This document shows, one piece after another, positions 1 through 64,000 of a stretch of 64,000 bases of DNA; position 1 is the first letter of the stretch; each line of letters opens with the position of its first letter. The notes under the pieces were generated by a model. That model ran no database searches. It had not been told where the DNA came from and saw only the letters and a list, made by a program, of their open reading frames with translations. Made by a program: the position numbers and the translations under genes. The DNA is from Streptomyces akebiae (lineage in GTDB: Bacteria > Actinomycetota > Actinomycetes > Streptomycetales > Streptomycetaceae): assembly GCF_019599145.1 (NCBI RefSeq), contig NZ_CP080647.1, positions 9,734,001 to 9,798,000 of the forward strand, read 5' to 3'.

Positions 1-311
1 TGCCGATCGCGTGCGTGGAGGGCTGGAGCAAGTCGGCACACTGGTCGGGTGTGCGGGTCGTGGATCTGCTGGAGCGGGCGGGCGCGCGGCCGGATGCACG
101 GGTGCGGGTGGTGTCCTTGCAACTGCGTGGTGGCTACCGAGTGTCGGAGATGGGGCATGAGCACGCCCGGGATCCGCTGACCCTGCTCGCCCTGCGCCTG
201 AACGGAGGGGAACTCGACCCCGACCACGGCTACCCGGTGCGGCTCATCGCGCCGAACCGGCCCGGTGTGCTGCAGACCAAGTGGGTGGGTCGGCTGGAGG
301 TGCTGTCGTGA
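1..311 (+). CDS. Molybdopterin-dependent oxidoreductase, C-terminal part (5' end outside window)
   Basis: The reading frame is open from the first base and ends at TGA 309-311. It begins PIACVEGWSKSAHWSG, a motif of the YedY/MsrP-like branch of sulfite-oxidase-type enzymes; by family knowledge the Cys at bases 12-14 is the likely molybdenum-coordinating residue. The end reads LIAPNRPGVLQTKWVGRLEV, also typical of the domain. A GTG at 15 is inside the domain and is not the real start. The last bases overlap the GTG of the next gene, so the two are probably translationally coupled. The substrate is unknown, and N-terminal features (signal peptide or membrane anchor) cannot be seen. Confidence 0.85.
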   Translation, partial: PIACVEGWSKSAHWSGVRVVDLLERAGARPDARVRVVSLQLRGGYRVSEMGHEHARDPLTLLALRLNGGELDPDHGYPVRLIAPNRPGVLQTKWVGRLEVLS

Positions 312-709
312 GGGCGACGCGGGTCCTCGCGGGCGTGGCCGGTGTAGCACTCATGGGCTTCGGTGTGTCGCTGTTGCTGGAAGTCCGTGACCTGACCGGC
401 GTTCTGGTCTGGCTGGGAGGGGCGGTTGTCCTCCACGACGTGGTGATCGCGCCGCTGGTGCTGCTTGCCGGACTGGTGGCGGTGCGCGGTCGTGCGCGTG
501 GCCCCGTGCGCGGGGCGCTGGTTGTCGCGGGCGCCTTGACGGTGGTGGCGTTGCCCGCCCTGCTCCGCCCGGGACGAACGGCCAACTCCTCCGTGCTGCC
601 GCTGGATTACCCGCGCAACTGGATGATCGCACTGGTCGTCGTGGCCGCGGGGACAGCGCTCGTCCTGGCCGCTCGGGGACTCATCCGCCGTCGGCGGCCG
701 CCGACATGA
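308..709 (+). CDS. Small integral membrane protein
   Basis: 133-residue protein starting at GTG 308, which overlaps the TGA of the upstream oxidoreductase (GTGA). This start was preferred to one at 281 because of the coupling. About four hydrophobic segments are visible (roughly residues 5-24, 35-60, 70-90 and 103-125), ending in an Arg-rich tail (RRRRPPT). The family is not recognised. The position right behind a molybdopterin oxidoreductase makes a membrane partner or electron-transfer anchor possible, but no haem- or quinone-binding motif is obvious; this is inference only. Confidence 0.7.
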   Translation: MRATRVLAGVAGVALMGFGVSLLLEVRDLTGVLVWLGGAVVLHDVVIAPLVLLAGLVAVRGRARGPVRGALVVAGALTVVALPALLRPGRTANSSVLPLDYPRNWMIALVVVAAGTALVLAARGLIRRRRPPT

Positions 710-735
710 GGAAGGCGGCGGCCGCGCCGCGCCGT

Positions 736-752
736 CTTACGGGTGTCTTACG
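736..752 (+). promoter_or_regulatory. Direct-repeat operator (CTTACG, 11-bp phase), site A
   Basis: CTTACG at 736-741 is repeated exactly at 747-752, one helical turn apart, as expected for OmpR/PhoB-type response regulators. Its centre lies 59 bp upstream of the ATG at 803. Matching sites occur at 1428-1444 and 4543-4559. Confidence 0.65.
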
Positions 753-790
753 CCTTCCCGCCGGACGGTGCCGCTGAGCAGAGGGCCTCC

Positions 791-796
791 TACGGT
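791..796 (+). promoter_or_regulatory. -10 element of a leaderless promoter
   Basis: TACGGT ends 7 bases before the ATG at 803, so transcription would start at or next to the start codon. The -35 region (about 768-773) has no consensus, which fits an activator-dependent promoter. Confidence 0.5.
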
Positions 797-802
797 GACC
801 GG

Positions 803-1423
803 ATGCGATCCCTCCGTGTTCTTCGTTCAACGGCGCTGGTGACGGCCGCGCCACTGATGCTGGCCGTCGCGGGTCTGCTGCATCCGCGGCATCTGACGGC
901 GGCGACGGCAGGTGACTGGGCGGGACTGCACATTGCCCTGCTGCCCGTGTTCCCTCTTCTGGCGCTCGGCCTGATCGTCCCGTTGTGGGGCAGGCCGGGC
1001 CGGGATGCCGAGGGTGCCTTGACGGTGCTCGCGTGGTCCGGGTGCCTGGTCTACGCGGCGTACTACTCCGGGCTCGACGCGGTGGCGGGGATCTCCGCCG
1101 GCACCGTGGTGGATCACGGCATCCGTGGCGCGGCCGGACGGCTGTTCGCGGTCGGCGGCGACCTGGGCCGGACGGGGGTGTACGCGCTGGCCGTGGCCTG
1201 CCTCGCCACGTGCGCGGTGCTGTGGCGCCGGCACGGGGCACGGGTCCTGCCGGGGTCCGTGGTGCTCCTCGCCGCCTGCTGGTTCTTCGTCGACAGCCAC
1301 ATCTTCTGGCCGCGAGGCGTGTTCACCATGCTCGGCTTCGCCGTCGCCTTCACCCTGTTGACGGTGACGACGTACCGGCCGGCGAAGGACACGGCACGGA
1401 CCGAAACGCCTGCGAACCGCTGA
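803..1423 (+). CDS. Multi-pass membrane protein, function unknown
   Basis: 206-residue protein. An upstream GTG at 743 would put operator site A inside the coding sequence and has no ribosome-binding site, so the ATG at 803, placed behind TACGGT as a leaderless start, was chosen. Five to six hydrophobic segments are visible, with Pro/His-rich stretches between (LLHPRHLTA, VDSHIFWPRG). No known domain is recognised. The gene shares a control site with the epimerase gene and the response regulator, suggesting it works in the same cell-envelope or stress programme; that is inference. Confidence 0.75.
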   Translation: MRSLRVLRSTALVTAAPLMLAVAGLLHPRHLTAATAGDWAGLHIALLPVFPLLALGLIVPLWGRPGRDAEGALTVLAWSGCLVYAAYYSGLDAVAGISAGTVVDHGIRGAAGRLFAVGGDLGRTGVYALAVACLATCAVLWRRHGARVLPGSVVLLAACWFFVDSHIFWPRGVFTMLGFAVAFTLLTVTTYRPAKDTARTETPANR

Positions 1424-1427
1424 AAGG

Positions 1428-1444
1428 CTTACGAACCGCTGACG
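1428..1444 (+). promoter_or_regulatory. Direct-repeat operator (CTTACG/CTGACG), site B
   Basis: CTTACG at 1428-1433 and CTGACG at 1439-1444 are 11 bp apart. The centre is 59 bp upstream of the ATG at 1495, the same geometry as site A. The inner sequence CTTACGnnnCGCTGACG is shared with site C at 4543-4559. Confidence 0.65.
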
Positions 1445-1482
1445 TTCCCGAGCCGATCGGCCCGCGGGCGCATGGACGGCCC

Positions 1483-1488
1483 TACGGT
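1483..1488 (+). promoter_or_regulatory. -10 element of a leaderless promoter
   Basis: TACGGT sits 7 bases before the ATG at 1495, identical in sequence and spacing to the element at 791-796. Confidence 0.5.
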
Positions 1489-1494
1489 CGGAGC

Positions 1495-2547
1495 ATGTTG
1501 ATCCTGGTCACCGGAGGTGCGGGCTTCATCGGCTCGCACGTCGTCACCGCCCTCGTCGGCGCCGGGCACGCGGTGCGCGTCCTCGACGCACTGCTGCCCG
1601 CCGCCCACCGCACCGCGCCGCAGATCCCTCCCGGGGTGGACTGGCGGCACGCGGACGTCCGTGACAGGGCGGCCGTCACCGACGCCTTGCGGGGCGTGGA
1701 CGCCGTCTGCCATCAGGCCGCGATGGTGGGCCTCGGCAAGGACTTCGCCGACGCGCCCGACTACGTAGGCTGCAACGATCTCGGTACCGCGGTGCTGCTG
1801 GCCGGCATGGCGGAGGCCGGGGTGAGGCGCCTGGTGCTGGCGAGTTCGATGGTGGTGTACGGCGAGGGGCGCTACACATGCTCCCGGCACGGCGTGGTCC
1901 GGCCGGGGCCGCGCCTGGTGGCGGACCTGGAGGCGAGGTGCTTCGAACCGCCGTGTCCGCACTGCGGTGAGCCGCTCACCGGCGGGCTGGTGGACGAGGA
2001 CGCGCCCGCGGACCCGCGCAACGTGTACGCCGCCACGAAGCTCGCCCAGGAATACCTGGCCGCCGCGTGGGCGCGGGCGACGGGCGGCAGGGTGTCCGCC
2101 CTGCGCTACCACAACGTCTACGGCCCGGGCATGCCGCGCGACACGCCGTACGCCGGGGTCGCGTCCCTGTTCCGGTCCGCGCTCGCGCGCGGGGAAGCAC
2201 CGCGCGTGTTCGAGGACGGCGGGCAGCGGCGGGACTTCGTGCACGTCCGGGACGTGGCCGGGGCCAACCTCGCCGCGCTCGACGGCGTGCGGGGCCTCCC
2301 GGAGGGCGGGGTGCGGGCGTACAACGTCGGCAGCGGGGAGCCGCACACCGTGGGGGAGATGGCCACCGCGCTGGCCGCGGCGTACGGCGATCGGGTACCG
2401 GTCGTCACCGGGGAGTTCCGGCTCGGCGACGTCCGCCACATCACGGCCTCCTCACGACGCCTCCGCGAGGAACTGGGGTGGAAGCCGCAAGTCACCTTCG
2501 CGGAAGGAATGGCGGAGTTCGCGGCGGCACCCCTACGAGCCGGATGA
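1495..2547 (+). CDS. NAD-dependent epimerase/dehydratase with four-Cys insertion
   Basis: 350-residue extended short-chain dehydrogenase of the nucleotide-sugar epimerase/dehydratase type. The Rossmann motif GGAGFIG is at residues 7-13, the serine pair SS at 117-118 and the catalytic Y178xxxK182 in NVYAATK. Between residues 128 and 160 there is an insertion with C129, C149, C154 and C157 (CPHCGEP), which looks like a small zinc-binding element and is not part of the standard fold. The start is the leaderless ATG at 1495; longer readings upstream are out of context. It is convergent with the histidine kinase and probably regulated through site B. Together with the glycosyltransferase and methyltransferase genes it suggests synthesis or modification of a sugar-bearing envelope component; the substrate is unknown. 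Confidence 0.9.
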   Translation: MLILVTGGAGFIGSHVVTALVGAGHAVRVLDALLPAAHRTAPQIPPGVDWRHADVRDRAAVTDALRGVDAVCHQAAMVGLGKDFADAPDYVGCNDLGTAVLLAGMAEAGVRRLVLASSMVVYGEGRYTCSRHGVVRPGPRLVADLEARCFEPPCPHCGEPLTGGLVDEDAPADPRNVYAATKLAQEYLAAAWARATGGRVSALRYHNVYGPGMPRDTPYAGVASLFRSALARGEAPRVFEDGGQRRDFVHVRDVAGANLAALDGVRGLPEGGVRAYNVGSGEPHTVGEMATALAAAYGDRVPVVTGEFRLGDVRHITASSRRLREELGWKPQVTFAEGMAEFAAAPLRAG

Positions 2548-2587
2548 GCCCGGCCGGGCGCCGAATCGCCCAAGGGGAGTGACCAAG

Positions 2588-2616
2588 GGACCGGCCGGGC
2601 TTCCTCCGGCCGGTCC
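2588..2616. terminator. Bidirectional intrinsic terminator hairpin
   Basis: Perfect 11-bp stem (GGACCGGCCGG paired with CCGGCCGGTCC) around a 7-base loop, between the convergent ends of the epimerase and histidine kinase genes. Confidence 0.7.
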
Positions 2617-2655
2617 GCTCCTTCCGGACGATCACGGATCGTTCTTGCCCCGACC

Positions 2656-3768
2656 TCAGACCGCCGCGGGCAGATGGACCTCGAACCGGCAGCCGCCCGG
2701 CACATTGGACACAGCCGCGTGCCCCTGGTGGGCCTCGACGATGCCGCGCACGATGGCCAGGCCCAGTCCGGCTCCGGCGGGCGGGGTCCGGGCGTGGGTG
2801 CCGCGCCAGCCGGTGTCGAAGACGCGGGGCAGGTCCTCGGGGGCGATGCCGCCACAGCCGTCGGTCACCGCCAGCACGACACGGTCGGCCTCCCGGCGTG
2901 CGGAGATCGCGACGGTGCCGTCGGCCGGAGTGCGGCGGATGGCGTTGACGAGCAGGTTGACCAGGACACGGGACATCTCGCGACCGTCGACCTCGACGGG
3001 CACCTGCTCCACCCCGGCGCCCACCAGACGTACCCCATGCTCCCTGGCCAGGGCGTCGGCACCCGCGATGGCGTCGCCGACCAGGTCGTAGACCGACATC
3101 CGGGTCGGGGTCAGGGCGAGTACACCGGCCTGGATGCGTGACAGTTCGAAGAGGTCGCTGACCATTGCGTTCATCCGCCCGACCTCGGTGCGGATGCGGC
3201 TGTGGTAGACACGCGGGTCGTCGACCATGCCGTCCTCCAGGGCCTCGGTCATCGCCTGGAGTCCGGCCAGCGGCGTGCGCAGGTCGTGGGAGATCCATGC
3301 CACCAGCTCGCGGCGGGACGCTTCCAACGCCAGCTCCCGCTCCCGGGAGGCGGCCAGTCTGGCGCTGGTCGCGGCCAGCTGACGGCTCAGCTGGGCGAGT
3401 TCGGCGGTGAGCGCGGTGGTGGGCGGGACGAAGTTGCCGTCGTCGCCGAGGGCGCGGGTGGCCTCGGCGAGGGCCCGGCTTCCCCGGACGACACTGCGGC
3501 CCAGCAGCAGGGCGACGGCGAAGGAGGCGACGGCGGCCATGACGCACACCATCGTGACCACCCACAGGTCGTGCTCCGAGAGGAGCATCGCCCAGGACAC
3601 CAGCATCGTTCCGGCGAGCATCGCGGCGACCGTGACGGCCGCGACGACGGCCAGCGACAGTGCGACCGACCGGTCGCGGAGCAGCCGCAGGGCCGCCGCA
3701 CCGGTCAGCCCTGCGGCTGCCGCGCCCACGGCGGCGTAGAGGGCGATGAGCAGCGTGTCACCGACCAT
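2656..3768 (-). CDS. Sensor histidine kinase
   Basis: 370 residues. Three hydrophobic segments (about 5-27, 35-62 and 69-90) form an N-terminal membrane sensor without a large extracellular loop. A linker leads to the H-box ISHDLRTPL with phospho-acceptor H161, then the N-box NLLVNA (N275), G1 DGCGG (303-307) and G2 GAGLGL (332-337). The ATG at 3768 lies inside the end of the response regulator gene (11-bp overlap), so the pair is translationally coupled. The small sensor domain suggests it senses membrane state or a small ligand. The partner is the regulator encoded directly upstream. Confidence 0.93.
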   Translation of the reverse strand: MVGDTLLIALYAAVGAAAAGLTGAAALRLLRDRSVALSLAVVAAVTVAAMLAGTMLVSWAMLLSEHDLWVVTMVCVMAAVASFAVALLLGRSVVRGSRALAEATRALGDDGNFVPPTTALTAELAQLSRQLAATSARLAASRERELALEASRRELVAWISHDLRTPLAGLQAMTEALEDGMVDDPRVYHSRIRTEVGRMNAMVSDLFELSRIQAGVLALTPTRMSVYDLVGDAIAGADALAREHGVRLVGAGVEQVPVEVDGREMSRVLVNLLVNAIRRTPADGTVAISARREADRVVLAVTDGCGGIAPEDLPRVFDTGWRGTHARTPPAGAGLGLAIVRGIVEAHQGHAAVSNVPGGCRFEVHLPAAV

Positions 3769-4492
3769 CGCCGGCTCCTCTCCCGTGGGTGACGTCCGAC
3801 GGGGGAGGGTCGAAGCGGTATCCGACGCCCCAGACGGTGCTGATCAGATGAGGTTTGGCGGGGTCGTCCTCGACCTTCTCCCGCAGGCGCCGGACGTGGA
3901 CCGTCACCGTCGACAGGTCGCCGAAGTCCCAGCCCCAGACCTGGCGCATGAGTTCCTCGCGGCTCGTTGCCCGGCCGGGGTTGCGGAGAAAGAACTCCAG
4001 CAGATCGAACTCCCTTGTCGTAAGGGCCAGTTCGGCGCCGCTGCGGGTGGCGCGTCGTGCGGTGGGATCCAGGGCGAGCGGGCCGCTGCGCAACCAGGGC
4101 TCCGCGGGCTCGGTCCGCGTGGCGGCCAGGGTTCCTGCGCGGCGGAGCACGGACTCCACACGCAGCACCAGCTCGCGCGGGCTGAAGGGCTTGGTGACGT
4201 AGTCGTCCGCTCCGACCTCCAGGCCGAGAATGCGATCCTCCTCGTCTCCCCGCGCGGTCAGCATGATCACTGGCAGGGGGCCGTTCGCGCGGATGCGGCG
4301 GCACACCTCCAGCCCGTCCATTCCGGGCAGCATCAGGTCCAGTACCACCAGGTCGGGTGGTCGGGAGGCTGCCGTCTCCACGGCGGCGGGGCCGTCGGCG
4401 GCGACGTCGACCGAGAAGCCCGCCCGATGCAGGTACCCCGCGACGACCTCGGAGACGGTGGGATCGTCGTCCACGACAAGTACGCGTTTCAC
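3758..4492 (-). CDS. OmpR/PhoB-family response regulator
   Basis: 244 residues from GTG 4492 (VKRVLVVDDD); an earlier ATG at 4567 would overlap its own operator. Receiver domain at 1-115 with acidic pocket D8-D10, phospho-acceptor D52 (LDLMLPG), T79 and K101 (TKPFSPRE). A winged-helix DNA-binding domain occupies about 145-235 (LTTREFDLLEFFL, WGVGYRFDPP). The gene lies in an operon with the histidine kinase. A direct repeat centred exactly 59 bp upstream of its start matches those before the genes at 803 and 1495, so it probably activates itself and at least two neighbours. Confidence 0.94.
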   Translation of the reverse strand: MKRVLVVDDDPTVSEVVAGYLHRAGFSVDVAADGPAAVETAASRPPDLVVLDLMLPGMDGLEVCRRIRANGPLPVIMLTARGDEEDRILGLEVGADDYVTKPFSPRELVLRVESVLRRAGTLAATRTEPAEPWLRSGPLALDPTARRATRSGAELALTTREFDLLEFFLRNPGRATSREELMRQVWGWDFGDLSTVTVHVRRLREKVEDDPAKPHLISTVWGVGYRFDPPPSDVTHGRGAGDGR

Positions 4493-4542
4493 ACGAGTGA
4501 GTCTCGCACCGGCGTCCCGTCGCCCAGCGGTGCGACGGCGGA

Positions 4543-4559
4543 CGTCAGCGATCCGTAAG
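4543..4559 (-). promoter_or_regulatory. Direct-repeat operator between response regulator and glycosyltransferase, site C
   Basis: On the minus strand CTTACG (4559-4554) and CTGACG (4548-4543) are 11 bp apart, and CTTACGnnnCGCTGACG is conserved with site B. The centre is 59 bp from the regulator start at 4492; a weak -10 (GAGACT, 4505-4500) follows. The same site lies about 55 bp upstream of the glycosyltransferase start on the other strand and could serve both directions. Confidence 0.65.
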
Positions 4560-4592
4560 GATGTCACATCCCTTATGTCCGCTCCGCGTTCG

Positions 4593-4598
4593 TAGGCT
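4593..4598 (+). promoter_or_regulatory. -10 element of leaderless glycosyltransferase promoter
   Basis: TAGGCT ends 8 bases before GTG 4606, fitting a leaderless transcript of the three-gene operon that follows. Confidence 0.4.
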
Positions 4599-4605
4599 CA
4601 GTGGG

Positions 4606-5337
4606 GTGATCGAGACAACCCCTCCCTCCGTGGACGTCGTGCTGCCCTGCCTCGACGAGGCCGAAGCCCTGCCCTGGGTGCTGCACCGCATCCCGCCCGG
4701 CTGGCGCGCGATCGTCGTCGACAACGGCTCCACCGACGGATCCCCCGACATCGCCCGCGGCCTAGGGGCGCAGGTGGTCCACGAGCCACGCCGCGGCTTC
4801 GGCGCCGCCTGCCACGCGGGGCTGACCGCCGCCACGGCCGACGTGGTCTGCTTCTGTGACTGCGACGCCTCACTCGACCCCCGCCTGCTGCCGGCTGTCG
4901 CCGGACCCGTCCTCGACGGCTCCATCGACCTGGCGCTGGGGCGACGCCGGCCCACCGCTCTCGGGGCCTGGCCCCTGCACGCCCGGCTCGCCAATCTCGA
5001 ACTGGCACGGCTGATCCGCCGTCGTACCGGCCTGCGCCTGCGCGACCTGGGCCCGATGCGGGCGGCTCGCCGCGAAGCGCTGCTGGGCCTGGGCCTGAGC
5101 GATCGCCGCTCCGGCTACCCGCTGCAGATGGTGGTCCGGGCCGCCGACGCCGGCTGGCGCATTCAGGAGACGGACGTGCCGTACCACCCGCGTACGGGCC
5201 GTTCGAAGGTCACCGGTACCTGGCGGGGCACCTGGCAGGCGGTCCGTGACATGCGTGCCGTTCTCGCCGAGCAGCCGGCCGGTACCGGTCACACCTCCAC
5301 CGGCCCGGACGCGCCGATCGCAGGAGGGGCGCGGTGA
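4606..5337 (+). CDS. Family 2 glycosyltransferase
   Basis: 243-residue GT-A fold enzyme. It begins with the nucleotide-binding pattern VVLPCLDEAEALPWVL, followed by VVDNGSTDGS (about 37-46) and the metal/nucleotide-binding DCDAS (85-89), all typical of GT2 enzymes that use nucleotide- or lipid-linked sugars. No membrane helix is seen, so it is cytoplasmic or peripheral. GTG 4606 follows TAGGCT as a leaderless start; an ATG at 4561 would lie upstream of the promoter. Its TGA overlaps the next GTG. The trio of glycosyltransferase, DUF2064 and methyltransferase genes suggests assembly of a modified glycoconjugate, not identified. Confidence 0.88.
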   Translation: MIETTPPSVDVVLPCLDEAEALPWVLHRIPPGWRAIVVDNGSTDGSPDIARGLGAQVVHEPRRGFGAACHAGLTAATADVVCFCDCDASLDPRLLPAVAGPVLDGSIDLALGRRRPTALGAWPLHARLANLELARLIRRRTGLRLRDLGPMRAARREALLGLGLSDRRSGYPLQMVVRAADAGWRIQETDVPYHPRTGRSKVTGTWRGTWQAVRDMRAVLAEQPAGTGHTSTGPDAPIAGGAR

Positions 5338-5981
5338 ACACCGTCACGGCAGCGGCCACACTGCTGATCATCGCCAAGGAACCGGTCCCCGGCCGCGTCA
5401 AGACCCGGCTCACGCCGCCCTACACGCCGTACGAGGCGGCGGCCCTGGCCGAGGCCGCCCTCACCGACACCCTCCGCACCCTGCTCCGGGTCCCGGCCCG
5501 GCGCCGGGTGCTCGTCCTCGACGGAACGCCGGGCCCTTGGCTGCCGCCGGGTTTCGACATCGTCCCGCAGGTGTCAGGAGGGCTGGACGAGCGGATCGCG
5601 GGCGCCTTCGCCCTCTGCGACGACGGGCCGGCACTGCTGGTCGGCATGGACACCCCGCAGCTCACTGCCGGCCTGCTGGCCGATGTCGGCACGGACGGCC
5701 ACGACGCCTGGTTCGGCCCGGCCGCCGACGGCGGCTTCTGGGCTCTCGGCCTCGCCGACCCCTCCCGCGCCGGGTCGCTCGTCCGGGGTGTACCCATGTC
5801 CACCGACCGCACCGGCGCGATCCAGCGGCGCAGACTCGTCGAGGCGGGGCTGACGGTCCGCGACCTCCCACTGCTGCGGGACGTCGACACCGCGTCCGAT
5901 GCCGCCTCGGTCGCCGGCCTGTGTCCACCCGGCTCGCACTTCGCCACCGTCCTGCACTCGCTCGCGGAGGTGACCCGGTGA
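5334..5981 (+). CDS. DUF2064/TIGR04282-family glycosyltransferase-like protein
   Basis: 215 residues. The start LLIIAKEPVPGRVKTRLTP resembles the nucleotide-binding loop of cytidylyl/guanylyl transferases and is diagnostic for the DUF2064 (TIGR04282) family. GMDTPQLT and DGGFWALGL match later conserved blocks. The family is usually found beside a GT2 glycosyltransferase, as here, but its exact reaction is not established. GTG 5334 overlaps the upstream stop (GTGA) and the end overlaps the methyltransferase start in the same way, giving a tightly coupled operon. Confidence 0.88.
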   Translation: MNTVTAAATLLIIAKEPVPGRVKTRLTPPYTPYEAAALAEAALTDTLRTLLRVPARRRVLVLDGTPGPWLPPGFDIVPQVSGGLDERIAGAFALCDDGPALLVGMDTPQLTAGLLADVGTDGHDAWFGPAADGGFWALGLADPSRAGSLVRGVPMSTDRTGAIQRRRLVEAGLTVRDLPLLRDVDTASDAASVAGLCPPGSHFATVLHSLAEVTR

Positions 5982-6907
5982 GCGGCGCGGCTGTCGGTAC
6001 GGAATCCGTCGTCGAGCCGGCGGAACGAAGCGACACGGCGCCCCGGCCGCAGACCGACGTTCAGCCGCCCGAGCGGCTCATCGTGCCCGCGCCGTGCGCC
6101 GACCGCTTCGTGACGTCCGTGGCGCCGGGCGAGCCCTGGACGGACGACCCTTACGCCCAGGCCCTGCGCGCCGGCCGGGGCCCGCTGTACCTGCGCAGCC
6201 TGGGGCCCCTCACCCCGGGGGAGGCCGAGCTGCTTCCACTGGAGGTGGAGCGCTGGTGCGCCGCCCCCGACGCCGCCGACACCGAAGTGCTGGGCCGTTG
6301 CACCGGCCCCGTCCTGGACGTCGGCTGCGGTCCGGGGCGGCTGGTGGCCGCCCTGGCCGCACGTGGCGTCACAGCCCTCGGTGTGGACGTCAGCCCGGCC
6401 GCCGTCGCCCGGACCCGGCGCCACGGCGGAGCCGCCCTACGGCGCTCCGTCTTCGACCGCCTGCCGAGAGAGGGCCGCTGGGGCACGGTCCTGCTGATGG
6501 ACGGCAACGTCGGCATCGGGGGCGACCCGGCAGCCCTGCTCACCCGCCTGCGCGACCTCCTCCGCCCCGGTGGCCGCCTCCTGGCCGAGGCGGCGGACGA
6601 AGACGTGGACCAGCGTCTCACCGTCCGCGTGGAGGACGCCCACGGCCGCCACGGCCGCCCCTTCCCCTGGGCCCGCGTCGGCACGACCGCCCTGCTGCGC
6701 GCGGCCGACTCCACCGGCTGGATCCTCACCGGCCGATGGAGCGTCGGCAGGCGCTCCTTCCTGGAACTCCACCGCCCCACGTCGGAGCGCCAGGAGCCGG
6801 ACGCGGCCCGGGACGGGCACGTCGCGCCGCCCGATCACACCCCCACAACCGGTGAGGGGCCACAGGTCAACGGCCCGTCCGGGCTCCATGGGCACAGGGT
6901 TCGGTGA
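5978..6907 (+). CDS. SAM-dependent class I methyltransferase
   Basis: 309 residues. Motif I LDVGCGPGRL (about 113-122) binds S-adenosylmethionine, and GVDVSPAAV supplies the acidic residue at the end of strand 2. The first 60 residues are rich in Pro, Glu and Thr and may be disordered, as is the tail after about residue 270. GTG 5978 overlaps the DUF2064 stop by four bases. The substrate is unknown; context suggests a sugar or lipid intermediate made by the two upstream enzymes. Confidence 0.86.
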   Translation: MSGAAVGTESVVEPAERSDTAPRPQTDVQPPERLIVPAPCADRFVTSVAPGEPWTDDPYAQALRAGRGPLYLRSLGPLTPGEAELLPLEVERWCAAPDAADTEVLGRCTGPVLDVGCGPGRLVAALAARGVTALGVDVSPAAVARTRRHGGAALRRSVFDRLPREGRWGTVLLMDGNVGIGGDPAALLTRLRDLLRPGGRLLAEAADEDVDQRLTVRVEDAHGRHGRPFPWARVGTTALLRAADSTGWILTGRWSVGRRSFLELHRPTSERQEPDAARDGHVAPPDHTPTTGEGPQVNGPSGLHGHRVR

Positions 6908-7470
6908 CGTTCCGTCAGCCTGGTCGCGGTGCACGGACTCCGCGGCCGACTGCGGTGCCCAGATTTCGAGATCATCCCTGCGGACTCGGCGTGGGTGGCT
7001 TGCGCAGCGCAGTATTGACGGAGCGTCTGGAAGCAGGGCCTTCGGATCGGTGGTGCCTTGCCGGTGTCACGCTTGCCGAGACGGGCCGATCCCGGATACT
7101 CCGCACGCTGTAAGAGTTCCGCCCCGACCGGACATCACCCGGTGATCTACCCCGCGGACGGGCTACACCGCGGAGAAGGCGGCCTGCGCGGCCATCGGCT
7201 CCAGGCCCGTGACGGGTGGCTGACGCCGGCCGGGACAGCTGACGCAGGCCCGCCCCGAGCGGCCTGGGGTTGGCCCCCTCGCCGGGTCGGCCCTGCTCAG
7301 CGGCCGGGAGCTGCACCGACCGCGGAACCGGCTCGTGCCGCCCATGGCGCCGGGTTGCTGAGTCCTCGTGCCCTCCACCCGACGCGACTCAATTCGGTTC
7401 CGCCTCTGGCCGAGGCTCTTCCTTCGTCACTTCGGGCGATCGGCTGCCGCGGGCGTCGTGGCCGCAGTCG
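6908..7470. other. Intergenic stretch, no gene supported
   Basis: About 560 bases between the methyltransferase end and the copper gene. Short frames exist on both strands, but none shows a known motif, good ribosome-binding site or convincing coding pattern. A GYTAEKAACAAIG reading near 7165 could be a decayed gene end but is too short to assign. Confidence 0.4.
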
Positions 7471-7497
7471 GCGGCCCGTCCGGGTTCTGCGGGCCGC
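7471..7497 (-). terminator. Hairpin terminator after the CopC-CopD gene
   Basis: GCGGCCCG (7471-7478) pairs with CGGGCCGC (7490-7497) around an 11-base loop, 32 bases past the stop codon at 7529. Confidence 0.5.
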
Positions 7498-7528
7498 ACG
7501 TCCTCAGGACGATGGTCCCGGCCCGTCC

Positions 7529-9316
7529 TCACGAGGCGATCTCGACGGTCTTGGAGACGGTGACCTGGTCGATGTCCGAGACGCGGACGGTGGCCCGCAT
7601 CGTCCATGTTCCGGCGAGGGGGAGGTCGAGGGTGTCACTGCCCCAGTAGCCGCTCTGGTCGACGAGTTCGGCATCGAGCGGGCCGACGCGTTTGTCGGTC
7701 TGGGTGAAGGTGAGGCGTAGTTCGGGGATGGCGATGAGGCCGCCGTCGGCACCGAATACGACGGCCTCGACCACGTTCCGGCCGACCCGGCCCGGTTCCA
7801 GGGTGATCTGCACCCTGCCGCTCCCGGCCGGAGCGCCCGTGTCGAACGGGACCACGGTCAGGTTCACGTCCGGCTGTCCGGACACCGTGGAGGCTCGCGC
7901 CGCCTCGACGGTGGCCCGCCCCGGTTGGCTGCCCGTCAGCACGGTCGTGAGCGCGAGCACTGCCACACCGACGACGGCCTCCGCGAGCACGGACCTGCGC
8001 AGCCCGCGCCGGCCGCCCTCAGAGCCGATGCCGGCTGCTTCAGGCACGGCACCGGGGCCGTCCTTCGTCGGCGGGTCGGGCGGTGTGCCTTGGCCGCTGC
8101 CCGCGGTGACGAGCACGGGTTGTACCGGGGGCACGCGCAGTAGCCGCTCAGTCCAGCTCCGGGAGTACGACGCCGCCGTCAGCATGAGGATCACGGTCCC
8201 GGTCTTCAGCGCGAGCACCCTGCCGTAGGGGGTGGTGAACGCGTCCCAGGAACCGAGGCCGCGCCAGGACTGGTAGATGCCGGTGGCCGTCAGTACGCCC
8301 ACGGCACCGAGGGCGAGCCGGGAGAAGCGACCGACGACGGTGGGCCGGAGCGGGTCGTCGGCCGGTGCCCGGTACAGCGTGACCAGCAGTGCGGTCAGCC
8401 CGCCGAGCCAAACGGACATGGCCAGCAGGTGCAGTGCGGCGGACGTCATCGCGGTCGGCACCTGGATGCCCGTCGAGGCGTGCTCGGCCGCTGCCCAGGT
8501 CGTGGCCAGAGCGAGAGTGAGGGCGATGCCCACCGTGACCGTGCGCCGGTCGTGTCGCTGTTCGGACCTGCCGTGCCTCAGGAGCATGGCGACCAGCAGG
8601 AGTAGAGCGAGACGGACCAGCAGTGCGATGCCCGGTCGGCTGTCCACCGTGTCGCGCAGAAGTCGAGGGTCGAGCACACCGGCCGGTCCGTCTCCGCTCG
8701 CGTACGGACCGCGCATCAGCAGCAGCGCGGTCGTCGCCAGTGTCAGGGCCCACCAGCCGGCCAGGAACGGGCCGCGCAACGCCTGCGTGGCCCCGGCACC
8801 GGGACGGCAGACCTGCACGAACACGGCGGTGCCGATCAGCAGGGCCAGGCCCCCGTAGGCGACGTAGCGGCCGATGCCGTACAGCACGTCGACCGACGGG
8901 GCCACGGCAGGCTCGGCGGCGGATGCGGCGCGGGTCTGCGAAGGCGTGCCGACGGAGAAGGTGAAGGCACCGGAGACGGCGTGGCTGTCCTCGGAAAGCA
9001 CCCGCCAGGAGACCGTGTACGTGCCCTGCTGCAGACCGTCGGTCAGGGGCACGCGCGCGGTGTCGGTCCTACCGTCCGCACGCACGGGGTCGCCGGCGGT
9101 CACCGGTCGGCTGTCGGGGTCGAGGACGCGCACCGAGTCCTCGGTGAGCGCGACGGACTCGCTGAAGGAGACCGTGACGTGTTCCGGCGCGGTCTTCAGC
9201 ACCATGCCCTCGCGCGGGTCGCTGCCGGTCAGCACCGCGTGAGCGGAGGCGGGTGCCGCGCCGGCGAGGAGGGTACCGGCCAGCAGCACAACCACCACCA
9301 GCAGTGCCTTGCCCAT
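7529..9316 (-). CDS. CopC-CopD copper transport fusion protein
   Basis: 595 residues from ATG 9316. Residues 1-25 are a signal peptide ending in APASA, leaving mature HAVLTGSDP, whose N-terminal His is a classical CopC copper ligand. A CopC beta-sandwich extends to about 125. About eight membrane helices (roughly 150-450) form the CopD part, with conserved His in SAALHLLAMSVWLGG. The C-terminal 110 residues (VNLTVVPFDTGAPAG onward) form an extracytoplasmic domain like those found at the ends of actinobacterial CopCD proteins. The role is copper binding outside the membrane and copper import or resistance. It appears monocistronic, with a hairpin downstream. Confidence 0.92.
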   Translation of the reverse strand: MGKALLVVVVLLAGTLLAGAAPASAHAVLTGSDPREGMVLKTAPEHVTVSFSESVALTEDSVRVLDPDSRPVTAGDPVRADGRTDTARVPLTDGLQQGTYTVSWRVLSEDSHAVSGAFTFSVGTPSQTRAASAAEPAVAPSVDVLYGIGRYVAYGGLALLIGTAVFVQVCRPGAGATQALRGPFLAGWWALTLATTALLLMRGPYASGDGPAGVLDPRLLRDTVDSRPGIALLVRLALLLLVAMLLRHGRSEQRHDRRTVTVGIALTLALATTWAAAEHASTGIQVPTAMTSAALHLLAMSVWLGGLTALLVTLYRAPADDPLRPTVVGRFSRLALGAVGVLTATGIYQSWRGLGSWDAFTTPYGRVLALKTGTVILMLTAASYSRSWTERLLRVPPVQPVLVTAGSGQGTPPDPPTKDGPGAVPEAAGIGSEGGRRGLRRSVLAEAVVGVAVLALTTVLTGSQPGRATVEAARASTVSGQPDVNLTVVPFDTGAPAGSGRVQITLEPGRVGRNVVEAVVFGADGGLIAIPELRLTFTQTDKRVGPLDAELVDQSGYWGSDTLDLPLAGTWTMRATVRVSDIDQVTVSKTVEIAS

Positions 9317-9858
9317 GCGCTGTGTGTGTTGCGTCTGTTGTCGTTCCACTTCATGTCTCCGGAGCGGTTCCTGGATCTGGCAAGCGTGCTGACGCGTGTG
9401 CAGATGCCCGCCGCCGTGTCGTTCGAGGGCGGGTGTCTCCTGCCGCGGGGTCGGCACGGGAAAGCACCCCGTGTCGGAGGACGCCCGACGCCTGACCAGC
9501 CACCAGGTGCCGCCCCCGGTACGACCGGCACGGCGATCAGGGAGCCGGTGAGCGGACGGGCGGTTGATGAGGGGTCCGGTGCGACGGAGCTCCTTTCGGC
9601 GGGCGGGACGTCGGCGGCCGTCTTCGTGGACAAGCCTGGCGCGGGCGCCCCGCCGGGCCGGCGCCTGTGGACGGACCGCCGTGGGCGTGCGAGCTTCGCT
9701 GTGACCGTGACGGTCACTGGCGATGCTTCGGCGATGTACGTCGGACATCCGGGTCCGCCATCCTGCGGGGCCAGGGTCCGGCGGTGTTGGCGGCGAGGGG
9801 CGGGCAGCGCCGACGGCCGCAGTCCTGCCGAGGATCGCCGCACAGCCGTCGACGGCCC
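9317..9858. other. Intergenic stretch, no gene supported
   Basis: About 540 bases upstream of the CopC-CopD gene. It must contain that gene's promoter, but no convincing -35/-10 or copper-regulator box was recognised. No frame shows known homology. Confidence 0.4.
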
Positions 9859-10373
9859 TCAGCCGGATGGCGGAGCCGTGATGTGGGGTGTGTCTGCGGG
9901 CCATGCGGAGGGAGCCTGCTCCGACTGCTGTGAGACGGTGTCGTCCTCTCCGTCGTGTGGGTCGCCGGGGGCTGCCAGCTGGGAGCAGAGACCGAGGGCG
10001 AGAGTGATCGCGGCAGCCGTTCCCAGTGCACGGACGATGCGGCGGCACTTTGCTCGGCCGTCCAGCTCCCGCCAGGGCGAGTGGGGGCGGGGCTCGGTGG
10101 GCTGCCACAGCTCACCGACGGCTCCCGTCCCGTCGAGCGAGGCGGGCCTTTGCCGGAGAGGGCTTGTAGGACGCCTTCGTGTATGTCCTCCCCCTGGGGA
10201 CGGGAGGGCGGGCTGGCCGTCCGAGACGCCGTCCCACGTTCCGCGGCGGAGAGCTCCTTGGGCGCGGTTTCCCGTATCGCGTGTTCGCTGTCGGTCAGGA
10301 ATCTGTGCCAGACCTCATCCGCGGCGGGTGGTCTGAGGCCATCGCCGTCCGGTGTCTGGTCTCCGTCCGGCAT
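9859..10373 (-). pseudogene. Frameshifted small membrane-protein gene (VWxxFLxDSE family)
   Basis: From ATG 10373 one frame reads DEVWHRFLTDSEHAIRETAPKE, the N-terminal pattern of a Streptomyces hypothetical protein family. It then loses sense, and another minus-strand frame continues GELWQPTEPRPHSPWRELDG, then a hydrophobic segment IVRALGTAAAITLALGL, and ends at TGA 9861-9859. The two halves match the expected order of such a protein (cytoplasmic head, one membrane helix, Ser/Pro tail). The shift lies near 10170-10200, beside a short C/G run. It could be a real inactivation or a sequencing error. Confidence 0.5.
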
Positions 10374-10618
10374 GCGAGCGGTCACGCCGCACCTTCCGTT
10401 CCCCACTTCTGGCCGGCGACCCCGTTGCGCGCCGGACTCCTGGCAGGAGCTGACGCCCCGTGGTCTCCTGTGGTCTGCCACGGCCTTGGGGGCCGTGTTG
10501 AGCGCGGACCGGTTGGCGGGGCCTCCGGCGACCGACGCGTCGATGTTCACCTCGGTATTCCGCCGTCGTCACTCCCGGGCGTCCGGCGGTCCGCCGCCGG
10601 GCGGGCCCCACTCGATGA

Positions 10619-10631
10619 TTGCACAGTGCAA
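10619..10631. promoter_or_regulatory. Palindrome TTGCA-CAG-TGCAA
   Basis: Perfect 5-bp arms around a 3-base centre, the usual size for a dimeric repressor site. It lies upstream of the frameshifted gene (minus) and about 200 bp upstream of the lactonase-like gene (plus). Confidence 0.35.
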
Positions 10632-10742
10632 AGCGAGAGCGCCAGCAGTGGGCCCGGCCGCGAGGCCCCGACGGCGATCTGGCGGGCCCGCGTGGTCGTC
10701 ACACGGACGTCAGGGTTATTACGAGAACCTGACAGGGAGGCT

Positions 10743-10765
10743 GAACCCCTTCAGGCTCAGGCGTC
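10743..10765 (+). promoter_or_regulatory. ECF-sigma-like promoter
   Basis: GAAC (10743-10746), 15 bases, then CGTC (10762-10765) resembles the GGAAC/CGTC pattern of ECF sigma factors. It lies 66 bp before the ATG at 10831. The short inverted repeat CTGAACCCCTTCAG overlaps the -35. Confidence 0.3.
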
Positions 10766-10830
10766 TCATCGGTGACTCTGGCTCAACCCGCCACTGTTCG
10801 AGGATGGCGGAGGGGTTCGAGGAGCGAGTT

Positions 10831-12045
10831 ATGAGCAGGCACACCAGGCGCAGGTCCCCGGTACAGGCCCGGCTGACGATCGCCGGAGCCGTGGCCCTGG
10901 CCATGGCGGCGGCCGCGGTGACGGTGACCGTGGCCTCGGCGGGGGAGACCAGCCGCCGGTACGCGGGTTCCGGGCAGGTCGGCGCCGACCACGCGGTGTT
11001 CGTGCAGGGCAACGAACTCGATGGCAACACCATCCACGTCTTCAAACGGGGGGACGACGGCACGCTGACCGCCGCGGGCCGCTACGCCACAGGCGGCAGG
11101 GGCGGCGACCAGATCGACGCACCGACCGACTCCCTGGCCTCGCAGGGCTCGCTCGTCTACGACGACCGGTCGGGGCGGCTGCTGGCGGTCAACGCCGGAA
11201 GCGGTACGGTGACCTCGTTCCTGGTCCAGGGGCAGAAGCTGACGGATAGGCAGACAGTGGCCTCCGGGGGCGACTTCCCGGCGTCGATCACGGTCTCCGG
11301 CCGGCTGGCGTACGTCATGAACGCGGGTGGGGAGGGGAGCGTCCAGGGCTTCCGGATCACCTCCGACGGGCTGAAGCCCCTGCGCGGTTCGCAGCGCTCC
11401 CTGGGACTGGACAACGAGGAGGTCCCCCTGTTCAGCAGTTCGCCGGGGCAGGTCGCGTTCACCCCGGACGGCCGGGCGCTCGTCGTCACCACCAAGTCCG
11501 CGAACACCGTCGAGGTCTTCCCCATGGGGCGTGACGGGCGCCCAGCGCAGGAACCGGTCGTCAACGAGTCCGCAGGCGGGGTGCCTTTCGCGATCACCTT
11601 CGCCCGGGGCGGCCGGATGCTGGTGGCCGAGGCGGAGAAGTCGACGGTCAGTACCTACAAGGTGCGCCGCGACGGCACCCTGAAGGTCGTTCAGGGCCCG
11701 CTGGCCAACGGGCAGGAGACCCTGTGCTGGCTGGAGCGCGCCGGTGACTTCTTCTACGGGGGCAACACCGGCAACTCCACGGTCAGCGGCTATCGCGTGG
11801 ACAAGCGCGGGCGCCTGACGCTCACGAACGACGTGGGCGTGGCGACGCCCCCGTCGGCCCGGTCCCAGGGCGTCATCGACCTGGCCGTCACCGAGGACGA
11901 GAAGTTCCTGTATGTGCAGAACGCCGTCTCCGGTACGGTCGACGGCTTCCGCGTGGGCAGGAACGGCTCGCTCACGAAGGTCACGACCGCGACAGGACTG
12001 CCCGCCTTCGCCGAATCCGGAATGGAGGGCATCGCCGCGGTGTGA
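10831..12045 (+). CDS. Secreted lactonase-like beta-propeller protein
   Basis: 404 residues from ATG 10831, with a GA-rich ribosome-binding region before it. An Arg-rich N-terminus and hydrophobic stretch (about 15-37) form a signal peptide ending near VASAGE. The rest consists of repeated blade-like units, for example GTVTSFLVQGQKLTD, GSVQGFRITSDGLKP and STVSTYKVRRDGTLK, as in 7-bladed lactonase/YncE-like propellers (6-phosphogluconolactonase fold). By family such proteins may hydrolyse lactones or act as binding scaffolds; no catalytic assignment is possible here. A hairpin overlapping the stop codon probably ends the transcript. Confidence 0.82.
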   Translation: MSRHTRRRSPVQARLTIAGAVALAMAAAAVTVTVASAGETSRRYAGSGQVGADHAVFVQGNELDGNTIHVFKRGDDGTLTAAGRYATGGRGGDQIDAPTDSLASQGSLVYDDRSGRLLAVNAGSGTVTSFLVQGQKLTDRQTVASGGDFPASITVSGRLAYVMNAGGEGSVQGFRITSDGLKPLRGSQRSLGLDNEEVPLFSSSPGQVAFTPDGRALVVTTKSANTVEVFPMGRDGRPAQEPVVNESAGGVPFAITFARGGRMLVAEAEKSTVSTYKVRRDGTLKVVQGPLANGQETLCWLERAGDFFYGGNTGNSTVSGYRVDKRGRLTLTNDVGVATPPSARSQGVIDLAVTEDEKFLYVQNAVSGTVDGFRVGRNGSLTKVTTATGLPAFAESGMEGIAAV

Positions 12046-12065
12046 CGGCAAAACGGTCACCGCGG
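12035..12065 (+). terminator. Hairpin overlapping the stop codon
   Basis: CCGCGGTG (12035-12042) pairs with CACCGCGG (12058-12065), with additional GAC/GTC pairing inside. Confidence 0.5.
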
Positions 12066-12258
12066 TGCGGCGCCCCGCAGTTGATCCAGGGCGCCAGGCT
12101 GCGCGGGCCGGATCACGGTGTGTCGTTGAAACCTTCCTGCAGAGGGCCGGAACGGAGGGCCGGGTGAGGACCGCCTTTCGCCGTGAATCCAGGAATGCGG
12201 TTGAAGCAGCCCGTGATCGTCACTCCCGGCCAAGCCGAGGCGATGGCGGTCGGGCTGC

Positions 12259-12765
12259 TCAGCGCAGATGCTGTTCGGCCGCATGGATCCGTACGAACGG
12301 GATGGCTCTGCCCGCCTCTCGGAACGATGCCGCGGTGCCGTCCACGGTCAGACCCATGAAGGCGCACAGTCGGCGGGCGGTCCGTGGATGTCGCGCCGCG
12401 TACCGGGCCATGATCTCTGCCCCCTCTTCCGGGGCGACGAATCGTGCGTCGACCGCATAGTGGCGATTCCCCACCTGGACGACGGTCTGCGGTCGGCGGC
12501 GCAGGTTGCGGTACCAGTCCGCCGTCGGCCCGAAGCCGGACGCAACCGTCCAACTGCCACCTGCCGGATCGCGCGCCACCACCTCCAGAACCACATGGCG
12601 GTCGGCTCCGGTGACGCGGCCGACGTGGTGAAGCAGCAGGAACCGTCCGCCGAAGAGGGGCCCCAGTCCCGCACGGAACAACAGGATCGGCAGCCGCGGG
12701 GCGAAGCGTCTCCATCCGGAAGGGAGTCGGGGGCGGTGCGGGGCGTCGCCTTCCGGTTGCCGCAT
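12259..12765 (-). CDS. Deazaflavin-dependent nitroreductase-family (DUF385) protein
   Basis: 168 residues from ATG 12765, preceded by GGAGACCCG; an ATG at 12804 is an alternative. The blocks GGRFLLLHHVGRVTG, VLEVVARDPAG and WTVASGFGPTADWYRNL are those of the F420H2-binding Ddn-like family, in which they shape the split-barrel and cofactor pocket. Members reduce nitro or enone groups using F420H2. It is divergent from the phosphatase gene at 12928 with about 160 bp between. The physiological substrate is unknown. Confidence 0.85.
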   Translation of the reverse strand: MRQPEGDAPHRPRLPSGWRRFAPRLPILLFRAGLGPLFGGRFLLLHHVGRVTGADRHVVLEVVARDPAGGSWTVASGFGPTADWYRNLRRRPQTVVQVGNRHYAVDARFVAPEEGAEIMARYAARHPRTARRLCAFMGLTVDGTAASFREAGRAIPFVRIHAAEQHLR

Positions 12766-12927
12766 CGGGTCTCCATGAGCCGGTGGAATGTCGGATCTCG
12801 GCATCGATTCGGTAAAGGGCCGGAGCGAGAGCCGTGCCGTCGCAGCAATCCTTGCATAGTCTAAGTGTTGAGGAGGGGTGTCTGCGCAGGGCGGCTCTCC
12901 AGTGCCGCGACACCGCTGGAGAGCGCC

Positions 12928-14016
12928 ATGACCATGAAAGAGCCACCGTCCCACGGCACGCTGCTGTCCTGCATGCCGGTCGCGGTGATGGCCGTGGTGA
13001 CAGGTGTGGACGTCGTGGCGGGGCCCGGGGTGGGACTGCTCCCGCTGGTCTCCCTCGGGCCGGCCTTCTCCGGGCTGGTCGGGGGATGGCGGCGTACCGC
13101 CGTCATCGGTGTGGTGGCGCTGCTGCTGTGCGTGGGACTCGGCCTGTACAACGGCCTGTTCGAGGCGAGCCGGGGCTTCGCGGCCCTGGGGTCGGTGGCC
13201 GGGGTCACCGGGGTGGGTATCGCCGCCGCCGTGATGCGCTCGCGCCGGGAAACGGAGTTGGCCGGTGTCCGCTCGATCGCCGAGGTCGCCCAGCGGGTCC
13301 TGCTGCGACCGGTGCCGCTGACGGCGGGCCCGCTGCGGGTGGCGGTGTCGTACACCTCCGCCGTGGCCGAGGCGCGGATCGGGGGCGATCTGTACGAGGT
13401 GGTCGCCTCGCCGCACGGTGTGCGGGTGATCGTCGGTGATGTGCAGGGCAAGGGGCTGGCCGCCGTCGAGACGGCCGCCGTGGTGCTCGGTGCCTTCCGG
13501 GAGGCAGCGCACGACGAACCTGACCTGGTGGGGCTCGGCGAGCGGCTGGAGCGGAGTGTCGCCCGGGAACTGGAGGGGGAGAAGTTCGTCACGGCGATCC
13601 TTGCCGAGTTCGGCTCCGATCACGAAGTGGTGTTCGTCAACTACGGTCACCCGGATCCGATGCGGGTGCGCCGGGACGGCACCGCCGACTTCCCGCAGCC
13701 TCCTTCCTATGCCCTGCCGCTTGGGTTGGGCGCTCCCGGGAGCGACGGCCCGAAACCGTACCCGGTGTCCTTCGCACCCGGTGAGCAGTTACTTCTGTAC
13801 ACCGACGGCGTCACCGAGGCACGCGACGATCAAGGAGCCTTCTATCCGCTCGCCGAACGGGCGCATCTGCTGAAAGGCCCTGACCCGCACAGCGCGTTGA
13901 CCGCGTTGCGTGAGGACGTGGTGCGGCACGCCGCTGGTCCGCCGCACGACGACGCCGCCATGCTCCTGCTGCGCTACCACGGTCATGGAATGGGAAAATC
14001 TGTTCCTGCCGATTGA
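12928..14016 (+). CDS. Membrane PP2C/SpoIIE-type serine phosphatase
   Basis: 362 residues from ATG 12928 (GGAGAGCGCC before it). Two to three membrane helices lie in the first 115 residues (MAVVTGVDVVAGPGVGLLPL, VVALLLCVGLGLYNGL). The phosphatase domain follows from about 130, with metal-binding aspartates in IGGDLYEVV, VGDVQGKGL, YTDGVTEARD and HDDAAMLLL. This is the RsbU-like class that dephosphorylates STAS anti-anti-sigma factors; a STAS gene lies 2.2 kb away at 16184-16651, a plausible target by inference. No PAS or GAF sensor is present, so any signal would enter through the membrane part. Confidence 0.9.
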   Translation: MTMKEPPSHGTLLSCMPVAVMAVVTGVDVVAGPGVGLLPLVSLGPAFSGLVGGWRRTAVIGVVALLLCVGLGLYNGLFEASRGFAALGSVAGVTGVGIAAAVMRSRRETELAGVRSIAEVAQRVLLRPVPLTAGPLRVAVSYTSAVAEARIGGDLYEVVASPHGVRVIVGDVQGKGLAAVETAAVVLGAFREAAHDEPDLVGLGERLERSVARELEGEKFVTAILAEFGSDHEVVFVNYGHPDPMRVRRDGTADFPQPPSYALPLGLGAPGSDGPKPYPVSFAPGEQLLLYTDGVTEARDDQGAFYPLAERAHLLKGPDPHSALTALREDVVRHAAGPPHDDAAMLLLRYHGHGMGKSVPAD

Positions 14017-14049
14017 GCACGCGGGTGCCTCAGCGCGTAGAAAGGGGAC

Positions 14050-14583
14050 ATGGCGGAACGTAGGACCCCTTCAAGGGGCGTGGACGATGTCGACGCGGTC
14101 ACCCGTGCGGTGCTGACCGCGTCACGGCTGTTGGTGGCGGTGTCGGCCAGATCCCTGGCCGAGGTCGAGGAGCGGGTGACGCTGCCGCAGTTCCGCATGC
14201 TGGTGGTGCTGTCGACCCGTGGCGCCACCAAACTCGTCGTGCTCGCTGACCTGCTCCAGGTCGCGCCGTCCACAGCCATGCGCATGGTCGACCGGCTGAT
14301 CGCTGCCGGGCTCGCCGACCGCCGGATCAACCCGGATAACCGCCGCGAGACCATGCTCCAGCTGACCGACGAGGGGCGGCGAACGGTCGCCGACGTCACC
14401 GCCCGGCGCCGTACAGAGATCGCCACGATCGTCGAACGGCTCGTGCCGGACCAGCGGACGGCGCTCGTGGACGCGCTCACCGCGTTCAACGAGGCGGGCA
14501 TGGAGCCACTGGCCCCGATGACGGACGACCCGGAGCTGTATCCCCTGGGCTGGGTGGACGCGACGGTGGGGTACGGCGCCTGA
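14050..14583 (+). CDS. MarR-family transcriptional regulator
   Basis: 177 residues from ATG 14050, preceded by AAAGGGGAC. The winged helix-turn-helix is seen at about 45-110 (LPQFRMLVVLSTRG, LLQVAPSTAMRMVDRLIAAGLADR, wing NRRETMLQLTDEG). It is 33 bp downstream of the phosphatase gene and may be cotranscribed. The ligand and targets are unknown. Confidence 0.9.
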   Translation: MAERRTPSRGVDDVDAVTRAVLTASRLLVAVSARSLAEVEERVTLPQFRMLVVLSTRGATKLVVLADLLQVAPSTAMRMVDRLIAAGLADRRINPDNRRETMLQLTDEGRRTVADVTARRRTEIATIVERLVPDQRTALVDALTAFNEAGMEPLAPMTDDPELYPLGWVDATVGYGA

Positions 14584-14986
14584 GGGCATGCCCCGGGCAC
14601 GCGGCCATTGCCGTCGTGCGCGCTGGTCGGCCGATCCGACCTGCCCGCTGACCGGTATCGCACTAGTCAGGGAAGCCGTGATGGGCGGGTAAGGGGGCGA
14701 GGGCTCTTGATCTGCGCGCCGTATCGGGGCAGCCGCGGCACGCGACAGCGGACGACTTGTAGGCGGGGCGGTCCGCGATGCGTCGGTGACCGCGGGGCGG
14801 AGGGCGGACTGATGTCCCATGTGCCGAGGTTCGGCATTGCCGCTCTGGCCGTGGTGCACGGGTCGTCGATGCGGTAGCGGTCCCGCGTTCCTCCCGTATG
14901 TGCGCTCCTTTCGTGCGGCGGCCCGGACCCGGCCTCGTCCCGCCCTCGCTTGAGGACGAGGCCGGCGTGGCGGGTCGGTGGTCGCG
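14584..14986. other. Intergenic stretch, nothing supported
   Basis: About 400 bases between the MarR gene and the converging DUF4142 gene. Short frames have no recognisable homology. No clear terminator was found. Confidence 0.4.
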
Positions 14987-15742
14987 TCACTTGGACGACG
15001 GTGAGGGATCAGGAGTCGGGCCTGCTGTCGGGGCAGCGGTCTGCACATCCAGATCCGGGCGCGGGGTCAGGACGACCATGGGGGCTCCCTGCTGGGGAAC
15101 CGGAGGGGTGACCTGTTCGCTGGGGAGCTTCGGCGGGTTGGTCTGCTGGTAGTTGACCTGGTCGTGGTTGACCAGGCCGGTCTTCTCCAGCACGGTGATG
15201 TGGTCGAGCACGGTGTCGTTGGCCAGGTCCGCCAACTGACGCACGAGGGTGTTGCGCGTACTGGCGCGGATCTTGGCGATGGCCGGGAAGATCTGGCCGT
15301 GCGTGACACGCATGATCTGCACCGCGGTGGAGTCGAACTCCTTGCCCTTGGCCGCGTCCACAGTCGCCACGAACTGCTGCTGTTGCGGGCTCGCCTGGTT
15401 GTTGAGCGTGATGTTCAGCTCGGGGGCGATCTTCCGGCACATCTCGTCGAGGCCGGCGTGGCCGACGATCAGGTGTTCGCCGGCCTCCTTCATCTCCGGC
15501 GTCGTACCGCGCTCCATGGCCATTTCACCGAGGGGGTACTCCCAGAGTCCTGCGGAGCGGACCTTGATGACGAAGTCACGGTCGGCTTCTGTGAGCGGCC
15601 CGTAGGGGGTGTTGGCGATGATCCGCTCTGTTCCCGTGGCCGTCTTCTCGACTCCCAGCATCGCGGGGTAGGCGAGCGCGGCGACGGTCAGCAGCAGACC
15701 GCCGCTGACGAAGATCGTTCCGATGTTCCAAGTGCGGGGCAT
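14987..15742 (-). CDS. DUF4142 protein, membrane-anchored or secreted
   Basis: 251 residues from ATG 15742, with AGGAGCTGCC before it; a longer start at 15850 lacks this. One hydrophobic segment (about 8-27) is a signal anchor. The ferritin-like DUF4142 domain follows (about 45-190: LTEADRDFVIKVRSAGLWE, HLIVGHAGLDEMCRKIAPEL, TVLDHITVLEKTGLV). The tail is rich in Pro and Thr. The family is widespread in soil bacteria and often linked to stress, without a proven reaction. The upstream region is AT-rich (about 15843-15880), so the promoter is probably there. Confidence 0.82.
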   Translation of the reverse strand: MPRTWNIGTIFVSGGLLLTVAALAYPAMLGVEKTATGTERIIANTPYGPLTEADRDFVIKVRSAGLWEYPLGEMAMERGTTPEMKEAGEHLIVGHAGLDEMCRKIAPELNITLNNQASPQQQQFVATVDAAKGKEFDSTAVQIMRVTHGQIFPAIAKIRASTRNTLVRQLADLANDTVLDHITVLEKTGLVNHDQVNYQQTNPPKLPSEQVTPPVPQQGAPMVVLTPRPDLDVQTAAPTAGPTPDPSPSSK

Positions 15743-16183
15743 GGCAGCTCCTGGCAGCGGGTGGCCGCACCCTGGGTCCGGCGCGTGGCACCGGACCCAC
15801 CGTGCGGATGGGTCGCCAGGGGGTACGGATGGAACGGGCGAATGAATCATTGCGCTGGGTAAATTTTGCAGTGTGATTGAAGCGGTATCCCGGATGCTGG
15901 GGTGCAGATCTCCCTGACCTGGGGGAAGGGCGGAGGGCCGGTGCTTCCGTCACATGAACACCGGCGCCGATGAGGGGCCTCATGGGCGCCGACGGCCACG
16001 ACCTCGCATTGGCTTGCAGGCGCGGGTGTCGTCGGCGCCGGGTTGTGGGAGGGGAGAGTCCGGTGCAGCGCGGCCCACAGGCTTTCGGCCGCCGCCTATG
16101 GAGACCTGATCTGCCGTCCCGACTCCATTCATGGACGCCGCGAGGGGCTGCGCGCAAGATCTAGCCAGGCGCGGCCGGAGATG
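15743..16183. other. Intergenic stretch with AT-rich promoter region
   Basis: About 440 bases. The AT-rich patch around 15843-15880 (GGTAAATTTTGCA) probably carries the promoter of the DUF4142 gene. No gene is supported elsewhere. Confidence 0.35.
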
Positions 16184-16651
16184 TCAGGAGAAACGTCGGC
16201 GATCAGGCGGAACCGGGCCAGGGGTGTCCAGAACCTTGCGGAGGACGGGCGGACCGGCTCTTTCTGCAGCAGCCCGCGTAGCGGCACTGAGTTCGGCGAC
16301 CTGTACCTCGATGCCTGCCACGGACAGTGCCTGCCGGATACCCAGCAGCGTGTACAGGCTTGCGGAATCGCAGAAGGTGATACCGGAGAGGTTCAGTACC
16401 AGTAGGCCGCCAGGTGAACGGGCGGCAAGTCCAGCCAGGTACTCGCGCAAGCTCGCGGAGGTGTCGATGTCGAGCTCCCCTGCGAGATGTAGCTCCAGCA
16501 GGGGAGGGGATTGACCACCGGCGATGGGCTGGATCGAAAGCCTTGAGCTCCCGACCTCCAGCAGGTCCTCCCCATGGTGAGGCGGAACGCCACTACTCAT
16601 CGGCTTGGCGGCTGTTGTCTCGTCCTCGGGGTTGGACTGGGGCGGTTTCAT
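16184..16651 (-). CDS. STAS-domain anti-sigma-factor antagonist
   Basis: 155 residues from ATG 16651 (CCGGAAGACGCGCG before it). After a variable 45-residue head, the STAS domain reads LELHLAGELDIDTSASLREYL, LLVLNLSGITFCDSASLYTLL and so on. The DSA motif contains the serine normally phosphorylated by an RsbW-type kinase. Such proteins free a sigma factor when unphosphorylated; the PP2C phosphatase at 12928 could be the activating partner, and the nearest kinase-like gene in this window (38222-38735) is broken. A short inverted repeat TTTGC/GCAAA lies just upstream. Confidence 0.88.
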   Translation of the reverse strand: MKPPQSNPEDETTAAKPMSSGVPPHHGEDLLEVGSSRLSIQPIAGGQSPPLLELHLAGELDIDTSASLREYLAGLAARSPGGLLVLNLSGITFCDSASLYTLLGIRQALSVAGIEVQVAELSAATRAAAERAGPPVLRKVLDTPGPVPPDRRRFS

Positions 16652-17286
16652 CGCGCGTCTTCCGGTTAGAGCGGTCTCCGTACGCCGACCAGACTTCCCG
16701 GCACTCCAGGCGGGCTGCCCCTCCACCTGGCCAATCTTTGCATAAGGCAAATGAATGCGCCAGTGGAGCTCAGGTCCTCCCGCGGGCTGGGGATCCTTTT
16801 GCCCTCAGCAACTCCGGAAGGGGCCATGCCGGTCCCCCGGCCCGCCTCGACCAGGTCTTCGTCCCGTTTCCGGCACGGCGATTCGACCGGCCATGGGATA
16901 CGGGCTGTTGCGCCGTTCACGGATGACGCTCACGCAGCGTGGCTGCGAACTCCTCTGTTCAGGTCTGCGAGGGGGCTTGGCTGTGGACGATCCGCCGGAG
17001 ACGCGCTTGCGAGGCCACGGCCTACCGTCTCCTGAGGGACTGTCCCAAGGCCCAGGCAGCGGATGCGACGGAATCTGCCCACGGCGCGCTCGACGCCGTG
17101 ATGGTGGACCGGCTTGACGGGGGTGTCCTGCCGATGGCCACGGACTCCTCACTACCGGCACCCGCGATCATCGTCGTCGCCCTGGTGCTCAGAACGGCAC
17201 TCGGCGAAGTCCGTCACCGAGGAACCGCCCGCGAACAATGGGCGTTTACCACCGACCGTCGCACTGGGGCAGCCGGAGCGGGTCGT
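16652..17286. other. Intergenic stretch before the IS elements
   Basis: About 635 bases. Several frames of 80-145 codons are open on the plus strand, but none has recognisable motifs; open frames are common by chance at this GC content. Part may be debris of the interrupted ISL3 element. Confidence 0.35.
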
Positions 17287-18106
17287 GTCCCTTGTCGTGG
17301 TGTAGCCGATCATTCGGCGGTCGTGTGGGTGGTGTTGGGTAGCGCGGGGGCGCTTTCGGGGCGCTCGGCGGGGTAGAGCTGGTCCATGCTTCCCTCGGGC
17401 AGGTAGCGGCGGGGGAAGGCGATCCATTCGTCGTGCAGTTCGAAGAGCACGGCGGTGACCAGCCGCAGGAGTGCTTAGACGTACGGGAAGCGGACGTGGT
17501 CCAGGGGCCGGGCACGGAACGCGGTCAGCTGACCGTCCAGGTCCTGGCAGATCCGCGAGACCTCGATCTTGGAGATCCCGGTGTCCGCGCCGAGGGCCTT
17601 GACCAGGTCGTCGACCGACCGCGTGGACACGCCGTGGACGTAGGCCTCCATGATGACCGCATACAGGGCCTGGTCGATGCGGCGGCGCCGCTCCAGCAGC
17701 GCGGGGAAGAAGCTCCCCGACCGCAGCTTGGGGATCGCGAGGTCCAGGTCGCCGGCCTGGGTGCTGATCGTCTTGTCGCGGTGGCCGTTGCGAAGCGCGG
17801 TGCGCGTGTCGGTGTGCTCGTTCCATTCCGCGCCGATCCGGGCAGTGGCCTCGGCCTCGATCAGCTCCTGGAGCATCCGCTCAGCCACATGGCGGACGAG
17901 TTCGAGCCCGTCCGACGAACGTAGTGACTCAAGCAGCCGGAGTAAGTCATGCTGAGACAGGGCCATCCTGCACCTCCCGCGTTGAACTGCCCGTTCACTA
18001 CGGAGAGTTGCACGATGGCCCACCTTGCGGGCAGGGAGCGAAAGCCCATCGACATACGCCCCCGGCGCACTCCCTAACCGTGATCGGCTACACCACCTCA
18101 AGGGAC
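17287..18106. mobile_element. IS256-family element with internal deletion
   Basis: Imperfect terminal inverted repeats of 26 bases bound the unit: 17287-17312 (GTCCCTTGTCGTGGTGTAGC...) and the complement of 18081-18106 (GTCCCTTGAGGTGGTGTAGC...), differing at only a few positions. The element is about 0.8 kb, compared with about 1.3-1.5 kb for an intact member. No matching target duplication was seen. Its right end abuts the truncated ISL3 transposase. Confidence 0.75.
17310..17966 (-). pseudogene. IS256-family transposase, catalytic core deleted
   Basis: From ATG 17966 (MALSQHDLLRLLES) the N-terminal part is intact through DLDLAIPKLRSGSFFPALLE and RPLDHVRFPYV. The sequence then jumps, with a frame change, to the C-terminal block LVTAVLFELHDEWIAFPRRY and ends LPNTTHTTAE at 17312-17310. 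The whole catalytic middle, including the DDE residues beyond the first block, is missing, so it cannot transpose by itself, although the ends could be mobilised in trans. Confidence 0.85.
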
Positions 18107-19340
18107 GCCATCCGCACGGGAAGGGTGCTTGCGAGGCGATCGTCGTGCGGGAACGCTTCACGGAGCTGCTGCACGTACCTCTTCACGACACTCTCGCCGC
18201 CGGGGTAGCCGCGCTCACGCAGTTCCTCGAACAGGCGGCGGGCGACGGTGCAGCCCTCGGCCCACCGCTGATGCAGATAGGGCTTGTAGGGATCGAGGAT
18301 GCTGCTGCGGCCGGTCCACTGTCCCACCAGCAGTTCGTCTGCGGTGGCCGCGCGGGCCAGGCGGCGCACGGTGTTGCGGGCGAGGCCGAGCCGGCGGCCG
18401 ATCGTCCGCATGCCGAGCCCGTCGTCGAGCAGGGCGTGGACGGCTGCGTGCTGTTCGCGCACCCGGTCCGACAGGCGGCCGGAGTGTCGCGGTTCGCCTG
18501 AGGGACGCGGCGCGAGCTCCGGGGTCTTCACGGGCGCGGCGGTGCGGATCAGGCTGGTCTCCTCTGGCTCGCGCAGCAGGGCGCGGTGCTGGATGACCGT
18601 CTTCTCGACGGCCTCGACGAGGTTTTTCCAGATGTGCCACCGGTCCGCGACGTGGACCGCGTCTGGGGCGCCGAGCCGTCCGGCCTCGGCGTATGCGGTC
18701 GAGCGGTCACGGCAGATCACCTCGACGCCGGGGTGGTCGGCGAGCCAAGCGGACACCGTGGCCGTGGTGCGGTCGGGCAGCAGATCAACCGGACGACGTG
18801 TGTCGATGTCCACCAGGATCATGCCGTAGTTGTGTCCCTTGCGCAGGGGCAAACTCATCCACTCCCAGCACCCGCGGCGTGTGCACTTCGGGTTCCGGCA
18901 GGCGGCGTATCAGCCGCAGCAGTGTCGACCGGCTCGCCCGGACCGCGAGTGTGTCCGCCAGGCGGGCCCCGGCCCGGCCCGCCAGCATCGGCCACCCGCT
19001 GCAGCACCGTCTGTAGCCCGGTGCTTCGCCTCCCGTGCCGGAAGGTCAGGCCATCGACCTGCTCTGCGAACGTGGCCTGCCTGCAGGCGCGGTCACGGCA
19101 GCGGAACCGCCGGACCTGTAACTCGATCACCACAGGACGCCCGGCGACCGCGGTGTCTCCGAGGCGGCGTACGTATCGGCTGTGCACCCGGCCTGACGAC
19201 GTCCCGCAGGCGTGACACGCGGCCTGCTCCGCCGATGCACGGGCCCGCACGAGCACCAACTCGCCCTCGACTACTGCCTTTTCGATCACAACGCCTTCGG
19301 CCTGGTGGAACCACAGGTCCTGGAGGAACACATCACCCAC
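18088..19340 (-). pseudogene. ISL3-family transposase, frameshifted and 3'-truncated
   Basis: Three minus-strand frames join into one protein. N-terminal: zinc-finger-like CHACGTSSGRVHSRYVRRL and FRCRDRACRQATF (from about 19340). Middle: LAGRAGARLADTLAVRAS...VLGVDEFA (about 18988-18860). C-terminal: PLRKGHNYGMILVDIDTRR through YPGGESVVKRYVQQLREA to TGA at 18088. At least two frameshifts are needed, and the expected C-terminal end is missing where the IS256 repeat begins. It appears to have been interrupted by that insertion. Confidence 0.85.
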
Positions 19341-19591
19341 GGCCGTTCATGATCGCGGTCGTGGTGACCCTCCGTGGCTCCGGCACGGAAAGTGATCCAG
19401 AACCAGAATTCAGGCGTCGCCGAGAGCTGAAGCTGGTTGGCAAAAGCGCAGGTCGACGTGATGCTCAGGAGACATCTAGCGGCTGTGGTCACACCTGCAC
19501 CGTTGCGGGACATCAAGAGTTGAGTCCTGCCACGACCGTCAGCCGGATGGTGATACCGAGGCCACTGCGCCGAGGCGGCAGGAGTGGGCGG

Positions 19592-20740
19592 TTACCTGGT
19601 CTTGAACCGGTCCGGACGCACGAAGTCCAGGCCTTCGAAGGTCTGCTTGCCGAGCGCCTCGTGTGCGGCGATGTGGCCATAACCGGTGGCCATTTTGAAG
19701 CCCTTTCCGGAAAATCCGGTGGCGCAGTAGATGCTGCTGTTCTGATCCAGCCAGCCGATGAGGGGATGCCTGTCCTGGGTGAAGAGGTCGGGGAAGGCGT
19801 CGGCGCGCGCGATGGTGGGGATCAGGCCGGGGAAGAATTCTGTGACGATCTCGGTGACCTTTTCGGTTTCTTCCCGGGTGAGTTCCCTGGGCAAGGCGTC
19901 CGGGTCGGGGGTTGCCCTTGCGCGGCCGGCCAGCGGTCCGTCCACCGATGCCTTGACCGTCACGCCGTCGACGGCGGGTGCGCCGTACAGGGAGCGATCC
20001 TCGTACCACCGGCTGAAGGCGGGGAAGTTCTCCGGCGAGAACTGTGTGCCGTCCTGGGCGATGAACCAGGTCAGGACGAGACGATGGGTTTCGGTGACGG
20101 CCTTGAGGTGGTCGGGCATGAGTTTTCGGGACCAGCCGCCCGAGGCGACGATGGCCTTCTCGAACGTCCAGGTTCTGTCGCCCGAGGTGACGACGACGCC
20201 ATGGTCGGTTTCGGTGATGCTGTCCACGGGTGTGTTCTGAAGAACGGTGGCACCGTTCGCCTGGGCCGCCGCGACGGCGGCGCTGACGGCGCGGTCGGTG
20301 CGCAGAACGCCGCCGTGGGGGTCGTAGACGGCGCAGTCGTCGGGGCGGAGATTGTGCTGCGGGTAGCGTTCGGCCAACTCCTCCCGGCTGAGGACGTAGT
20401 GCTCGGCTCCGGTGATGCGCGTGGCCTCGAGGAGGCTGTTGATGTAGCTGCCGTTCGCTGTCCCGATGGACAGTCCCCCGGTAGGCGTGAGGATGTCCTG
20501 CTGCCCGGTTTCGGCTTCGAGCTCGGCCCAGAGGCTGCGGGAGCGTTCGATGATGGGGTAGTACTCGGGCCTCCCGAGGTAGACCATGCGGAACAGGCGG
20601 GTGTCCCCGCCCACGGCACTGCGGCCGTGAGCAGGGGTGGCTGCCTCGAAGCCCACCACCGAGCCGGACAGCCGGGAGGCCTGCCACAGGGCCATGCTTC
20701 CGATGCTGCCCAGGCCGATGACTGCGAGTTGTGCGTCCAT
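19592..20740 (-). CDS. SolA/monomeric sarcosine-oxidase-like FAD amine oxidase
   Basis: 382 residues from ATG 20740 (GAAGGAATCG before it). The FAD-binding VIGLGSIGSMAL starts at residue 7, and the C-terminal GFSGKGFKMATGYG is the second flavin-binding block of the DAO family (N-methyltryptophan/sarcosine oxidases). In sarcosine oxidase a Cys in a CxY context before this block binds FAD covalently; here the region reads TQDRHPLIGW without Cys, so the flavin is probably non-covalent. The likely reaction is O2-dependent oxidation of a secondary amine or amino acid to an imine. It follows the FAD oxidoreductase at 20760 by 19 bp, in the GntR-controlled minus-strand operon. Confidence 0.88.
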   Translation of the reverse strand: MDAQLAVIGLGSIGSMALWQASRLSGSVVGFEAATPAHGRSAVGGDTRLFRMVYLGRPEYYPIIERSRSLWAELEAETGQQDILTPTGGLSIGTANGSYINSLLEATRITGAEHYVLSREELAERYPQHNLRPDDCAVYDPHGGVLRTDRAVSAAVAAAQANGATVLQNTPVDSITETDHGVVVTSGDRTWTFEKAIVASGGWSRKLMPDHLKAVTETHRLVLTWFIAQDGTQFSPENFPAFSRWYEDRSLYGAPAVDGVTVKASVDGPLAGRARATPDPDALPRELTREETEKVTEIVTEFFPGLIPTIARADAFPDLFTQDRHPLIGWLDQNSSIYCATGFSGKGFKMATGYGHIAAHEALGKQTFEGLDFVRPDRFKTR

Positions 20741-20759
20741 GAGAGCGATTCCTTCTCGT

Positions 20760-22163
20760 CTACTCGTGAAGTCCGGCGAGGCGGCTGCCGAATCGGGCCA
20801 GGAGTGAGGTCTTGCTGGAGCCCCTGCGCTCTTCCCACTGGTCCGCGATACCGAAGAGCCGGTACATGGCATGAACACCCAGCCAGCGGATGGGCTCCGG
20901 TTCCCACTTCGGCGCCCGGTAGCCCACCCAGGGAAGCGTGGTCCGTTCGGTTTTCTTCTCGAAGGCGAGCTCCACGAGAGTCCTGCCGCCGACATAGGCC
21001 GCCGTGACACCGTGTCCCGCGTAGCCGGTGGACGATCCGATCCCGGATGCCGGGTCCCAGTGCACGCCGCCGTTCCAGTCACGCGTGACGCCCAGGACTC
21101 CCGACCAGGCGTGATCCACCTCGAAGGGGATGCCCGGGAAGAAGGTACTGAGCTTGTGCGAGATCAGGTCGATGGTGGACTGGGCGGTCGCACCGGCTCC
21201 CCCCGTGCCGGACCCGAAGCGGTAGGGGACACCACGGCCCCCCATGGCGATACGGCCGTCCGACGTCCGCTGGGAGTAGGTGAACGTGTGAGCGGAGTCG
21301 TTGAGGCACTGGGGCCCGTCCCAGCCGATCTGCTGCCACGCCTCCTCCGGCAGGGGCTTGGTCACGATCATCGAGGAATTGACCGGGATCAGGCTCCGGC
21401 GGCCCAGCAGCTGTCCCGAATAGCCTTCGGTGCAGATGAACGTCTTCGCCGCGGTGACACGCCCGTCGGCCAGGGTGAGGGTCTTGCCCTCGACACGGTC
21501 CACGCGGCTGCTCTCGTAGATCCTGACGCCCATGGAGGTCAGGGTGTCGGCGAGGCCGTAGACGAGTTTCGCGGGGTGGATCCGCGCGCAGTGCTTGTAG
21601 AAGAGTCCGCCGTGGACGGTGGAGATGTTGATCCGGGACTGGAACTCGTCCCGGTCGAGCACGTGGACTTCGCCGTCGGTCAGCCCGTACTTCAGTTCGG
21701 CATCACGCCGGGTGACAAGCCGGCCCAGCCCCGCCCGCGTGTGGGCGGCGACGAGCGCTCCGCCCTTGTGCTGATCGGCATCGATTCCCTCGGCCTCAAG
21801 GATGTCCAGGACCGCGTCGACGCCGGCGACGAACTCCTGCTGCAGCGCCCGGCTCGCCTCCAGCCCTCCGCCGGCGCGGGCGAAGGTGGCACGGTTTCCC
21901 GGCGGCATGGCCGAGAGCCAGCCACCATTGCGCCCCGACGCGCCGTAGCCCACCTGCTCCGCCTCGAAGACGGCGACCGAGAGCGACGGTTCGAGCTTCT
22001 TGGCGAAGTAGGCCGCCCACAGGCCGGTGTAGCCGCCGCCGACAATGGCCACGTCGACGGAGTCCTGGCCGGTGAAACGGGGGAACGAGGGCTTCTTGTC
22101 GGCCAGTTGGGCCACCCAGAAGCCGAGCTCTCCGTTTCGGGGTGGTGCCGCAAGCGCGTTCAT
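20760..22163 (-). CDS. FAD-dependent oxidoreductase (DAO/GlpO family)
   Basis: 467 residues from ATG 22163. The dinucleotide fold VAIVGGGYTGLWAAYFAKKL is at about 38-57 and the glycine-rich YGASGRNGGWLS follows, as in gamma-glutamylputrescine oxidase-like and other actinobacterial amino-acid oxidases. C-terminal GSSTGYAGHGVTAAYVGGRTL closes the flavin site. A second, truncated homologue lies at 25516-26062. It probably oxidises an amine or amino acid to an imine; the RidA gene upstream would help hydrolyse that product. The reading frame stays open upstream through an SDR-gene remnant, so the ATG was chosen by homology. Confidence 0.87.
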   Translation of the reverse strand: MNALAAPPRNGELGFWVAQLADKKPSFPRFTGQDSVDVAIVGGGYTGLWAAYFAKKLEPSLSVAVFEAEQVGYGASGRNGGWLSAMPPGNRATFARAGGGLEASRALQQEFVAGVDAVLDILEAEGIDADQHKGGALVAAHTRAGLGRLVTRRDAELKYGLTDGEVHVLDRDEFQSRINISTVHGGLFYKHCARIHPAKLVYGLADTLTSMGVRIYESSRVDRVEGKTLTLADGRVTAAKTFICTEGYSGQLLGRRSLIPVNSSMIVTKPLPEEAWQQIGWDGPQCLNDSAHTFTYSQRTSDGRIAMGGRGVPYRFGSGTGGAGATAQSTIDLISHKLSTFFPGIPFEVDHAWSGVLGVTRDWNGGVHWDPASGIGSSTGYAGHGVTAAYVGGRTLVELAFEKKTERTTLPWVGYRAPKWEPEPIRWLGVHAMYRLFGIADQWEERRGSSKTSLLARFGSRLAGLHE

Positions 22164-22205
22164 GTCGTGTCCTTCTTCTGTGTCTGGGAACCGTGCGGGC
22201 CGGTA

Positions 22206-22322
22206 CTGGAAGGCGGTGTGGCCGCCGTCGACGGGGCGGGTTGCCCCGGTGATGTACGAGGACTCAGACGACGCGAGGAAGAGGACGGCGGCGGCGATCT
22301 CCTCGGGGGAGTGGCGAGGTGC
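22206..22322 (-). pseudogene. C-terminal remnant of a short-chain dehydrogenase
   Basis: Reads HSPEEIAAAVLFLASSESS, then YITGATRPVDGG, the C-terminal signature of SDR enzymes, without the rest of the gene. It is in frame with the FAD oxidoreductase that follows and has no stop in between, giving a possible in-frame fusion of an SDR tail to that protein. It is homologous to, but not a copy of, the SDR at 28261. Confidence 0.65.
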
Positions 22323-22528
22323 CTGAGCGGGTGCCGGCGCCGGGCCCGAGGCCCCACGCCCGCGGATGGGGGCCTCGGGGCCGCTGACCTGCGCTGGAGG
22401 GAGGCCTTGATAGGTGCGTTGTGACGTATGGCCTGGAGTCGAGGCTGTGCTCGGCGCCGAAGTCCTGCACACCGCCGATGGTTCCCCCGTCACGTCGACC
22501 GGCACCATCGGCGCTTCGGTACGCGCCG

Positions 22529-23014
22529 CTACACCGCGGTGCAGATCATCTGGATCTCGACCGGGGTGTTGAGCGGCAGCCCGGCGACACCGATCGCGGT
22601 ACGGGTGTGCCGTCCGTTCTCGCCCAGTACCTCGATGAGCAGTTCACTGGCCGCGTTGGCGACCTGCGACTGCTCACCGAAGTCCGGCGTACTGGCCACG
22701 AAGACCAGCATCTGCACGATCCGGACCCGGTCCAGATCGCCCACCGCCTGAACGGCGGCTGCAAGGCAGTTGAGCACGGCATGGCGCGCGAGCTCCTTCG
22801 CGGTCTCCAGCTCCACGTCCCGGCCGACAACGCCCTGACCCAGCAACTCACCTTTTCTATAAGGAAGTTGGCCGGAGATGTGGATGCTGGAGTCCACCGC
22901 CCGGTGGTGCACGAAGTATGCGTTGCCGGGAAGGACGGGCAGCTCCAGTCCGATGTTCTGGAGCCTTTCCGAGGCCGAGTCGCCCTTGACGGTCTGAGGC
23001 AGGGGCAGGCTCAT
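22529..23014 (-). CDS. RidA-family enamine/imine deaminase (copy 1)
   Basis: 161 residues, start ATG 23014. Conserved RidA blocks: AYFVHHRAVDSSIHISGQLP, GRDVELETAKELARHAVLNC, FVASTPDFGEQSQVANAASE and RTAIGVAGLPLNTPVEIQM, with the catalytic-position Arg in the last block. RidA proteins hydrolyse reactive enamines/imines formed by PLP- or FAD-dependent amino-acid enzymes. It lies between the HAD and FAD oxidase genes on the same strand. Its 3' half is nearly identical at DNA level to the second copy (26450-26938), although the 5' halves differ. Confidence 0.9.
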   Translation of the reverse strand: MSLPLPQTVKGDSASERLQNIGLELPVLPGNAYFVHHRAVDSSIHISGQLPYRKGELLGQGVVGRDVELETAKELARHAVLNCLAAAVQAVGDLDRVRIVQMLVFVASTPDFGEQSQVANAASELLIEVLGENGRHTRTAIGVAGLPLNTPVEIQMICTAV

Positions 23015-23103
23015 GCCGCCACCGCCTTGCTGCGGACCATTTCCTCAGTTCTCCTGTTCTCCTGTTCTCGGGTTCTCGGGTTCTCCGGTTCTCCGCTCGG
23101 ACG

Positions 23104-23784
23104 TCAGGGGCGCGGGAGGCCGAAGAGGACCGGGAGGTCGGCGATGTCGGTGATCCGCTCGTAGCCGAGCCAGTGCTCGTCGTGCTCGAAGCCGCGGTCG
23201 ACGTACACCTTGTTCTCGATGCCCATGATGGCCGCGGGTCGGTGGTCGTACATGGGGCTCGCGGAGACGTGGACGATCTCGTCGGGTGTCACGCCGAGCT
23301 TGTCAAACATGTACTCGAACGCGCTGAGTCGCGGCTTGTAGACGCCCATCTCCTCGGAGCTGATGATGACCTCGAACGGGGCCTTCAGGTTCTCCGCGAG
23401 GCGCACGGCGTGCGCGGTGTCGCTGTTGGTGATGATGACCAGCGGGACCGCCTCGGCCAGGCGGTTCAGCGCCTCGGTGACACCGGGGTACGGGCCCCAG
23501 GTGGGGACACGCTCGTACACCGCCCGCGCCTCGTCCTCGCGGTACTCCAGACCGACCTTGCGCGAGGCGCGTTCCATGGAACGCGCGACGATCTGGTGGA
23601 ACGGCTGGTACGCGCCCGTGCACTCGTCGATCCGGTACGCCTTGCAGATCCGCAGGTACTCATCGGCGACCTCGGCCGGCAGTCGGTCGCCCAGGACCTC
23701 ACGCATCGTGTCGTTGATACTGAACTTGATCAGCGTTCCGTTCATGTCGAACGTCGCGAACTTGGGCTTGATGTCGAATGCCAC
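23104..23784 (-). CDS. HAD-superfamily hydrolase (type II haloacid dehalogenase-like)
   Basis: 226 residues from GTG 23784, preceded by CAGGAGGACCA. Motif I FDMNGTL has nucleophile D13; motif II ITNSDT, motif III Lys in YKPRLSAFEYMF, and motif IV region HVSASPMYDHRPAAIMG are present, with the cap domain between motifs I and II. Family members are haloacid dehalogenases or small-molecule phosphatases; the substrate is not decided. It is the first gene of the minus-strand operon, with two TTGTCGACCA operators 47-80 bp upstream. An inverted partial copy is at 24905-25200. Confidence 0.88.
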   Translation of the reverse strand: MAFDIKPKFATFDMNGTLIKFSINDTMREVLGDRLPAEVADEYLRICKAYRIDECTGAYQPFHQIVARSMERASRKVGLEYREDEARAVYERVPTWGPYPGVTEALNRLAEAVPLVIITNSDTAHAVRLAENLKAPFEVIISSEEMGVYKPRLSAFEYMFDKLGVTPDEIVHVSASPMYDHRPAAIMGIENKVYVDRGFEHDEHWLGYERITDIADLPVLFGLPRP

Positions 23785-23830
23785 TGGTCCTCCTGTGTGT
23801 TTGAGTGGAGCAGTCCGACGCTGCGGTCGA

Positions 23831-23863
23831 TTGTCGACCATTCGTCTGGTCGATTGTCGACCA
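23831..23863 (-). promoter_or_regulatory. Two GntR-type operators before the HAD operon
   Basis: TTGTCGACCA at 23831-23840 and again at 23854-23863, 23 bp apart. They fit the TNGTCGACNA form of FadR-subfamily GntR operators (TNGTNNNACNA) and lie between the HAD gene and the divergent GntR gene. Confidence 0.7.
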
Positions 23864-23993
23864 AACATGTCTGACCTGTCAACGGCGCCAGAGGGAGCGC
23901 CTTGGGCAGGACGGCGCCGACCCCCTTCTGTACGCATGGAGGTGATCCACCGGCGCAGCCCACTCGATGACGTTGATGCAGCCGACGGAGGTA

Positions 23994-24018
23994 TAGTCGA
24001 CAAACGACCAAGTGGTCG
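23994..24018 (+). promoter_or_regulatory. GntR-type operator before the gntR gene
   Basis: TAGTCGACAA (23994-24003) followed by the inverted repeat CGACCA-AG-TGGTCG (24005-24018). It overlaps the likely promoter of the regulator, suggesting autoregulation. Confidence 0.6.
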
Positions 24019-24043
24019 GCAATCACCGAGGGAGGGCCACGGG

Positions 24044-24730
24044 GTGGACCACAAGTTCGAGTGGCAGGAGCAGCGGACGACGACTCCTGAGGGCGTCTAC
24101 CGCACACTGCGAGCGGCCATCCTCGATGGGACCGTGCCTCCTGGTGGCCAGCTGCGCGAGGCGCACATCGCCGCGGATCTCGGCATCAGCCGGTCCCCGC
24201 TGCGCGAGGCGCTGACCAAGCTGGAAGAGGAAGGGCTGGTCGTCAAATTTCCCTACCGTGGGGCGTTCGTCGTGGAGGTGAGCGCTCGGGAGGTCGCCGA
24301 GATCGACTCGGTCCGGCTGCGTGTCGAGCCGTACGCCGCCGAGCTCTCGGCCGAAGCGCTGCGTGGTCCTGAGCGGCCCCAGTTGCTGCAAACCGTCGAG
24401 GATCTCCGCCGGGCCATGGAGAAGGACGACATCCCGGCCAGCATCGACGCGCACCTCCGATTCCACAGGCTCTTCTACGATCTCTCGGGCCACGGCGTCC
24501 TGCAGAGTCTCTGGAACGGCTGGGAGACCAAGCTGCGCCTCCATCTCAGCGTCGACCACCGCACCTACAGCGACGACCCGCAGCAATTGGTCGTCGAGCA
24601 CGAGCGGTTGGCCGCCGTTGCCCTGGAAGGCGACACCGACGCGTTCCGCCAGGAACTGGCTGCCCATTTCCCCATGGGGCTGGGGGCCGAGGCGGGAGAT
24701 CCGGGGGAGCCCGCGTCCCGGCATCTCTGA
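24044..24730 (+). CDS. GntR-family regulator (FadR/FCD subfamily)
   Basis: 228 residues from GTG 24044, with GAGGGAGGGCCAC before it. Winged helix at about 15-80 (PEGVYRTLRAAILDGTVPPG, DLGISRSPLREALTKLEEEGLV). The C-terminal all-helical FCD ligand domain carries the metal-ligand pattern D..H (SIDAHLRFHRLFYDLSGH) and a later His (LVVEHERLA). It is divergent from the HAD operon. TNGTCGACNA palindromes occur at its own promoter, the HAD promoter and the promoter of the second RidA gene, which together define its probable regulon. Confidence 0.92.
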   Translation: MDHKFEWQEQRTTTPEGVYRTLRAAILDGTVPPGGQLREAHIAADLGISRSPLREALTKLEEEGLVVKFPYRGAFVVEVSAREVAEIDSVRLRVEPYAAELSAEALRGPERPQLLQTVEDLRRAMEKDDIPASIDAHLRFHRLFYDLSGHGVLQSLWNGWETKLRLHLSVDHRTYSDDPQQLVVEHERLAAVALEGDTDAFRQELAAHFPMGLGAEAGDPGEPASRHL

Positions 24731-24904
24731 GTCCATGCCGCCTGCGTGAAACATCCAAGCCCGCTCGCCACGGCGTCGACTCCGCTGCGTTCGTGCCTCC
24801 TGTCGTGGCCGCGATCGGTCGGCTTCCGTCCGGCAACTGCCGCGCGCACGGTGACGAACCCGCCCGCGCACCGCGACCAGGCAATGCGCCGATGTCGCCG
24901 ACTC

Positions 24905-25200
24905 CCCGGTGTCACCGAGGCGCTGAACCGCCTGGCCGAGGCGGTTCCGCTGGTCATCATCACCAACAGCGACACCGCGCACGCCGTGCGCCTCGCGGAG
25001 AACCTGAAGGCCCCGTTCGAGGTCATCATCAGCGCCGAGGAGATGGGCGTCTACAAGCCGCGACTCAGCGCGTTCGAGTACATGTTTGACAAGCTCGGCG
25101 TGACACCCGACGAGATCGTCCACGTCTCCGCGAGCCCCATGTACGACCACCGACCCGCGGCCATCATGGGCATCGAGAACAAGGTGTTCTTCGGCCTCTC
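24905..25200 (+). pseudogene. Inverted partial copy of the HAD hydrolase gene
   Basis: Reads PGVTEALNRLAEAVPLVIIT through MYDHRPAAIMGIENKV, almost identical to the middle of the HAD gene at 23104-23784 but on the opposite strand. The N-terminal half with the nucleophile is absent. At the end about 24 codons are deleted, so IENKV runs directly into FFGLSRP. An IS5-type end follows at once. Confidence 0.85.
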
Positions 25201-25225
25201 GCGCCCTACTGCCCGAGACCGTGTC

Positions 25226-25500
25226 CTAACTGGTGAGGCGGACGAGGCGCTTGTGGAAGCAGAGCGCGGCAGCCAGCCCGAGAAAAGCCGGGTAGTTGCG
25301 GCAACTACGCTCGTAGCGGTGGGTGAGTCTGCGGTAGCCGTACAGCCACGACATCGTCTGCTCGATCACCTGCCTGCGGCGGCCAAGGCGTTCGCTGGAC
25401 TCGAGTCCAAACCCGTCCGGCACCAACCGCTTGACCAGATCCGTCATGCGCGAAGCAACGAGCACACCAGGGAAACGACGTCCAACGCAACTTGACGAAT
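25226..25500 (-). pseudogene. IS5-family transposase C-terminal fragment
   Basis: Reads RRRQVIEQTMSWLYGYRRL, then THRYERSCRNYPAFLGLAAALC, the end of an IS5-type DDE transposase including the Glu of the triad, stopping at TAG 25228-25226. The N-terminal two-thirds are missing. It lies between the HAD fragment and the oxidoreductase fragment and probably helped create this junction. Confidence 0.75.
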
Positions 25501-25515
25501 GCCTCTTGCGGAGGG

Positions 25516-26062
25516 TCAGAGCAGCCGGTCCTTGGCCTTGTAGTACGCCCCGGCGAAGGGCAGGAACCAGGCGGTGCCGTTGTAGAACGGCACCGGAACC
25601 TTGGGGAAGCCGAAGCGGCGCAGGGGGTTGGCCTCCGCGTGGCCGTCCATGACCTCGGCCATGGCGCGGCCCATGTAGGTGGCCATCTGGACGCCGTGGC
25701 CGCAGTAACCCATGGAGTAGTAGAGGCCGTTGGCCTCGCCCGCGTGCGGAACGCGGTCGTAGGAGAAGCCGACCATGGCGCCCCATACATAGTCGATCTT
25801 CACCCCGGCCACCTGCGGGAAGATCTCGGTCATCTCCCGCTTCAGGACGTCACCGCTCTTGACGTCCGAGGCGGGGTCTGAGGGGGCGAAGCGGGCCCGG
25901 CCACCGAAGGCCAGGCGATTGTCCGGGGTGATGCGAATGTAGTGGCCGATGTTCTTGGAGGACACGACCACGCGGTTGTTGGGGATGAACTGCCGGGCCC
26001 GCTCCTCGCCCAGTGGCTCGGTGACGATGACGAAGCTGCCGACGTTGATCAGCCGCTTAACT
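25516..26062 (-). pseudogene. FAD-dependent oxidoreductase, C-terminal fragment
   Basis: The open frame covers NVGSFVIVTEPLGEERARQF, SKNIGHYIRITPDNRLAFGG, VWGAMVGFSYDRVPHAGE and YYSMGYCGHGVQMATYMG, the second half of a DAO-family oxidase related to the gene at 20760-22163. The FAD-binding N-terminus is missing upstream of about 26062. The fragment ends normally at TGA 25518-25516. Confidence 0.8.
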
Positions 26063-26361
26063 GCGGACGCTTGGCGCTGCTGCCCGGCGGCGTGACCGGG
26101 CTGTCGCCGCCAAGGCTGCCGTTCTCATGAAGGGCATGTGGCCTCTGACCGCCGAGCTTTGGCTCCGGCTCTCTCGGTCGCGGCCCCGGCCGGTTGCCTT
26201 GCCCCGTCCAGCCGCACACTGGTGCGGCGTCCGGTCCTCAGTCGCGACCAGGGTGGGCCGCTGCGCGCTTGCCCTGAACCCTCACATCGCACTCTCGAAC
26301 TGATTCCGCGGCCGCGTTCGAGGTTGAAGTTCGTATTGACAGTGCTCGACGGACAGCCATA
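26063..26361. other. Non-coding stretch upstream of second RidA gene
   Basis: About 300 bases between the oxidase fragment and the operator at 26362. No gene is recognised. Confidence 0.35.
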
Positions 26362-26371
26362 TGGTCGACAA
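26362..26371 (+). promoter_or_regulatory. GntR-type operator before the second RidA gene
   Basis: TGGTCGACAA, complement of the TTGTCGACCA sites at 23831 and 23854. The flanks TAT-GGTCGACAAACGAC match those at 23992-24008. It lies 79 bp before the RidA start. Confidence 0.65.
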
Positions 26372-26424
26372 ACGACAATAGGTTGACGGTTTTAAGCCGC
26401 CATAGGGGGTTTTGTCGCCGCCGT

Positions 26425-26446
26425 TACTCGAGAGGAGAGCCGAGTA
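26425..26446 (+). promoter_or_regulatory. Possible RNA hairpin presenting the ribosome-binding site
   Basis: TACTCG (26425-26430) and CGAGTA (26441-26446) can pair, leaving the 10-base loop AGAGGAGAGC that contains the ribosome-binding site of the RidA gene, 4 bases before its ATG. Significance is uncertain. Confidence 0.3.
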
Positions 26447-26449
26447 CAG

Positions 26450-26938
26450 ATGATCAAGAATCATGAGACGTCGGCGGCGAACACCGACTCGGCTTCCGGT
26501 CGGCTTCAGGCCCTGGGGCTGGCCCTTCCCGAGCTCCGGGAGAACCCGTACTACGTGCACCACCGGACGGTGGGCTCCAGTGTCTACATCTCGGGCCAGC
26601 TGCCCTACCGGGACGGTCGGCTGCTGGGGCAGGGCACTGTCGGCAGGGACATCGACCTCGAGACGGCGCGGTCACTCGCGCACGATGCCGTGCTGAACTG
26701 CCTCGCGGCCGCCGTTCGGGCGGTGGGCGATCTGGACCGGGTCCGGATCGTGCAGATGCTGGTCTTCGTGGCCAGTACGCCGGACTTCGGTGAGCAGTCG
26801 CAGGTCGCCAACGCGGCCAGTGAACTGCTCATCGAGGTACTGGGCGAGAACGGACGGCACGCCCGTACCGCGATCGGTGTCGCCGGGCTGCCGCTCAACA
26901 CCCCGGTCGAGATCCAGATGGTCATCACCGCTGCGTAG
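26450..26938 (+). CDS. RidA-family enamine/imine deaminase (copy 2)
   Basis: 162 residues from ATG 26450. It has the same blocks as copy 1 (YYVHHRTVGSSVYISGQLPY, GRDIDLETARSLAHDAVLNC, RTAIGVAGLPLNTPVEIQM). The last about 85 residues are nearly identical to copy 1, while the first 60 are clearly diverged (ENPYYVHH versus GNAYFVHH). It is the first gene of a plus-strand set with a D-threonine-aldolase-like enzyme and an SDR, behind a GntR operator. Likely role: hydrolysis of an enamine/imine made by the PLP enzyme or the FAD oxidases. Confidence 0.9.
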   Translation: MIKNHETSAANTDSASGRLQALGLALPELRENPYYVHHRTVGSSVYISGQLPYRDGRLLGQGTVGRDIDLETARSLAHDAVLNCLAAAVRAVGDLDRVRIVQMLVFVASTPDFGEQSQVANAASELLIEVLGENGRHARTAIGVAGLPLNTPVEIQMVITAA

Positions 26939-27074
26939 GGCGGCCCCGACGGCGGTGTACCCGAGTGCGCGCGATATCGCGGGGCACGCGCGTTCGGCAT
27001 CGAGGGGAGTCAGCACCCGCGCCCCTCGATCATTTCCCCTCGATCGTTCCAGGCAGAACCACAAGGAGGGCAGC

Positions 27075-28184
27075 GTGAATCAGCTGCAACGAGCACTCGA
27101 GGCTCTGGTCGAGCGGATCGACACCCCCGCGCCGATCGTGCTGGTCGACGTCATGCAGGGCAACATCGACCGCATGCAGGGCTTCGCCGACCAGCACAAC
27201 ATCAAGGTCAGGCCCCACGTCAAGACACACAAGTGCGTGGAGATCGGTCGGCGCCAGATCGAGGCCGGCGCGGTCGGGATCACCGCGGGAAACGTCGGTG
27301 AGGCAGAGGTCTTCGCCGCGGCCGGCTTCGACGACATCTTCCTCGCCTACCCGATCTGGGCCGCGGGATCGAAGAAGCCCCGGATCCGCCGGCTCGCCGA
27401 GTCCGCCCGGCTGCGGGTCGGCGTCGACAACGTCGCGGCGATCGAAGCCCTCGCCGACGCGATGGGGGACGAACCGGACCGCCTGCAGGTCGTGATCGAG
27501 GTCGACTGCGGCGCCCGTCGTTCCGGGGCGCCGCCCGAGCTCGCGGGCGACCTCGCGCTCGCCGCCCGCAAGCGCGGTCTGGTGCCGGCGGGCGTCTTCA
27601 CCTATCCCGGTCACGGCTGCGCCGGTCGCGACGCTCGCCGGCGTGCCGCGCAGGACCAGGAAGCAGCGCTCACCACCGCGGTACGCAGCCTCGAAGGCGT
27701 CGGGGTCACCGCGGAGGTGGTCAGCGCCGGCTCCACGCCCACCGTCGAGTTCTCCACCAGCAGCAGCGTGATCACCGAGATCCGTCCCGGCGAGTACGTC
27801 TTCGGCGATCTGAACAACGCCCGGCTGGGTGCTTGCGCGGAGGACCAGATCGCGCTGTTCGTCGCCGGCACCGTGGTCAGCGACTGGGTCCCCGACCAGG
27901 TCATCGTCGATGTGGGCAACAAGGCCCTCAGCAAAGAAGGCAGCCCCGAGATCGGCTACGGCGGCATCGCCGGCACGAAGGCGGTCCTGTCCAAGGTCAA
28001 CGAGTACCACGGATTCCTCCCGCTGCCGGACGGCGACTTCCGCCCCAGCGTCGGAAGCGTCGTACCGGTGGTGCCCAACCATGTATGCCCCGTCGTCCTC
28101 GGTTTCGAGGAACTGATCGTCACCGACAGCACGGGCACGTCGCTGGAGCTGTGGCCGGTCGACGCCCGCGGATTCCTCAACTGA
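27075..28184 (+). CDS. DSD1/D-threonine aldolase-family PLP enzyme
   Basis: 369 residues from GTG 27075 with AAGGAGGGCAGC before it. An alanine-racemase-type N-terminal barrel carries PHVKTHK (48-54), whose Lys binds PLP. The C-terminal domain has PNHVCPV; in D-threonine aldolase and D-serine dehydratase the equivalent His and Cys bind the catalytic metal, and both are present. It should cleave or dehydrate a D-3-hydroxy amino acid. Dehydration would release an enamine, the substrate type of the adjacent RidA. It lies 136 bp behind the RidA gene and 76 bp before the SDR. Confidence 0.9.
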   Translation: MNQLQRALEALVERIDTPAPIVLVDVMQGNIDRMQGFADQHNIKVRPHVKTHKCVEIGRRQIEAGAVGITAGNVGEAEVFAAAGFDDIFLAYPIWAAGSKKPRIRRLAESARLRVGVDNVAAIEALADAMGDEPDRLQVVIEVDCGARRSGAPPELAGDLALAARKRGLVPAGVFTYPGHGCAGRDARRRAAQDQEAALTTAVRSLEGVGVTAEVVSAGSTPTVEFSTSSSVITEIRPGEYVFGDLNNARLGACAEDQIALFVAGTVVSDWVPDQVIVDVGNKALSKEGSPEIGYGGIAGTKAVLSKVNEYHGFLPLPDGDFRPSVGSVVPVVPNHVCPVVLGFEELIVTDSTGTSLELWPVDARGFLN

Positions 28185-28260
28185 CCGGCACGGGAGGAGA
28201 TTCCCGTCCGCCCCAAGCCCCCACCCCGACCGACCTCCCCCGTAATGAGGAGTGCCTGAC

Positions 28261-28995
28261 ATGAGACTCAAGAACGTCACGGCCCTGGTGACAGGCGCCA
28301 GCAGTGGCATAGGGCAGGCGGTGAGTTCCCACTTCCGCCGTGAGGGCGGGAGACTGCTGCTCACCGGCCGCAGGGAGCGGCTCGACAGCGCTGAGCCCGA
28401 CGATCTGTACGTTCCCGGAGACCTCAACGACGAGGCGTTCGTCGAGCACCTGGCCAAGCAGGCCGCAGAGACCTTCGGCACCGTCGACGTCGTCGTCCTC
28501 AACCACGGCCTGCAGGCGACCAGTTCGCTCACCGAGATGGCCTACGACGATGCGAAGAACGTGCTCGAGAGCAACCTGCTCAGCGCGTTCCTGGTGATGA
28601 AGCACTTCGCCCCGCTGATGCCCGAGAACGGCGGCTCGTTCGTCTGCGTCAGTTCACGGCTGGGCATGGTCGGCATGTCCGGGCAGGTCCTGTATTCCGC
28701 CGCCAAGGGGGGCCTCATCATGCTCGCCAAGGGCGCCGCGATCGAATGGGCCCCGCGCAACATCCGGGTCAACGTGGTCGCTCCGGGTCTGACCGCCACA
28801 CCGATCATCGAAGCGGCGTTCCAGCGCAGGCCCGACCCCGAGGGCTACCGCCGTCAGCGCGAGAGCACGATCCCGCTCCAACGCCTCGCCACCCCTGAAG
28901 AGGTCGCCGACGCGGTGCTCTTCTTCGCCTCGCGGGAGTCGTCGTACGTGACCGGATCGGTCCTGACCGTCGACGGTGGGTACACCGCTGGCTGA
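28261..28995 (+). CDS. Short-chain dehydrogenase/reductase (SDR)
   Basis: 244 residues from ATG 28261, with AGGAG 8 bases before it (a GTG nine bases upstream is less well placed). Cofactor motif TGASSGIGQ, the catalytic YSAAK and NVVAPGLTATP are present; the C-terminus is SSYVTGSVLTVDGGYTAG. This is a classical NAD(P)-dependent oxidoreductase acting on a hydroxyl/keto group. It is the last gene of the plus-strand GntR-controlled set, probably acting on the product of the PLP enzyme or oxidases. Confidence 0.9.
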   Translation: MRLKNVTALVTGASSGIGQAVSSHFRREGGRLLLTGRRERLDSAEPDDLYVPGDLNDEAFVEHLAKQAAETFGTVDVVVLNHGLQATSSLTEMAYDDAKNVLESNLLSAFLVMKHFAPLMPENGGSFVCVSSRLGMVGMSGQVLYSAAKGGLIMLAKGAAIEWAPRNIRVNVVAPGLTATPIIEAAFQRRPDPEGYRRQRESTIPLQRLATPEEVADAVLFFASRESSYVTGSVLTVDGGYTAG

Positions 28996-29494
28996 ACACC
29001 CTGCTGGGCATCACCATCAGCAAGGAGCTGAACGACCTGTTCTCCGTCGCTCCCTCTGCCTCGGGCGTCCGCCGATTGCGACATGAACCGTCGAACAAGC
29101 GTCGAGCGCGTGCCCCATTCGCCTGCCCCACTCGAACGGCGTCACCCTCAGTGCGCCCGTGCCGACAACCGTATCCGAGCCACCCGGCCACCTCGGCACG
29201 AGCCACGATGCCTCGTATCGGCCTCCGCACATCGGGAACGGTCATGCCCATGAGCGTGTGTCAGATGCCGCTCGGCAGTAGCTCGTCGACCGTGGCCGCG
29301 GCCACCAATGCCCGCCCCTGGCCACTACTTCGGTGAACTGATTCGGTGCGGCGGGAAGTGTGCCGGCCGGGCCCGCCGGCCTGTCGGCGCGGCGCGGTTC
29401 CGCCGGTCGGCGGGGCAGTCCCAGCCGGTCGGCGGGGGCGTTGCCGAAACCTGTCGGATGTTCCACCTCCTGGCGGCACCGAAGGATTCGTCGT
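28996..29494. other. Intergenic stretch, no gene supported
   Basis: About 500 bases. The last 70-80 bases before 29495 (GGTCGGCGGGGGCGTT and flanks) are shared with the region before the paralogous gene at 34882 and probably hold a common promoter or regulatory element. Confidence 0.4.
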
Positions 29495-30772
29495 ATGACA
29501 CAGGTAAAGCCGCCGCAGGAACTGTCGGCTCCGCAGAGGAACGCGACTCCACCGCCGAAGGCCTCGTCCGAGTCCGCCGGGCAAGTCTCGGGCCGCCCCT
29601 CGATGGGACGCCTGGTCGGGCTGGATCTGGCCCGTGCGCTGGCGGTGTTCGGCATGTACATCGTGCACATCGCCCCGATGGACTCCCCCCAGGGCAGCGT
29701 CGGCAGCTGGGTGTACTTCCTGGCCGAGGGACGCTCCTCGGCCCTGTTCGCCACCCTCGCCGGGTTCTCGCTGATGCTGATCGCCGGCCGCCGTGAGCCG
29801 AAGACCGGCCTGGCGGGCCGGCAGGCGAAGGCCCGCATCGCGATCCGCGCCGTGATCCTGCTGGCCCTGGGCACCGTGCTGGCGATGGAGTACGGGGACA
29901 TCATCATCCTCGCCTACTACGGCGTCTACTTCCTCCTCGCACTGCTCCTGGTACGACTGAGCGCCAGGACACTGGCGCTCATCGCGGCCGGGATCGCGCT
30001 GGTCATGCCGCAACTGGCGTTCGTTGTGAAGATGTGGCTGAGCGACTCCGTCCAGCAGACCATCAACGCCTACGACCCGCTGGAACGCCTCAGCACCGTG
30101 GGAGTACTCGATCTGCTGCTGACGGGCCTCTACCCGACCATCACGTGGATGGCGTTCGTGACCACCGGCATGGCTCTGGCCCGCCTCGACCTGTCCGCCC
30201 CCGTCGTCCGGCGGCGCCTGGCCGTCCTCGGTGCCGGCCTCGCCACAGCCGCCTACGGCCTGGCCACACTGCTGACCGGCGCGAGCGCGGTATGGAACGT
30301 CGGCGGAGGTGGGGGACCCTCCAGCGGCTCCGGTCCGGGCTCCATGGGCAGCGGCTCCGCGGTCTCCGGCTCCATGGGCAGCGCACCCGGCGGGCCCGAG
30401 CTGTCGGCCTCGGACCTGCTGGGCGCCGTGTCCCACACCGGCACCACCTTCGACACCATCGGCTGCGCGGGCATCGCGATCCTCGTGATCGTGGCCACGA
30501 CGGCGGCGATGGACCGCCTGCCGCTACTGCGCCGCCTGGCGAAGCCGGTCATCGCCGTGGGCACCATGTCCCTGACCGCCTACGTAGGCCACTTCCTCGC
30601 ACAGTCCGCGTGGCCCGCTTCCGGCGCCGGCACCACGACGTCCTGGGTACCCGTGCTCACGTACATCCTGACAGCGATCGTGTTCGCCACGATCTGGTCC
30701 CGCTTCTTCCGCCGCGGCCCTCTGGAGTATCTGCTCAACGCCGCCACCAACCCCGCCAAGTACATCCGCTGA
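29495..30772 (+). CDS. DUF418/heparan-glucosaminide-acetyltransferase-like membrane protein (paralogue 1)
   Basis: 425 residues from ATG 29495. After a Pro/Ser-rich 35-residue head comes the signature GRLVGLDLARALAVFGMYIVHI, then LFATLAGFSLMLIAGRREPK, RIAIRAVILLALGTVLAMEYG and about ten membrane helices. A loop at about 270-305 is low-complexity Gly/Ser/Met. C-terminal GTMSLTAYVGHFLAQS and WSRFFRRGPLEYLL match the DUF418 domain. Such proteins are thought to transfer acyl groups across the membrane to surface or secreted molecules. A close paralogue lies at 34882-36150, with an ABC exporter between. Confidence 0.85.
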   Translation: MTQVKPPQELSAPQRNATPPPKASSESAGQVSGRPSMGRLVGLDLARALAVFGMYIVHIAPMDSPQGSVGSWVYFLAEGRSSALFATLAGFSLMLIAGRREPKTGLAGRQAKARIAIRAVILLALGTVLAMEYGDIIILAYYGVYFLLALLLVRLSARTLALIAAGIALVMPQLAFVVKMWLSDSVQQTINAYDPLERLSTVGVLDLLLTGLYPTITWMAFVTTGMALARLDLSAPVVRRRLAVLGAGLATAAYGLATLLTGASAVWNVGGGGGPSSGSGPGSMGSGSAVSGSMGSAPGGPELSASDLLGAVSHTGTTFDTIGCAGIAILVIVATTAAMDRLPLLRRLAKPVIAVGTMSLTAYVGHFLAQSAWPASGAGTTTSWVPVLTYILTAIVFATIWSRFFRRGPLEYLLNAATNPAKYIR

Positions 30773-30828
30773 TGTCCGGTCGGGGTGGCTCGGCTTCCTG
30801 CCCCACCCCGGCCTGCACGGCCCGCTCG

Positions 30829-30855
30829 GCCCGCAAGGGGACAGCCCTTGCGGGC
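30829..30855 (+). terminator. Intrinsic terminator hairpin
   Basis: GCCCGCAAGGG and CCCTTGCGGGC form an 11-bp perfect stem with loop GACAG. A second hairpin (CGGGGTGG...CCACCCCG, 30781-30810) precedes it and is conserved behind the paralogue at 36157. Confidence 0.7.
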
Positions 30856-31046
30856 CTCGGCAGTGGACCTGGCCGACTGATCTCAGCTCCGCCTGACGCC
30901 GACCTGCCGTCCGCGGCACGGCCTGGGCAGTGGCCGGCCATGCCTGGGCCAGGGGCCGGGACATGGTCCCCGGGGCAGGATTGTGCGCGGGCCAAGACGC
31001 GACAGCCGCCGATGCGGCTGAGGCAACGACGGCTACACCCAGGTTG

Positions 31047-31214
31047 GTGAACCACGAAGTTGGCAGCCAAAACTTCCGGCGCCGGTTCCCGCTCGTCGTG
31101 TTCCTGCTCACCCTGCCCGTCGCGCTGATGCAGGATGTCGCCGTCGCTGTGCTCGCGGCGCTGTTCACCCTGGCCGAACGCTCCCGCAACCGCCGTCTCC
31201 TCGCCGTGGCTTGA
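31047..31214 (+). CDS. Small single-helix membrane protein (tentative)
   Basis: 55 residues from GTG 31047: a basic head (NFRRRFP), one hydrophobic helix LVVFLLTLPVALMQDVAVAVLAAL and a basic end. No family is recognised and the ribosome-binding site is weak. Confidence 0.35.
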   Translation: MNHEVGSQNFRRRFPLVVFLLTLPVALMQDVAVAVLAALFTLAERSRNRRLLAVA

Positions 31215-31953
31215 TGTTGAGGTGCTGGGAGACCGCGCGCAGCAGGCAGGGAAAGCGGGGGCTACCTCGCGCCGGCCCCGTGAGCAGCCGCCAAGACATC
31301 TCCGGCTACAGCGTCCCGGGGAACTGACGGATCCCTCCTCCGACCAGCGGGGAGGAAACCGGGGATGTTGCCCAACTCGCTCACCAAGTGGCCCCCAATC
31401 AGCCGCCCATACCTTGCCGACACCACCAGTCCCTCATGCCGCATCCCACTGGTGGGGGCGGCCGCTCTGCCACCCACCGATCATCGAGAGCCGCGTCCGG
31501 GGCGGTTAGGCATGCGGCCTCCAGGAAAAACAACGAGGTCATGGTCGGAATGCGCGAGGCCTACATCCACACTCGTCCCGCTGCGGCGCACGGTCACCCG
31601 CCGACCGCCACTCTTGCCCAGCCGATGCACGACCACCAGCGCATCTCCCACATCACCCGTGATCCTCCGCGCACGATCGGAACGAAGCCCGCCGACGGCC
31701 TCAGACGAGGAAGCAACATTTGTTCGATCTCTCATGCTCTTCCGTCGGCTCACGAGGCCATGGTCCGCGGCCGGCAAACGGGCGCCGGCGCCCTGACCTG
31801 CGCTCCGCCGAGCATGCACGCTCGTCCCGCTCCCCGCCCTGACCGTCTCTGGTGCTGCGGTCGGACAGTCAACGTCCCGGCACCAGGCGGACAGCTCCGG
31901 TTTCCGCCTCGCCCACGGCGGACTACGAGAGCCACACGTGACAAGTCGCCACG
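31215..31953. other. Largely non-coding stretch
   Basis: About 740 bases with only one tentative small gene (31481-31735, minus). No other frame shows recognisable features. Confidence 0.35.
31481..31735 (-). CDS. Small hypothetical protein (tentative)
   Basis: 84 residues from ATG 31735, with GACGGAAGAGC as ribosome-binding region. It reads ARRITGDVGDALVVVHRLGK, then SGGRRVTVRRSGTSVDVGLA, a balanced amino-acid composition unlike the Arg/Pro-rich shadow frames around it. It resembles short conserved Streptomyces proteins of unknown function, but no family can be named. Confidence 0.4.
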   Translation of the reverse strand: MRDRTNVASSSEAVGGLRSDRARRITGDVGDALVVVHRLGKSGGRRVTVRRSGTSVDVGLAHSDHDLVVFPGGRMPNRPGRGSR

Positions 31954-32481
31954 TCACTTCAGCAGCGTGCTGACCAAGGCGACGGCCACTCCCAGGATCG
32001 CGTCGGCACAGCCGATCTGGAGAGCTCGTCCCCATGTGCTGCCCGCGGCCTGGGAAGCCAGCACGCCCCAGCCCAGCAGCAGGACGGTGTTGATGCCGAA
32101 GGCGACGTACTCGATGCCTGCCGAGCACCACCAGCCAAGGCCCGCCCCCCACAGCAGCAGTGCGGTGGGCAGTGCCGCCACCACCAGCGGCCATTCGGCG
32201 AGCACGGCGCGTACCACACCCCGCACGCCGGGACGTCCCTGCGCGTCGCGGTGGGCGATCTGGTGGGCATAACCGTGGGCCAGGGCCGAGGCGAGGGCGG
32301 TGAACAGGACCCACAGGGCGTCGTCCATGCGTGCCGCTCGAGTCGTTTCGCCGAACTGGGTGAGCGCGGCGACGGCCGAACTCGACACCAGCAGCCCGTA
32401 CACGCCGCCGAACAGCGCGGTCGGCTGCGCCAGCCAGCTCCACACCGCTCGTCTGTGACGGATGGCGGACTCGGTGTACAT
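31954..32481 (-). CDS. Multi-pass membrane protein, function unknown
   Basis: 175 residues from ATG 32481. Four or five membrane segments: WLAQPTALFGGVYGLLVSSS, ALWVLFTALASALAHGYAHQ, WPLVVAALPTALLLWGAGLG, IEYVAFGINTVLLLGWGVLA and a C-terminal helix. His residues in AHGYAHQIAHRDA between helices are notable and could bind metal. It lies 107 bp downstream of the ABC exporter on the same strand, so it may be cotranscribed. Confidence 0.75.
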   Translation of the reverse strand: MYTESAIRHRRAVWSWLAQPTALFGGVYGLLVSSSAVAALTQFGETTRAARMDDALWVLFTALASALAHGYAHQIAHRDAQGRPGVRGVVRAVLAEWPLVVAALPTALLLWGAGLGWWCSAGIEYVAFGINTVLLLGWGVLASQAAGSTWGRALQIGCADAILGVAVALVSTLLK

Positions 32482-32506
32482 GGGGGGCCTTTCGCGGTCT
32501 TGGTCT

Positions 32507-32533
32507 GTGTGGGTGTGGGTGTGGGTGTGGTGG
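32507..32533. repeat. Short tandem repeat (TGTGGG)n
   Basis: About four units of TGTGGG just upstream of the membrane-protein start at 32481. Repeat number may vary and affect the leader. Confidence 0.7.
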
Positions 32534-32588
32534 TTGTCCGGCCGGGCGTGGGGCAGTGGCCGACCGGACCACCTCGCGTGTGGTGGGG

Positions 32589-34376
32589 TCATCGGGCGGG
32601 GGTCAGGAGCTGGGTGGCGGCCAGTTGTGCGTACAACTCGTCCTCGCCCACCAGCTCCTCGTGGGTGCCGACGGCCCGGACCCGTCCGGCCTCCATCACG
32701 ACGATCCGCTCGGCTCCCGTCACCGTCGACAGGCGGTGGGCCACCACCAGCACGGTGGTCTCCCGCGCCACCTCCGTGAGGACGTCCCGCAGCGCCAGCT
32801 CGTTGACGGCGTCGAGTTGCGAGGTCGCCTCGTCCAGGAGCAGCAGGCGGGGCCTGCGCAGCAGGGCGCGGGCGATGGCGACGCGCTGCCCCTCGCCGCC
32901 GGACAGCTTGGAGCCGCGGTGTCCGACCGGGGTGTCCAGGCCGTGGGGCAGGCGCTCGACGAGGGTGTCGAGTTTCGTGCGGGCCAGGACGTCGCGGATG
33001 TCGTCGTCCGTCGCGCCGGGCGCCGCGAAGACGAGATTCTCCCGCAGGGTGCCGGCCAGGACGGGCGCGTCCTGTTCCACGTACCCGATGGCAGACCGCA
33101 GCTCGGACAGGGACCAGTCCTGGACGTCCTTGCCGTCGACCAGGACCCGGCCGCCGGTGACCTCGTGGAACCGCTCGATGAGCGCGAAGACCGTCGACTT
33201 GCCCGCGCCCGAGGGACCGACGAAGGCCGTCGTCCCCGTGTCCGGCACCTCGAAGCTGACCTGGTGGTGGACGTACGGCAGACCGGGCCGGTAGCGGAAG
33301 GACACGTCCTCGAAGCGGACCGACGCCGGGCCCGGCACCGGCGCCTGCTGCCGGGGCGGGGTGTCCTGCCGCCCGATGACCGGCTCCGCCGCCAGACGTT
33401 CCACGGCCGCGATCCGGGAGATGGCGGCCGACCCCTCCTGGTAGGAGGACGCGGCGTCGACCAGCCGGGACACCGGCTCCATCAGATAGAAGAGGTACAG
33501 CAGGAAGGCGATGAGGGTGGAGACCGGGATCTCCCCGGACGCCACGCGCGCCCCGCCGACGGCGAGCACCGCGAGGAAGGCCAGCTGTACGGCGAGTTCG
33601 TCGGCCGAGCCCGCCGCGGCCTCCCACTTCGCGCTCTTCACGCCGTGCCACCAGGCCCGCCGTGCCGCCGCCTCCACCCGGGCGGTCTCCCGGCCCTCGG
33701 CGCCGGACGCCTTCACCGTACGGAACGCCCCGAAGGCCCGCTCCAACGCGACGGAGATCTCCCCGACCGCCTGCTGCGACCGTTCGGTGGCCCGCGCGAT
33801 CCGCGGCATCACCAGTGCGACGGCCCCGCCGACCAGCACGACCACGCCGAGCGTCACACCCAGCAGCACGGCGTCGAGGAACGCCATCATCACGATCGCC
33901 GCGACGAACGCGACCGCGCCGGTGGCCGCGGAGACGACCGCCTGGGTGCTGACCGCCCGCAGCAGCGTCGTGTCCGAGGTGACGCGGGACATCAGATCAC
34001 CCGGCGGGATCCGCTCGAACTCCGCGAGCCGCAGCCGCAACAGCCGCCCCACCACGGTGCGTCGGGCGGCCAGGACCACCGACTCCGCCGTCCGCTCCAG
34101 CACATACGCGCCGAACGCCTCGACCGCCGTGCCCACCACCACCAGCACGGTGAGCCCGATCAGGATCCCGGTGATCGTCCCACCGGAGGCCATCCGGTCC
34201 ACCAGCGCCTTCGTGGCCAGCGGCTGCAACAGCGCCCCGGCGGCCCCCACCAAGGCACACAACAGACCAAGGGCAACGGCCCAACGGTGCGGCCGGACAT
34301 ACCCGTAGAGCGCCCTGACCGTCTCCCGGGCAGACAGGGACGTCTCATCCTTCGCCGGGGCGGATGCGGTGTTCAC
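32589..34376 (-). CDS. ABC-type exporter, fused membrane and ATPase domains
   Basis: 595-residue half-transporter from GTG 34376 (GAAGGAAGGAATGTT before it). Six membrane helices occupy about 28-310; the ATPase domain follows with Walker [11 protein letters not shown]-loop YVEQDAPVL, signature [10 protein letters not shown] (Gln of the usual LSGGQ replaced by Glu, a common variant), Walker [10 protein letters not shown] and H-loop VAHRLST. The class exports lipids, drugs or peptides as homodimers or heterodimers; no partner is encoded nearby, so a homodimer is likely. It lies between two DUF418 acyltransferase paralogues, suggesting export of an acylated molecule. Confidence 0.92.
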
Positions 34377-34396
34377 AACATTCCTTCCTTCTGCGG

Positions 34397-34430
34397 TCCG
34401 CCCGGCACCGCATAGACGGTGCCGGGCGGA
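34397..34430 (-). terminator. Strong terminator hairpin
   Basis: A perfect 14-bp stem (TCCGCCCGGCACCG paired with CGGTGCCGGGCGGA) around CATAGA separates the small membrane gene at 34453 from the ABC exporter gene on the same strand. Confidence 0.7.
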
Positions 34431-34452
34431 CGGGGCGTGATGGTGTGCCGAC

Positions 34453-34668
34453 TCAGCGGACGAGTCCGGCGGTGCTCGATGAAAAGGCGCGCACCAACGC
34501 TTCGGGGAGCTCAGGGCGTACGACGACCAGGACGAGGGCGCCCGCAGCCAGCACCAGGCCGAGGAACTCCAGGAAGTCGCCCCTGCGAGGGACCACGTCA
34601 TGCCCCGGTTCGTCAGCCGGTGAGGCGTGGGAGGTGTCGGGCTCCGTGTGCCGCGCACGGTGTGTCAT
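34453..34668 (-). CDS. Small membrane protein
   Basis: 71 residues from ATG 34668, with GGGTGGAGGC as ribosome-binding site. A polar, His/Asp-rich head of about 30 residues is followed by one helix ([19 protein letters not shown]) and a short tail. It is divergent from the acyltransferase at 34882. No family is recognised. Confidence 0.55.
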
Positions 34669-34881
34669 GCCTCCACCCTGGAAGCCCGGCCGCCCCGCAT
34701 CCATCCGGCAACCGTCGGGTCCACCCCCGCCGAGTGGCTGGACAAGACCACCGCCCGGTCGCAACGGACCGGTTCGGGGACGAGGGCCGCCGGTTGGCAG
34801 GGCGGTACCCGCCGGTCGGCGGGGGCGTTACCGAAGCCTGCCGGATGGCCCGCCCCCTGAGCTCCGCGCGAGGTTTGCCGT

Positions 34882-36150
34882 ATGACACAGACGCAGCCGC
34901 CGCAGGAGACATCAGCTCTCCCGGAGAACTCACCTCCGCCACCCCGAACCTCCCCCGAGTCCGCCGTGCCGGCCTCGGCCGGTCCCTCGATGGGACGCCT
35001 AGTCGGGGTGGACCTGGCCCGCGCGCTGGCGGTGTTCGGCATGTACGTCGTGCACATCGGCCCCCCGCTGTCCGCCACGACCGGCGTGGCGAGCTGGATC
35101 CGCTACATAGCGGACGGTCACTCGTCGGTCCTGTTCGCCACTCTCGCCGGGTTCTCGCTGATGCTGATCGCCGGCCGCCGCGAGCCGAAGACGGGCCTGG
35201 CGGGCCGGCAGGCGAGGGCCCGTATCGCGATCCGCGCCGTGATCCTGCTGGTGCTGGGCACCGTGCTGGCGATGGAGTACGGGGGAGTGATCATCCTCGG
35301 TTTCTACGGCGTCTACTTCCTCCTCGCCCTGCCCCTGGTGCGCCTGAGCGCCAGGACTCTCGCGATCATCGCTGCCGCGTTCGCCCTCGTCACACCGCAG
35401 TTGGCGTTCGTCCTGACCTCGCTGCTGACTTCGTCGGTCCAGGAGAGCATCAACGCCTACGACCCGCTCCGCCGCCTCAGCGAGGTGGGCGTGCTCGACC
35501 TGCTGTTCACCGGCTTCTACCCGGCGCTCACGTGGATGTCGTTCGTGATCGCGGGCATGGCACTGGGCCGTCTCGACCTGTCCTCCGGCACCGTTCAGAA
35601 GCGCCTCGCCGCGCTCGGCGCCTCCCTCACCGCGGCCGCCTACAGCATGTCCCTGCTGCTCGCCGGATCGGGCGCGTTGAGGAGCATGGCGGAAGACGGG
35701 TCGTCGTCCGGCAGCTCCGGTTCGATGCCCCCCGCCAGCGGTTCGATGCCCCCGGACGGGGGGTCGTTCCCCGAGATGTCCGCGTCGTACCTGCTGAAGG
35801 CGGGGCCGCACAGCGGCACCACGTTCGACATCATCGGCAGCGTGGGCGTCGCGATCCTCGTGATCGTGGGCGCGACGGTGGCGATGGACCGCCTGCCGCG
35901 ACTGCGCCGCCTGGCGAAGCCGGTCATCGCCGTGGGCACCATGTCCCTGACCGCCTACGTCGGCCACTTCCTCGCCCAGTCCGCGCTGTCCGTGCCCGCC
36001 GGGACCGGCACCCAGCAATCATGGGTGCCGCTGCTCATGTTCGTCCTCGGGGCGACCGTGTTCGCCGCGGTCTGGTCCCGCTTCTTCCGCCGAGGTCCCC
36101 TGGAATTCCTCCTCAACGCCGCCACCAAGCCGGCGAAGCACATCCGATGA
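34882..36150 (+). CDS. DUF418/heparan-glucosaminide-acetyltransferase-like membrane protein (paralogue 2)
   Basis: 422 residues from ATG 34882. Architecture is identical to the gene at 29495 and long stretches match (LFATLAGFSLMLIAGRREPK, RIAIRAVILLVLGTVLAMEY, LAKPVIAVGTMSLTAYVGHF). Differences cluster in the head and in the low-complexity loop at about 270-300, here with GSMPP-type repeats. The DNA of the cores is nearly identical, and both upstream region and downstream hairpin are shared, pointing to recent duplication. The two genes are direct repeats about 5.4 kb apart. Confidence 0.85.
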   Translation: MTQTQPPQETSALPENSPPPPRTSPESAVPASAGPSMGRLVGVDLARALAVFGMYVVHIGPPLSATTGVASWIRYIADGHSSVLFATLAGFSLMLIAGRREPKTGLAGRQARARIAIRAVILLVLGTVLAMEYGGVIILGFYGVYFLLALPLVRLSARTLAIIAAAFALVTPQLAFVLTSLLTSSVQESINAYDPLRRLSEVGVLDLLFTGFYPALTWMSFVIAGMALGRLDLSSGTVQKRLAALGASLTAAAYSMSLLLAGSGALRSMAEDGSSSGSSGSMPPASGSMPPDGGSFPEMSASYLLKAGPHSGTTFDIIGSVGVAILVIVGATVAMDRLPRLRRLAKPVIAVGTMSLTAYVGHFLAQSALSVPAGTGTQQSWVPLLMFVLGATVFAAVWSRFFRRGPLEFLLNAATKPAKHIR

Positions 36151-36156
36151 GACCCG

Positions 36157-36188
36157 CCGGGGTGGGACGCCCCCTCGCTCCACCCCGG
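36157..36188 (+). terminator. Terminator hairpin after paralogue 2
   Basis: CCGGGGTGG (36157-36165) pairs with CCACCCCGG (36180-36188). A matching hairpin follows paralogue 1 at 30781-30810. Confidence 0.6.
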
Positions 36189-36296
36189 CACCGAGATGCC
36201 CGAGCAGTTCCTCATCCCCTTCCCAGACTCCGACTCCGAGCCCCTGTCGGCCCTCGACAGGACGGCACTGCGGGCCCTGAAAAGCGCCGCACCGAC

Positions 36297-36590
36297 ATGG
36301 AGCCCTCGATCTACGAGATCAAGGGTCTGGTCAGCGGCAAGGTCTTGGAGGCCGCGGGCCTCTCCCGCGCCGACGGCGGCAACGTGGTCATCCGGGGGGG
36401 GGGCCAACGCCGCCAGCAGCACTGGGCCATCACGCCCACGGGTGATGGCTACTACTTCCTCAACAACCGCTACAGCGGGCTCTGCCTCGCCGTCGACGAG
36501 GGCAGCACCGCCGACGGAGCCACCATCGAGCACAGCCGTACCCGTCACTGACGCGGCAGCAGTGGTAGATCATCGCCGTCTGACGATCCC
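36297..36590 (+). pseudogene. Ricin-type lectin domain, broken
   Basis: From ATG 36297: EPSIYEIKGLVSGKVLEAAG, then GDGYYFLNNRYSGLCLAVDE and GSTADGATIEH, two subdomains of a beta-trefoil RICIN domain. A run of ten Gs near 36396-36405 turns the expected GANA...QQHW into GGGQRRQQHW. After a stop at 36551 another frame reads RQQW, a stop codon TAG and IIAV, where QQWQIIAV is expected. The chain is thus damaged at least twice. It probably once bound carbohydrate. Confidence 0.65.
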
Positions 36591-36907
36591 GACGACGGTC
36601 GTCGCCTCTACCGACGCCCACCGCTGGTGCCGATGCGGAGCCGCGCGAGCATCCGCTCGGCGCTGCCCGGCGCGCGTGCGGTGGGGGGGTGGGGGGATCA
36701 CCGCAGGCGGTCCGGGCACCGGCCGCTGGGCGAAGTGCAGGTGGCGCACTCCCTCGATCTCGGCGCGGACGCCGGGGTGTGAGGTGAAACCGCTGCGGCG
36801 CACGTCGGTCGCGGCCCGTAACTCCTCGGGTCGCCGGCCTCCGTGCGCCGCAGCTGTGTCGAGGCGCCCGAAGGTGGTGGTTCGCTCGGGCGCCGGGCTG
36901 CTCTTCG
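36591..36907. other. Non-coding stretch with possible gene debris
   Basis: About 320 bases with G-rich runs (36684-36701). A minus-strand reading SGFTSHPGVRAEIEGVRHLH looks protein-like but has no start or clear family. Confidence 0.35.
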
Positions 36908-37975
36908 TCAGGCGGCGTGGGTGGGGTAGTCGGTGTAGCCGGCCGCGCCGCCGCCGTAGAAGGTGGCGGGGTCGGGGGTGTTCAGGGGGGCGCCTGAGCG
37001 TACGCGCTCGACGAGGTCGGGATTGGCGAGGGCCATGGTGCCGACGGTGACGACGTCGGCCAGGCCGTCTTCGACGTCCTTGGCGCGGGTGGCGATGTCG
37101 GCACCGGCCCGGTTGAGGATCAGCGTGGTCGGCCACAACTTGCGGAGGGTGTGCAGGAGTTCGTCGTCGCCGCCGTGGCCGATGTGCAGGTAGGCGAGGT
37201 TGAGGGGGGCGAGGGCGCGCACGAGGTGCGGGTAGAGCTCGTGCGGGTCGCTCTCCGCGAGGTCGTTGAGCTTGAAGGGGTTGCCGGGAGAGATCCGGAT
37301 GCCGGTGCGGCCGGCGCCGATCTCGTCGGCCACGGCCGTGGCGACCTCCACCGCGAAACGGATGCGGTTGTCGAGGGAGCCCCCGTACTGGTCGGTGCGC
37401 TGGTTGGCGCTGGGGAAGAGGAACTGGTTGACCAGGTAGCCGTTGGCCCCGTGGATCTCGACGCCGTCGGCGCCGGCCGCGATGGCGGCCGCGGCGGCGT
37501 GCCGGAAGTCGTCGACCGTCGCGGCGACCTCCTCGGTGGACAGTTCGCGCGGCTCCGGCATCTCCTGGAGCCCGGACGGGGTGAACGTCTGGCCGGCCGG
37601 CTTGATCGCGGAGGGTGCCACCGGCTGCCGGTGGTGGGGGGTGTTGTCCGGGTGGGAGATGCGTCCGGCGTGCATCAGCTGGATGACGATGCGTCCGTCG
37701 GCCTTGTGTACGGCATCGGTGACCTTGCGCCAGCCGGCGATGTGATCCTCGGTGTAGATGCCCGGGGTCACCGGGTAGCCCTGGCCGTCGGCGGAGGGCT
37801 GGGTGCCCTCGGTGATGATGAGCGCGTGCGAGGCGCGCTGGGCGTAGTACTCGGCGTTCAGCTCGGTCGGCACGCCGTCCGGGGTGGCCCTGCTGCGGGT
37901 CAGGGGGGCCATGGCCAGCCGGTGCGGCAGGGAGATCTCTCCGACGACGGTCGGGTTCCACAAGGCGTTGGGCAT
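36908..37975 (-). CDS. Old Yellow Enzyme-family alkene reductase
   Basis: 355 residues from ATG 37975 (TGAGGAATCCCCC before it). It is an FMN-binding TIM barrel: LAMAPLTRSRATPDGVP at the start, VIQLMHAGRISHPDN, GADGVEIHGANGYLVNQFLF with substrate-binding His/Asn, DQYGGSLDNRIRF and the phosphate-binding VTVGTMALANPDLV. It reduces activated C=C bonds with NAD(P)H, such as enones, nitroalkenes or nitroesters. A perfect palindrome at 38131-38144, overlapping a TATAGG -10, matches operator sites of the TetR at 49544 and suggests electrophile- or substrate-induced expression. Confidence 0.92.
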   Translation of the reverse strand: MPNALWNPTVVGEISLPHRLAMAPLTRSRATPDGVPTELNAEYYAQRASHALIITEGTQPSADGQGYPVTPGIYTEDHIAGWRKVTDAVHKADGRIVIQLMHAGRISHPDNTPHHRQPVAPSAIKPAGQTFTPSGLQEMPEPRELSTEEVAATVDDFRHAAAAAIAAGADGVEIHGANGYLVNQFLFPSANQRTDQYGGSLDNRIRFAVEVATAVADEIGAGRTGIRISPGNPFKLNDLAESDPHELYPHLVRALAPLNLAYLHIGHGGDDELLHTLRKLWPTTLILNRAGADIATRAKDVEDGLADVVTVGTMALANPDLVERVRSGAPLNTPDPATFYGGGAAGYTDYPTHAA

Positions 37976-38130
37976 GGGGGATTCCTCAGGTGATGGGTGA
38001 TGGTTTCGAAAGGGCGGGGGCGGACACCGCGTGGACGTGGGCACCGGGCTCTTCTGCTTCCGGGTCCGAAGACGCACCCGCCCTGCGCCCGCCGGCCGAG
38101 TCGGAGTCGGCATCGGCATCGGCCTATAAA

Positions 38131-38144
38131 ATTACGATCGTAAT
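38131..38144 (-). promoter_or_regulatory. Palindromic TetR-type operator before the Old Yellow Enzyme gene
   Basis: ATTACGATCGTAAT is a perfect 14-bp palindrome, directly upstream of TATAGG (-10 on the minus strand, 38126-38121). The core ATnnCGATCGnnAT recurs at 50201-50214 and 50235-50248. Confidence 0.65.
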
Positions 38145-38221
38145 GCTATGTGATCGGGTGGGCTGTGGCAAGTGGGTCCCGGCATGGGGCACGAAGCCGC
38201 GGCGCAGCTCGCGCAAGAACC

Positions 38222-38735
38222 TCACGCCAGAGCGGATGGGAGTTCCGCAATGGAAGCTGGAATCGCCTGCTCCGCCCAGATGACCTTGCCCTCGCGGTTG
38301 TGCCGTGTGCCCCAGTGTTCGGTGGGGTGGGCGACGAGGAACAGGCCGCGGCCGCCCTCGTCGAAGACCCGGGCACGACGCAGGTGCGGGGCGGTGCTGC
38401 TGGCGTCGGAGACTTCGCGTCAGGGCGGACTGCAGGATCATCCGTAGTTGGATGGGGCTCTTGCCGTAGCGGATGGCGGTCGTCACCAGTTCGCTGACCG
38501 CGAGTTCGCTGACCGCGAGTTCGCTGACCACGAGTCGCTGACCACGAGTTCGGTGGTGAAGGCCAGTTCTTCCAGCCCTCAGGCGGTCAGTTGATCGGAT
38601 GCCTGGACGCGGGCCGTGGAGACGACTGCCGGGTCGCCGACGAGACCCCAGGTCGCGACATGATCGGTGTCAAAGCTCCGGTGGGCAGTCCGCCGGGCGC
38701 GCCCGCCCACCGTCAGCCAGGGAAGGCGACAGCCG
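38222..38735 (-). pseudogene. RsbW-like ATP-binding (anti-sigma kinase) gene, broken
   Basis: Minus-strand frames give, in order, RSFDTDHVATWGLVGDPAVV...QLTA, a stop TGA (38581-38579) where Trp is expected, GLEELAFTTELVV, a tandem-repeat region, SELVTTAIRYGKSPIQL (N-box), and after a frameshift VSDASSTAPHLRRARVFDEGGRGLFLVAHPTEHWG, ending at 38224-38222. This is the Streptomyces single-domain HATPase family. A nonsense codon, a 1-base loss in the repeat and a further frameshift inactivate it. Confidence 0.8.
38484..38543. repeat. 15-bp tandem repeat in the N-box of the HATPase pseudogene
   Basis: About four copies of GTCAGCGAACTCGCG (minus strand), encoding repeated VSELA; one copy lacks a base and shifts the frame. 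An intact gene would have a single SELV. Confidence 0.8.
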
Positions 38736-38736
38736 A

Positions 38737-40626
38737 TCACGGGGTGTGACCGGTGCGGCGGAGAACAGGTCGCAGGGCCTCGATGACACCGGGGTCGTCC
38801 ACTGTGGAGGGGATGGGTTCGTCGTGCCCGTCGGCGATGCCGCGCATCGTCTTGCGGAGGATCTTTCCCGAGCGGGTCTTGGGCAGGGCGGCTACTACCG
38901 CGACGTCCTTGAGGGAGGCGACGGCGCCGATGCGCTCGCGCACGAGCTGGACGAGTTCGGCCTCGACGTCGCCCGGTTCGCGGTCGACGTCGGCTTTCAG
39001 GACGACGAAGCCGCGCGGTACCTGCCCCTTCAAGGCGTCGGCGACGCCGATGACGGCGCATTCGGCGACGTCGGGATGGGCGGCCAGGGCCTCTTCCATG
39101 CTGCCGGTGGACAGGCGGTGTCCGGCGACGTTGATGACGTCGTCGGTGCGGCCCATGACGAAGACGTAGCCGTCGTCGTCGATGTGACCGCTGTCGCCGG
39201 TCAGGTAGTAGCCGGTGTAGGCGGAGAGGTAGGAGGCGACGTACCGGTCGTCGTCCTGCCAGAGCGTGGGCAGTGCGCCGGGTGGCAGCGGGAGCCGCAC
39301 GACGATCGCGCCGTCGACGCCTGCGGGCACCGGCTCGCCCGCAGCGTCGAGGACCCGGACGTCCCATCCCGGCAGCGGGCGGGTGGGAGACCCGGGCTTG
39401 AGGGGAGCCGCCTCGATGCCCACCGGGTTGGCGACGATGGGCCAGCCGGTCTCGGTCTGCCACCAGTGGTCGATCACGGGGATGCCCAGCAGATCGGTCG
39501 CCCAGTGGTAGGTCTCGGGATCGAGGCGCTCGCCGGCGAGGAAGAGGTGGCGCAGACCGGTCAGGTCGTAGCCCGCGGTGAGCGTTCCCTTCGGGTCCTG
39601 CTTGCGGATGGCCCGGAAGGCGGTGGGTGCCGTGAACATGGTCTTCACCCGGTGCTCGGCGGCGACGCGCCAGAACTGGCCCGCGTCCGGTGTGCCGACC
39701 GGCTTGCCCTCGTACAGCACCGTCGTCGCGCCGACCAGCAAAGGCGCGTAGACGATGTACGAGTGCCCCACGACCCAGCCGACATCGGAGCCGGTGAACA
39801 TCGTCTCGCCCGGGCCCACGTCGTAGACGGCCCCCATCGACCAGTGGAGGGCGACCGCGTAGCCGCCGCAGTCACGCACGACTCCCTTGGGCTTTCCGGT
39901 GGTTCCGGAGGTGTAGAGGATGTAGAGGGGGTCGGTTGCGGGGACGGGAACACAGTCGGCCGGCGGCGCGGCAGCCACCAGGTCGGCCCAGTCGAGATCG
40001 TGAGGTCCCAACTCGGCCGTCTCCTGCGGGCGTTGCAGGATCACGCTCTTCTCCGGCTTGTGGGCCGCGAGCTCGATCGCCTCATCGAGCAGGGGCTTGT
40101 ACGCGATGACACGCTTGCCCTCGATGCCGCAGGAGGCGGAGACGACCACCTTGGGGGCCGCGTCATCGATGCGCAGCGCGAGTTCGCGCGGGGCGAACCC
40201 GCCGAAGACGACCGAGTGCACCGCGCCGATACGTGCGCAGGCCAGCATCGCGACAACGGCCTCGGGGACCATCGGCATGTAGATCACCACACGGTCGCCG
40301 TGCCCGACACCGAGCCGCGCGAGTGCTCCAGCGAAAGCCGCCACCTCGTCCCTCAGCTGGAGATAGGTGTAGGTGCGCCGGGTGTCGGTCACGGGTGAGT
40401 CATAGATGAGCGCAGCCTGTTCACCGCGGCCGGCTTCGACGTGCCGGTCGACCGCGTTGAAACAGACGTTGAGCCGACCGTCGGGAAACCAGCGGTGGAA
40501 GGGAGCGCCCGAGGAGTCCAGGGCGCGTCGTGGGGTGACATCCCAGTCGATGCCCTCCGCCGCCTTCAGCCAGAAGTTCTCCGGGTCCTCGGTACTGGCG
40601 CGGAAGACATCCTCGTATGTTCCCAT
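38737..40626 (-). CDS. prpE: Propionyl-CoA synthetase (PrpE-type acyl-CoA synthetase)
   Basis: 629 residues from ATG 40626, with AAAGGAGTGCGCG before it. The N-terminal block FWLKAAEGIDWD, then LNVCFNAVDRHVEAGRGEQA and LIYDSPVTDTRRTYTY, is PrpE-like rather than Acs-like. The adenylation motif YTSGTTGKPKG, WWQTETGWP and YYLTGDSG are present, and the C-terminal SGKILRK holds the catalytic, acetylation-controlled Lys. It makes propionyl-CoA from propionate, ATP and CoA. A GTGTC-G-GACAC palindrome lies upstream at 40679-40689. It may recover propionate released by the catabolic island. Confidence 0.88.
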   Translation of the reverse strand: MGTYEDVFRASTEDPENFWLKAAEGIDWDVTPRRALDSSGAPFHRWFPDGRLNVCFNAVDRHVEAGRGEQAALIYDSPVTDTRRTYTYLQLRDEVAAFAGALARLGVGHGDRVVIYMPMVPEAVVAMLACARIGAVHSVVFGGFAPRELALRIDDAAPKVVVSASCGIEGKRVIAYKPLLDEAIELAAHKPEKSVILQRPQETAELGPHDLDWADLVAAAPPADCVPVPATDPLYILYTSGTTGKPKGVVRDCGGYAVALHWSMGAVYDVGPGETMFTGSDVGWVVGHSYIVYAPLLVGATTVLYEGKPVGTPDAGQFWRVAAEHRVKTMFTAPTAFRAIRKQDPKGTLTAGYDLTGLRHLFLAGERLDPETYHWATDLLGIPVIDHWWQTETGWPIVANPVGIEAAPLKPGSPTRPLPGWDVRVLDAAGEPVPAGVDGAIVVRLPLPPGALPTLWQDDDRYVASYLSAYTGYYLTGDSGHIDDDGYVFVMGRTDDVINVAGHRLSTGSMEEALAAHPDVAECAVIGVADALKGQVPRGFVVLKADVDREPGDVEAELVQLVRERIGAVASLKDVAVVAALPKTRSGKILRKTMRGIADGHDEPIPSTVDDPGVIEALRPVLRRTGHTP

Positions 40627-40824
40627 CGCGCACTCCTTTGTGGCATCAAGGGACGGTGGTGTGGCTGTGTGCGGAACCGTGTCGGACACAAGTACCGCAT
40701 GTCGGCGACATGGTCGAGCAGGATGCCGGCGACCGGCGGATCGGTCACCGGCATCGCGGTGGTGCGGCGGTGCGGCGGTCCGGCGGTCCGGCCGAGAGGC
40801 CGCTCCGCCCGGTGTGGCTTCAGC

Positions 40825-41736
40825 TCACGCGCCGAGGTGCTTGCGGAGCCACTGACCCATCTGCTGGATCGCCTCGTCGACCTCGGGTACGCGCCCCGCG
40901 CCCAGGACGAACGAGTGCTGTCCCTCGGGCAGCGGGTGGACCTCGGAGGTGACCTTGAAGTCCTTGAGGCGACGGCCCAGTTGGGCGCCGTCGTCGGCGA
41001 GGGTCTCGTACTCGCCGTAGAGGACGATCGTGGGAGGCAGGCCGGTCAGATCGGCGTTCACGAGGCTGATCTTCGGATCGGCGAAGTCCACTCCGGGCTC
41101 CTGGAGCCAGGCTCCACGGAAGAGCTCAAGAGTGTTCCTGCTGAGCATCTTGTCGTTGTCCTCGTTCTCGTCCACCGACGCGTTCTGCAGGGTGAGGTCG
41201 GTCCACGGCGAGACGCTGACGATCGCGCCCGGGGTCGCCTCCCCCTGCGCGAGCAGGCGCAGCGGGAGCATCACCGCGAGGGTGCCGCCGATCGAATGGC
41301 CCGTGCTGCCGATGTTCCGCGGCTCATAGCCCTGCGAGAGCAGCCACCGGTACGCCGTCTCGGCGTCGTCGAGCTGCGCCGGGTAAGGGTGTTCGGGCGC
41401 CAGGCGGAAGTCCACGACGAGAGAGCGGGCGCCCGCCGCCTTCGCGATATGGCCGGCGGCCTTGCGGTCCGAGTGCATCGAGGCGGTGACCGACCCGCCG
41501 AAGTGGAAGTGGAGCAGAGCCCGGTCGGGATCGGCTCCCTCGGGGATGGCCCAGAGGGCGGGGACGCCGCCCGCGTCCACCTCGGCGTACGTGACGCCTT
41601 CCGGCTCGGTCGACGCCTTGTGGTTCGAGTCGACGATGTCGCGGACGATGGCCAGGTCGAGCCCCGGCGTCGAGGACTTCGCGCTCACGCTCTCGAGGAA
41701 CTGGGCGAACTGCTGTGCCTCTGGGCTTGCTCCCAT
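40825..41736 (-). CDS. Alpha/beta hydrolase (hormone-sensitive-lipase-like esterase)
   Basis: 303 residues from ATG 41736 (GAAGGAGCACCACC before it). The oxyanion block reads HFHFGGSVT, a variant of the usual HGGG; the nucleophile elbow is GHSIGGTLA, the acid lies in YGEYETLADDG and the His in EGQHSFVLG. HSL-type enzymes cleave acyl esters of small molecules. An inverted TGAGT/ACTCA repeat overlaps its promoter at 41817-41840, and the TetR at 42531 has the same pentamers at its own promoter, so shared control is likely. Confidence 0.88.
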   Translation of the reverse strand: MGASPEAQQFAQFLESVSAKSSTPGLDLAIVRDIVDSNHKASTEPEGVTYAEVDAGGVPALWAIPEGADPDRALLHFHFGGSVTASMHSDRKAAGHIAKAAGARSLVVDFRLAPEHPYPAQLDDAETAYRWLLSQGYEPRNIGSTGHSIGGTLAVMLPLRLLAQGEATPGAIVSVSPWTDLTLQNASVDENEDNDKMLSRNTLELFRGAWLQEPGVDFADPKISLVNADLTGLPPTIVLYGEYETLADDGAQLGRRLKDFKVTSEVHPLPEGQHSFVLGAGRVPEVDEAIQQMGQWLRKHLGA

Positions 41737-41816
41737 GGTGGTGCTCCTTCGCAGGTTGCTGCCACGCCCACGTCCCGCGTGCAGCCAGGTTGATGTGCTG
41801 GTCGTGACGCTACTGT

Positions 41817-41840
41817 CTGAGTATAGAAAAGTAAACTCAG
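41817..41840 (-). promoter_or_regulatory. Inverted repeat overlapping the esterase -10
   Basis: CTGAGTATA (41817-41825) and TAAACTCAG (41832-41840) form near-perfect arms over a 6-base centre. The minus-strand TATACT (41826-41821) is the likely -10. Confidence 0.55.
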
Positions 41841-42180
41841 GAGGTTCGGGATCATCTCTGGCTGCGGGGGCGCGGCGGCGCTGTGCGGGCGACCGAGAGC
41901 GATCGACGCTCCAGAATCTCTGCCGTTGCGGATCAGCGGTCTGAGGTCCGACTGTCTTTCCCGTCAGGATCCTGTACTGCCTTTGCTCGCAATCGACCCT
42001 GGAACCTTCGGGCGAGCTGACGGTACCGAGCCACCCGGGAGCGAACGCCGCAGGCGCCGAAACCAGGCCTGGGGTCTGGAACGGATACCAGTTGAAACGC
42101 GCTTCCGGCCGCAACGCGAACTCGCTTCCCGAGACGATGGGCGAGACGACCGTGAGAACGGTGCGGAGGAGTAGTCCCCC
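41841..42180. other. Intergenic stretch, no gene supported
   Basis: About 340 bases upstream of the esterase promoter without a recognisable coding region. Confidence 0.4.
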
Positions 42181-42360
42181 GTCGCCGGGACCGGTGCGGC
42201 GGAACGCCTGATGGTGATGCTTGAGGACGCCGGACTGCAGCCGCGTCTGTTTGCCGGGACCGTCCCGGATCCGACGGCCGATTCGCTTGGCGCCGGCCTG
42301 ACCGTGTGGCGGGAACGCGCGGCGGACTCGGTGATCGGATTTGGTGGACAGGGTTTGCGG
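42181..42360 (+). pseudogene. Iron-type alcohol dehydrogenase, N-terminal fragment
   Basis: Reads LEDAGLQPRLFAGTVPDPTA, then WRERAADSVIGFGGQG, matching the NAD-binding part of Fe-alcohol dehydrogenases (normally VIGFGGGSSMD). The GGGS motif is altered to GGQG and the chain loses homology immediately after, so only about 60 codons remain. Confidence 0.6.
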
Positions 42361-42530
42361 CTGTCCGTTGTCCGGACTGCCGGACTGCCGGTCAGGATGT
42401 TCTTGCCGAGTTGCGCGGCGCGGATCGCGGTGACGTTCCCGCGGTTCCGGCGCCGATGGTGACGGCGCCGTAGCGCGTACTCACGAAGTGCCCCCGCTCC
42501 GGGGAGATGGTCGGCTCGTGGAGCGAGTGG

Positions 42531-43154
42531 TCATGCGGCGCGGATGTGCGGCGCCAGGGTGGCGTGGATCTGGTCGCGGATGTCGGCGAGCACGGCTTCG
42601 TCGCTGCGGTGCAGCCACACGGTGGCGGTGGTGCTGATGTGGATGATCGCGGTGATCACCCGCGCCAGCGTTGCCGCGTCGGCGGCGCCGATGTCCTCGT
42701 TGCGGGTGAGCAGGCCGGTGATGCCGTCCTCGAGGCGGCCGGCAAGGGTCAGGCCCGCTTGCCGGTAGGGCTCGGCCGGGTCGCCGAAGATGAGTTCGTG
42801 CACGTATGTGCGGCCGTTCTCGATGTGCTCCCTCACGCACTCCACCACGGGGCGGATGAGAGCGATGACCGGCTCCAGCGCGCCCTGTCCGACGGCGGCG
42901 TTCGCGGCGGCGAGGCCGGAATCGACGGCGGCGGCGAACTTCTCGTTCTGCACCATGATCAGCAATTCGGCCTTCGTGGACGCGTACAGGTAGAGCGTCC
43001 CGATCGCGACATCGGCCCGGCGGGCGATCTGCTGCGTCGTGACCCTGTCGACGCCGTGTTCGGCGAACAGCTCGCGGGCTGCGGTCATGATGCGCTCGCG
43101 CTTGGCCTGTTTGGCCCTCTCGCGGCGCCCGATCGGCATGTGACCGCTTCCCAT
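42531..43154 (-). CDS. TetR-family regulator (A)
   Basis: 207 residues from ATG 43154 (AGGGAGGTCCCC before it); ATG 43139 is an alternative. Helix-turn-helix at about 20-60: RIMTAARELFAEHGVDRVTT, then IARRADVAIGTLYLYASTKA. It is a paralogue of the TetR at 48153 (shared GRRER, LFAEHGVDxVTTQQIA, NGRTY, GDPxEP). Divergent from the quinone oxidoreductase at 43304, with two palindromes TGAGTGGACTCA/TGAGTGTACTCG between. It probably represses the oxidoreductase-hydrolase operon and itself. Confidence 0.92.
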   Translation of the reverse strand: MGSGHMPIGRRERAKQAKRERIMTAARELFAEHGVDRVTTQQIARRADVAIGTLYLYASTKAELLIMVQNEKFAAAVDSGLAAANAAVGQGALEPVIALIRPVVECVREHIENGRTYVHELIFGDPAEPYRQAGLTLAGRLEDGITGLLTRNEDIGAADAATLARVITAIIHISTTATVWLHRSDEAVLADIRDQIHATLAPHIRAA

Positions 43155-43178
43155 GGGGACCTCCCTTGACAATATTTC

Positions 43179-43206
43179 TGAGTGGACTCATAGTTGAGTG
43201 TACTCG
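43179..43206 (+). promoter_or_regulatory. Double palindromic operator and promoter
   Basis: TGAGTGGACTCA (43179-43190) and TGAGTGTACTCG (43195-43206), centres 16 bp apart. The plus-strand promoter TTGACA (43166-43171), 17 bp, CATAGT (43189-43194) has the first palindrome in its spacer and the second over the start point, an ideal repressor layout. Confidence 0.7.
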
Positions 43207-43303
43207 GAGTTGCTGGGCGGGGCGAGGCCCCGGATGTCGCACCGGGTTCGCCGATCCAGTCTCAGACCTGGATAAATAGGACAAGCGTTAGGAGTGGCGC
43301 CCC

Positions 43304-44299
43304 ATGCGAGCGTTCGTCGTCACCAAGTACAAGGAGCCGCTGCAGGAGGCGGACGTCCCCGAGCCCACCGTGGGGGAGCGCGACGTGCTGGTCCGGGTGG
43401 AGGCCGCCGGGCTGAACCCGCTGGATGAGAAGATCCGCGCCGGTGAGTTCAAGCAGATCCTGCCCTACAAGCTCCCGCTGATCCTGGGCAACGACGTAGC
43501 GGGCACCGTCATCGGCGTCGGGACGGCGGTTCGCGGCTTCAAGCCCGGAGACGAGGTCTACGCCCGGCCCGACCAGGACCGCATCGGCACGTTCGCCGAG
43601 CGCATCGCCGTAGCGGAGGGCGACCTGGCGCTCAAGCCCGCCTCGATCAGCATGGAAGAGGCCGGCTCACTGCCGCTGGCGGCGCTCACGGCGTGGCAGG
43701 CGCTGGTGGAGCGCGGGAAGGTGCGGCCCGGGCAGAAGGTCCTCATCCACGCCGGCGCCGGCGGGGTCGGTTCGATCGCGATCCAGCTCGCCGCGCACCT
43801 CGGGGCGAGCGTCGCCACGACCGCCAGTGGCTCCAACGCGGACTTCGTGCGCGCGCTCGGCGCGGACACGGTGATCGATTACCGCACCCAGGACTTCGAA
43901 CAGCTCCTGACCGGCTACGACCTGGTGCTGGACAGCATCGGTGGGGAGACCCTCGAGAAGTCCCTGCGGGTGCTCAAGCCCGGCGGCAAAGCCATCGGGA
44001 TCACCGGTCCCCCGGACCCCGCGTTCGCCCGCGAGGCCGGCCTGAACCCGCTGCTGCGCCTCGCGGTCGCAGCCCTGAGCCGCAAGATCCGCAGGCAGGC
44101 CAAGAAGCTCGGCGTGACGTACGAGTTCCTGTTCATGCGCGCCAGCGGCGACCAGCTCCGCCAGATAACCACCCTCATCGACCAGGGCGCGGTACGCCCG
44201 GTCGTGGGAAAGGTGGTCCCCTTCGACCAGACCCCGCACGCGCTGCAGTCCCTGTCCCAGGGCGGCATCCGCGGCAAGGCCGTCATCGGCACCAGCTGA
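43304..44299 (+). CDS. NADP-dependent zinc-less quinone oxidoreductase-type MDR enzyme
   Basis: 331 residues from ATG 43304. GroES-like N-terminus (EADVPEPTVGERDVLVRVEA, GLNPLDEKIRAGEF) and Rossmann domain with IHAGAGGVGSIAIQLAAHLG. It lacks the Cys/His zinc ligands of alcohol dehydrogenases, so it is a quinone oxidoreductase or enone reductase. It is the first gene of a plus-strand operon with a hydrolase, a two-domain EthD-like protein and a crotonase, behind the TetR A operator. Confidence 0.9.
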   Translation: MRAFVVTKYKEPLQEADVPEPTVGERDVLVRVEAAGLNPLDEKIRAGEFKQILPYKLPLILGNDVAGTVIGVGTAVRGFKPGDEVYARPDQDRIGTFAERIAVAEGDLALKPASISMEEAGSLPLAALTAWQALVERGKVRPGQKVLIHAGAGGVGSIAIQLAAHLGASVATTASGSNADFVRALGADTVIDYRTQDFEQLLTGYDLVLDSIGGETLEKSLRVLKPGGKAIGITGPPDPAFAREAGLNPLLRLAVAALSRKIRRQAKKLGVTYEFLFMRASGDQLRQITTLIDQGAVRPVVGKVVPFDQTPHALQSLSQGGIRGKAVIGTS

Positions 44300-44365
44300 C
44301 CCGCCGCAACCGCGACGGGCGACACGAAACACACAGCGACACAGAACACGCAAGGAGAATCCGTC

Positions 44366-45232
44366 ATGAGCAGCACCGGCACCCCGAACGAAGCCGTCAT
44401 CACCTCCTACGCGAAGGCCCCGGCCCGCACCGTCAGCGCCGGTGGCGTCACCTACGCCTACCGCGAGCTGGGACCGAAGGGCGGTATCCCCGTCGTCTTC
44501 TTCGTCCACCTCGCCGCGACCCTGGACAACTGGGATCCCCGCATCATCGATCCCATCGCGAAGGGCCGTCACGTCATCGCCTTCGACAACCGCGGCGTCG
44601 GGGCATCCACCGGCCAGGTGCCGGACAGTGTCGAGGCGATGGCCGACGACGCCTACACCTTCATCAAGGCGCTCGGGTACGACAAGATCGACGTCTTCTC
44701 CTTCTCCCTCGGCGGCATGGTCGCCCAGGCCCTGGTGGTCAAGCACCCCGAGCTCATCCGCAAGCTCGTCCTCACCGGCACCGGGCCCAAGGGCGGCAAG
44801 GACATGGACAAGGTCGCCAGAACCACCTACTGGGACATCCTGCGCGCCACCTTGACCCGTTCGGACCCCAAGGAGTTCCTGTTCTTCAACCGCGACGCCA
44901 CCGGCAAGGCCGCCGGGCGCGCGTTCGTCAACCGGCTCAAGGAGCGCACCGTCGACCGCGACGCGGACATCAAGACCAAGGCGTTCCAGACGCAGCTGAA
45001 GGCGATCAAGAAGTGGGGGCGCTCCGCCCCCGACGACCTGTCGTCGATCACGCAGCCCACCCTGATCGCCAACGGCGACAACGACCGCATGGTGCCGTCG
45101 GTCCTGTCGGAGGACCTGCACCGGCGCATCAAGGGCAGCGAGCTGATCATCTACCCCGACTCCGGGCACGGCGGCATCTTCCAGTACCACCAGGAATTCG
45201 CCCCCTTGGCGGTCGAGTTCCTGGCCCGATGA
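44366..45232 (+). CDS. Alpha/beta hydrolase
   Basis: 288 residues from ATG 44366 (GCAAGGAGAATCCGTC before it). VFFVHLAATLDNWDPRIID forms the oxyanion region, the nucleophile elbow is FSFSLGGMVAQ, the acid is in NGDNDRMV and the His in PDSGHGGIF. It closely resembles the hydrolase at 50283 (RGVGAST/RGVASSSG, GFSLGG, NGxND, GHG). It may cleave an ester, lactone or C-C bond of the island's substrate. It sits between the oxidoreductase and the EthD-like gene in one operon. Confidence 0.88.
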   Translation: MSSTGTPNEAVITSYAKAPARTVSAGGVTYAYRELGPKGGIPVVFFVHLAATLDNWDPRIIDPIAKGRHVIAFDNRGVGASTGQVPDSVEAMADDAYTFIKALGYDKIDVFSFSLGGMVAQALVVKHPELIRKLVLTGTGPKGGKDMDKVARTTYWDILRATLTRSDPKEFLFFNRDATGKAAGRAFVNRLKERTVDRDADIKTKAFQTQLKAIKKWGRSAPDDLSSITQPTLIANGDNDRMVPSVLSEDLHRRIKGSELIIYPDSGHGGIFQYHQEFAPLAVEFLAR

Positions 45233-45265
45233 CCACCGCCTGACCAGGAAGATAAGGGCAACACC

Positions 45266-46072
45266 ATGAGCACGTCACCGGCCGCCGCGCCCCTGGAAGT
45301 GAAGAAGCCTCTCACCTCCTCGATCCTGCTGTGGGTGCGCACCGACCAGCCCCGCCAGAGGGGCATGGACCACTGGAAGGGCCCGCACTCAGGGATCATC
45401 TCCGCCACCCCGGGCCTGGATGAGTACCGGCAGATCCACCTCGCCGAGCACAACACGGGCCTGTGGCCGGCCATCGACGGGGTCCAGACCGCGATCCCCG
45501 CCGACCGGAAGATCGACGGCGTCGCGGAAGTCACCTTCCAATCGGTGCTCGCACCCCTGAAAGGGCGCGAGCAGACGAAGCTGGCCTACGCCGACGAGAT
45601 CAACGTGTTCCGCCGCACCCTTCTCTACGCCGGCCCGCCGAACTCCTCTCGGTGGTACGACGTCGCAGGCCCCGGAGAGGCGGTCGGTGCCCGCGCGCTG
45701 ATCTACCTTCGCCGCAGGGAGGGGGTCGGCGCCGGCGCCTTCCGGAAGTTCGTCAACGAGCAGCTCGCTCCCGCGCTCGCCGGGACCGGAGTGCTGAAGG
45801 AACTGCGCACGCAGACGTTCCTGCCCTGGATCGAAAAGCTCTGGGACACCCCGGACGTCGCCCACGACAACCCCCGCGACCAGCACTTCCACGCCTCGGT
45901 CAGCCTCGGGTTCACCGACACCGCAGCACGGGACGCGTTCTTCACCGGCAAGGTGATCGAGGACCTGTCCAACCGGCTGGCACCGCAAGTCTCCGCGATC
46001 CACGCCTACGACGTCGCCGCCGCCCTCAGCTACGTCAAGAACGGCCAGATCCTCCCGCACTACCAGGAGTGA
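45266..46072 (+). CDS. EthD-like protein with two ferredoxin-like halves
   Basis: 268 residues from ATG 45266. Two similar halves, each with a HW..H-type or H-containing strand (MDHWKGPHSGIISATPGLDE in the first; FRKFVNEQLAPALAGTGVLK and HFHASVSLGF in the second), look like tandem EthD/dimeric alpha-beta barrel domains. Such domains are found in ether-degradation proteins, small oxygenases and cyclases that often act without metal. No exact family is known for the double form. Its operon position, 34 bp behind a hydrolase, suggests a catalytic or substrate-handling role in the same pathway. Confidence 0.7.
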   Translation: MSTSPAAAPLEVKKPLTSSILLWVRTDQPRQRGMDHWKGPHSGIISATPGLDEYRQIHLAEHNTGLWPAIDGVQTAIPADRKIDGVAEVTFQSVLAPLKGREQTKLAYADEINVFRRTLLYAGPPNSSRWYDVAGPGEAVGARALIYLRRREGVGAGAFRKFVNEQLAPALAGTGVLKELRTQTFLPWIEKLWDTPDVAHDNPRDQHFHASVSLGFTDTAARDAFFTGKVIEDLSNRLAPQVSAIHAYDVAAALSYVKNGQILPHYQE

Positions 46073-46194
46073 GCGGCGCGCAGACCGGGAGCGGGACCGC
46101 CGGATCTGTTCGGTAAATCCATCCGCCCCGGCTTCCTGGTCCCTCCTCGCGCCCCCGTCGCCGTCTGTTACCCCTCACGCATCTGGAGCCAGCC

Positions 46195-47028
46195 ATGAGC
46201 GAGCAGCAGAGCACCATCCACTACGAGCGCACCTCACCGCAGATCGCGAAGATCACCTTCGCCAACCCGCCCGTCAACCTCATCGCCGGCGAGACAGTCC
46301 TGCGCCTCATCGAGATCGTCACCGAACTGGCCACCGACCCGGACATCCAGGTCGTGCTGTTCGACAGCGCCACCCCCGACTTCTTCTACAACCACTTCGA
46401 CCTGGCCGCCGCCGCCGACTTCCCCGCCTCCGAGGACCCGGACGCGGTGCCGGCATGGACGAATCTGGTCCTTGAACTCTCCAAAGCGCCGTACATCACC
46501 ATCGCGGCCATCCGTGGACGCACCCGCGGCGGAGGGAACGAACTCGCCCTCGCCCTCGACCTGCGCTACGCCAGTCGTGAGAAGGCGATCTTCGGACAGC
46601 CTGAGGTCGGCAGCGGACTGCTGCCGGGCGGTGGCGGCAGCGAACGCCTGCCCCGGGCCATCGGACGCGACCGCGCCCTGGAAGCCATCCTCACCAGCGA
46701 CGACTACGACGCCGACACCGCCGAACGCTGGGGCTGGGTCACCCGCGCCCTCCCCGACAGCGAACTCGACGCCTTCGTCGGCACCGTCGCCGCCCGACTC
46801 GCCTCCTTCGACCGCACCTCACTCGCCTCGGCCAAAGCCCAGATCAACCGGGCCTCCCTGCCCCCGGACGCGGACCTGGTCGCCGCGTACGGCGAGTTCA
46901 CCCACTCCCTCACCCTCCCCGGTTTCCTCACCCGGGCCGCAGGCACGCAGGCCGTCGTCGAACAGGCCGGCATCGACTTCGAGTACCGTCTCGGGCACTA
47001 CATCGGCATCGCCAACCAGCAACGCTGA
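46195..47028 (+). CDS. Enoyl-CoA hydratase/isomerase (crotonase) family protein
   Basis: 277 residues from ATG 46195 (TCTGGAGCCAGCC before it). Crotonase blocks: VVLFDSATPDFFYNHFDLAA, AAIRGRTRGGGNELALALDL (oxyanion hole) and FGQPEVGSGLLPGGGGSERL with a catalytic-position Glu. It acts on CoA thioesters (hydration, isomerisation or hydrolysis). The fourth gene of the TetR A-controlled operon; a strong terminator follows at 47043. Confidence 0.88.
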   Translation: MSEQQSTIHYERTSPQIAKITFANPPVNLIAGETVLRLIEIVTELATDPDIQVVLFDSATPDFFYNHFDLAAAADFPASEDPDAVPAWTNLVLELSKAPYITIAAIRGRTRGGGNELALALDLRYASREKAIFGQPEVGSGLLPGGGGSERLPRAIGRDRALEAILTSDDYDADTAERWGWVTRALPDSELDAFVGTVAARLASFDRTSLASAKAQINRASLPPDADLVAAYGEFTHSLTLPGFLTRAAGTQAVVEQAGIDFEYRLGHYIGIANQQR

Positions 47029-47042
47029 CACCCATCAGAATG

Positions 47043-47081
47043 AGAGCACGGACGCAGCGGATGCAGCGTCCGTGCTCTTTT
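47043..47081 (+). terminator. Strong rho-independent terminator
   Basis: A 13-bp stem AGAGCACGGACGC/GCGTCCGTGCTCT is followed by TTT, 15 bases after the crotonase stop codon. Confidence 0.85.
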
Positions 47082-47278
47082 GCCGCGGGGTCCACCTGAT
47101 TCCCGACGCCTTCGGCGCCGTGGTCGGATCGGGCTGCTGCCGGATCGGCCGCCGATGTCATCCACCGCTCGACGGCCGCGACGGTGCACCGCTTCTGGAC
47201 ACCGGCCGGCCAACTGTCCAACGCCATGGATCACCGGGGCCCGACGTGAAGAGATCACGTCGGCACCGAAGAACAAGC

Positions 47279-47992
47279 TCAGGCGTCCGTGCTGCGCAGG
47301 TCCGGGTAAAGCGCCTCGACCGGGCCGCTCAGAGCCGCCTTGACCCCCTTGGTCAACTCGTCGGCCAGGACCTCGTATTCTCCGGCCTCGACGGCGTCGT
47401 AGACCGTCGTCACCAACTGCGTCGGCAGCATCTTGGGTCCGTCGGCGTGCGCGGCCATATCGGTGTCGACGTAGCCCATGTGCACACCCGTCACATGGAT
47501 GCCCATGGGTGCGAGCTCGATGCGCAGCGAGTTGGTGGCCGACCACAGCGCGGCCTTGGACGCGCTGTAGGCGCCGCCGAAGGCATACCAGCTGGCAACG
47601 GAGTGCACGTCGATGAGGACTGACCCCTTCTTGGCGGCGAGGACCGGTGCGAAGGCGCGGGCGAGGAAGACCGGTCCGAAGAAGTTCGTCTCCATGTTCG
47701 CCCGGATGTCCGCCTCGGTGACGTCCAGCAGGCTCGCGCTCGGCGGGGTGGCGCCCGCGTTGTTGACGAGTACGGTGACATCCGCCGCGGCGGCCACGGC
47801 CGCGTCGATCGACGCGCGGTCGGTGATGTCAAGGGTCAGGGGGACGATGCGTTCGTCGTCCCAGGCGCGGGGGGAGCGGGCGGTGGCGTAGACCTTGACG
47901 GCGCCGCGAGCCAGGGCCTCGTGGACGAAGTGGGTGCCGATACCGCCATTGGCGCCGGTGACGAGGACGACTGCTCCATCGAGGGAGGGCAT
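47279..47992 (-). CDS. Short-chain dehydrogenase/reductase
   Basis: 237 residues from ATG 47992 (GAAAGAAGGAACCC before it). Cofactor loop TGANGGIGTHF, NNAGATPPSAS, catalytic S in VHSVASWYAFGG and YSASK. Its C-terminal VDTDMAAHADGPKMLPTQLV belongs to the YueD/SDR subgroup that acts on small carbonyls. It is divergent from TetR B at 48153, with two palindromes (48104-48131) between, so probably its direct target. Confidence 0.9.
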   Translation of the reverse strand: MPSLDGAVVLVTGANGGIGTHFVHEALARGAVKVYATARSPRAWDDERIVPLTLDITDRASIDAAVAAAADVTVLVNNAGATPPSASLLDVTEADIRANMETNFFGPVFLARAFAPVLAAKKGSVLIDVHSVASWYAFGGAYSASKAALWSATNSLRIELAPMGIHVTGVHMGYVDTDMAAHADGPKMLPTQLVTTVYDAVEAGEYEVLADELTKGVKAALSGPVEALYPDLRSTDA

Positions 47993-48103
47993 GGGTTCCT
48001 TCTTTCCGAGGGGGATGTGAAGTGCGTGGCGGTGCACGGATGGAGCAACGAACGTCGCTCCGCGATGGGAGAATGAGCGAAGACACATGTGAGCCCACAT
48101 GAT

Positions 48104-48131
48104 ATTGAGTACAATCATAACTGATTACAGT
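48104..48131. promoter_or_regulatory. Double palindromic operator between SDR and TetR B
   Basis: ATTG-AGTA-CAAT (48104-48115) and ACTG-ATTA-CAGT (48120-48131), centres 16 bp apart, the same spacing as the TetR A operators at 43179-43206. Confidence 0.65.
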
Positions 48132-48152
48132 CAGAATCTGGAGGACGCTGCT

Positions 48153-48740
48153 ATGCCTCTCGGACGGCGCGAGCGGAAAAAGCAGGAAAAGCTCGACCGC
48201 ATCGTCGCTGCCGCCAGTGAACTGTTCGCCGAACACGGCGTCGATGAGGTCACGACCCAGCAGATCGCGGACCAGGCCGACATCGGCACCGGGACCCTGT
48301 TCCTTTATGTCAAGACCAAGGGCGAACTCCTCCTCCTTGTCCAGAACGCCAAGTACGTCGAAGCACTTGAGCAGGGCCGGGCGGACGCCGAGGCCGTCCC
48401 AGGCGTGCTGGACGCGGTGCTGGCGATCGTCCGGCCGATCGTGGAGTGCAACCGCATCCAGGTCGACAACGGACGCACCTACCTGCGAGAGATGGTCTTC
48501 GGCGACCCCGAGGAGCCCCGGCACGGTGCGGCCCTCGCCATCGCCGCGCAGACCGAGGAGGTCATCGCCGCCGTGCTGCGCCGAGACGAGCGGGTCGCAG
48601 AGGGCGACGCCGCGACCCTGGCACACATCGTGTCCGCCGTGATGTTCCTCAGCATGGCGGCGAGCGTGAACATCGCCTTGAGCGTCGAGGAGATCGTGCA
48701 GGACATCCGGGGGCAGGTTGAGGTCCTACTGCCTCGCTGA
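48153..48740 (+). CDS. TetR-family regulator (B)
   Basis: 195 residues from ATG 48153 (TGGAGGACGCTGCT before it). Helix-turn-helix RIVAAASELFAEHGVDEVTT, then IADQADIGTGTLFLYVKTKG. The whole chain aligns with TetR A at 42531, including the effector domain (RPIVECNRIQVDNGRTYLRE). It is divergent from the SDR at 47279. The common ancestry and the matching operator geometry suggest duplication of a regulator-plus-target module. Confidence 0.92.
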   Translation: MPLGRRERKKQEKLDRIVAAASELFAEHGVDEVTTQQIADQADIGTGTLFLYVKTKGELLLLVQNAKYVEALEQGRADAEAVPGVLDAVLAIVRPIVECNRIQVDNGRTYLREMVFGDPEEPRHGAALAIAAQTEEVIAAVLRRDERVAEGDAATLAHIVSAVMFLSMAASVNIALSVEEIVQDIRGQVEVLLPR

Positions 48741-48973
48741 AGCGCGGCCCAGCCTCAGGCGCAGGTGACCATCCGGGCAGTCCGCGGCTGCGGCATGGCC
48801 CGAATCCTCAGATGACAGGTCATCCGGCCGTTGCTGCCCATGTCGACATGACTCGACGGGTGGGGCGGCCGGCCGGAGGGCTACCGCCACCGCGTGCTGC
48901 TGGGATTCCGGAGATTGCCCACCTGTGTGGCGTCGGGTCCCACTCCCGCAGCCCCTGTTCCCGGAAGTCCGGG

Positions 48974-49125
48974 TCAGGGCCCGTGTGGTGCGGGCAGGGC
49001 TTTGTGGGTCGATTCCAGGATCTTCTCCGACAGTTCTGTGCCCGCCGTGGCGCGGGCCAGCAGGATCGCGCCGACCAGGGTGGCCACCATGGGAAGGCCG
49101 TCCTTGGCGTCGGTGGCATCCACGT
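48974..49125 (-). pseudogene. TetR-family regulator, C-terminal fragment
   Basis: Reads DGLPMVATLVGAILLARATA, then GTELSEKILESTHKAL, ending at TGA 48976-48974. It corresponds to the last helices of a TetR effector domain and resembles the end of the TetR at 49544. The DNA-binding part is missing. Confidence 0.65.
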
Positions 49126-49147
49126 AACAACGGTCTCACCGAGGGAC

Positions 49148-49465
49148 CTGACGGCCTTGTCTGCACCGCCCGCCTGCCGCTGTCGAGTGCGACCTTGAAC
49201 CATCGCGCCGGCCTGATGCGCGGCCGCCTGAAGAAGATCGCCTCGCGGTGGCGGGCGCTGCCCGCCGGGAAGATCGCCGGCATCGTGCCGGCGGTGCTGC
49301 GCTGTGACCAGCGGCCCGGCGATCTGGCCGGCGGGGACGGGGTGCACCGCACCACCGTGAGCCGGTGGGTGTGTGAGGTCGTGGGCCTGCCGGCCGCCCG
49401 CGCCCCGCGCCTGGACCGCACGTTGAAGAAGATCGCCCGAAAGGGCGGCGGGGGTGGTCCTGCCG
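49148..49465 (+). pseudogene. IS5-like transposase, N-terminal fragment
   Basis: Reads TARLPLSSATLNHRAGLMRG, RWRALPAGKIAGIVPAVLRC, then TTVSRWVCEVVGLPAARAPR and LDRTLKKIARKGG, the N-terminal helix-turn-helix and linker of an IS5-type transposase, before homology is lost at a G-rich stretch (about 49441). The DDE domain is missing. Confidence 0.65.
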
Positions 49466-49543
49466 GTGTTCGTACTGAGGCGACTGGGAGCCGGCTTCGC
49501 GCTGCTCATGGTGCTGAGCTGGGCTTGAGTCGGTCGGCCGCGG

Positions 49544-50152
49544 TCAGGTTTCTGGACTCCTTGCCGCCGGCTGGTTGCTGTTGCCCTGTGCCAGTGACGC
49601 GAGAATTTCCTTGCGGCAGACATCGAGGATTTCGTCCGCCAGCGGAGAACCGTCCGGGCATGCCCGCGACAACATGATCGCGCCGACCGAATGGGCGAGC
49701 ATGTCGATCACCATCATGCGGGCCGCGCGCTGGTCCGCATCCCCCGGCGTATCGCTCTGGGGCTGAAGGGCCGTCAGCAGGTTCTCGATCCCGGCTGCGA
49801 ACTCTGTTTTGATGTCCGCCGGCTGACGTGCGGCGTCGCCGCCGAGGGCCGCGATGGTGCAGCCGTCGCCGCGCCCGTCGCGATGCTCCCGCGAGACGTA
49901 GCGCTCGACGAACTCGGCGGGGTCCAGACCTTCTGTCCGTGCCACGGTCTGCGAGAGCCCGCTTGCGGACGCTTCGGCCATCAGGTCGGCCTTGGAGCGG
50001 AAGTGCTTGTAGAACCCGCCATGGGTGAACCCGGCGGCTGCCATCAGTTCTGCCACGCCGACACCGTCGTATCCGCGCTCACGGAACAGTCGGGCGGCTG
50101 TCGCGACGATGTGGGCCCGGTTCTGCTCTGCCTGTGCCTTGGTGACCCGCAT
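49544..50152 (-). CDS. TetR-family regulator (C)
   Basis: 202 residues from ATG 50152. Helix-turn-helix IVATAARLFRERGYDGVGVA, then LMAAAGFTHGGFYKHFRSKA, typical of the AcrR/TetR_C_33 type. Divergent from the hydrolase at 50283. Its promoter TTTGAT (50219-50214), 17 bp, TATGCT has a perfect 16-bp palindrome in the spacer, and the hydrolase promoter has a related one. A third match lies before the Old Yellow Enzyme gene 12 kb away. Confidence 0.92.
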   Translation of the reverse strand: MRVTKAQAEQNRAHIVATAARLFRERGYDGVGVAELMAAAGFTHGGFYKHFRSKADLMAEASASGLSQTVARTEGLDPAEFVERYVSREHRDGRGDGCTIAALGGDAARQPADIKTEFAAGIENLLTALQPQSDTPGDADQRAARMMVIDMLAHSVGAIMLSRACPDGSPLADEILDVCRKEILASLAQGNSNQPAARSPET

Positions 50153-50199
50153 GTCCAGCCGTCCCTTCCTCGGTCGACGCTCGACGGTCAGCATACATA

Positions 50200-50249
50200 G
50201 ATGTCGATCGACATCAAAGAGCTTGACTTTTTAGATTACGATCGTCATC
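50200..50249. promoter_or_regulatory. Two TetR operators in the divergent promoter region
   Basis: GATGTCGATCGACATC (50200-50215) is a perfect palindrome between the -35 and -10 of the TetR gene. GATTACGATCGTCATC (50234-50249) lies between TTGACT (50223-50228) and the -10 of the hydrolase gene. Confidence 0.72.
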
Positions 50250-50282
50250 GTATTGCTCACTCCCTCCAGAAAGGCTCAGGCC

Positions 50283-51122
50283 ATGAGTGACACGCATGTG
50301 ACCGCACCGACTCAGTACATCGAGGTCGACGGCGACCGGTTCGCCTACCGGCGCTGGGGCAAGCCCTCGGGCGTCCCGATCTTCCTGGTCCAGCACTTCC
50401 GCGGAGGGATGGACAACTGGGACCCGCTGCTCACCGACGGCCTCGCGGAAGGCCGTGAGGTCATCCTGTTCAACGGCCGCGGCGTGGCCTCGTCATCGGG
50501 CACGCCGCGTAACCGGATCGAGGACATGGCCGACGACATCGCCGCGGTCATCCGGGCGCTGGGGCTGGAGCAGGTCGACCTGCTCGGCTTCTCGCTCGGC
50601 GGTTTCCAGGCGCAGGAGGTCACGCTGCGCCATCCCCAGTTGGTGCGCAAGCTCCTCCTGCTCGGCACCGGCCTCCGAGGCGGGGACCCGACGAGTGACC
50701 CCGAGGTGCCTCAGTACGCCCTGAACCCGGTCCCCACCCTGGAGGACTTCCTCTTCCTGTTCTTCGGCCGCTCGGAAGCCGCGAAGCAAGCGGGCAAGGC
50801 CTTCTGGGAGCGCCGCCACCAGCGGGCCGACCAGGACCCGCCGAGCTCGCCCGCGGTCGCACAGGCGCAGTTCGAAGCGACCATCGCCTACGCGGAACCG
50901 CTGCCGGGCGAGAATCCCTACGCCCACCTGAACGCGATCACCCAGCCGACGCTGGTCCTCAACGGCGAGAACGACGTGATGATCGCCTCGATCAACTCCT
51001 GGCACCTCGCCCAGAACATCCCCAACGCGCAACTGCTGATCTATCCCGACGCCGGGCATGGAGCGCAGTTCCAGTATCCCGAGCGGTTCCTGAAGCACGC
51101 CATTCAGTTCCTCGACGAGTAA
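50283..51122 (+). CDS. Alpha/beta hydrolase
   Basis: 279 residues from ATG 50283 (CAGAAAGGCTCAGGCC before it). VQHFRGGMDNWDPLLTDGLA, FNGRGVASSSGTPRN, nucleophile elbow LGFSLGGFQAQE, acid in NGENDVMIA and His in PDAGHGAQF. It is a paralogue of the hydrolase at 44366. It is the direct target of TetR C by divergence and operator position. The substrate is unknown; detoxification of an ester or cyclic compound is plausible. Confidence 0.9.
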   Translation: MSDTHVTAPTQYIEVDGDRFAYRRWGKPSGVPIFLVQHFRGGMDNWDPLLTDGLAEGREVILFNGRGVASSSGTPRNRIEDMADDIAAVIRALGLEQVDLLGFSLGGFQAQEVTLRHPQLVRKLLLLGTGLRGGDPTSDPEVPQYALNPVPTLEDFLFLFFGRSEAAKQAGKAFWERRHQRADQDPPSSPAVAQAQFEATIAYAEPLPGENPYAHLNAITQPTLVLNGENDVMIASINSWHLAQNIPNAQLLIYPDAGHGAQFQYPERFLKHAIQFLDE

Positions 51123-51414
51123 CACCCGCGGTGCTTCGGTGCAGTCGCTGACGCCTGGTCCGTGATGACGGGCCGCAGGCTCACCGGTCCCCGGAATGCG
51201 ACACGCACACCTTCCCAGGCCATGGAGTCCTTTGCGCCCCCGTGGTCGAAACGGAAGACAGTCCGGCCAACGGATCGTCGCCGATGTCGCCGGCTTGACC
51301 AGCTGCGCGAGAATCCGGCAGGCCGGACCCCGGCCGCCGGAGCGGCTGGCTGAGGTAGGCGCATCCTGCGTGATCGAGGCGGCGTGCGCCATTGCCCGGC
51401 TGCCGTGCCCGCTC

Positions 51415-51645
51415 CCACGGTGTCCACCACCGCGACCTTCCGCCGGGACGGCTGATACGTGCCGCACGGGCGTGGAAGACGTGGGCGCCGGCCGCGCCGT
51501 CGGTGACCACGACGAAGAGCGCCTCAGTTCCAGCCACTGGGCGGCGATCCGCTCGATCGTGGTGTCCGGGTTGCGCCAAAGCCGATACGACTTCGGTGGC
51601 AGCCACTTCACCTCGCGTCGTGGCTCCATGGGTCTCGACGGGTGA
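51415..51645 (-). pseudogene. PfkB-family sugar kinase, C-terminal fragment
   Basis: Minus-strand frames give RLWRNPDTTIERIAAQWLEL, then (frameshift) FVVVTDGAAGAHVFHARAA, then (frameshift) RKVAVVDTVGAGTAAGQW. The order matches PfkB kinases, whose catalytic GAGD motif here is GAGT. Two frameshifts and loss of the catalytic Asp make it inactive. Confidence 0.6.
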
Positions 51646-51903
51646 AATGCGCTCGCCAACCGGTGATCGACATGACGCTGGACGACAGCCCGTGGACGGC
51701 TCAACAGCGCATAACCAAAGGCACGCGACAACAAGGCGCGCGGAGTGCGGGGCTCCGCGGACTGTCGCGGCCGCCGGCAGCCCTCGGATTCGAGGTCGGA
51801 GCAGAGAGCGCCGTCGGACAACTCCCGTGTCCGTCATGAGCGTCGAGACACGCGAGCCGTCGATGTTGGGGACGCGAGGACCGAAGCTCTTCAGGACGCC
51901 GGC

Positions 51904-52377
51904 ATGGACACCCGGCTCGACGGGGACATGTCGAACTGTTCGATCGCCCGGACCCTCGAGGTCGTGGGTGAGAAGTGGACGATCCTGATCCTGCGCGAGG
52001 TCTGGTACGGCTCGTCCCGCTTCAGTGACTTCGAACGGGTCCTCGGCTGTCCCTGCAATCTCCTCGCGGCGCGGCTCAAGATGCTCGTGGAGGAAGGGAT
52101 CCTGGCCACCGAGACCTACAGGGAGCCGGGTTCGCGGAGTCGGCCGAAGTACGTGATCACACCCAAGGGCGTGGACCTGGTCCCTGCCGTGATGGGGCTC
52201 CTGCAGTGGGGCGACCGCTACCGCGCCGACCCGGAGGGCCCGGCCGTACTGACGCGACACCGCGGATGCGGTGCGCACGTCGATGCCCAGATCCGCTGCG
52301 AACGCGGCCACGCCGTGCAGGCGGAGGGCATCGAGAGTGTGCCCGGCCCCGCTTTCCGTATGAAGGCCGCTGAGTGA
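51904..52377 (+). CDS. HxlR-family transcriptional regulator
   Basis: 157 residues from ATG 51904. Core winged helix: CSIARTLEVVGEKWTILILR, EVWYGSSRFSDFERVLGCPC, NLLAARLKMLVEEGILATET and a wing RPKYVITPKG. HxlR proteins are dimeric regulators responding to electrophiles, quinones or metabolites. A C-terminal extension carries several Cys (HRGCGAHVDAQIRCERG), perhaps metal-binding or redox-sensing. Targets are unknown; it is convergent with the CGNR gene. Confidence 0.9.
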   Translation: MDTRLDGDMSNCSIARTLEVVGEKWTILILREVWYGSSRFSDFERVLGCPCNLLAARLKMLVEEGILATETYREPGSRSRPKYVITPKGVDLVPAVMGLLQWGDRYRADPEGPAVLTRHRGCGAHVDAQIRCERGHAVQAEGIESVPGPAFRMKAAE

Positions 52378-52411
52378 GCTGAGCGCGGTGGCGGCAGGGG
52401 TCCGGGTGGGC

Positions 52412-53032
52412 TCAGTCCGCCGGGGTGTGCTCACTCCGTCTGGCTCGGGCCTGGTGGAGGCGGACTTTGGTGCGGTTGCCGCAGCGGGACATCGAGCACC
52501 AGCGGCGGTTGTGGGCGGGGGAGCGGTCCAGGAAGCGCAGGGCGCACGTGTCCGCGCCGCACACGCGTACGCGCCGGATCTCGGTCGACAGGAGCAGGTC
52601 TACGGCGTCCTGGGCGATCAGTGCCAGGGCGGTCGCGGGACCAGGTGCCATGGTCGTGGTGCCGGCGGGCTCCAAGTGGCCGTCTTTGATGGCGATTTGC
52701 GGCGCCGGCCGGGGCGCCTCCGCTGCCGATCCGTTGAGCAGCACGACGTCGCTGGAGGAGGGCAGTCGGCCGTCGGAGACCGCGAGTACGGCCCGGTCGA
52801 CCGCCTCGCGCAGCCGTCGGCCCGATGCCAGGACGGCGGGATCCACGGGATCCGGGACGCCCGGTGCGAGTAGCCCGGCCCGCTGAAGCCAGAGGGTGAG
52901 ATCGCCCGGGTTCCGGAGCGTCTCCCCCGGCGTGGGTCGCCACCGGTGGCGGAGGGTGTTGGTGAAGTCCAGACAGACCCGCCCGCCGTCCCAGATCCAT
53001 GCGTCGTCCGTTGCCACGCCTTCATTCTGCAC
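52412..53032 (-). CDS. CGNR zinc-finger regulator (ABATE domain)
   Basis: 206 residues from ATG 53032. N-terminal ABATE domain (WDGGRVCLDFTNTLRHRW, LREAVDRAVLAVSDG) and C-terminal zinc finger C-x4-C ... RRWCSMSRCGNRTKVRLHQA, the CGNR signature of putative transcription regulators. It is divergent from the hydrolase at 53083; the perfect inverted repeat TAACCC/GGGTTA (53041-53059) between them is its likely operator. Confidence 0.88.
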   Translation of the reverse strand: MQNEGVATDDAWIWDGGRVCLDFTNTLRHRWRPTPGETLRNPGDLTLWLQRAGLLAPGVPDPVDPAVLASGRRLREAVDRAVLAVSDGRLPSSSDVVLLNGSAAEAPRPAPQIAIKDGHLEPAGTTTMAPGPATALALIAQDAVDLLLSTEIRRVRVCGADTCALRFLDRSPAHNRRWCSMSRCGNRTKVRLHQARARRSEHTPAD

Positions 53033-53040
53033 GTTAGGTT

Positions 53041-53059
53041 TAACCCCCTGAGAGGGTTA
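53041..53059. promoter_or_regulatory. Inverted repeat operator TAACCC-N7-GGGTTA
   Basis: Perfect 6-bp arms in the 50-bp divergent region between the CGNR regulator and the hydrolase, overlapping both promoters. Confidence 0.6.
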
Positions 53060-53082
53060 GTTCGTGCCGGGGAGGCGCATCC

Positions 53083-53955
53083 ATGGGACAGCCCGCAGTG
53101 ACCACAGGCGTGACGCAGGTGGACGGGGTCCGCCTGCACTACCTCCGAGCGGGATCCGGTCCTCTGCTCGTCCTGCTCCACGGCTGGCCGCAGACCTCCG
53201 ACTGCTGGCGGCCGGTGCTGGCGGATCTTGCCGCCGACCACACCGTTGTGGCACCCGACCTGCGTGGCTACGGCCTGAGCGACAAGCCCTCGACCGGATA
53301 CGACAAGCGGCGGATGGCCGCCGACATGGCGGGCCTCGTCGAAGCACTCGGCTTCGAGACGGCCGCCGTCGTGGGGCACGACCGGGGCGCCCGCGTGGGG
53401 CACCGCTGGGCGCTGGACCGCCCCGAGCAGGTGGAACGGCTGGCTGTGCTCGACATCGTGCCGACCCGGGAGATGTTCCGCCGGCTGGACGCCTCGCTCG
53501 CCTCCGGGTACTGGCACTGGCTGTTCCAGATGCAGCCCGACCTTCCCGAGCGGCTCGTGGGGCACGACATACGCGGGTATCTCGAGTACTTCTTCGAGCG
53601 GTGGACCTACAACCGGCACGGGCTGACACCCGAAGCGGTCGACGGATATGTCCGAGCCTTCTCCCGCCCGGGTGCCATGCGCGCGAGCTTCGACGACTAC
53701 CGCGCCATGGAGCAGGACGTCGCCCTCGACGACATCGACGCCGCCGAGGGCCGCCGCCTCACCATGCCGGTACTGGCGCTCTGGGGTTCCGCAGGGCTGC
53801 CCTCCCGCCTGCCGACGCTGGAGATCTGGCGCGCCTACGCGGACGACGTCACCGGAGCGGAAATCCCGGAGTGCGGCCACTTCATCCCGGAAGAGCAACC
53901 GGAGGCGCTGCTGGGCCATTTGCGGCCGTTCCTGGCCGACGAGGCGGGTCGGTGA
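53083..53955 (+). CDS. Alpha/beta hydrolase, epoxide hydrolase/haloacetate dehalogenase type
   Basis: 290 residues from ATG 53083 (GGGGAGGCGCATCC before it). The oxyanion region is LLHGWPQTSDCWRPV and the nucleophile elbow VGHDRGARVGHRW has Asp instead of Ser, as in epoxide hydrolases and dehalogenases that form an alkyl-enzyme ester. The His is in CGHFIPEEQPEALL. It should open an epoxide or remove halide from a small acid or alkane. Controlled probably by the divergent CGNR regulator; a terminator follows at 54044. Confidence 0.9.
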   Translation: MGQPAVTTGVTQVDGVRLHYLRAGSGPLLVLLHGWPQTSDCWRPVLADLAADHTVVAPDLRGYGLSDKPSTGYDKRRMAADMAGLVEALGFETAAVVGHDRGARVGHRWALDRPEQVERLAVLDIVPTREMFRRLDASLASGYWHWLFQMQPDLPERLVGHDIRGYLEYFFERWTYNRHGLTPEAVDGYVRAFSRPGAMRASFDDYRAMEQDVALDDIDAAEGRRLTMPVLALWGSAGLPSRLPTLEIWRAYADDVTGAEIPECGHFIPEEQPEALLGHLRPFLADEAGR

Positions 53956-54043
53956 CCCTGCCACCGTGACGAGAGCGGCGCCCCTGCGGGTCCCCAGTCT
54001 CACTGGCCGGCCGGGGCAAGTCGTCCGAGCAGCCTCCCGAACC

Positions 54044-54081
54044 GAGGGGCGGCCCAGCCGCTTCCGGTCGGGCCGCCCCTC
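54044..54081. terminator. Bidirectional terminator hairpin
   Basis: A 12-bp stem GAGGGGCGGCCC/GGGCCGCCCCTC lies between the convergent hydrolase (plus) and acyl-CoA ligase (minus) genes. Confidence 0.75.
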
Positions 54082-54184
54082 AGTCAGATCCTGGCCGAGA
54101 CCGGGACACCCGCCGAAGTGTCCCCCGCGGCCACGTAGTCGGATATGCGCTGCCCGGGCATCCGGGCTCGGCGCGCGGTGAATA

Positions 54185-55651
54185 TCAGGTAGCCGCGACG
54201 TGGGCAGCGCGCAAGGAGGCTTTGTCGATCTTCCCGACCGCGTTCTTCGCTATGGCCTCTACCACGAAGAACCCGGTCGGACGCTTGAAGCCGGTGAGGC
54301 TGCGCGCACAGAGCTCCCGCAGCGCCGTCAGATCGACGGTCACGCCTGGTCGCGGCTGTATGTAGGCCACGACCACCTCTCCCCACTTCTCGTCGGGTAC
54401 GCCGATCACGGCGGCTTCGAGCACCGACGGGTCGCCTGTGAGGACGTCCTCGATCTCCTTGGGGTAGATGTTCTCCCCACCGCGGATGATCATGTCCTTC
54501 GAGCGCCCGACCAGGGTCAGATAGCCCTCGGCGTCGAGGTGACCCACATCGCCCGTGTGCAACCAGCCGTCGACGATGACTCGGGCCGTTTCCTCAGGGC
54601 GGCCGAGATAGCCACGCATGACGTTGGGGCCCTTCACGAGGACCTCACCGTCCGTGCCCGGCCCCACCTCGGTACCTTCGGCGTCGACGATCCGAATCTC
54701 CTGGCCGGGGAAGGGAAGTCCCACGGTGCCGGCACGTCGCGGGCCCGCGACGGGGTTGATGGTGGACCCGCAGGTTCCTTCGGACAGGCCGTACCCCTCG
54801 ACAAGAGGGAACCCGTACCGGGCTTCGAACCGGTTCAGCAGTTCGGCGGAGGCAGGTGCGGCGCCACAGACTCCGAACCGCAGCGACGATGTGTCGGGGC
54901 GCACGTCGTCCGGGAGCGCGGCGAGCATGCCGTAGATCGTCGGCACGGCGCTGAAGAAGGTGGGGCGCTCCTGCTCGACGAGGTCGAAGAAGCTGTGTGG
55001 GTCGAACCGACGGCCCGCGATGACGACGCTCGCCCCCGCGAGAAGAGGCGTGAGAATGCTGACCACGATGCCGTTGACGTGGAAGAGCGGCAGGATCAGC
55101 AGGCACCGGTCGGCGGGCCCGATGTCCAGGGACAGGCGGCCCATCTCCGTCATGGCGTCGATGTTGGCGTGGTCCAGCATCACGCCCTTGGGAATCCCGG
55201 TGGTGCCGCTGGTGTATATGAGAAGAGCCAGCGCGGACGAGTCCACATGCGGTGCGTGATCCGAACTCGCCCCTTCCTTGTACAGTGCGCCGACGGCGAG
55301 TACGGCAGTACCGTCCGTGACGGGCGCCGCGTGGTCCTCGACCACCAGCAGACGCGCACCGGAGTCCTTGACCTGTCGGGCCACCTCGACGTCGGTCATG
55401 CTCGGGTTGACCGGCGTGATGGTGGCGCCGATCCGCCAGGCGGCGAACAACAGCAGCACGAACTCGATGCGGTTCGTCAGCTTGAGGGCCACGACATCGC
55501 CGGGACCGATGCCGAGGTCCTGGAGCTGACGCGCTGCCGCACGGACGCGGTCCAGCAACTGAGTGTTGGTGAGTGACTGGCGCCCGTCCGAGACCGCTGC
55601 CCCATCGGGGTCGAGAGCGGCGCGACGGTCGGGCAGTGAAGCGAAGTTCAT
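54185..55651 (-). CDS. AMP-forming acyl-CoA ligase
   Basis: 488 residues from ATG 55651; the ribosome-binding site is weak. ANL-family motifs: LIYTSGTTGIPKGVM (P-loop), VEGYGLSEGTCG, WLHTGDVGHLD, and the C-terminal catalytic Lys in AKNAVGKIDK. It activates a carboxylic acid to its CoA thioester; chain-length preference is not readable. It is the last gene of a minus-strand operon with a hydrolase and a crotonase, divergently linked to the TetR at 57794. Confidence 0.9.
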   Translation of the reverse strand: MNFASLPDRRAALDPDGAAVSDGRQSLTNTQLLDRVRAAARQLQDLGIGPGDVVALKLTNRIEFVLLLFAAWRIGATITPVNPSMTDVEVARQVKDSGARLLVVEDHAAPVTDGTAVLAVGALYKEGASSDHAPHVDSSALALLIYTSGTTGIPKGVMLDHANIDAMTEMGRLSLDIGPADRCLLILPLFHVNGIVVSILTPLLAGASVVIAGRRFDPHSFFDLVEQERPTFFSAVPTIYGMLAALPDDVRPDTSSLRFGVCGAAPASAELLNRFEARYGFPLVEGYGLSEGTCGSTINPVAGPRRAGTVGLPFPGQEIRIVDAEGTEVGPGTDGEVLVKGPNVMRGYLGRPEETARVIVDGWLHTGDVGHLDAEGYLTLVGRSKDMIIRGGENIYPKEIEDVLTGDPSVLEAAVIGVPDEKWGEVVVAYIQPRPGVTVDLTALRELCARSLTGFKRPTGFFVVEAIAKNAVGKIDKASLRAAHVAAT

Positions 55652-55686
55652 GGCGGGCGTACCTGTCTCGGTGTTGTGCGATCCGG

Positions 55687-56607
55687 TCAAGGAGTCGATG
55701 CCGGCGCGGGGTGCAACTGCCGGGTGAGGAACTCGATCTGGTCGCGGACCAGGGCCTCGAAGGTCTCGCCGGTGTAGAAGTCGAAGTGGCCGGCGTCGTA
55801 CCTCTTGATCTCTCCCCGGGGTGCGGTGCGCGCGTACCGGAGGGTCTGGGCGGGAGGCGTGACGGAGTCGGTGTTGCTGACGCAGAAGAGGATCGGCATG
55901 GCGACCTTCTTCGCCGCACGCCCGGGCCGGTAGGTGGCGATGGTCGGAATGACCCGTGCCGCCACCTCGTTGCGGAACGTCGTGCCGGGCGGCTGCAGCG
56001 CCTGGTATCCGGGAAGGGCGTCCGGAGCGTTCATGAGGGCCGGCGAACCGGGGGCGGAGGCGATGGGAACCATCGCGGGTGCCTTGCCGCGCACTCTGGC
56101 CGCCATGTCCCGAACGAGCACGGGGGTCATCCTGAGCGAGGCGACCGGGCCGAGCGCGAGCGCGGAGGCGAGACCATCGGTGAACGGGCACTGGGACACG
56201 GCCGCGCGCAGTTCGGGATGCCGAGAGGCGACGGTGATGGCGTGGCCTCCGCCGAAGGAGCTGCCCCACACCGCGATGCGGGAGCGGTCGATGTCAGGGC
56301 GGGCCTTGACGTAGGCGATGGCGGCGTCCCAGTCGGCGAGCTGACGCTTGATCGACAGGAGCTGGCGCGGGTGGCCGCCGCTGTCGCCGAAGTGCCGGTA
56401 GGTGAAGGCCACGGCGGCGATGCCGGCCTGAGCGAAACGCTCGGCGAAGGCGTCCAGGCGCATCTCGCGGGTGGCGCCGAGGCCGTGCCCGAGGATGACG
56501 ACGGGCGGGGAGGTGACGCCCGTGGGCAGGTAGAGCCAGCCGGCACACGTGCTGTCGCCGGAGGGGAATGTGATGTTGTGCCGGATGAAGGGCTGCGCAG
56601 TGGTCAT
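55687..56607 (-). CDS. Alpha/beta hydrolase (dienelactone-hydrolase-like)
   Basis: 306 residues from ATG 56607. VVILGHGLGATREMRLDAFA is the oxyanion region, RIAVWGSSFGGGHAITVA the nucleophile elbow, with Asp in CVSNTDSVTPP and His in YDAGHFDFYTGE. The pattern (VWGSSFGG, FTYRHFGDSGGHPRQ) is that of alpha/beta hydrolases acting on small polar esters or thioesters. Seven bases separate it from the upstream crotonase, so it is part of one transcript with it and the ligase. Confidence 0.88.
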   Translation of the reverse strand: MTTAQPFIRHNITFPSGDSTCAGWLYLPTGVTSPPVVILGHGLGATREMRLDAFAERFAQAGIAAVAFTYRHFGDSGGHPRQLLSIKRQLADWDAAIAYVKARPDIDRSRIAVWGSSFGGGHAITVASRHPELRAAVSQCPFTDGLASALALGPVASLRMTPVLVRDMAARVRGKAPAMVPIASAPGSPALMNAPDALPGYQALQPPGTTFRNEVAARVIPTIATYRPGRAAKKVAMPILFCVSNTDSVTPPAQTLRYARTAPRGEIKRYDAGHFDFYTGETFEALVRDQIEFLTRQLHPAPASTP

Positions 56608-56614
56608 CGTCGGC

Positions 56615-57583
56615 TCACCGTCCGTTCGCCGTGCGGCGCCCGGGCACGCTGCCTGCGGCGAGCGCGTGCGCGTAGGTCTCCGGCCGGTAGAGCGGGAGTT
56701 CGCCGGTGGCGTCCGTGGTCTCGAGGTAGTCGAGCATCAGTTCCTGGCCCCCCTTGGACATGACTCTGGTGAAGAATTCGGCACGTTCGACGTGCAGGCC
56801 GTCCTCCAGTGACATCGAGCCGCCGAAGTACACCGACCTCTTGGCGGCCGCGACCGACCCCTTCGACCGCCGGCCGAAGTGCTCCGCGAGTTCGACCGCC
56901 TGCGCGACGACCTTGTCCTGGGGGACGACCTTGTCGACCGCCCCGTTGGCGAGAGCCTCCGCGGGCGTGAACGGCTTGCCTTCGAGGATCGCGGCCAGGG
57001 ACCGGTGAGTGCCGATCAGGCGGGTCAGCCGCTGGGTGCCGCCTCCGCCCGGGATGATGCCGAGGAGGATTTCGGGCTGGCCGATGAAGAAGTCCCCGTC
57101 GGCCATGACCCGAAGATCGCAGGCCCAGGCGAACTCGGCGCCGAGGCCGAGAGCCGAACCGTTGAGGGCGGCGACGAAGAGGACACCGCTGGCGTTCATC
57201 CGGAGGAAGGTCGTGTGCAGACGCTCCAGCTGGAGGGCCCCGCGCATCGGGGTCCTGCGCATCGCGGGCCCGAGGAGACGGGACCGGTCCACGTGCTTGG
57301 CCATGCGTACGACGGCGGCGGCACCGCGTCGGCCGACCGTCGGGCTCGCGGCGCCCTCTTCCTGCAGCCACCGGACCGCGGCATGGCTGACGAACCGCTC
57401 GGGATGTGCCCCGGTGAAGACGACGGCACGGATGCTCGGATCGCGGTCGACCCGGTTCACCAGCTTGTCCAGCTGATGGGCGATATCGAGGCCGAACAAC
57501 TGGTGCGGGCCGCCGTCGACCCGGACGACAAGGACGGCTCCGCGGTCCTCGATCTCCAGATGGCCCTTGTCTTTGTATGGCAT
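56615..57583 (-). CDS. Enoyl-CoA hydratase/isomerase family protein, long form
   Basis: 322 residues from ATG 57583 (CGGGAGCAGAATCC before it). The oxyanion hole block is AALNGSALGLGAEFAWACDL and the catalytic Glu lies in FIGQPEILLGIIPGGGGTQR. An insertion of about 45 residues (around 70-115) makes it longer than the usual 260 residues. It is the first gene of the minus-strand operon (crotonase, hydrolase, ligase). The ATAACTTGGTTA site at 57749-57760 lies between it and the divergent TetR D. Confidence 0.88.
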   Translation of the reverse strand: MPYKDKGHLEIEDRGAVLVVRVDGGPHQLFGLDIAHQLDKLVNRVDRDPSIRAVVFTGAHPERFVSHAAVRWLQEEGAASPTVGRRGAAAVVRMAKHVDRSRLLGPAMRRTPMRGALQLERLHTTFLRMNASGVLFVAALNGSALGLGAEFAWACDLRVMADGDFFIGQPEILLGIIPGGGGTQRLTRLIGTHRSLAAILEGKPFTPAEALANGAVDKVVPQDKVVAQAVELAEHFGRRSKGSVAAAKRSVYFGGSMSLEDGLHVERAEFFTRVMSKGGQELMLDYLETTDATGELPLYRPETYAHALAAGSVPGRRTANGR

Positions 57584-57748
57584 GGATTCTGCTCCCGTGC
57601 TGGGTTCATGGGGGAGTGCAAAGCGGGTGAGGGAGGGGCTACCGGCGCCAGGAATCTGGGACAGTGCGTGAAAGCCCGTCCGGGGAGCGCACCCGTGTCC
57701 GAAACGGCACGTCACTCGAGATGTGTACTATTGCCGTGACGAGTTAGG

Positions 57749-57760
57749 TAACCAAGTTAT
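57749..57760. promoter_or_regulatory. TetR D operator, crotonase side
   Basis: TAACCAAGTTAT (minus strand ATAACTTGGTTA), in the divergent region between the crotonase operon and TetR D. It matches ATAACTTCGTTA at 59429-59440. Confidence 0.6.
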
Positions 57761-57793
57761 TTCAAGAGTGTCAATGGTGGAGGCGCGAGAGAC

Positions 57794-58474
57794 ATGGGGC
57801 GGCCGAGGCTCGATGACGCACCGGAGCGGCTTGTGCGAGCCGCTGTCGGCCTGCTGGCCGAACAGGGGCCGTCGGCCATCAAGGCGCGTACGGTGGCATC
57901 CGCGAGCGGGCTGTCGACGATGGTCGTCTACGGCCACTTCGGTGGAATCCCCGAACTGATGCGCGCCGTAGCCGACCACGGCTTCAGGGAGCTCGGCGCG
58001 GCTTTCGCCCAGGTGCCGGTGACGGATGATCCGATCGCGGATCTCTTCGCCATGGCTTTGACCTGCCGCCGAGTGGCCCACGAGAACCCTCACCTGTACG
58101 ACCTGATGTTCGGCCTGTCCACTCGTGCGACGTACCGGCCGTTGTCGGACGCGGACCTTCGCTTGAGCGGACATTCGCCGGCCTTCCGGGATGCCCACGT
58201 CCATATCACCGCGGCATGTCAACGGCTCGTGGACTCGGGCAGGGCCGAGCGGCAGGAACCTGAAGTCATAGCCGCCCAGTTGTGGAGTCTGGTCCACGGG
58301 TACATCACCCTTGAGCTGGCCGAGCACTTCGGCGAGTTCGAGGACCCCGTGGCGCAGGTGATGCTGCCGATGGGCGTGAACTTCTCTGTCGGTCTGGGCG
58401 ACGAGCGGGAACGGGCCGAAGCCTCGCACGAGGCGGGCGCGCGCCTTTACGACTCGATCGTTCAAGGTCGGTGA
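57794..58474 (+). CDS. TetR-family regulator (D)
   Basis: 226 residues from ATG 57794 (GGAGGCGCGAGAGAC before it). Helix-turn-helix RLVRAAVGLLAEQGPSAIKA, RTVASASGLSTMVVYGHFGG. It has a TetR_C-type effector domain. Divergent from the crotonase operon and convergent with the SDR at 58523; shared ATAACTTnGTTA sites upstream of both suggest it controls both. Confidence 0.92.
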   Translation: MGRPRLDDAPERLVRAAVGLLAEQGPSAIKARTVASASGLSTMVVYGHFGGIPELMRAVADHGFRELGAAFAQVPVTDDPIADLFAMALTCRRVAHENPHLYDLMFGLSTRATYRPLSDADLRLSGHSPAFRDAHVHITAACQRLVDSGRAERQEPEVIAAQLWSLVHGYITLELAEHFGEFEDPVAQVMLPMGVNFSVGLGDERERAEASHEAGARLYDSIVQGR

Positions 58475-58522
58475 AAGTCGGTAGGGCAGGTCGCCGTCCC
58501 GCGTGGGACTACCCGTGTGCGG

Positions 58523-59419
58523 CTAGGGCGACTTGGTCTCCGTGGTAGAGGTACCGGTGCCCGGCGTGAGCTGGTCGTGCCTCCCCAGCGCCGCGACCTC
58601 CCGTTCGAGGGACGGAACGGCACGGGCCGCGAAGCGCCTCGCCCATGGCCAGGCCAGTGGCGAATTCAGCACTGCCTTGGCCCAGTTGGCCACGACGACC
58701 GCGCGCGGGACGTACACGCGGCTGCGGCGGCGCACGAGCCCGTCGACGATCGCGGCAGCCGCTCGGTCGGCACTCGTGGTGACATTGCCCGGGTAGGGAA
58801 GCCGGTTGCGCAGGCCCTGGAACGAGGGGAGGTCCACCTCGGCGCCCCGGACGAGATCCGTGTCGATCCAGGAGGGGTGCACCAGGCCGACCGTGACGCC
58901 GAGGTGCGCCACCTCCTGGCGGTAGGTCAGGGCGAGCAGTTCGGCCGCGGCCTTGCTGGCGCCGTAGGAGGCCATCGCCGCCAGCGGCATGAAGGACAGC
59001 GCGGACGCCACGACCAGCACGTGTCCCCGGCTGTGCTCCAGATGGGGCGTCACGTACTTGAGGGTCCGGAAGACACCGTTCAGATTGATGTCCAGGACCC
59101 GCTCGAACGACGCCTCGTCCGTCTGTCGCACGGTCCCGTACGCCACGACGCCGGCGTTGGCGACGACGAGATCGATGCCGCCCATGACCCCCGCGGCCTC
59201 GTCGATCGCTGACCGCAGGACGGTGCCGTCGCGCACATCGGCCTCACGCCAGGAAGCGGCGGGGCCCAAATCGCGGGCGAGGTCACGGAGCCGGTCGGGC
59301 TCCAGTCCGATCAAGGTCACCTGAGCGCCTCGGGCGATGGCCAGGCGGGCCACCTTCTCGCCGATGCCGCGCGCCGCTCCGGTGACAACCAGCTTTCTGC
59401 CCAGCAAGTCACGTTTCAT
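58523..59419 (-). CDS. Short-chain dehydrogenase/reductase
   Basis: 298 residues from ATG 59419. Cofactor loop TGAARGIGEKVA, NAGVVAYGTV, catalytic S in VVASALSFMP, YGASK and HPSWIDTDLV. The C-terminal extension of about 50 residues (VPRAVVVANWAKAVLNSPLA onward) is hydrophobic/Arg-rich and could bind membranes, as in steroid-type SDRs. An ATAACTTCGTTA palindrome lies just upstream (59429-59440). Confidence 0.9.
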   Translation of the reverse strand: MKRDLLGRKLVVTGAARGIGEKVARLAIARGAQVTLIGLEPDRLRDLARDLGPAASWREADVRDGTVLRSAIDEAAGVMGGIDLVVANAGVVAYGTVRQTDEASFERVLDINLNGVFRTLKYVTPHLEHSRGHVLVVASALSFMPLAAMASYGASKAAAELLALTYRQEVAHLGVTVGLVHPSWIDTDLVRGAEVDLPSFQGLRNRLPYPGNVTTSADRAAAAIVDGLVRRRSRVYVPRAVVVANWAKAVLNSPLAWPWARRFAARAVPSLEREVAALGRHDQLTPGTGTSTTETKSP

Positions 59420-59428
59420 GGCCGCAAC

Positions 59429-59440
59429 ATAACTTCGTTA
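59429..59440 (-). promoter_or_regulatory. TetR D operator, SDR side
   Basis: ATAACTTCGTTA, extending to the palindrome ATAAC-TTC-GTTAT, ten bases upstream of the SDR start codon. Same core as at 57749-57760. Confidence 0.6.
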
Positions 59441-59526
59441 TTTATTGAGCGCAAGATGTCGCGCGTATGAACTGTCGCCGCTCCACCTGCTGGGTCTCAC
59501 GACCGGACGAACCTATGCTGCCTGTC

Positions 59527-60024
59527 ATGAGGCGGACATCCTTTGCGCACTGGCCCTGTTCGATCGCGCGCACCATGGACTTGCTCGGGGACTGGTGGAC
59601 GCCGTTGGTGCTGCGTGAGGCGTTCTACGGGATCCGGCGGTTCGACGCGTTCCAGGTGTCACTGGGGATCGCGCGCAACACATTGACGGACCGGTTGCGC
59701 CGGCTGGTGGACGAGGGGCTGCTGGAGAAACGGCCGTACCAGACGGAGCCGGTTCGGTACGACTACGTGCTCACGGAGAAGGGGCGCGACTTCTACGGTG
59801 TGCTGCTGGTGATGAACCGGTGGGGGGACCGCTGGCTGTCCGGTGAAGAGGGCCCGCCGGTAGTCATGCGTCACGAGGTCTGCGGACAGGAAGCCCATGC
59901 CGAGGTGGTGTGTTCTTCCTGCGGCGAGCAGATGACCGCGGAGAACACCAGTCCTCGGATGGGTCCCGGCTATCCGCCGCATCTGGCCGAACGGCCCGAT
60001 GTGCGGGAGCGTTTCGCCGGCTGA
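59527..60024 (+). CDS. HxlR-family transcriptional regulator
   Basis: 165 residues from ATG 59527, nine bases behind a TATGCT -10 (59513-59518), so probably leaderless; GTG/ATG codons upstream are less likely. Winged helix: CSIARTMDLLGDWWTPLVLR, EAFYGIRRFDAFQVSLGIAR, RLVDEGLLEKRPY, wing YDYVLTEKG. The tail has two Cys pairs (CGQEAHAEVVCSSCGEQM), a possible zinc or redox site, similar to the other HxlR at 51904. Divergent from the SDR at 58523. Confidence 0.9.
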   Translation: MRRTSFAHWPCSIARTMDLLGDWWTPLVLREAFYGIRRFDAFQVSLGIARNTLTDRLRRLVDEGLLEKRPYQTEPVRYDYVLTEKGRDFYGVLLVMNRWGDRWLSGEEGPPVVMRHEVCGQEAHAEVVCSSCGEQMTAENTSPRMGPGYPPHLAERPDVRERFAG

Positions 60025-60138
60025 CTCAGCGGCTCCGCCGGGGCTGCGTATGCCCTTGACATGTGAGTCTATCTACGCAACTTTACTGGTCACGTCTGGT
60101 CATGGGAGTTCTCGGATCGGCATGGAGGCTGCAGGAAC

Positions 60139-60672
60139 ATGGAGTGGACAGGCGCGCGCTATGCGGACAAGCCGACGGTGGAGGTCCGTACCTGGATCGC
60201 TGCTCCGCCCGAACAGGTGTGGACGCTCGTGTCCGACATCGAATTGATGCCGCGTATGAGCTCCGAGCTGCAGTACGTCGAATGGCTGGACGGCAGGACC
60301 GCCCCTGCTCTGGGGGCCCGGTTCATCGGCCGGAGCAAGCACGAGGCGCTCGGGGAGTGGACCACCACATCCCACATCGTCGAGTACGAGCCGCCGAGGC
60401 TGCTTGCCTGGGGCGTCGAGAACCCGCAGAACCCAACGGCGATCTGGCGGTTCACGTTGGAGCCGCAGGCCGGTGGCACTCTGCTGAGCGAATGGATGCA
60501 GATGGGGCCGGCCCGTTCGGGCCTCTCCTTCGCCATCGATCGCATGCCGGAGAAGGAGCAGAAGATCGTCTTCGTGCGCATGCGCGAGTTCGAGGCCAAC
60601 ATGACCATCACCCTCGAAGAGATCAAGAAGCTGGCCGAGAGGGCCCAGCCCGCGGGCGAGGAGAGGCTCTGA
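60139..60672 (+). CDS. SRPBCC-family (polyketide cyclase-like) protein
   Basis: 177 residues from ATG 60139, preceded by CAGGAAC. Helix-grip fold: VRTWIAAPPEQVWTLVSDIE, MSSELQYVEWLDG, TSHIVEYEPPRLLAWGVENP and a long C-terminal helix MREFEANMTITLEEIKKLAE. SRPBCC proteins bind hydrophobic ligands or cyclise them. The TGATG overlap with the LLM gene shows tight coupling, so it may hold or present the substrate or product of that enzyme. Confidence 0.88.
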   Translation: MEWTGARYADKPTVEVRTWIAAPPEQVWTLVSDIELMPRMSSELQYVEWLDGRTAPALGARFIGRSKHEALGEWTTTSHIVEYEPPRLLAWGVENPQNPTAIWRFTLEPQAGGTLLSEWMQMGPARSGLSFAIDRMPEKEQKIVFVRMREFEANMTITLEEIKKLAERAQPAGEERL

Positions 60673-61733
60673 TGCGGACCTCCACCACGATCGAAGCCTC
60701 CGGGAGCGACTGGCGGGAGATCGTCGCCTATGTCACCGAGGCGGAGAAGCTCGGTCTCGACATCTGCTGGGTGGCGGAGGCATGGGGCTCCGAGGCTCCC
60801 TCGCCGTTGGGCTACCTCGCGGCGAAGACCGAGCGCATGCTCCTCGGATCCGGAATCATCCAACTCGGCACCCGCACGCCGATGGCCATCGCCCGCGCCG
60901 CGATCACACTGTCGCAGATCTCCGAGGGGCGCTTCCTTCTCGGACTGGGCCCCTCCGGGCCGCAGGTGATCGAGGGGCTGCACGGTGTGCCCTTCGCCCG
61001 GCCGCTGGTGCGGATGCGGGAGACCGTCGAGATCGTGCGGGAGGCCGCCGCCGGCGGCAAAGTCTCCTACTCAGGACAGGAGTTCCGGATTCCACTGCCG
61101 GGCGCGGAGGCGAAGCCCATGCGTCTGTCGATGCGTGCCGAGCATGACATTCCGGTCTACCTCGCCACCCTCTCGCCGAAGATGCTGCACCTGACCGGTG
61201 AGATCGCCGATGGGTGGCTGGGCACCAGTTTCGTGCCCGAGGGCGCCAAGGAGGCGTACTTCGACCACCTGGACCAGGGCCTGGCCACCGCCGGTCGCGC
61301 TCGTGCCGACCTCGACATCTGCCAAGGTGCCGAGGTCGCCTTCGCGGACGACGAGGACGCGCTGAGCGCGATGGTGGCCGGACGCAAGAAGGAACTGGCC
61401 TTCAGCCTGGGCGGCATGGGTTCCGCGACCACGAACTTCTACAACAACGCCTACAGCCGCCAGGGTTGGGCCGAGGTGGCGGCCGAAGTCCGGACACGTT
61501 GGCAGGCTGGGGACCGGGACGGCGCGGCCGGCTTGGTCACCGACGAAATGGTCCTGGCGACCACGCTGATCGGAACCGAGGCCATGGTGCGCCAACGGCT
61601 GCGTGTGTGGCGCGACGCCGGTGTGGACACCGTACGTTTCTATCCGGCCGGAGAGACCCTCGACGCTCGGCTCACCACTCTCGGCCGGGCCATCGACCTG
61701 GTCCGTGACATCGAGGACGAGGCGGCACGGTAG
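60672..61733 (+). CDS. LLM-class flavin/F420-dependent oxidoreductase
   Basis: 353 residues from ATG 60672, sharing one base with the SRPBCC stop. Luciferase-like TIM-barrel blocks: LGLDICWVAEAWGSEAPSPL, RMLLGSGIIQLGTRTPM, FLLGLGPSGPQVIEGLHG, and PVYLATLSPKMLHLTGEIAD for cofactor phosphate binding. The pattern is that of F420- or FMN-dependent mycobacterial/Streptomyces LLM enzymes. It would oxidise or reduce a hydrophobic small molecule; paired with the SRPBCC protein. Confidence 0.9.
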   Translation: MRTSTTIEASGSDWREIVAYVTEAEKLGLDICWVAEAWGSEAPSPLGYLAAKTERMLLGSGIIQLGTRTPMAIARAAITLSQISEGRFLLGLGPSGPQVIEGLHGVPFARPLVRMRETVEIVREAAAGGKVSYSGQEFRIPLPGAEAKPMRLSMRAEHDIPVYLATLSPKMLHLTGEIADGWLGTSFVPEGAKEAYFDHLDQGLATAGRARADLDICQGAEVAFADDEDALSAMVAGRKKELAFSLGGMGSATTNFYNNAYSRQGWAEVAAEVRTRWQAGDRDGAAGLVTDEMVLATTLIGTEAMVRQRLRVWRDAGVDTVRFYPAGETLDARLTTLGRAIDLVRDIEDEAAR

Positions 61734-61742
61734 CGGCACGGC

Positions 61743-62500
61743 CTGGTGCAGTCGAGGAGTGCCGTTGACCCGCACACGCTTCTGGTCGCCGACCACGACG
61801 GCAACTCCCGCACCATAGGCTTCGGCCACTGCATCATCACCACGGGCGCCACCCCGAAGCTGCTACCCGGCACCAAGCGCAGCGCGCGTGGTGACGTACG
61901 AGGAGCAGATGCTCGCGGAGGACCCCCCGCAGTCGATCGTCATCGCGGGTGCCGGCGCCATCGGCATCGAGTTCGCGTACGTCCTGCACACCTACGGTGT
62001 GCAGGTCACGATCGTGGAGTTCCTGGACCGAGCCGCTCCCTTCGAGGACGCCGAAGTCTCCGCCGAACTGGCCAAGCAGTACCGAAAGTTGGGCATCGAC
62101 GTACTCACCTCCACCCGTGTCGAGTCGATCGCCCAGTCCGGGCACCAGGTCCGCGTCACGGTCACCGGAACGGACGGTGCCCGCCAGGTCCTGGAGGCGG
62201 ACAAGGTCCTCCAAGCGATCGGCGTCGCCGCGAACGTGACCGGGGATACGGCCTGGAGAACACCGGTGTCAAGGTCACGGAGCACGGCGCCATCGACGTG
62301 GACGAGCGCTGCCGTACCTCCGTTCCGCACATCTGCGCCATCGGTGACGTCACCGCGAAGCTCATGCTCGCGCACGCCGCTGAGGCGATGGGAGTGGTCG
62401 CCGCTGAGACGCTCTCCGGCGCGGAGACCATGGAGCTGGACTACGTCATGATCCCGCGCACCACCTCAGGCCGGATCGACGAATATGTCGAGCGCGAGAT
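61743..62500 (+). pseudogene. Lipoamide-dehydrogenase-type flavoprotein, truncated and frameshifted
   Basis: Frames give [17 protein letters not shown], then after one shift [40 protein letters not shown] and [14 protein letters not shown], then after another shift [20 protein letters not shown] and [20 protein letters not shown]. Order and motifs match a pyridine-nucleotide disulfide oxidoreductase (Lpd). The N-terminal FAD domain with the redox Cys pair and the dimerisation domain (after LDYVMIPR) are missing. Confidence 0.85.
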
Positions 62501-63293
62501 CACCTTCGAAGCCGGCAGGGCTGTAGACGGACAGGTCGGTGACGCCCTCGTCCGACAGGACCTCGTCGTCGATGAACAGGTTGGCGGTGCACTTCCGCGC
62601 GTCACGCGTGAGGATGGCGTGCGCGGCGTCAGCCATGATCCGCGGACTACGGGCTTGTCCGGCGCCGCCGACCACGTTGCGCACGGCGGCTGTGTCGATC
62701 AGGGTCCGCGGCCACAACGAGTTGGCGGCGATGCCGTCGGCGGCGAGCTCCTCCGCGAGCCCGATGGTGCACAGACTCATGCCGTACTTCGACAGCGTGT
62801 AACCGAGATGCTTCCCCACCCAGTGCGGCGCGAGGTTCAACGGCGGGGAGAGCGTGAGGATGTGCGGGTTGCCCGCCTTGCGCAGGTGCGGGACAGCGGC
62901 CTTGCTCAGCAGGAACGTGCCCCGCGTGTTGATGTCCTGCATCAGGTCGTACCGCTTCATCTCCAGCTGCTCCGACGATGACAGGTCGATCGCGCTGGCG
63001 TTGTTCAGCACGATGTCGATGCCACCGAAGGCGCTGACCGCCGCGTCGACAGCGGTGTGCACATCGTCCTCGTTGCGGACGTCGCCGACAACGGCCAGCC
63101 CCTTGCCGCCTGCGCGCTCAATCTCGTCAACGGCGCTGTGGACCGTGCCTTCGAGCTTCGGATGCGGCACGGCGGTCTTGGCGAGCATCACCACGTTCGC
63201 ACCGTCGCGGGCCGCGCGCAGAGCGATGGCGAGTCCGATGCCGCGGCTGCCTCCCGACATCAGGATGGTCTTGTCGGCCAGTGTCTGTGTCAT
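62466..63293 (-). CDS. Short-chain dehydrogenase/reductase (HSDL2-like)
   Basis: 275 residues from ATG 63293 (TGTGGAGGTTCGACC before it). Cofactor loop [26 protein letters not shown], catalytic region [20 protein letters not shown] with YTLSKYGM, then [12 protein letters not shown]. The short insertion and C-terminal [18 protein letters not shown] match the HSDL2/peroxisomal-type SDR subgroup. Its 3' end overlaps the flavoprotein remnant by 35 bp. Divergent from the acyl-CoA dehydrogenase at 63357 with direct repeats GCTAAT between, so both may be coregulated. Confidence 0.9.
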
Positions 63294-63344
63294 GGTCGAA
63301 CCTCCACAATAGATTGCCGAGCTAATCGTACGTGGTGCTAATGG

Positions 63345-63350
63345 TATCTT
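63345..63350 (+). promoter_or_regulatory. -10 element of leaderless acyl-CoA dehydrogenase promoter
   Basis: TATCTT ends 7 bases before the ATG at 63357, like the leaderless elements at 791 and 1483. Two GCTAAT direct repeats (about 63321 and 63337) precede it. Confidence 0.45.
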
Positions 63351-63356
63351 CCCCGT

Positions 63357-64000
63357 ATGACTTCCACTCCCACACGCCAGATCGACCGGCTCTACCACGA
63401 GCTCCTCGCCCCCGAAGAGACACAGTCCGTTCGCGCTGCCGTGCGCCGGATCGCAGAGCACGAAGTGGCTCCGCACGCCGCGGCGATCGCTGGGGGCGAC
63501 GAGCGCACGGACGGCTTCCCCCGGCATGTGTTTGACGGGCTTGCGTCGGCGGGGGTCTTCCGGATTCCCTTCCCCGGCGAGGTCGGCGGCGACGGTCTGA
63601 CCCACCCGGCGACCGCCACCGCCGCGGCCATCGAGGAACTGGCCTACTACTCCAGCAGTGTCGCGGCCGTCTTCGATGTGCACTGCATCCTGGCGGGCAA
63701 CGCCCTGCGGCAGGGCACCGAGGAGCAGCAGCAGCGATGGCTGCGAAAGGTCGCGGAGGGCTCAGTGGTCGGCGCGTTCGCCACCACCGAGCCGAACGCC
63801 TCAAGTGACCTGTCCCCGCAGGCGGTTCAGACCGAGGCGATACGCACCGAGGCCGGCTGGGTGCTGAACGGCCACAAGCGGTGGATCTCCAACTCGCCCG
63901 TCGCCGGGTTCGTGGTGGTTCTCGCCCGCACCGGCACCCGGCTGAGCATGTTCATCGTCGACACGGCACTTCCCGGAGTGGAAGTCGGCCTTCCCGACCG
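63357..64000 (+). CDS. Acyl-CoA dehydrogenase, N-terminal part (3' end outside window)
   Basis: The frame is open from ATG 63357 to the window end (214 codons). Acyl-CoA dehydrogenase blocks: VRRIAEHEVAPHAAAIAGGD, GVFRIPFPGEVGGDGLT, AFATTEPNASSDLSPQA (flavin/substrate region) and LNGHKRWISNSPVAGFVVVL. FAD-dependent alpha,beta-desaturation of acyl-CoA thioesters, feeding the island's beta-oxidation-like steps. The catalytic Glu lies beyond the window. Start chosen because of the TATCTT box 7 bases upstream. Confidence 0.9.
   Translation, partial: MTSTPTRQIDRLYHELLAPEETQSVRAAVRRIAEHEVAPHAAAIAGGDERTDGFPRHVFDGLASAGVFRIPFPGEVGGDGLTHPATATAAAIEELAYYSSSVAAVFDVHCILAGNALRQGTEEQQQRWLRKVAEGSVVGAFATTEPNASSDLSPQAVQTEAIRTEAGWVLNGHKRWISNSPVAGFVVVLARTGTRLSMFIVDTALPGVEVGLPD

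Follow-up and report, generated by a model that had tools for sequence, protein, structure and literature searches.

Operators of PhoB/PhoP-type response regulators, the PHO boxes, consist of tandem half-sites with an 11-bp periodicity that are bound head to tail. In the PmrAB-ArnT system, a sugar-nucleotide enzyme, a GT2 polyprenyl-phosphate-sugar synthase and a GT-C transferase are controlled by an OmpR-type two-component system. Intramembrane-sensing kinases of the LiaS/BceS type, which span the membrane and expose hardly any extracytoplasmic domain, act in Gram-positive envelope stress. In Streptomyces, the OmpR-type regulator MtrA of the MtrAB system likewise has sites made of a pair of short direct repeats separated by 5 bp (PMC5650626) and is thought to activate its own promoter (PMC5487470, PMC13189361; MtrA papers are cited here and below from the available portions of their text).

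We analysed a window of 64,000 nucleotides from Streptomyces akebiae (NZ_CP080647.1, positions 9,734,001 to 9,798,000), the left part of which carries an OmpR-type regulatory locus (Table 1). It has the tandem 11-bp layout in common with PHO boxes, but the half-site sequence differs and there are no phosphate genes at the locus. A sugar-nucleotide enzyme, a GT2 synthase and a GT-C transferase are shared with both PmrAB-ArnT and the mycobacterial polyprenyl-phosphate-sugar/GT-C pathways. However, the sugar enzymes are others, a methyltransferase and a molybdopterin oxidoreductase are added and, unlike in PmrAB-ArnT, no operator stands before the GT-C gene at the spacing that is conserved elsewhere at the locus. 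The kinase may resemble LiaS/BceS in layout, but no transporter or LiaF partner was recognised at the locus. MtrA has numerous targets, and its motif is only loosely kept, whereas in the present repeats CTTACG hardly varies and the exact sites are confined to one locus. A literature search for the motif or the system found no paper. Neither motif nor locus was found in the available portions of four MtrA papers (PMC5487470, PMC5650626, PMC9045223, PMC13189361), a CrsR paper (PMC12623338), a CutR paper (PMC10433416), a two-component review (PMC9739842) and a synteny survey (PMC13118837); in those portions the review has no occurrence of 'epimerase' or 'glycosyltransferase', and the survey none of 'epimerase' or 'DUF2064'.

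Table 1. Features of the locus. Coordinates are those of the window, except those marked L005 (window coordinate + 12000).
Feature	Position	Strand	Remark
Membrane molybdopterin oxidoreductase, 3' end	1..311	+	PF00174; gene start L005:11175
Small membrane protein	308..709	+	Internal control, lacks a site; no significant Pfam match
Repeat CTTACG-N5-CT(T/G)ACG, CTTACGGGTGTCTTACG	736..752	+	Putative operator of 206-aa membrane-protein gene, centre -59
Putative -10 hexamer TACGGT	791..796	+	Start 803; from sequence
206-aa membrane protein	803..1423	+	No significant Pfam match
Repeat, CTTACGAACCGCTGACG	1428..1444	+	Putative operator of epimerase gene, centre -59
Putative -10 hexamer TACGGT	1483..1488	+	Start 1495; family form CCTAGCGT
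NAD-dependent sugar epimerase/dehydratase	1495..2547	+	PF01370
Histidine kinase, HisKA + HATPase_c	2656..3768	-	N-terminal hydrophobic segments, apparently with short loops
OmpR/PhoB-type response regulator	3758..4492	-	3' end overlaps kinase start
Putative -10 hexamer GAGACT of regulator	4500..4505	-	GAGGCT-type in relatives
Repeat, CTTACGGATCGCTGACG	4543..4559	-	Putative operator between regulator and glycosyltransferase genes
Putative -10 hexamer TAGGCT of divergent glycosyltransferase	4593..4598	+	TAGGGT-type
GT2 glycosyltransferase, polyprenyl-phosphate-sugar-synthase-like	4606..5337	+	Divergent from regulator
DUF2064/TIGR04282-like protein	5334..5981	+	GT2 operon
Methyltransferase-domain protein	5978..6907	+	GT2 operon
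Polytopic protein, GT-C glycosyltransferase	L005:7119-8540		Matches GT-C fold

The three repeats in the window, first reported in a preliminary description, are all exact matches at the positions and on the strands claimed there, and the distance of 59 bp from repeat centre to start codon held for all three starts (803, 1495 and 4492). The third repeat also lies, in opposite orientation, at -55 from the glycosyltransferase start. Two sites had been overlooked: a fourth exact copy 3.1 kb left of the window (L005:8879-8895), and a degenerate reversed site, CTTACGAAGTCGGAACG, on the minus strand (L005:11112-11128), whose centre is at -55 relative to the oxidoreductase gene. The consensus is wider than originally given, CTTACG-N5-(C/G)TGAC(G/A), and the order of the half-sites can be swapped. 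That of the regulator upstreams, TCCTTACGAAACGCGGACGTC, comes from the 29 of 60 alignable on the motif (those whose strict motif lay at a sufficient distance from the first aligned residue), and its motif core is conserved by construction since only strict-motif upstreams were aligned. A -10-like hexamer ends 6-7 bp before each of the three starts, and we infer that these genes are leaderless and read from the hexamers. Among 28 distinct orthologous upstreams of the membrane protein, TA is found at -12/-11 in 89%. The TAGGGT-type hexamer of the glycosyltransferase lies 42-47 bp from the operator centre; of 29 aligned regions, 93% keep its T and 90% its A.

One refuting outcome named in the preliminary description was a lack of conservation upstream of orthologues. 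The prediction survived this test in Streptomyces, where comparison shows that the regulator, epimerase, membrane-protein and divergent glycosyltransferase genes are each preceded by sites at a fixed distance. Within 85 Streptomyces regions, the epimerase had a site in 45/52 orthologues, all at -58 to -61, with the strict and the relaxed motif alike. The relaxed motif placed a site within 130 bp of all 25 scored orthologues of the membrane protein (19 at exactly -59), of 19/20 oxidoreductases (18/20 reversed at exactly -55) and of 24/27 GT2 genes (16 reversed at -55); scoring was limited to genes whose alignment came within three residues of the start, and identical upstreams were dropped. The strict motif was present within 500 bp upstream, on either strand, in 28/29 membrane-protein, 20/25 oxidoreductase, 43/53 GT2 and 44/60 regulator cases; here twelve residues were allowed, no duplicates were dropped and one contig was counted twice (L074 and L124). 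Overall, 1.19 Mb contained 205 matches to it (CTTACG repeats counted twice), and the mononucleotide-shuffled sequence 4. Operon-internal controls had no strict site (DUF2064 0/53, kinase 0/46, small membrane protein 0/24, methyltransferase 0/9), nor did a second oxidoreductase type (0/9 upstreams).

The position of the sites between the divergent genes tracks the gap in all 11 relatives showing both. Seven have 113-114 bp between the regulator and GT2 starts and one site, at -58/-59 and -55, whilst the four with 140 bp have two separate sites, for the regulator (at -59) and for GT2 (at -55). Beyond the genus, some of the other actinomycete families sampled have sites before the regulator and the epimerase. 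There, the regulator had a site in 12/16 upstreams (8 at -58/-59, none in the other 4) and the epimerase in 10/15 (none in 5), 8 of which are reversed at exactly -44 and belong to one other family. This set was 20 of 91 matching non-genus genomes from the top of the list, some lower genomes from already represented families having been passed over.

Seven of the 52 epimerase upstreams lacked the pattern; degenerate forms occur in L083, L108, L143 and L161, and none is visible in L146, L147 and L159. In 16 of the 60 regulator upstreams, neither strand had a strict site over 500 bp. Most of the exceptions to a forward site there (11 of 18) are homologues outside an epimerase/GT2 cluster. The sites in the other 44 are consistent with an operator before the regulator's own operon. 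Positions off whole turns were seen for the membrane protein (-39 twice, -50 once) and for single oxidoreductase sites (-95, -119). GT2 and regulator positions are partly scattered, with true start codons uncertain there. One locus comparison left out L127, L128, L135 and L139, a stop being reported only in L127.

The assignment of the regulator to the OmpR/PhoB type was confirmed by Response_reg (PF00072) and Trans_reg_C (PF00486), both far over cut-off. Its D9, D10, D52, T79 and recognition segment STVTVH are invariant in 60 aligned sequences, and K101 in 61. Kinase H161 is conserved in 61/62, and hydropathy alone marks segments 1-19, 39-57 and 70-88. One protein alignment comprised 41 of 120 listed proteins and one locus protein. 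The 206-aa membrane protein was found in 7/101 same-genus genomes, with the exact motif close upstream in 7/7, and the epimerase had matches in 77/101. Relatives of the latter are named 'dTDP-L-rhamnose 4-epimerase' in some JGI records. It had been described as a four-Cys enzyme; three of these residues, C129, C154 and C157, recur in 52-53 of 54 aligned sequences, but C149 is found in only 2. The best NCBIfam match of GT2 is a dolichyl-phosphate hexose transferase (75.8 bits, below the cut-off of 375).

The small membrane protein is probably co-transcribed with the oxidoreductase gene. Left of the window, the polytopic protein has fold matches to ArnT and AftA. It was rejected as a target, having a site in only 3/11 upstreams, at -273 to -347, and these sites apparently belong to a divergent DUF1996 gene. 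The latter has sites 120-415 bp upstream, not at -59, and is probably in the regulon through a long leader. An S. coelicolor orthologue was sought by family search, and no Streptomyces was named among the matching control genomes.

Taken together, the repeats are very probably operators of the local regulator, through which it would activate the genes of the locus. Conserved sites at fixed spacing, together with loss of the epimerase site alongside the kinase/regulator pair (below), make this the most likely reading. Thus, the interpretation in the preliminary description is supported by the comparison of related sequences. The regulon most likely comprises the kinase/regulator operon, the epimerase, the 206-aa membrane protein and the GT2-DUF2064-methyltransferase operon, and it most likely also takes in the molybdopterin oxidoreductase together with the small membrane protein. 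It is unlikely that the regulator binds but mainly represses, or regulates only itself, with the other sites serving for fine-tuning. OmpR-type regulators are capable of both activation and repression. However, about 50 bp separate the sites from the putative transcript start, which leaves -35/-10 free, a usual arrangement for an activator. In both orientations the spacing varies by no more than 1-3 bp, as needed for activation and not for repression.

A second alternative is that the sites are bound by MtrA or by some other global regulator of the OmpR type that recognises a comparable 11-bp direct repeat, the local regulator being incidental. The repeats published for MtrA in S. coelicolor (G/T-T-G/A-A-C-C-N5-G-T-G/T-A-C-N) are likewise arranged 6-5-6, with TNAC cores in common, and one MtrA site at whiI spans -69 to -53 (PMC5650626). 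Moreover, the best-scoring NCBIfam model for the window's regulator is that of MtrA, and RegX3 and MtrA are its closest solved structures. Its score against this model (NF040689) is nonetheless 236.9 bits, under the cut-off of 300, and the genome has a separate MtrA over it (C1:6215421, 395.3 bits). The exact repeat has four copies in the 10.55-Mb genome, all at C1:9730879-9738559 (within 7.7 kb), which is not expected of a global regulator; the reversed-pattern control has none. A later MtrA consensus is a 7-bp half-site that, in the available text, does not contain the present motif (PMC13189361). In G043, G089 and G100, the kinase/regulator pair and the epimerase site are both lost but MtrA is kept. 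Motif loss therefore does not track MtrA, which was rejected as the binder, and we regard this alternative as quite improbable. In G023, which keeps a regulator, the epimerase has been relocated and no site precedes it.

Under a first-order Markov model of the window, about 0.003 exact matches are expected per 64 kb and 0.5 per genome, a rough estimate drawn from a single match in 20 Mb of simulated sequence. Within the window, up to two mismatches gave 13 matches against 6.0 expected, a number reached in 2/100 shuffles. With one mismatch allowed, the genome yields 39 matches, among them the 4 exact copies, and the reversed control yields 29. This is background, and such sites elsewhere were dropped as further members, as were those of the relaxed pattern (7 matches, 4 being the known exact sites, against 3 in the control). 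Exact matches occur in 55/101 same-genus genomes, with 100 matches against 42 for the reversed control, so chance sites are common across the genus; the variant CTTACGN5GTGACG matches in 46/101, in some at the epimerase. That the repeats resemble each other by chance, or are copies of an element multiplied by local duplication, is scarcely credible, since half-sites and spacing are kept across divergent species despite varying flanks, the downstream genes are unrelated to each other and internal genes have no site, even though the motif is short, confined to one locus and represented by single exact matches in related genomes.

As operators of the local regulator, the two half-sites, one 11-bp turn apart, would each hold one subunit of a head-to-tail dimer of phosphorylated protein, which would activate the leaderless genes from upstream. 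The site would be active in both orientations, centred at about -59 forward and -55 reversed, with other positions (-70, -48, -44) shifted by 11 bp, and a single site between regulator and GT2 would drive both directions. Should the protein's contacts be centred some 2 bp 3' of the middle of the repeat, the dimer would sit near -57 in either orientation, which would fit contact with the C-terminal domain of the RNA polymerase alpha subunit. The likely pathway would lead from a sugar nucleotide to a polyprenyl-phosphate sugar and its transfer outside the cell by the GT-C enzyme, under control of a kinase of the intramembrane-sensing type. More tentatively, the locus may represent an uncharacterised, actinomycete-wide envelope-glycosylation regulon. 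In it, the regulator would activate leaderless promoters from either strand with its dimer on one helix face (-59 forward; -55/-44 reversed; -70/-48 at whole turns), and the kinase would couple an envelope signal to synthesis and external transfer of the polyprenyl-phosphate sugar, plus a membrane molybdopterin enzyme, as a Gram-positive counterpart of PmrAB-ArnT remodelling.

About two thirds of the two-component systems of S. coelicolor have no known function, according to the available text of a review (PMC9739842). One widely conserved system now has a predicted operator, a promoter geometry and a compact target list. The two-orientation spacing rule offers a precise prediction of how an OmpR-type activator may reach RNA polymerase at actinomycete leaderless promoters. 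Lastly, the regulator probably switches on genes for sugar decoration of the cell envelope, and the locus points to a pathway of envelope glycosylation, hitherto unstudied, that several actinomycete families share.

The three copies of the direct repeat CTTACG-N5-CT(T/G)ACG listed in the preliminary description were recovered as exact matches at window positions 736-752, 1428-1444 and, on the minus strand, 4543-4559, and the centre of each does lie 59 bp upstream of a start codon. Within the 10.55 Mb home genome (two contigs), four exact matches to CTTACGN5CTKACG were found, against none for a reversed-pattern control, and all four fall within C1:9730879-9738559 of the home contig. The fourth is 3.1 kb to the left of the window, at L005:8879-8895. 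Allowing one mismatch gave 39 matches vs 29 in the control; therefore, one-mismatch sites elsewhere in the genome carry no weight. Putative -10 hexamers (TACGGT, TACGGT and GAGACT) end 6-7 bp before the three start codons, seemingly as in leaderless actinomycete promoters.

Features of the locus (L005, the fetched home region, is numbered as window position plus 12000; GT2, glycosyltransferase divergent from the regulator)
Feature	Coordinates	Strand or orientation
Polytopic protein	L005:7119-8540	minus
DUF1996 protein	L005:9301-10806	
Membrane molybdopterin oxidoreductase	L005:11175-12311	
Small membrane protein	window 308-709	
206-aa membrane protein	window 803-1423	
Epimerase	window 1495-2547	
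Kinase	window 2656-3768	minus
Regulator (OmpR/PhoB-type)	window 3758-4492	minus
GT2	start window 4606	divergent from regulator
DUF2064	start window 5334	divergent from regulator
Methyltransferase	start window 5978	divergent from regulator

In the stretch L005:8879-9300, a TAACTC hexamer stands at the matching distance from the fourth site, but the next gene, encoding the DUF1996 protein, starts 414 bp downstream. All nine DUF1996 upstream regions scored (two from one contig) carry the strict motif at a variable distance of 120-415 bp; a leader that is long and variable in length, or a small gene missing from the annotation, is possible. A minus-strand open frame at window ~7529-9280 may encode a CopC/CopD-like protein, judging by eye. 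Near 1.088 Mb (G000:C1 ~1,087,400-1,092,200, in region L142) the home genome has another GT2/DUF2064/methyltransferase/oxidoreductase/GT-C cluster. This cluster lacks epimerase, kinase and regulator; the 20-kb stretch around it contains two strict-pattern matches, one ~9 kb left of the GT2 match and one near the right end.

Among 101 same-genus genomes, home included, epimerase matches were found in 77 (E <= 1e-60), regulator matches in 82 (E <= 1e-85) and 206-aa protein matches in seven. In all seven, the exact motif lies close upstream of the 206-aa protein: in G000 (home), G001, G007 and G067 its centre is 59 bp from the aligned start, and in G091, G079 and G095, where the alignment begins at residue 3 or 5, it is 45-52 bp from that residue. 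We then scored 85 Streptomyces regions including the home locus, comprising cluster regions and 206-aa protein relatives from named genomes; these were picked by protein match, the motif playing no part in the choice. A relaxed motif was sought within 130 bp of genes whose alignment began no more than three residues from the start; identical upstream regions were dropped. As the preliminary description anticipated, the repeats are conserved upstream of orthologous genes: 45/52 epimerases carry a site, every one forward at -58 to -61, as do 25/25 206-aa proteins (19 at -59), 19/20 oxidoreductases (18 reversed at -55), 24/27 GT2 genes (16 reversed at -55) and 41/57 regulators. Regulator distances, taken from the first residue of the window protein, scatter because the N-terminus is extended in many Streptomyces regulators. 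At epimerases the site usually reads CTTACG-N5-(G)TGAC(G/A) or has its two half-sites exchanged. The strict motif within 500 bp was found at 45/52 epimerases, 28/29 206-aa proteins, 20/25 oxidoreductases, 43/53 GT2 genes and 44/60 regulators, and at none of 53 DUF2064, 46 kinase, 24 small membrane protein, nine methyltransferase and nine second-type oxidoreductase genes.

The 29 of 60 regulator/GT2 regions that were aligned on the motif have TCCTTACGAAACGCGGACGTC in common, with a TAGGGT hexamer for GT2 at a constant distance on the other side. Moreover, site spacing follows the gap between these two genes in the 11 relatives where they were seen together. In seven (L125, L126, L128, L129, L132, L134, L136) the starts are 113-114 bp apart and a single site serves both genes, at -58/-59 from the regulator and -55 from GT2; in the other four (L118, L119, L131, L138) the starts are 140 bp apart and there are two sites, separated by 26 bp, the first at -59 relative to the regulator and the second at -55 relative to GT2. 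The window is of the 114-bp type.

A closer look at the misses shows that the seven of 52 epimerase upstream regions lacking the pattern include four with degenerate forms (L083, L108, L143, L161) and three with no visible site form (L146, L147, L159). A strict site within 500 bp is missing in 16/60 regulator upstream regions. Eighteen lack a forward site, 11 of them belonging to homologues outside an epimerase/GT2 cluster; in two such homologues (L153, L160) a site stands reversed at about -55. Two regulator homologues outside the cluster (L154, L156) share the recognition segment and have CTTACG upstream with a different spacing, by eye partly 10-bp. Under the relaxed motif, a few positions are off whole turns: -39 (two) and -50 (one) for the 206-aa protein, and -95 and -119 (one each) for the oxidoreductase. 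Chance matches are common, 55/101 same-genus genomes having an exact match somewhere (100 in total by hand count vs 42 in the reversed-pattern control).

Regulator homologues (E <= 1e-80) were found in 115/296 genomes of the class (24/28 same-genus, 91/268 others), spanning 45/114 genera. Regulator, epimerase and GT2 occur together in 15/20 fetched non-genus regions. Across the fetched regions, the relaxed motif was found at 12/16 regulators (eight at -58/-59; none at four) and 10/15 epimerases (none at five). The epimerase sites are eight reversed at exactly -44, all from one family (f18), and one forward each at -70 and -60.

Natural losses of the kinase/regulator pair were also considered. 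Five of the 101 genomes have the epimerase and no regulator match (E <= 1e-85). In G019 and G046 the regulator is present but disrupted or truncated in the assembly, with sites kept (degenerate and strict, respectively); in the fetched regions of G043, G089 and G100 neither a kinase match nor a strict motif was found, G089 retaining a 54-residue regulator remnant. Where the pair is absent from the cluster with a homologue elsewhere, sites are kept at the epimerase (G064), or both a short distance before GT2 and in front of the oxidoreductase (G034). The fetched locus of S. scabiei 87.22 likewise has no pair, its best regulator elsewhere being 79% identical; it keeps the 206-aa protein site, as well as an epimerase site that differs by one base. 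Counter to the trend for sites to go with the local pair, G023 has the regulator and a relocated epimerase without a site. The window epimerase shares 95% identity with a protein cluster that carries the name of S. scabiei, and a regulator of S. stelliscabiei DSM 41803 is identical to that of the window, which places the genome in or near this group. Comparison of L116, L138 and L117 showed two copies of the locus in the latter strain (regulators 100% and 87% identical to that of the window) and neither close copy in S. scabiei 87.22.

MtrA, a separate global OmpR-type regulator, has a published S. coelicolor consensus (PMC5650626), which has its layout and TNAC cores in common with the window repeats. 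On the MtrA model (cut-off 300 bits) the window regulator reaches 236.9 bits. MtrA itself exceeded the cut-off in 7/7 genomes checked, the three pair-losing genomes included; the loss of sites therefore tracks the local pair rather than MtrA.

Forward sites lie mainly at -59, also at -70 and -48, and reversed sites at -55 or -44; positions in the same orientation differ by 11 bp. Forward and reversed sites are offset by 4 bp, as expected if the bound dimer sits ~2 bp 3′ of the repeat centre, which would put it near -57 in both. These positions support a model in which the regulator would activate from upstream, with helical phasing and either orientation tolerated. The regulator carries the conserved phospho-acceptor residues, and its recognition segment does not vary among the aligned sequences. 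All hydrophobic segments of the kinase fall within residues 1-90 and are joined by short loops, an arrangement that suggests sensing at the membrane or an interface.

A literature search, with most subscription journals outside its reach, found no paper on this system or motif. Taken together, the repeats are real and comparative genomics lends good support to their earlier interpretation as a regulon. By the same comparisons, this putative system is widely conserved among the actinomycetes sampled.
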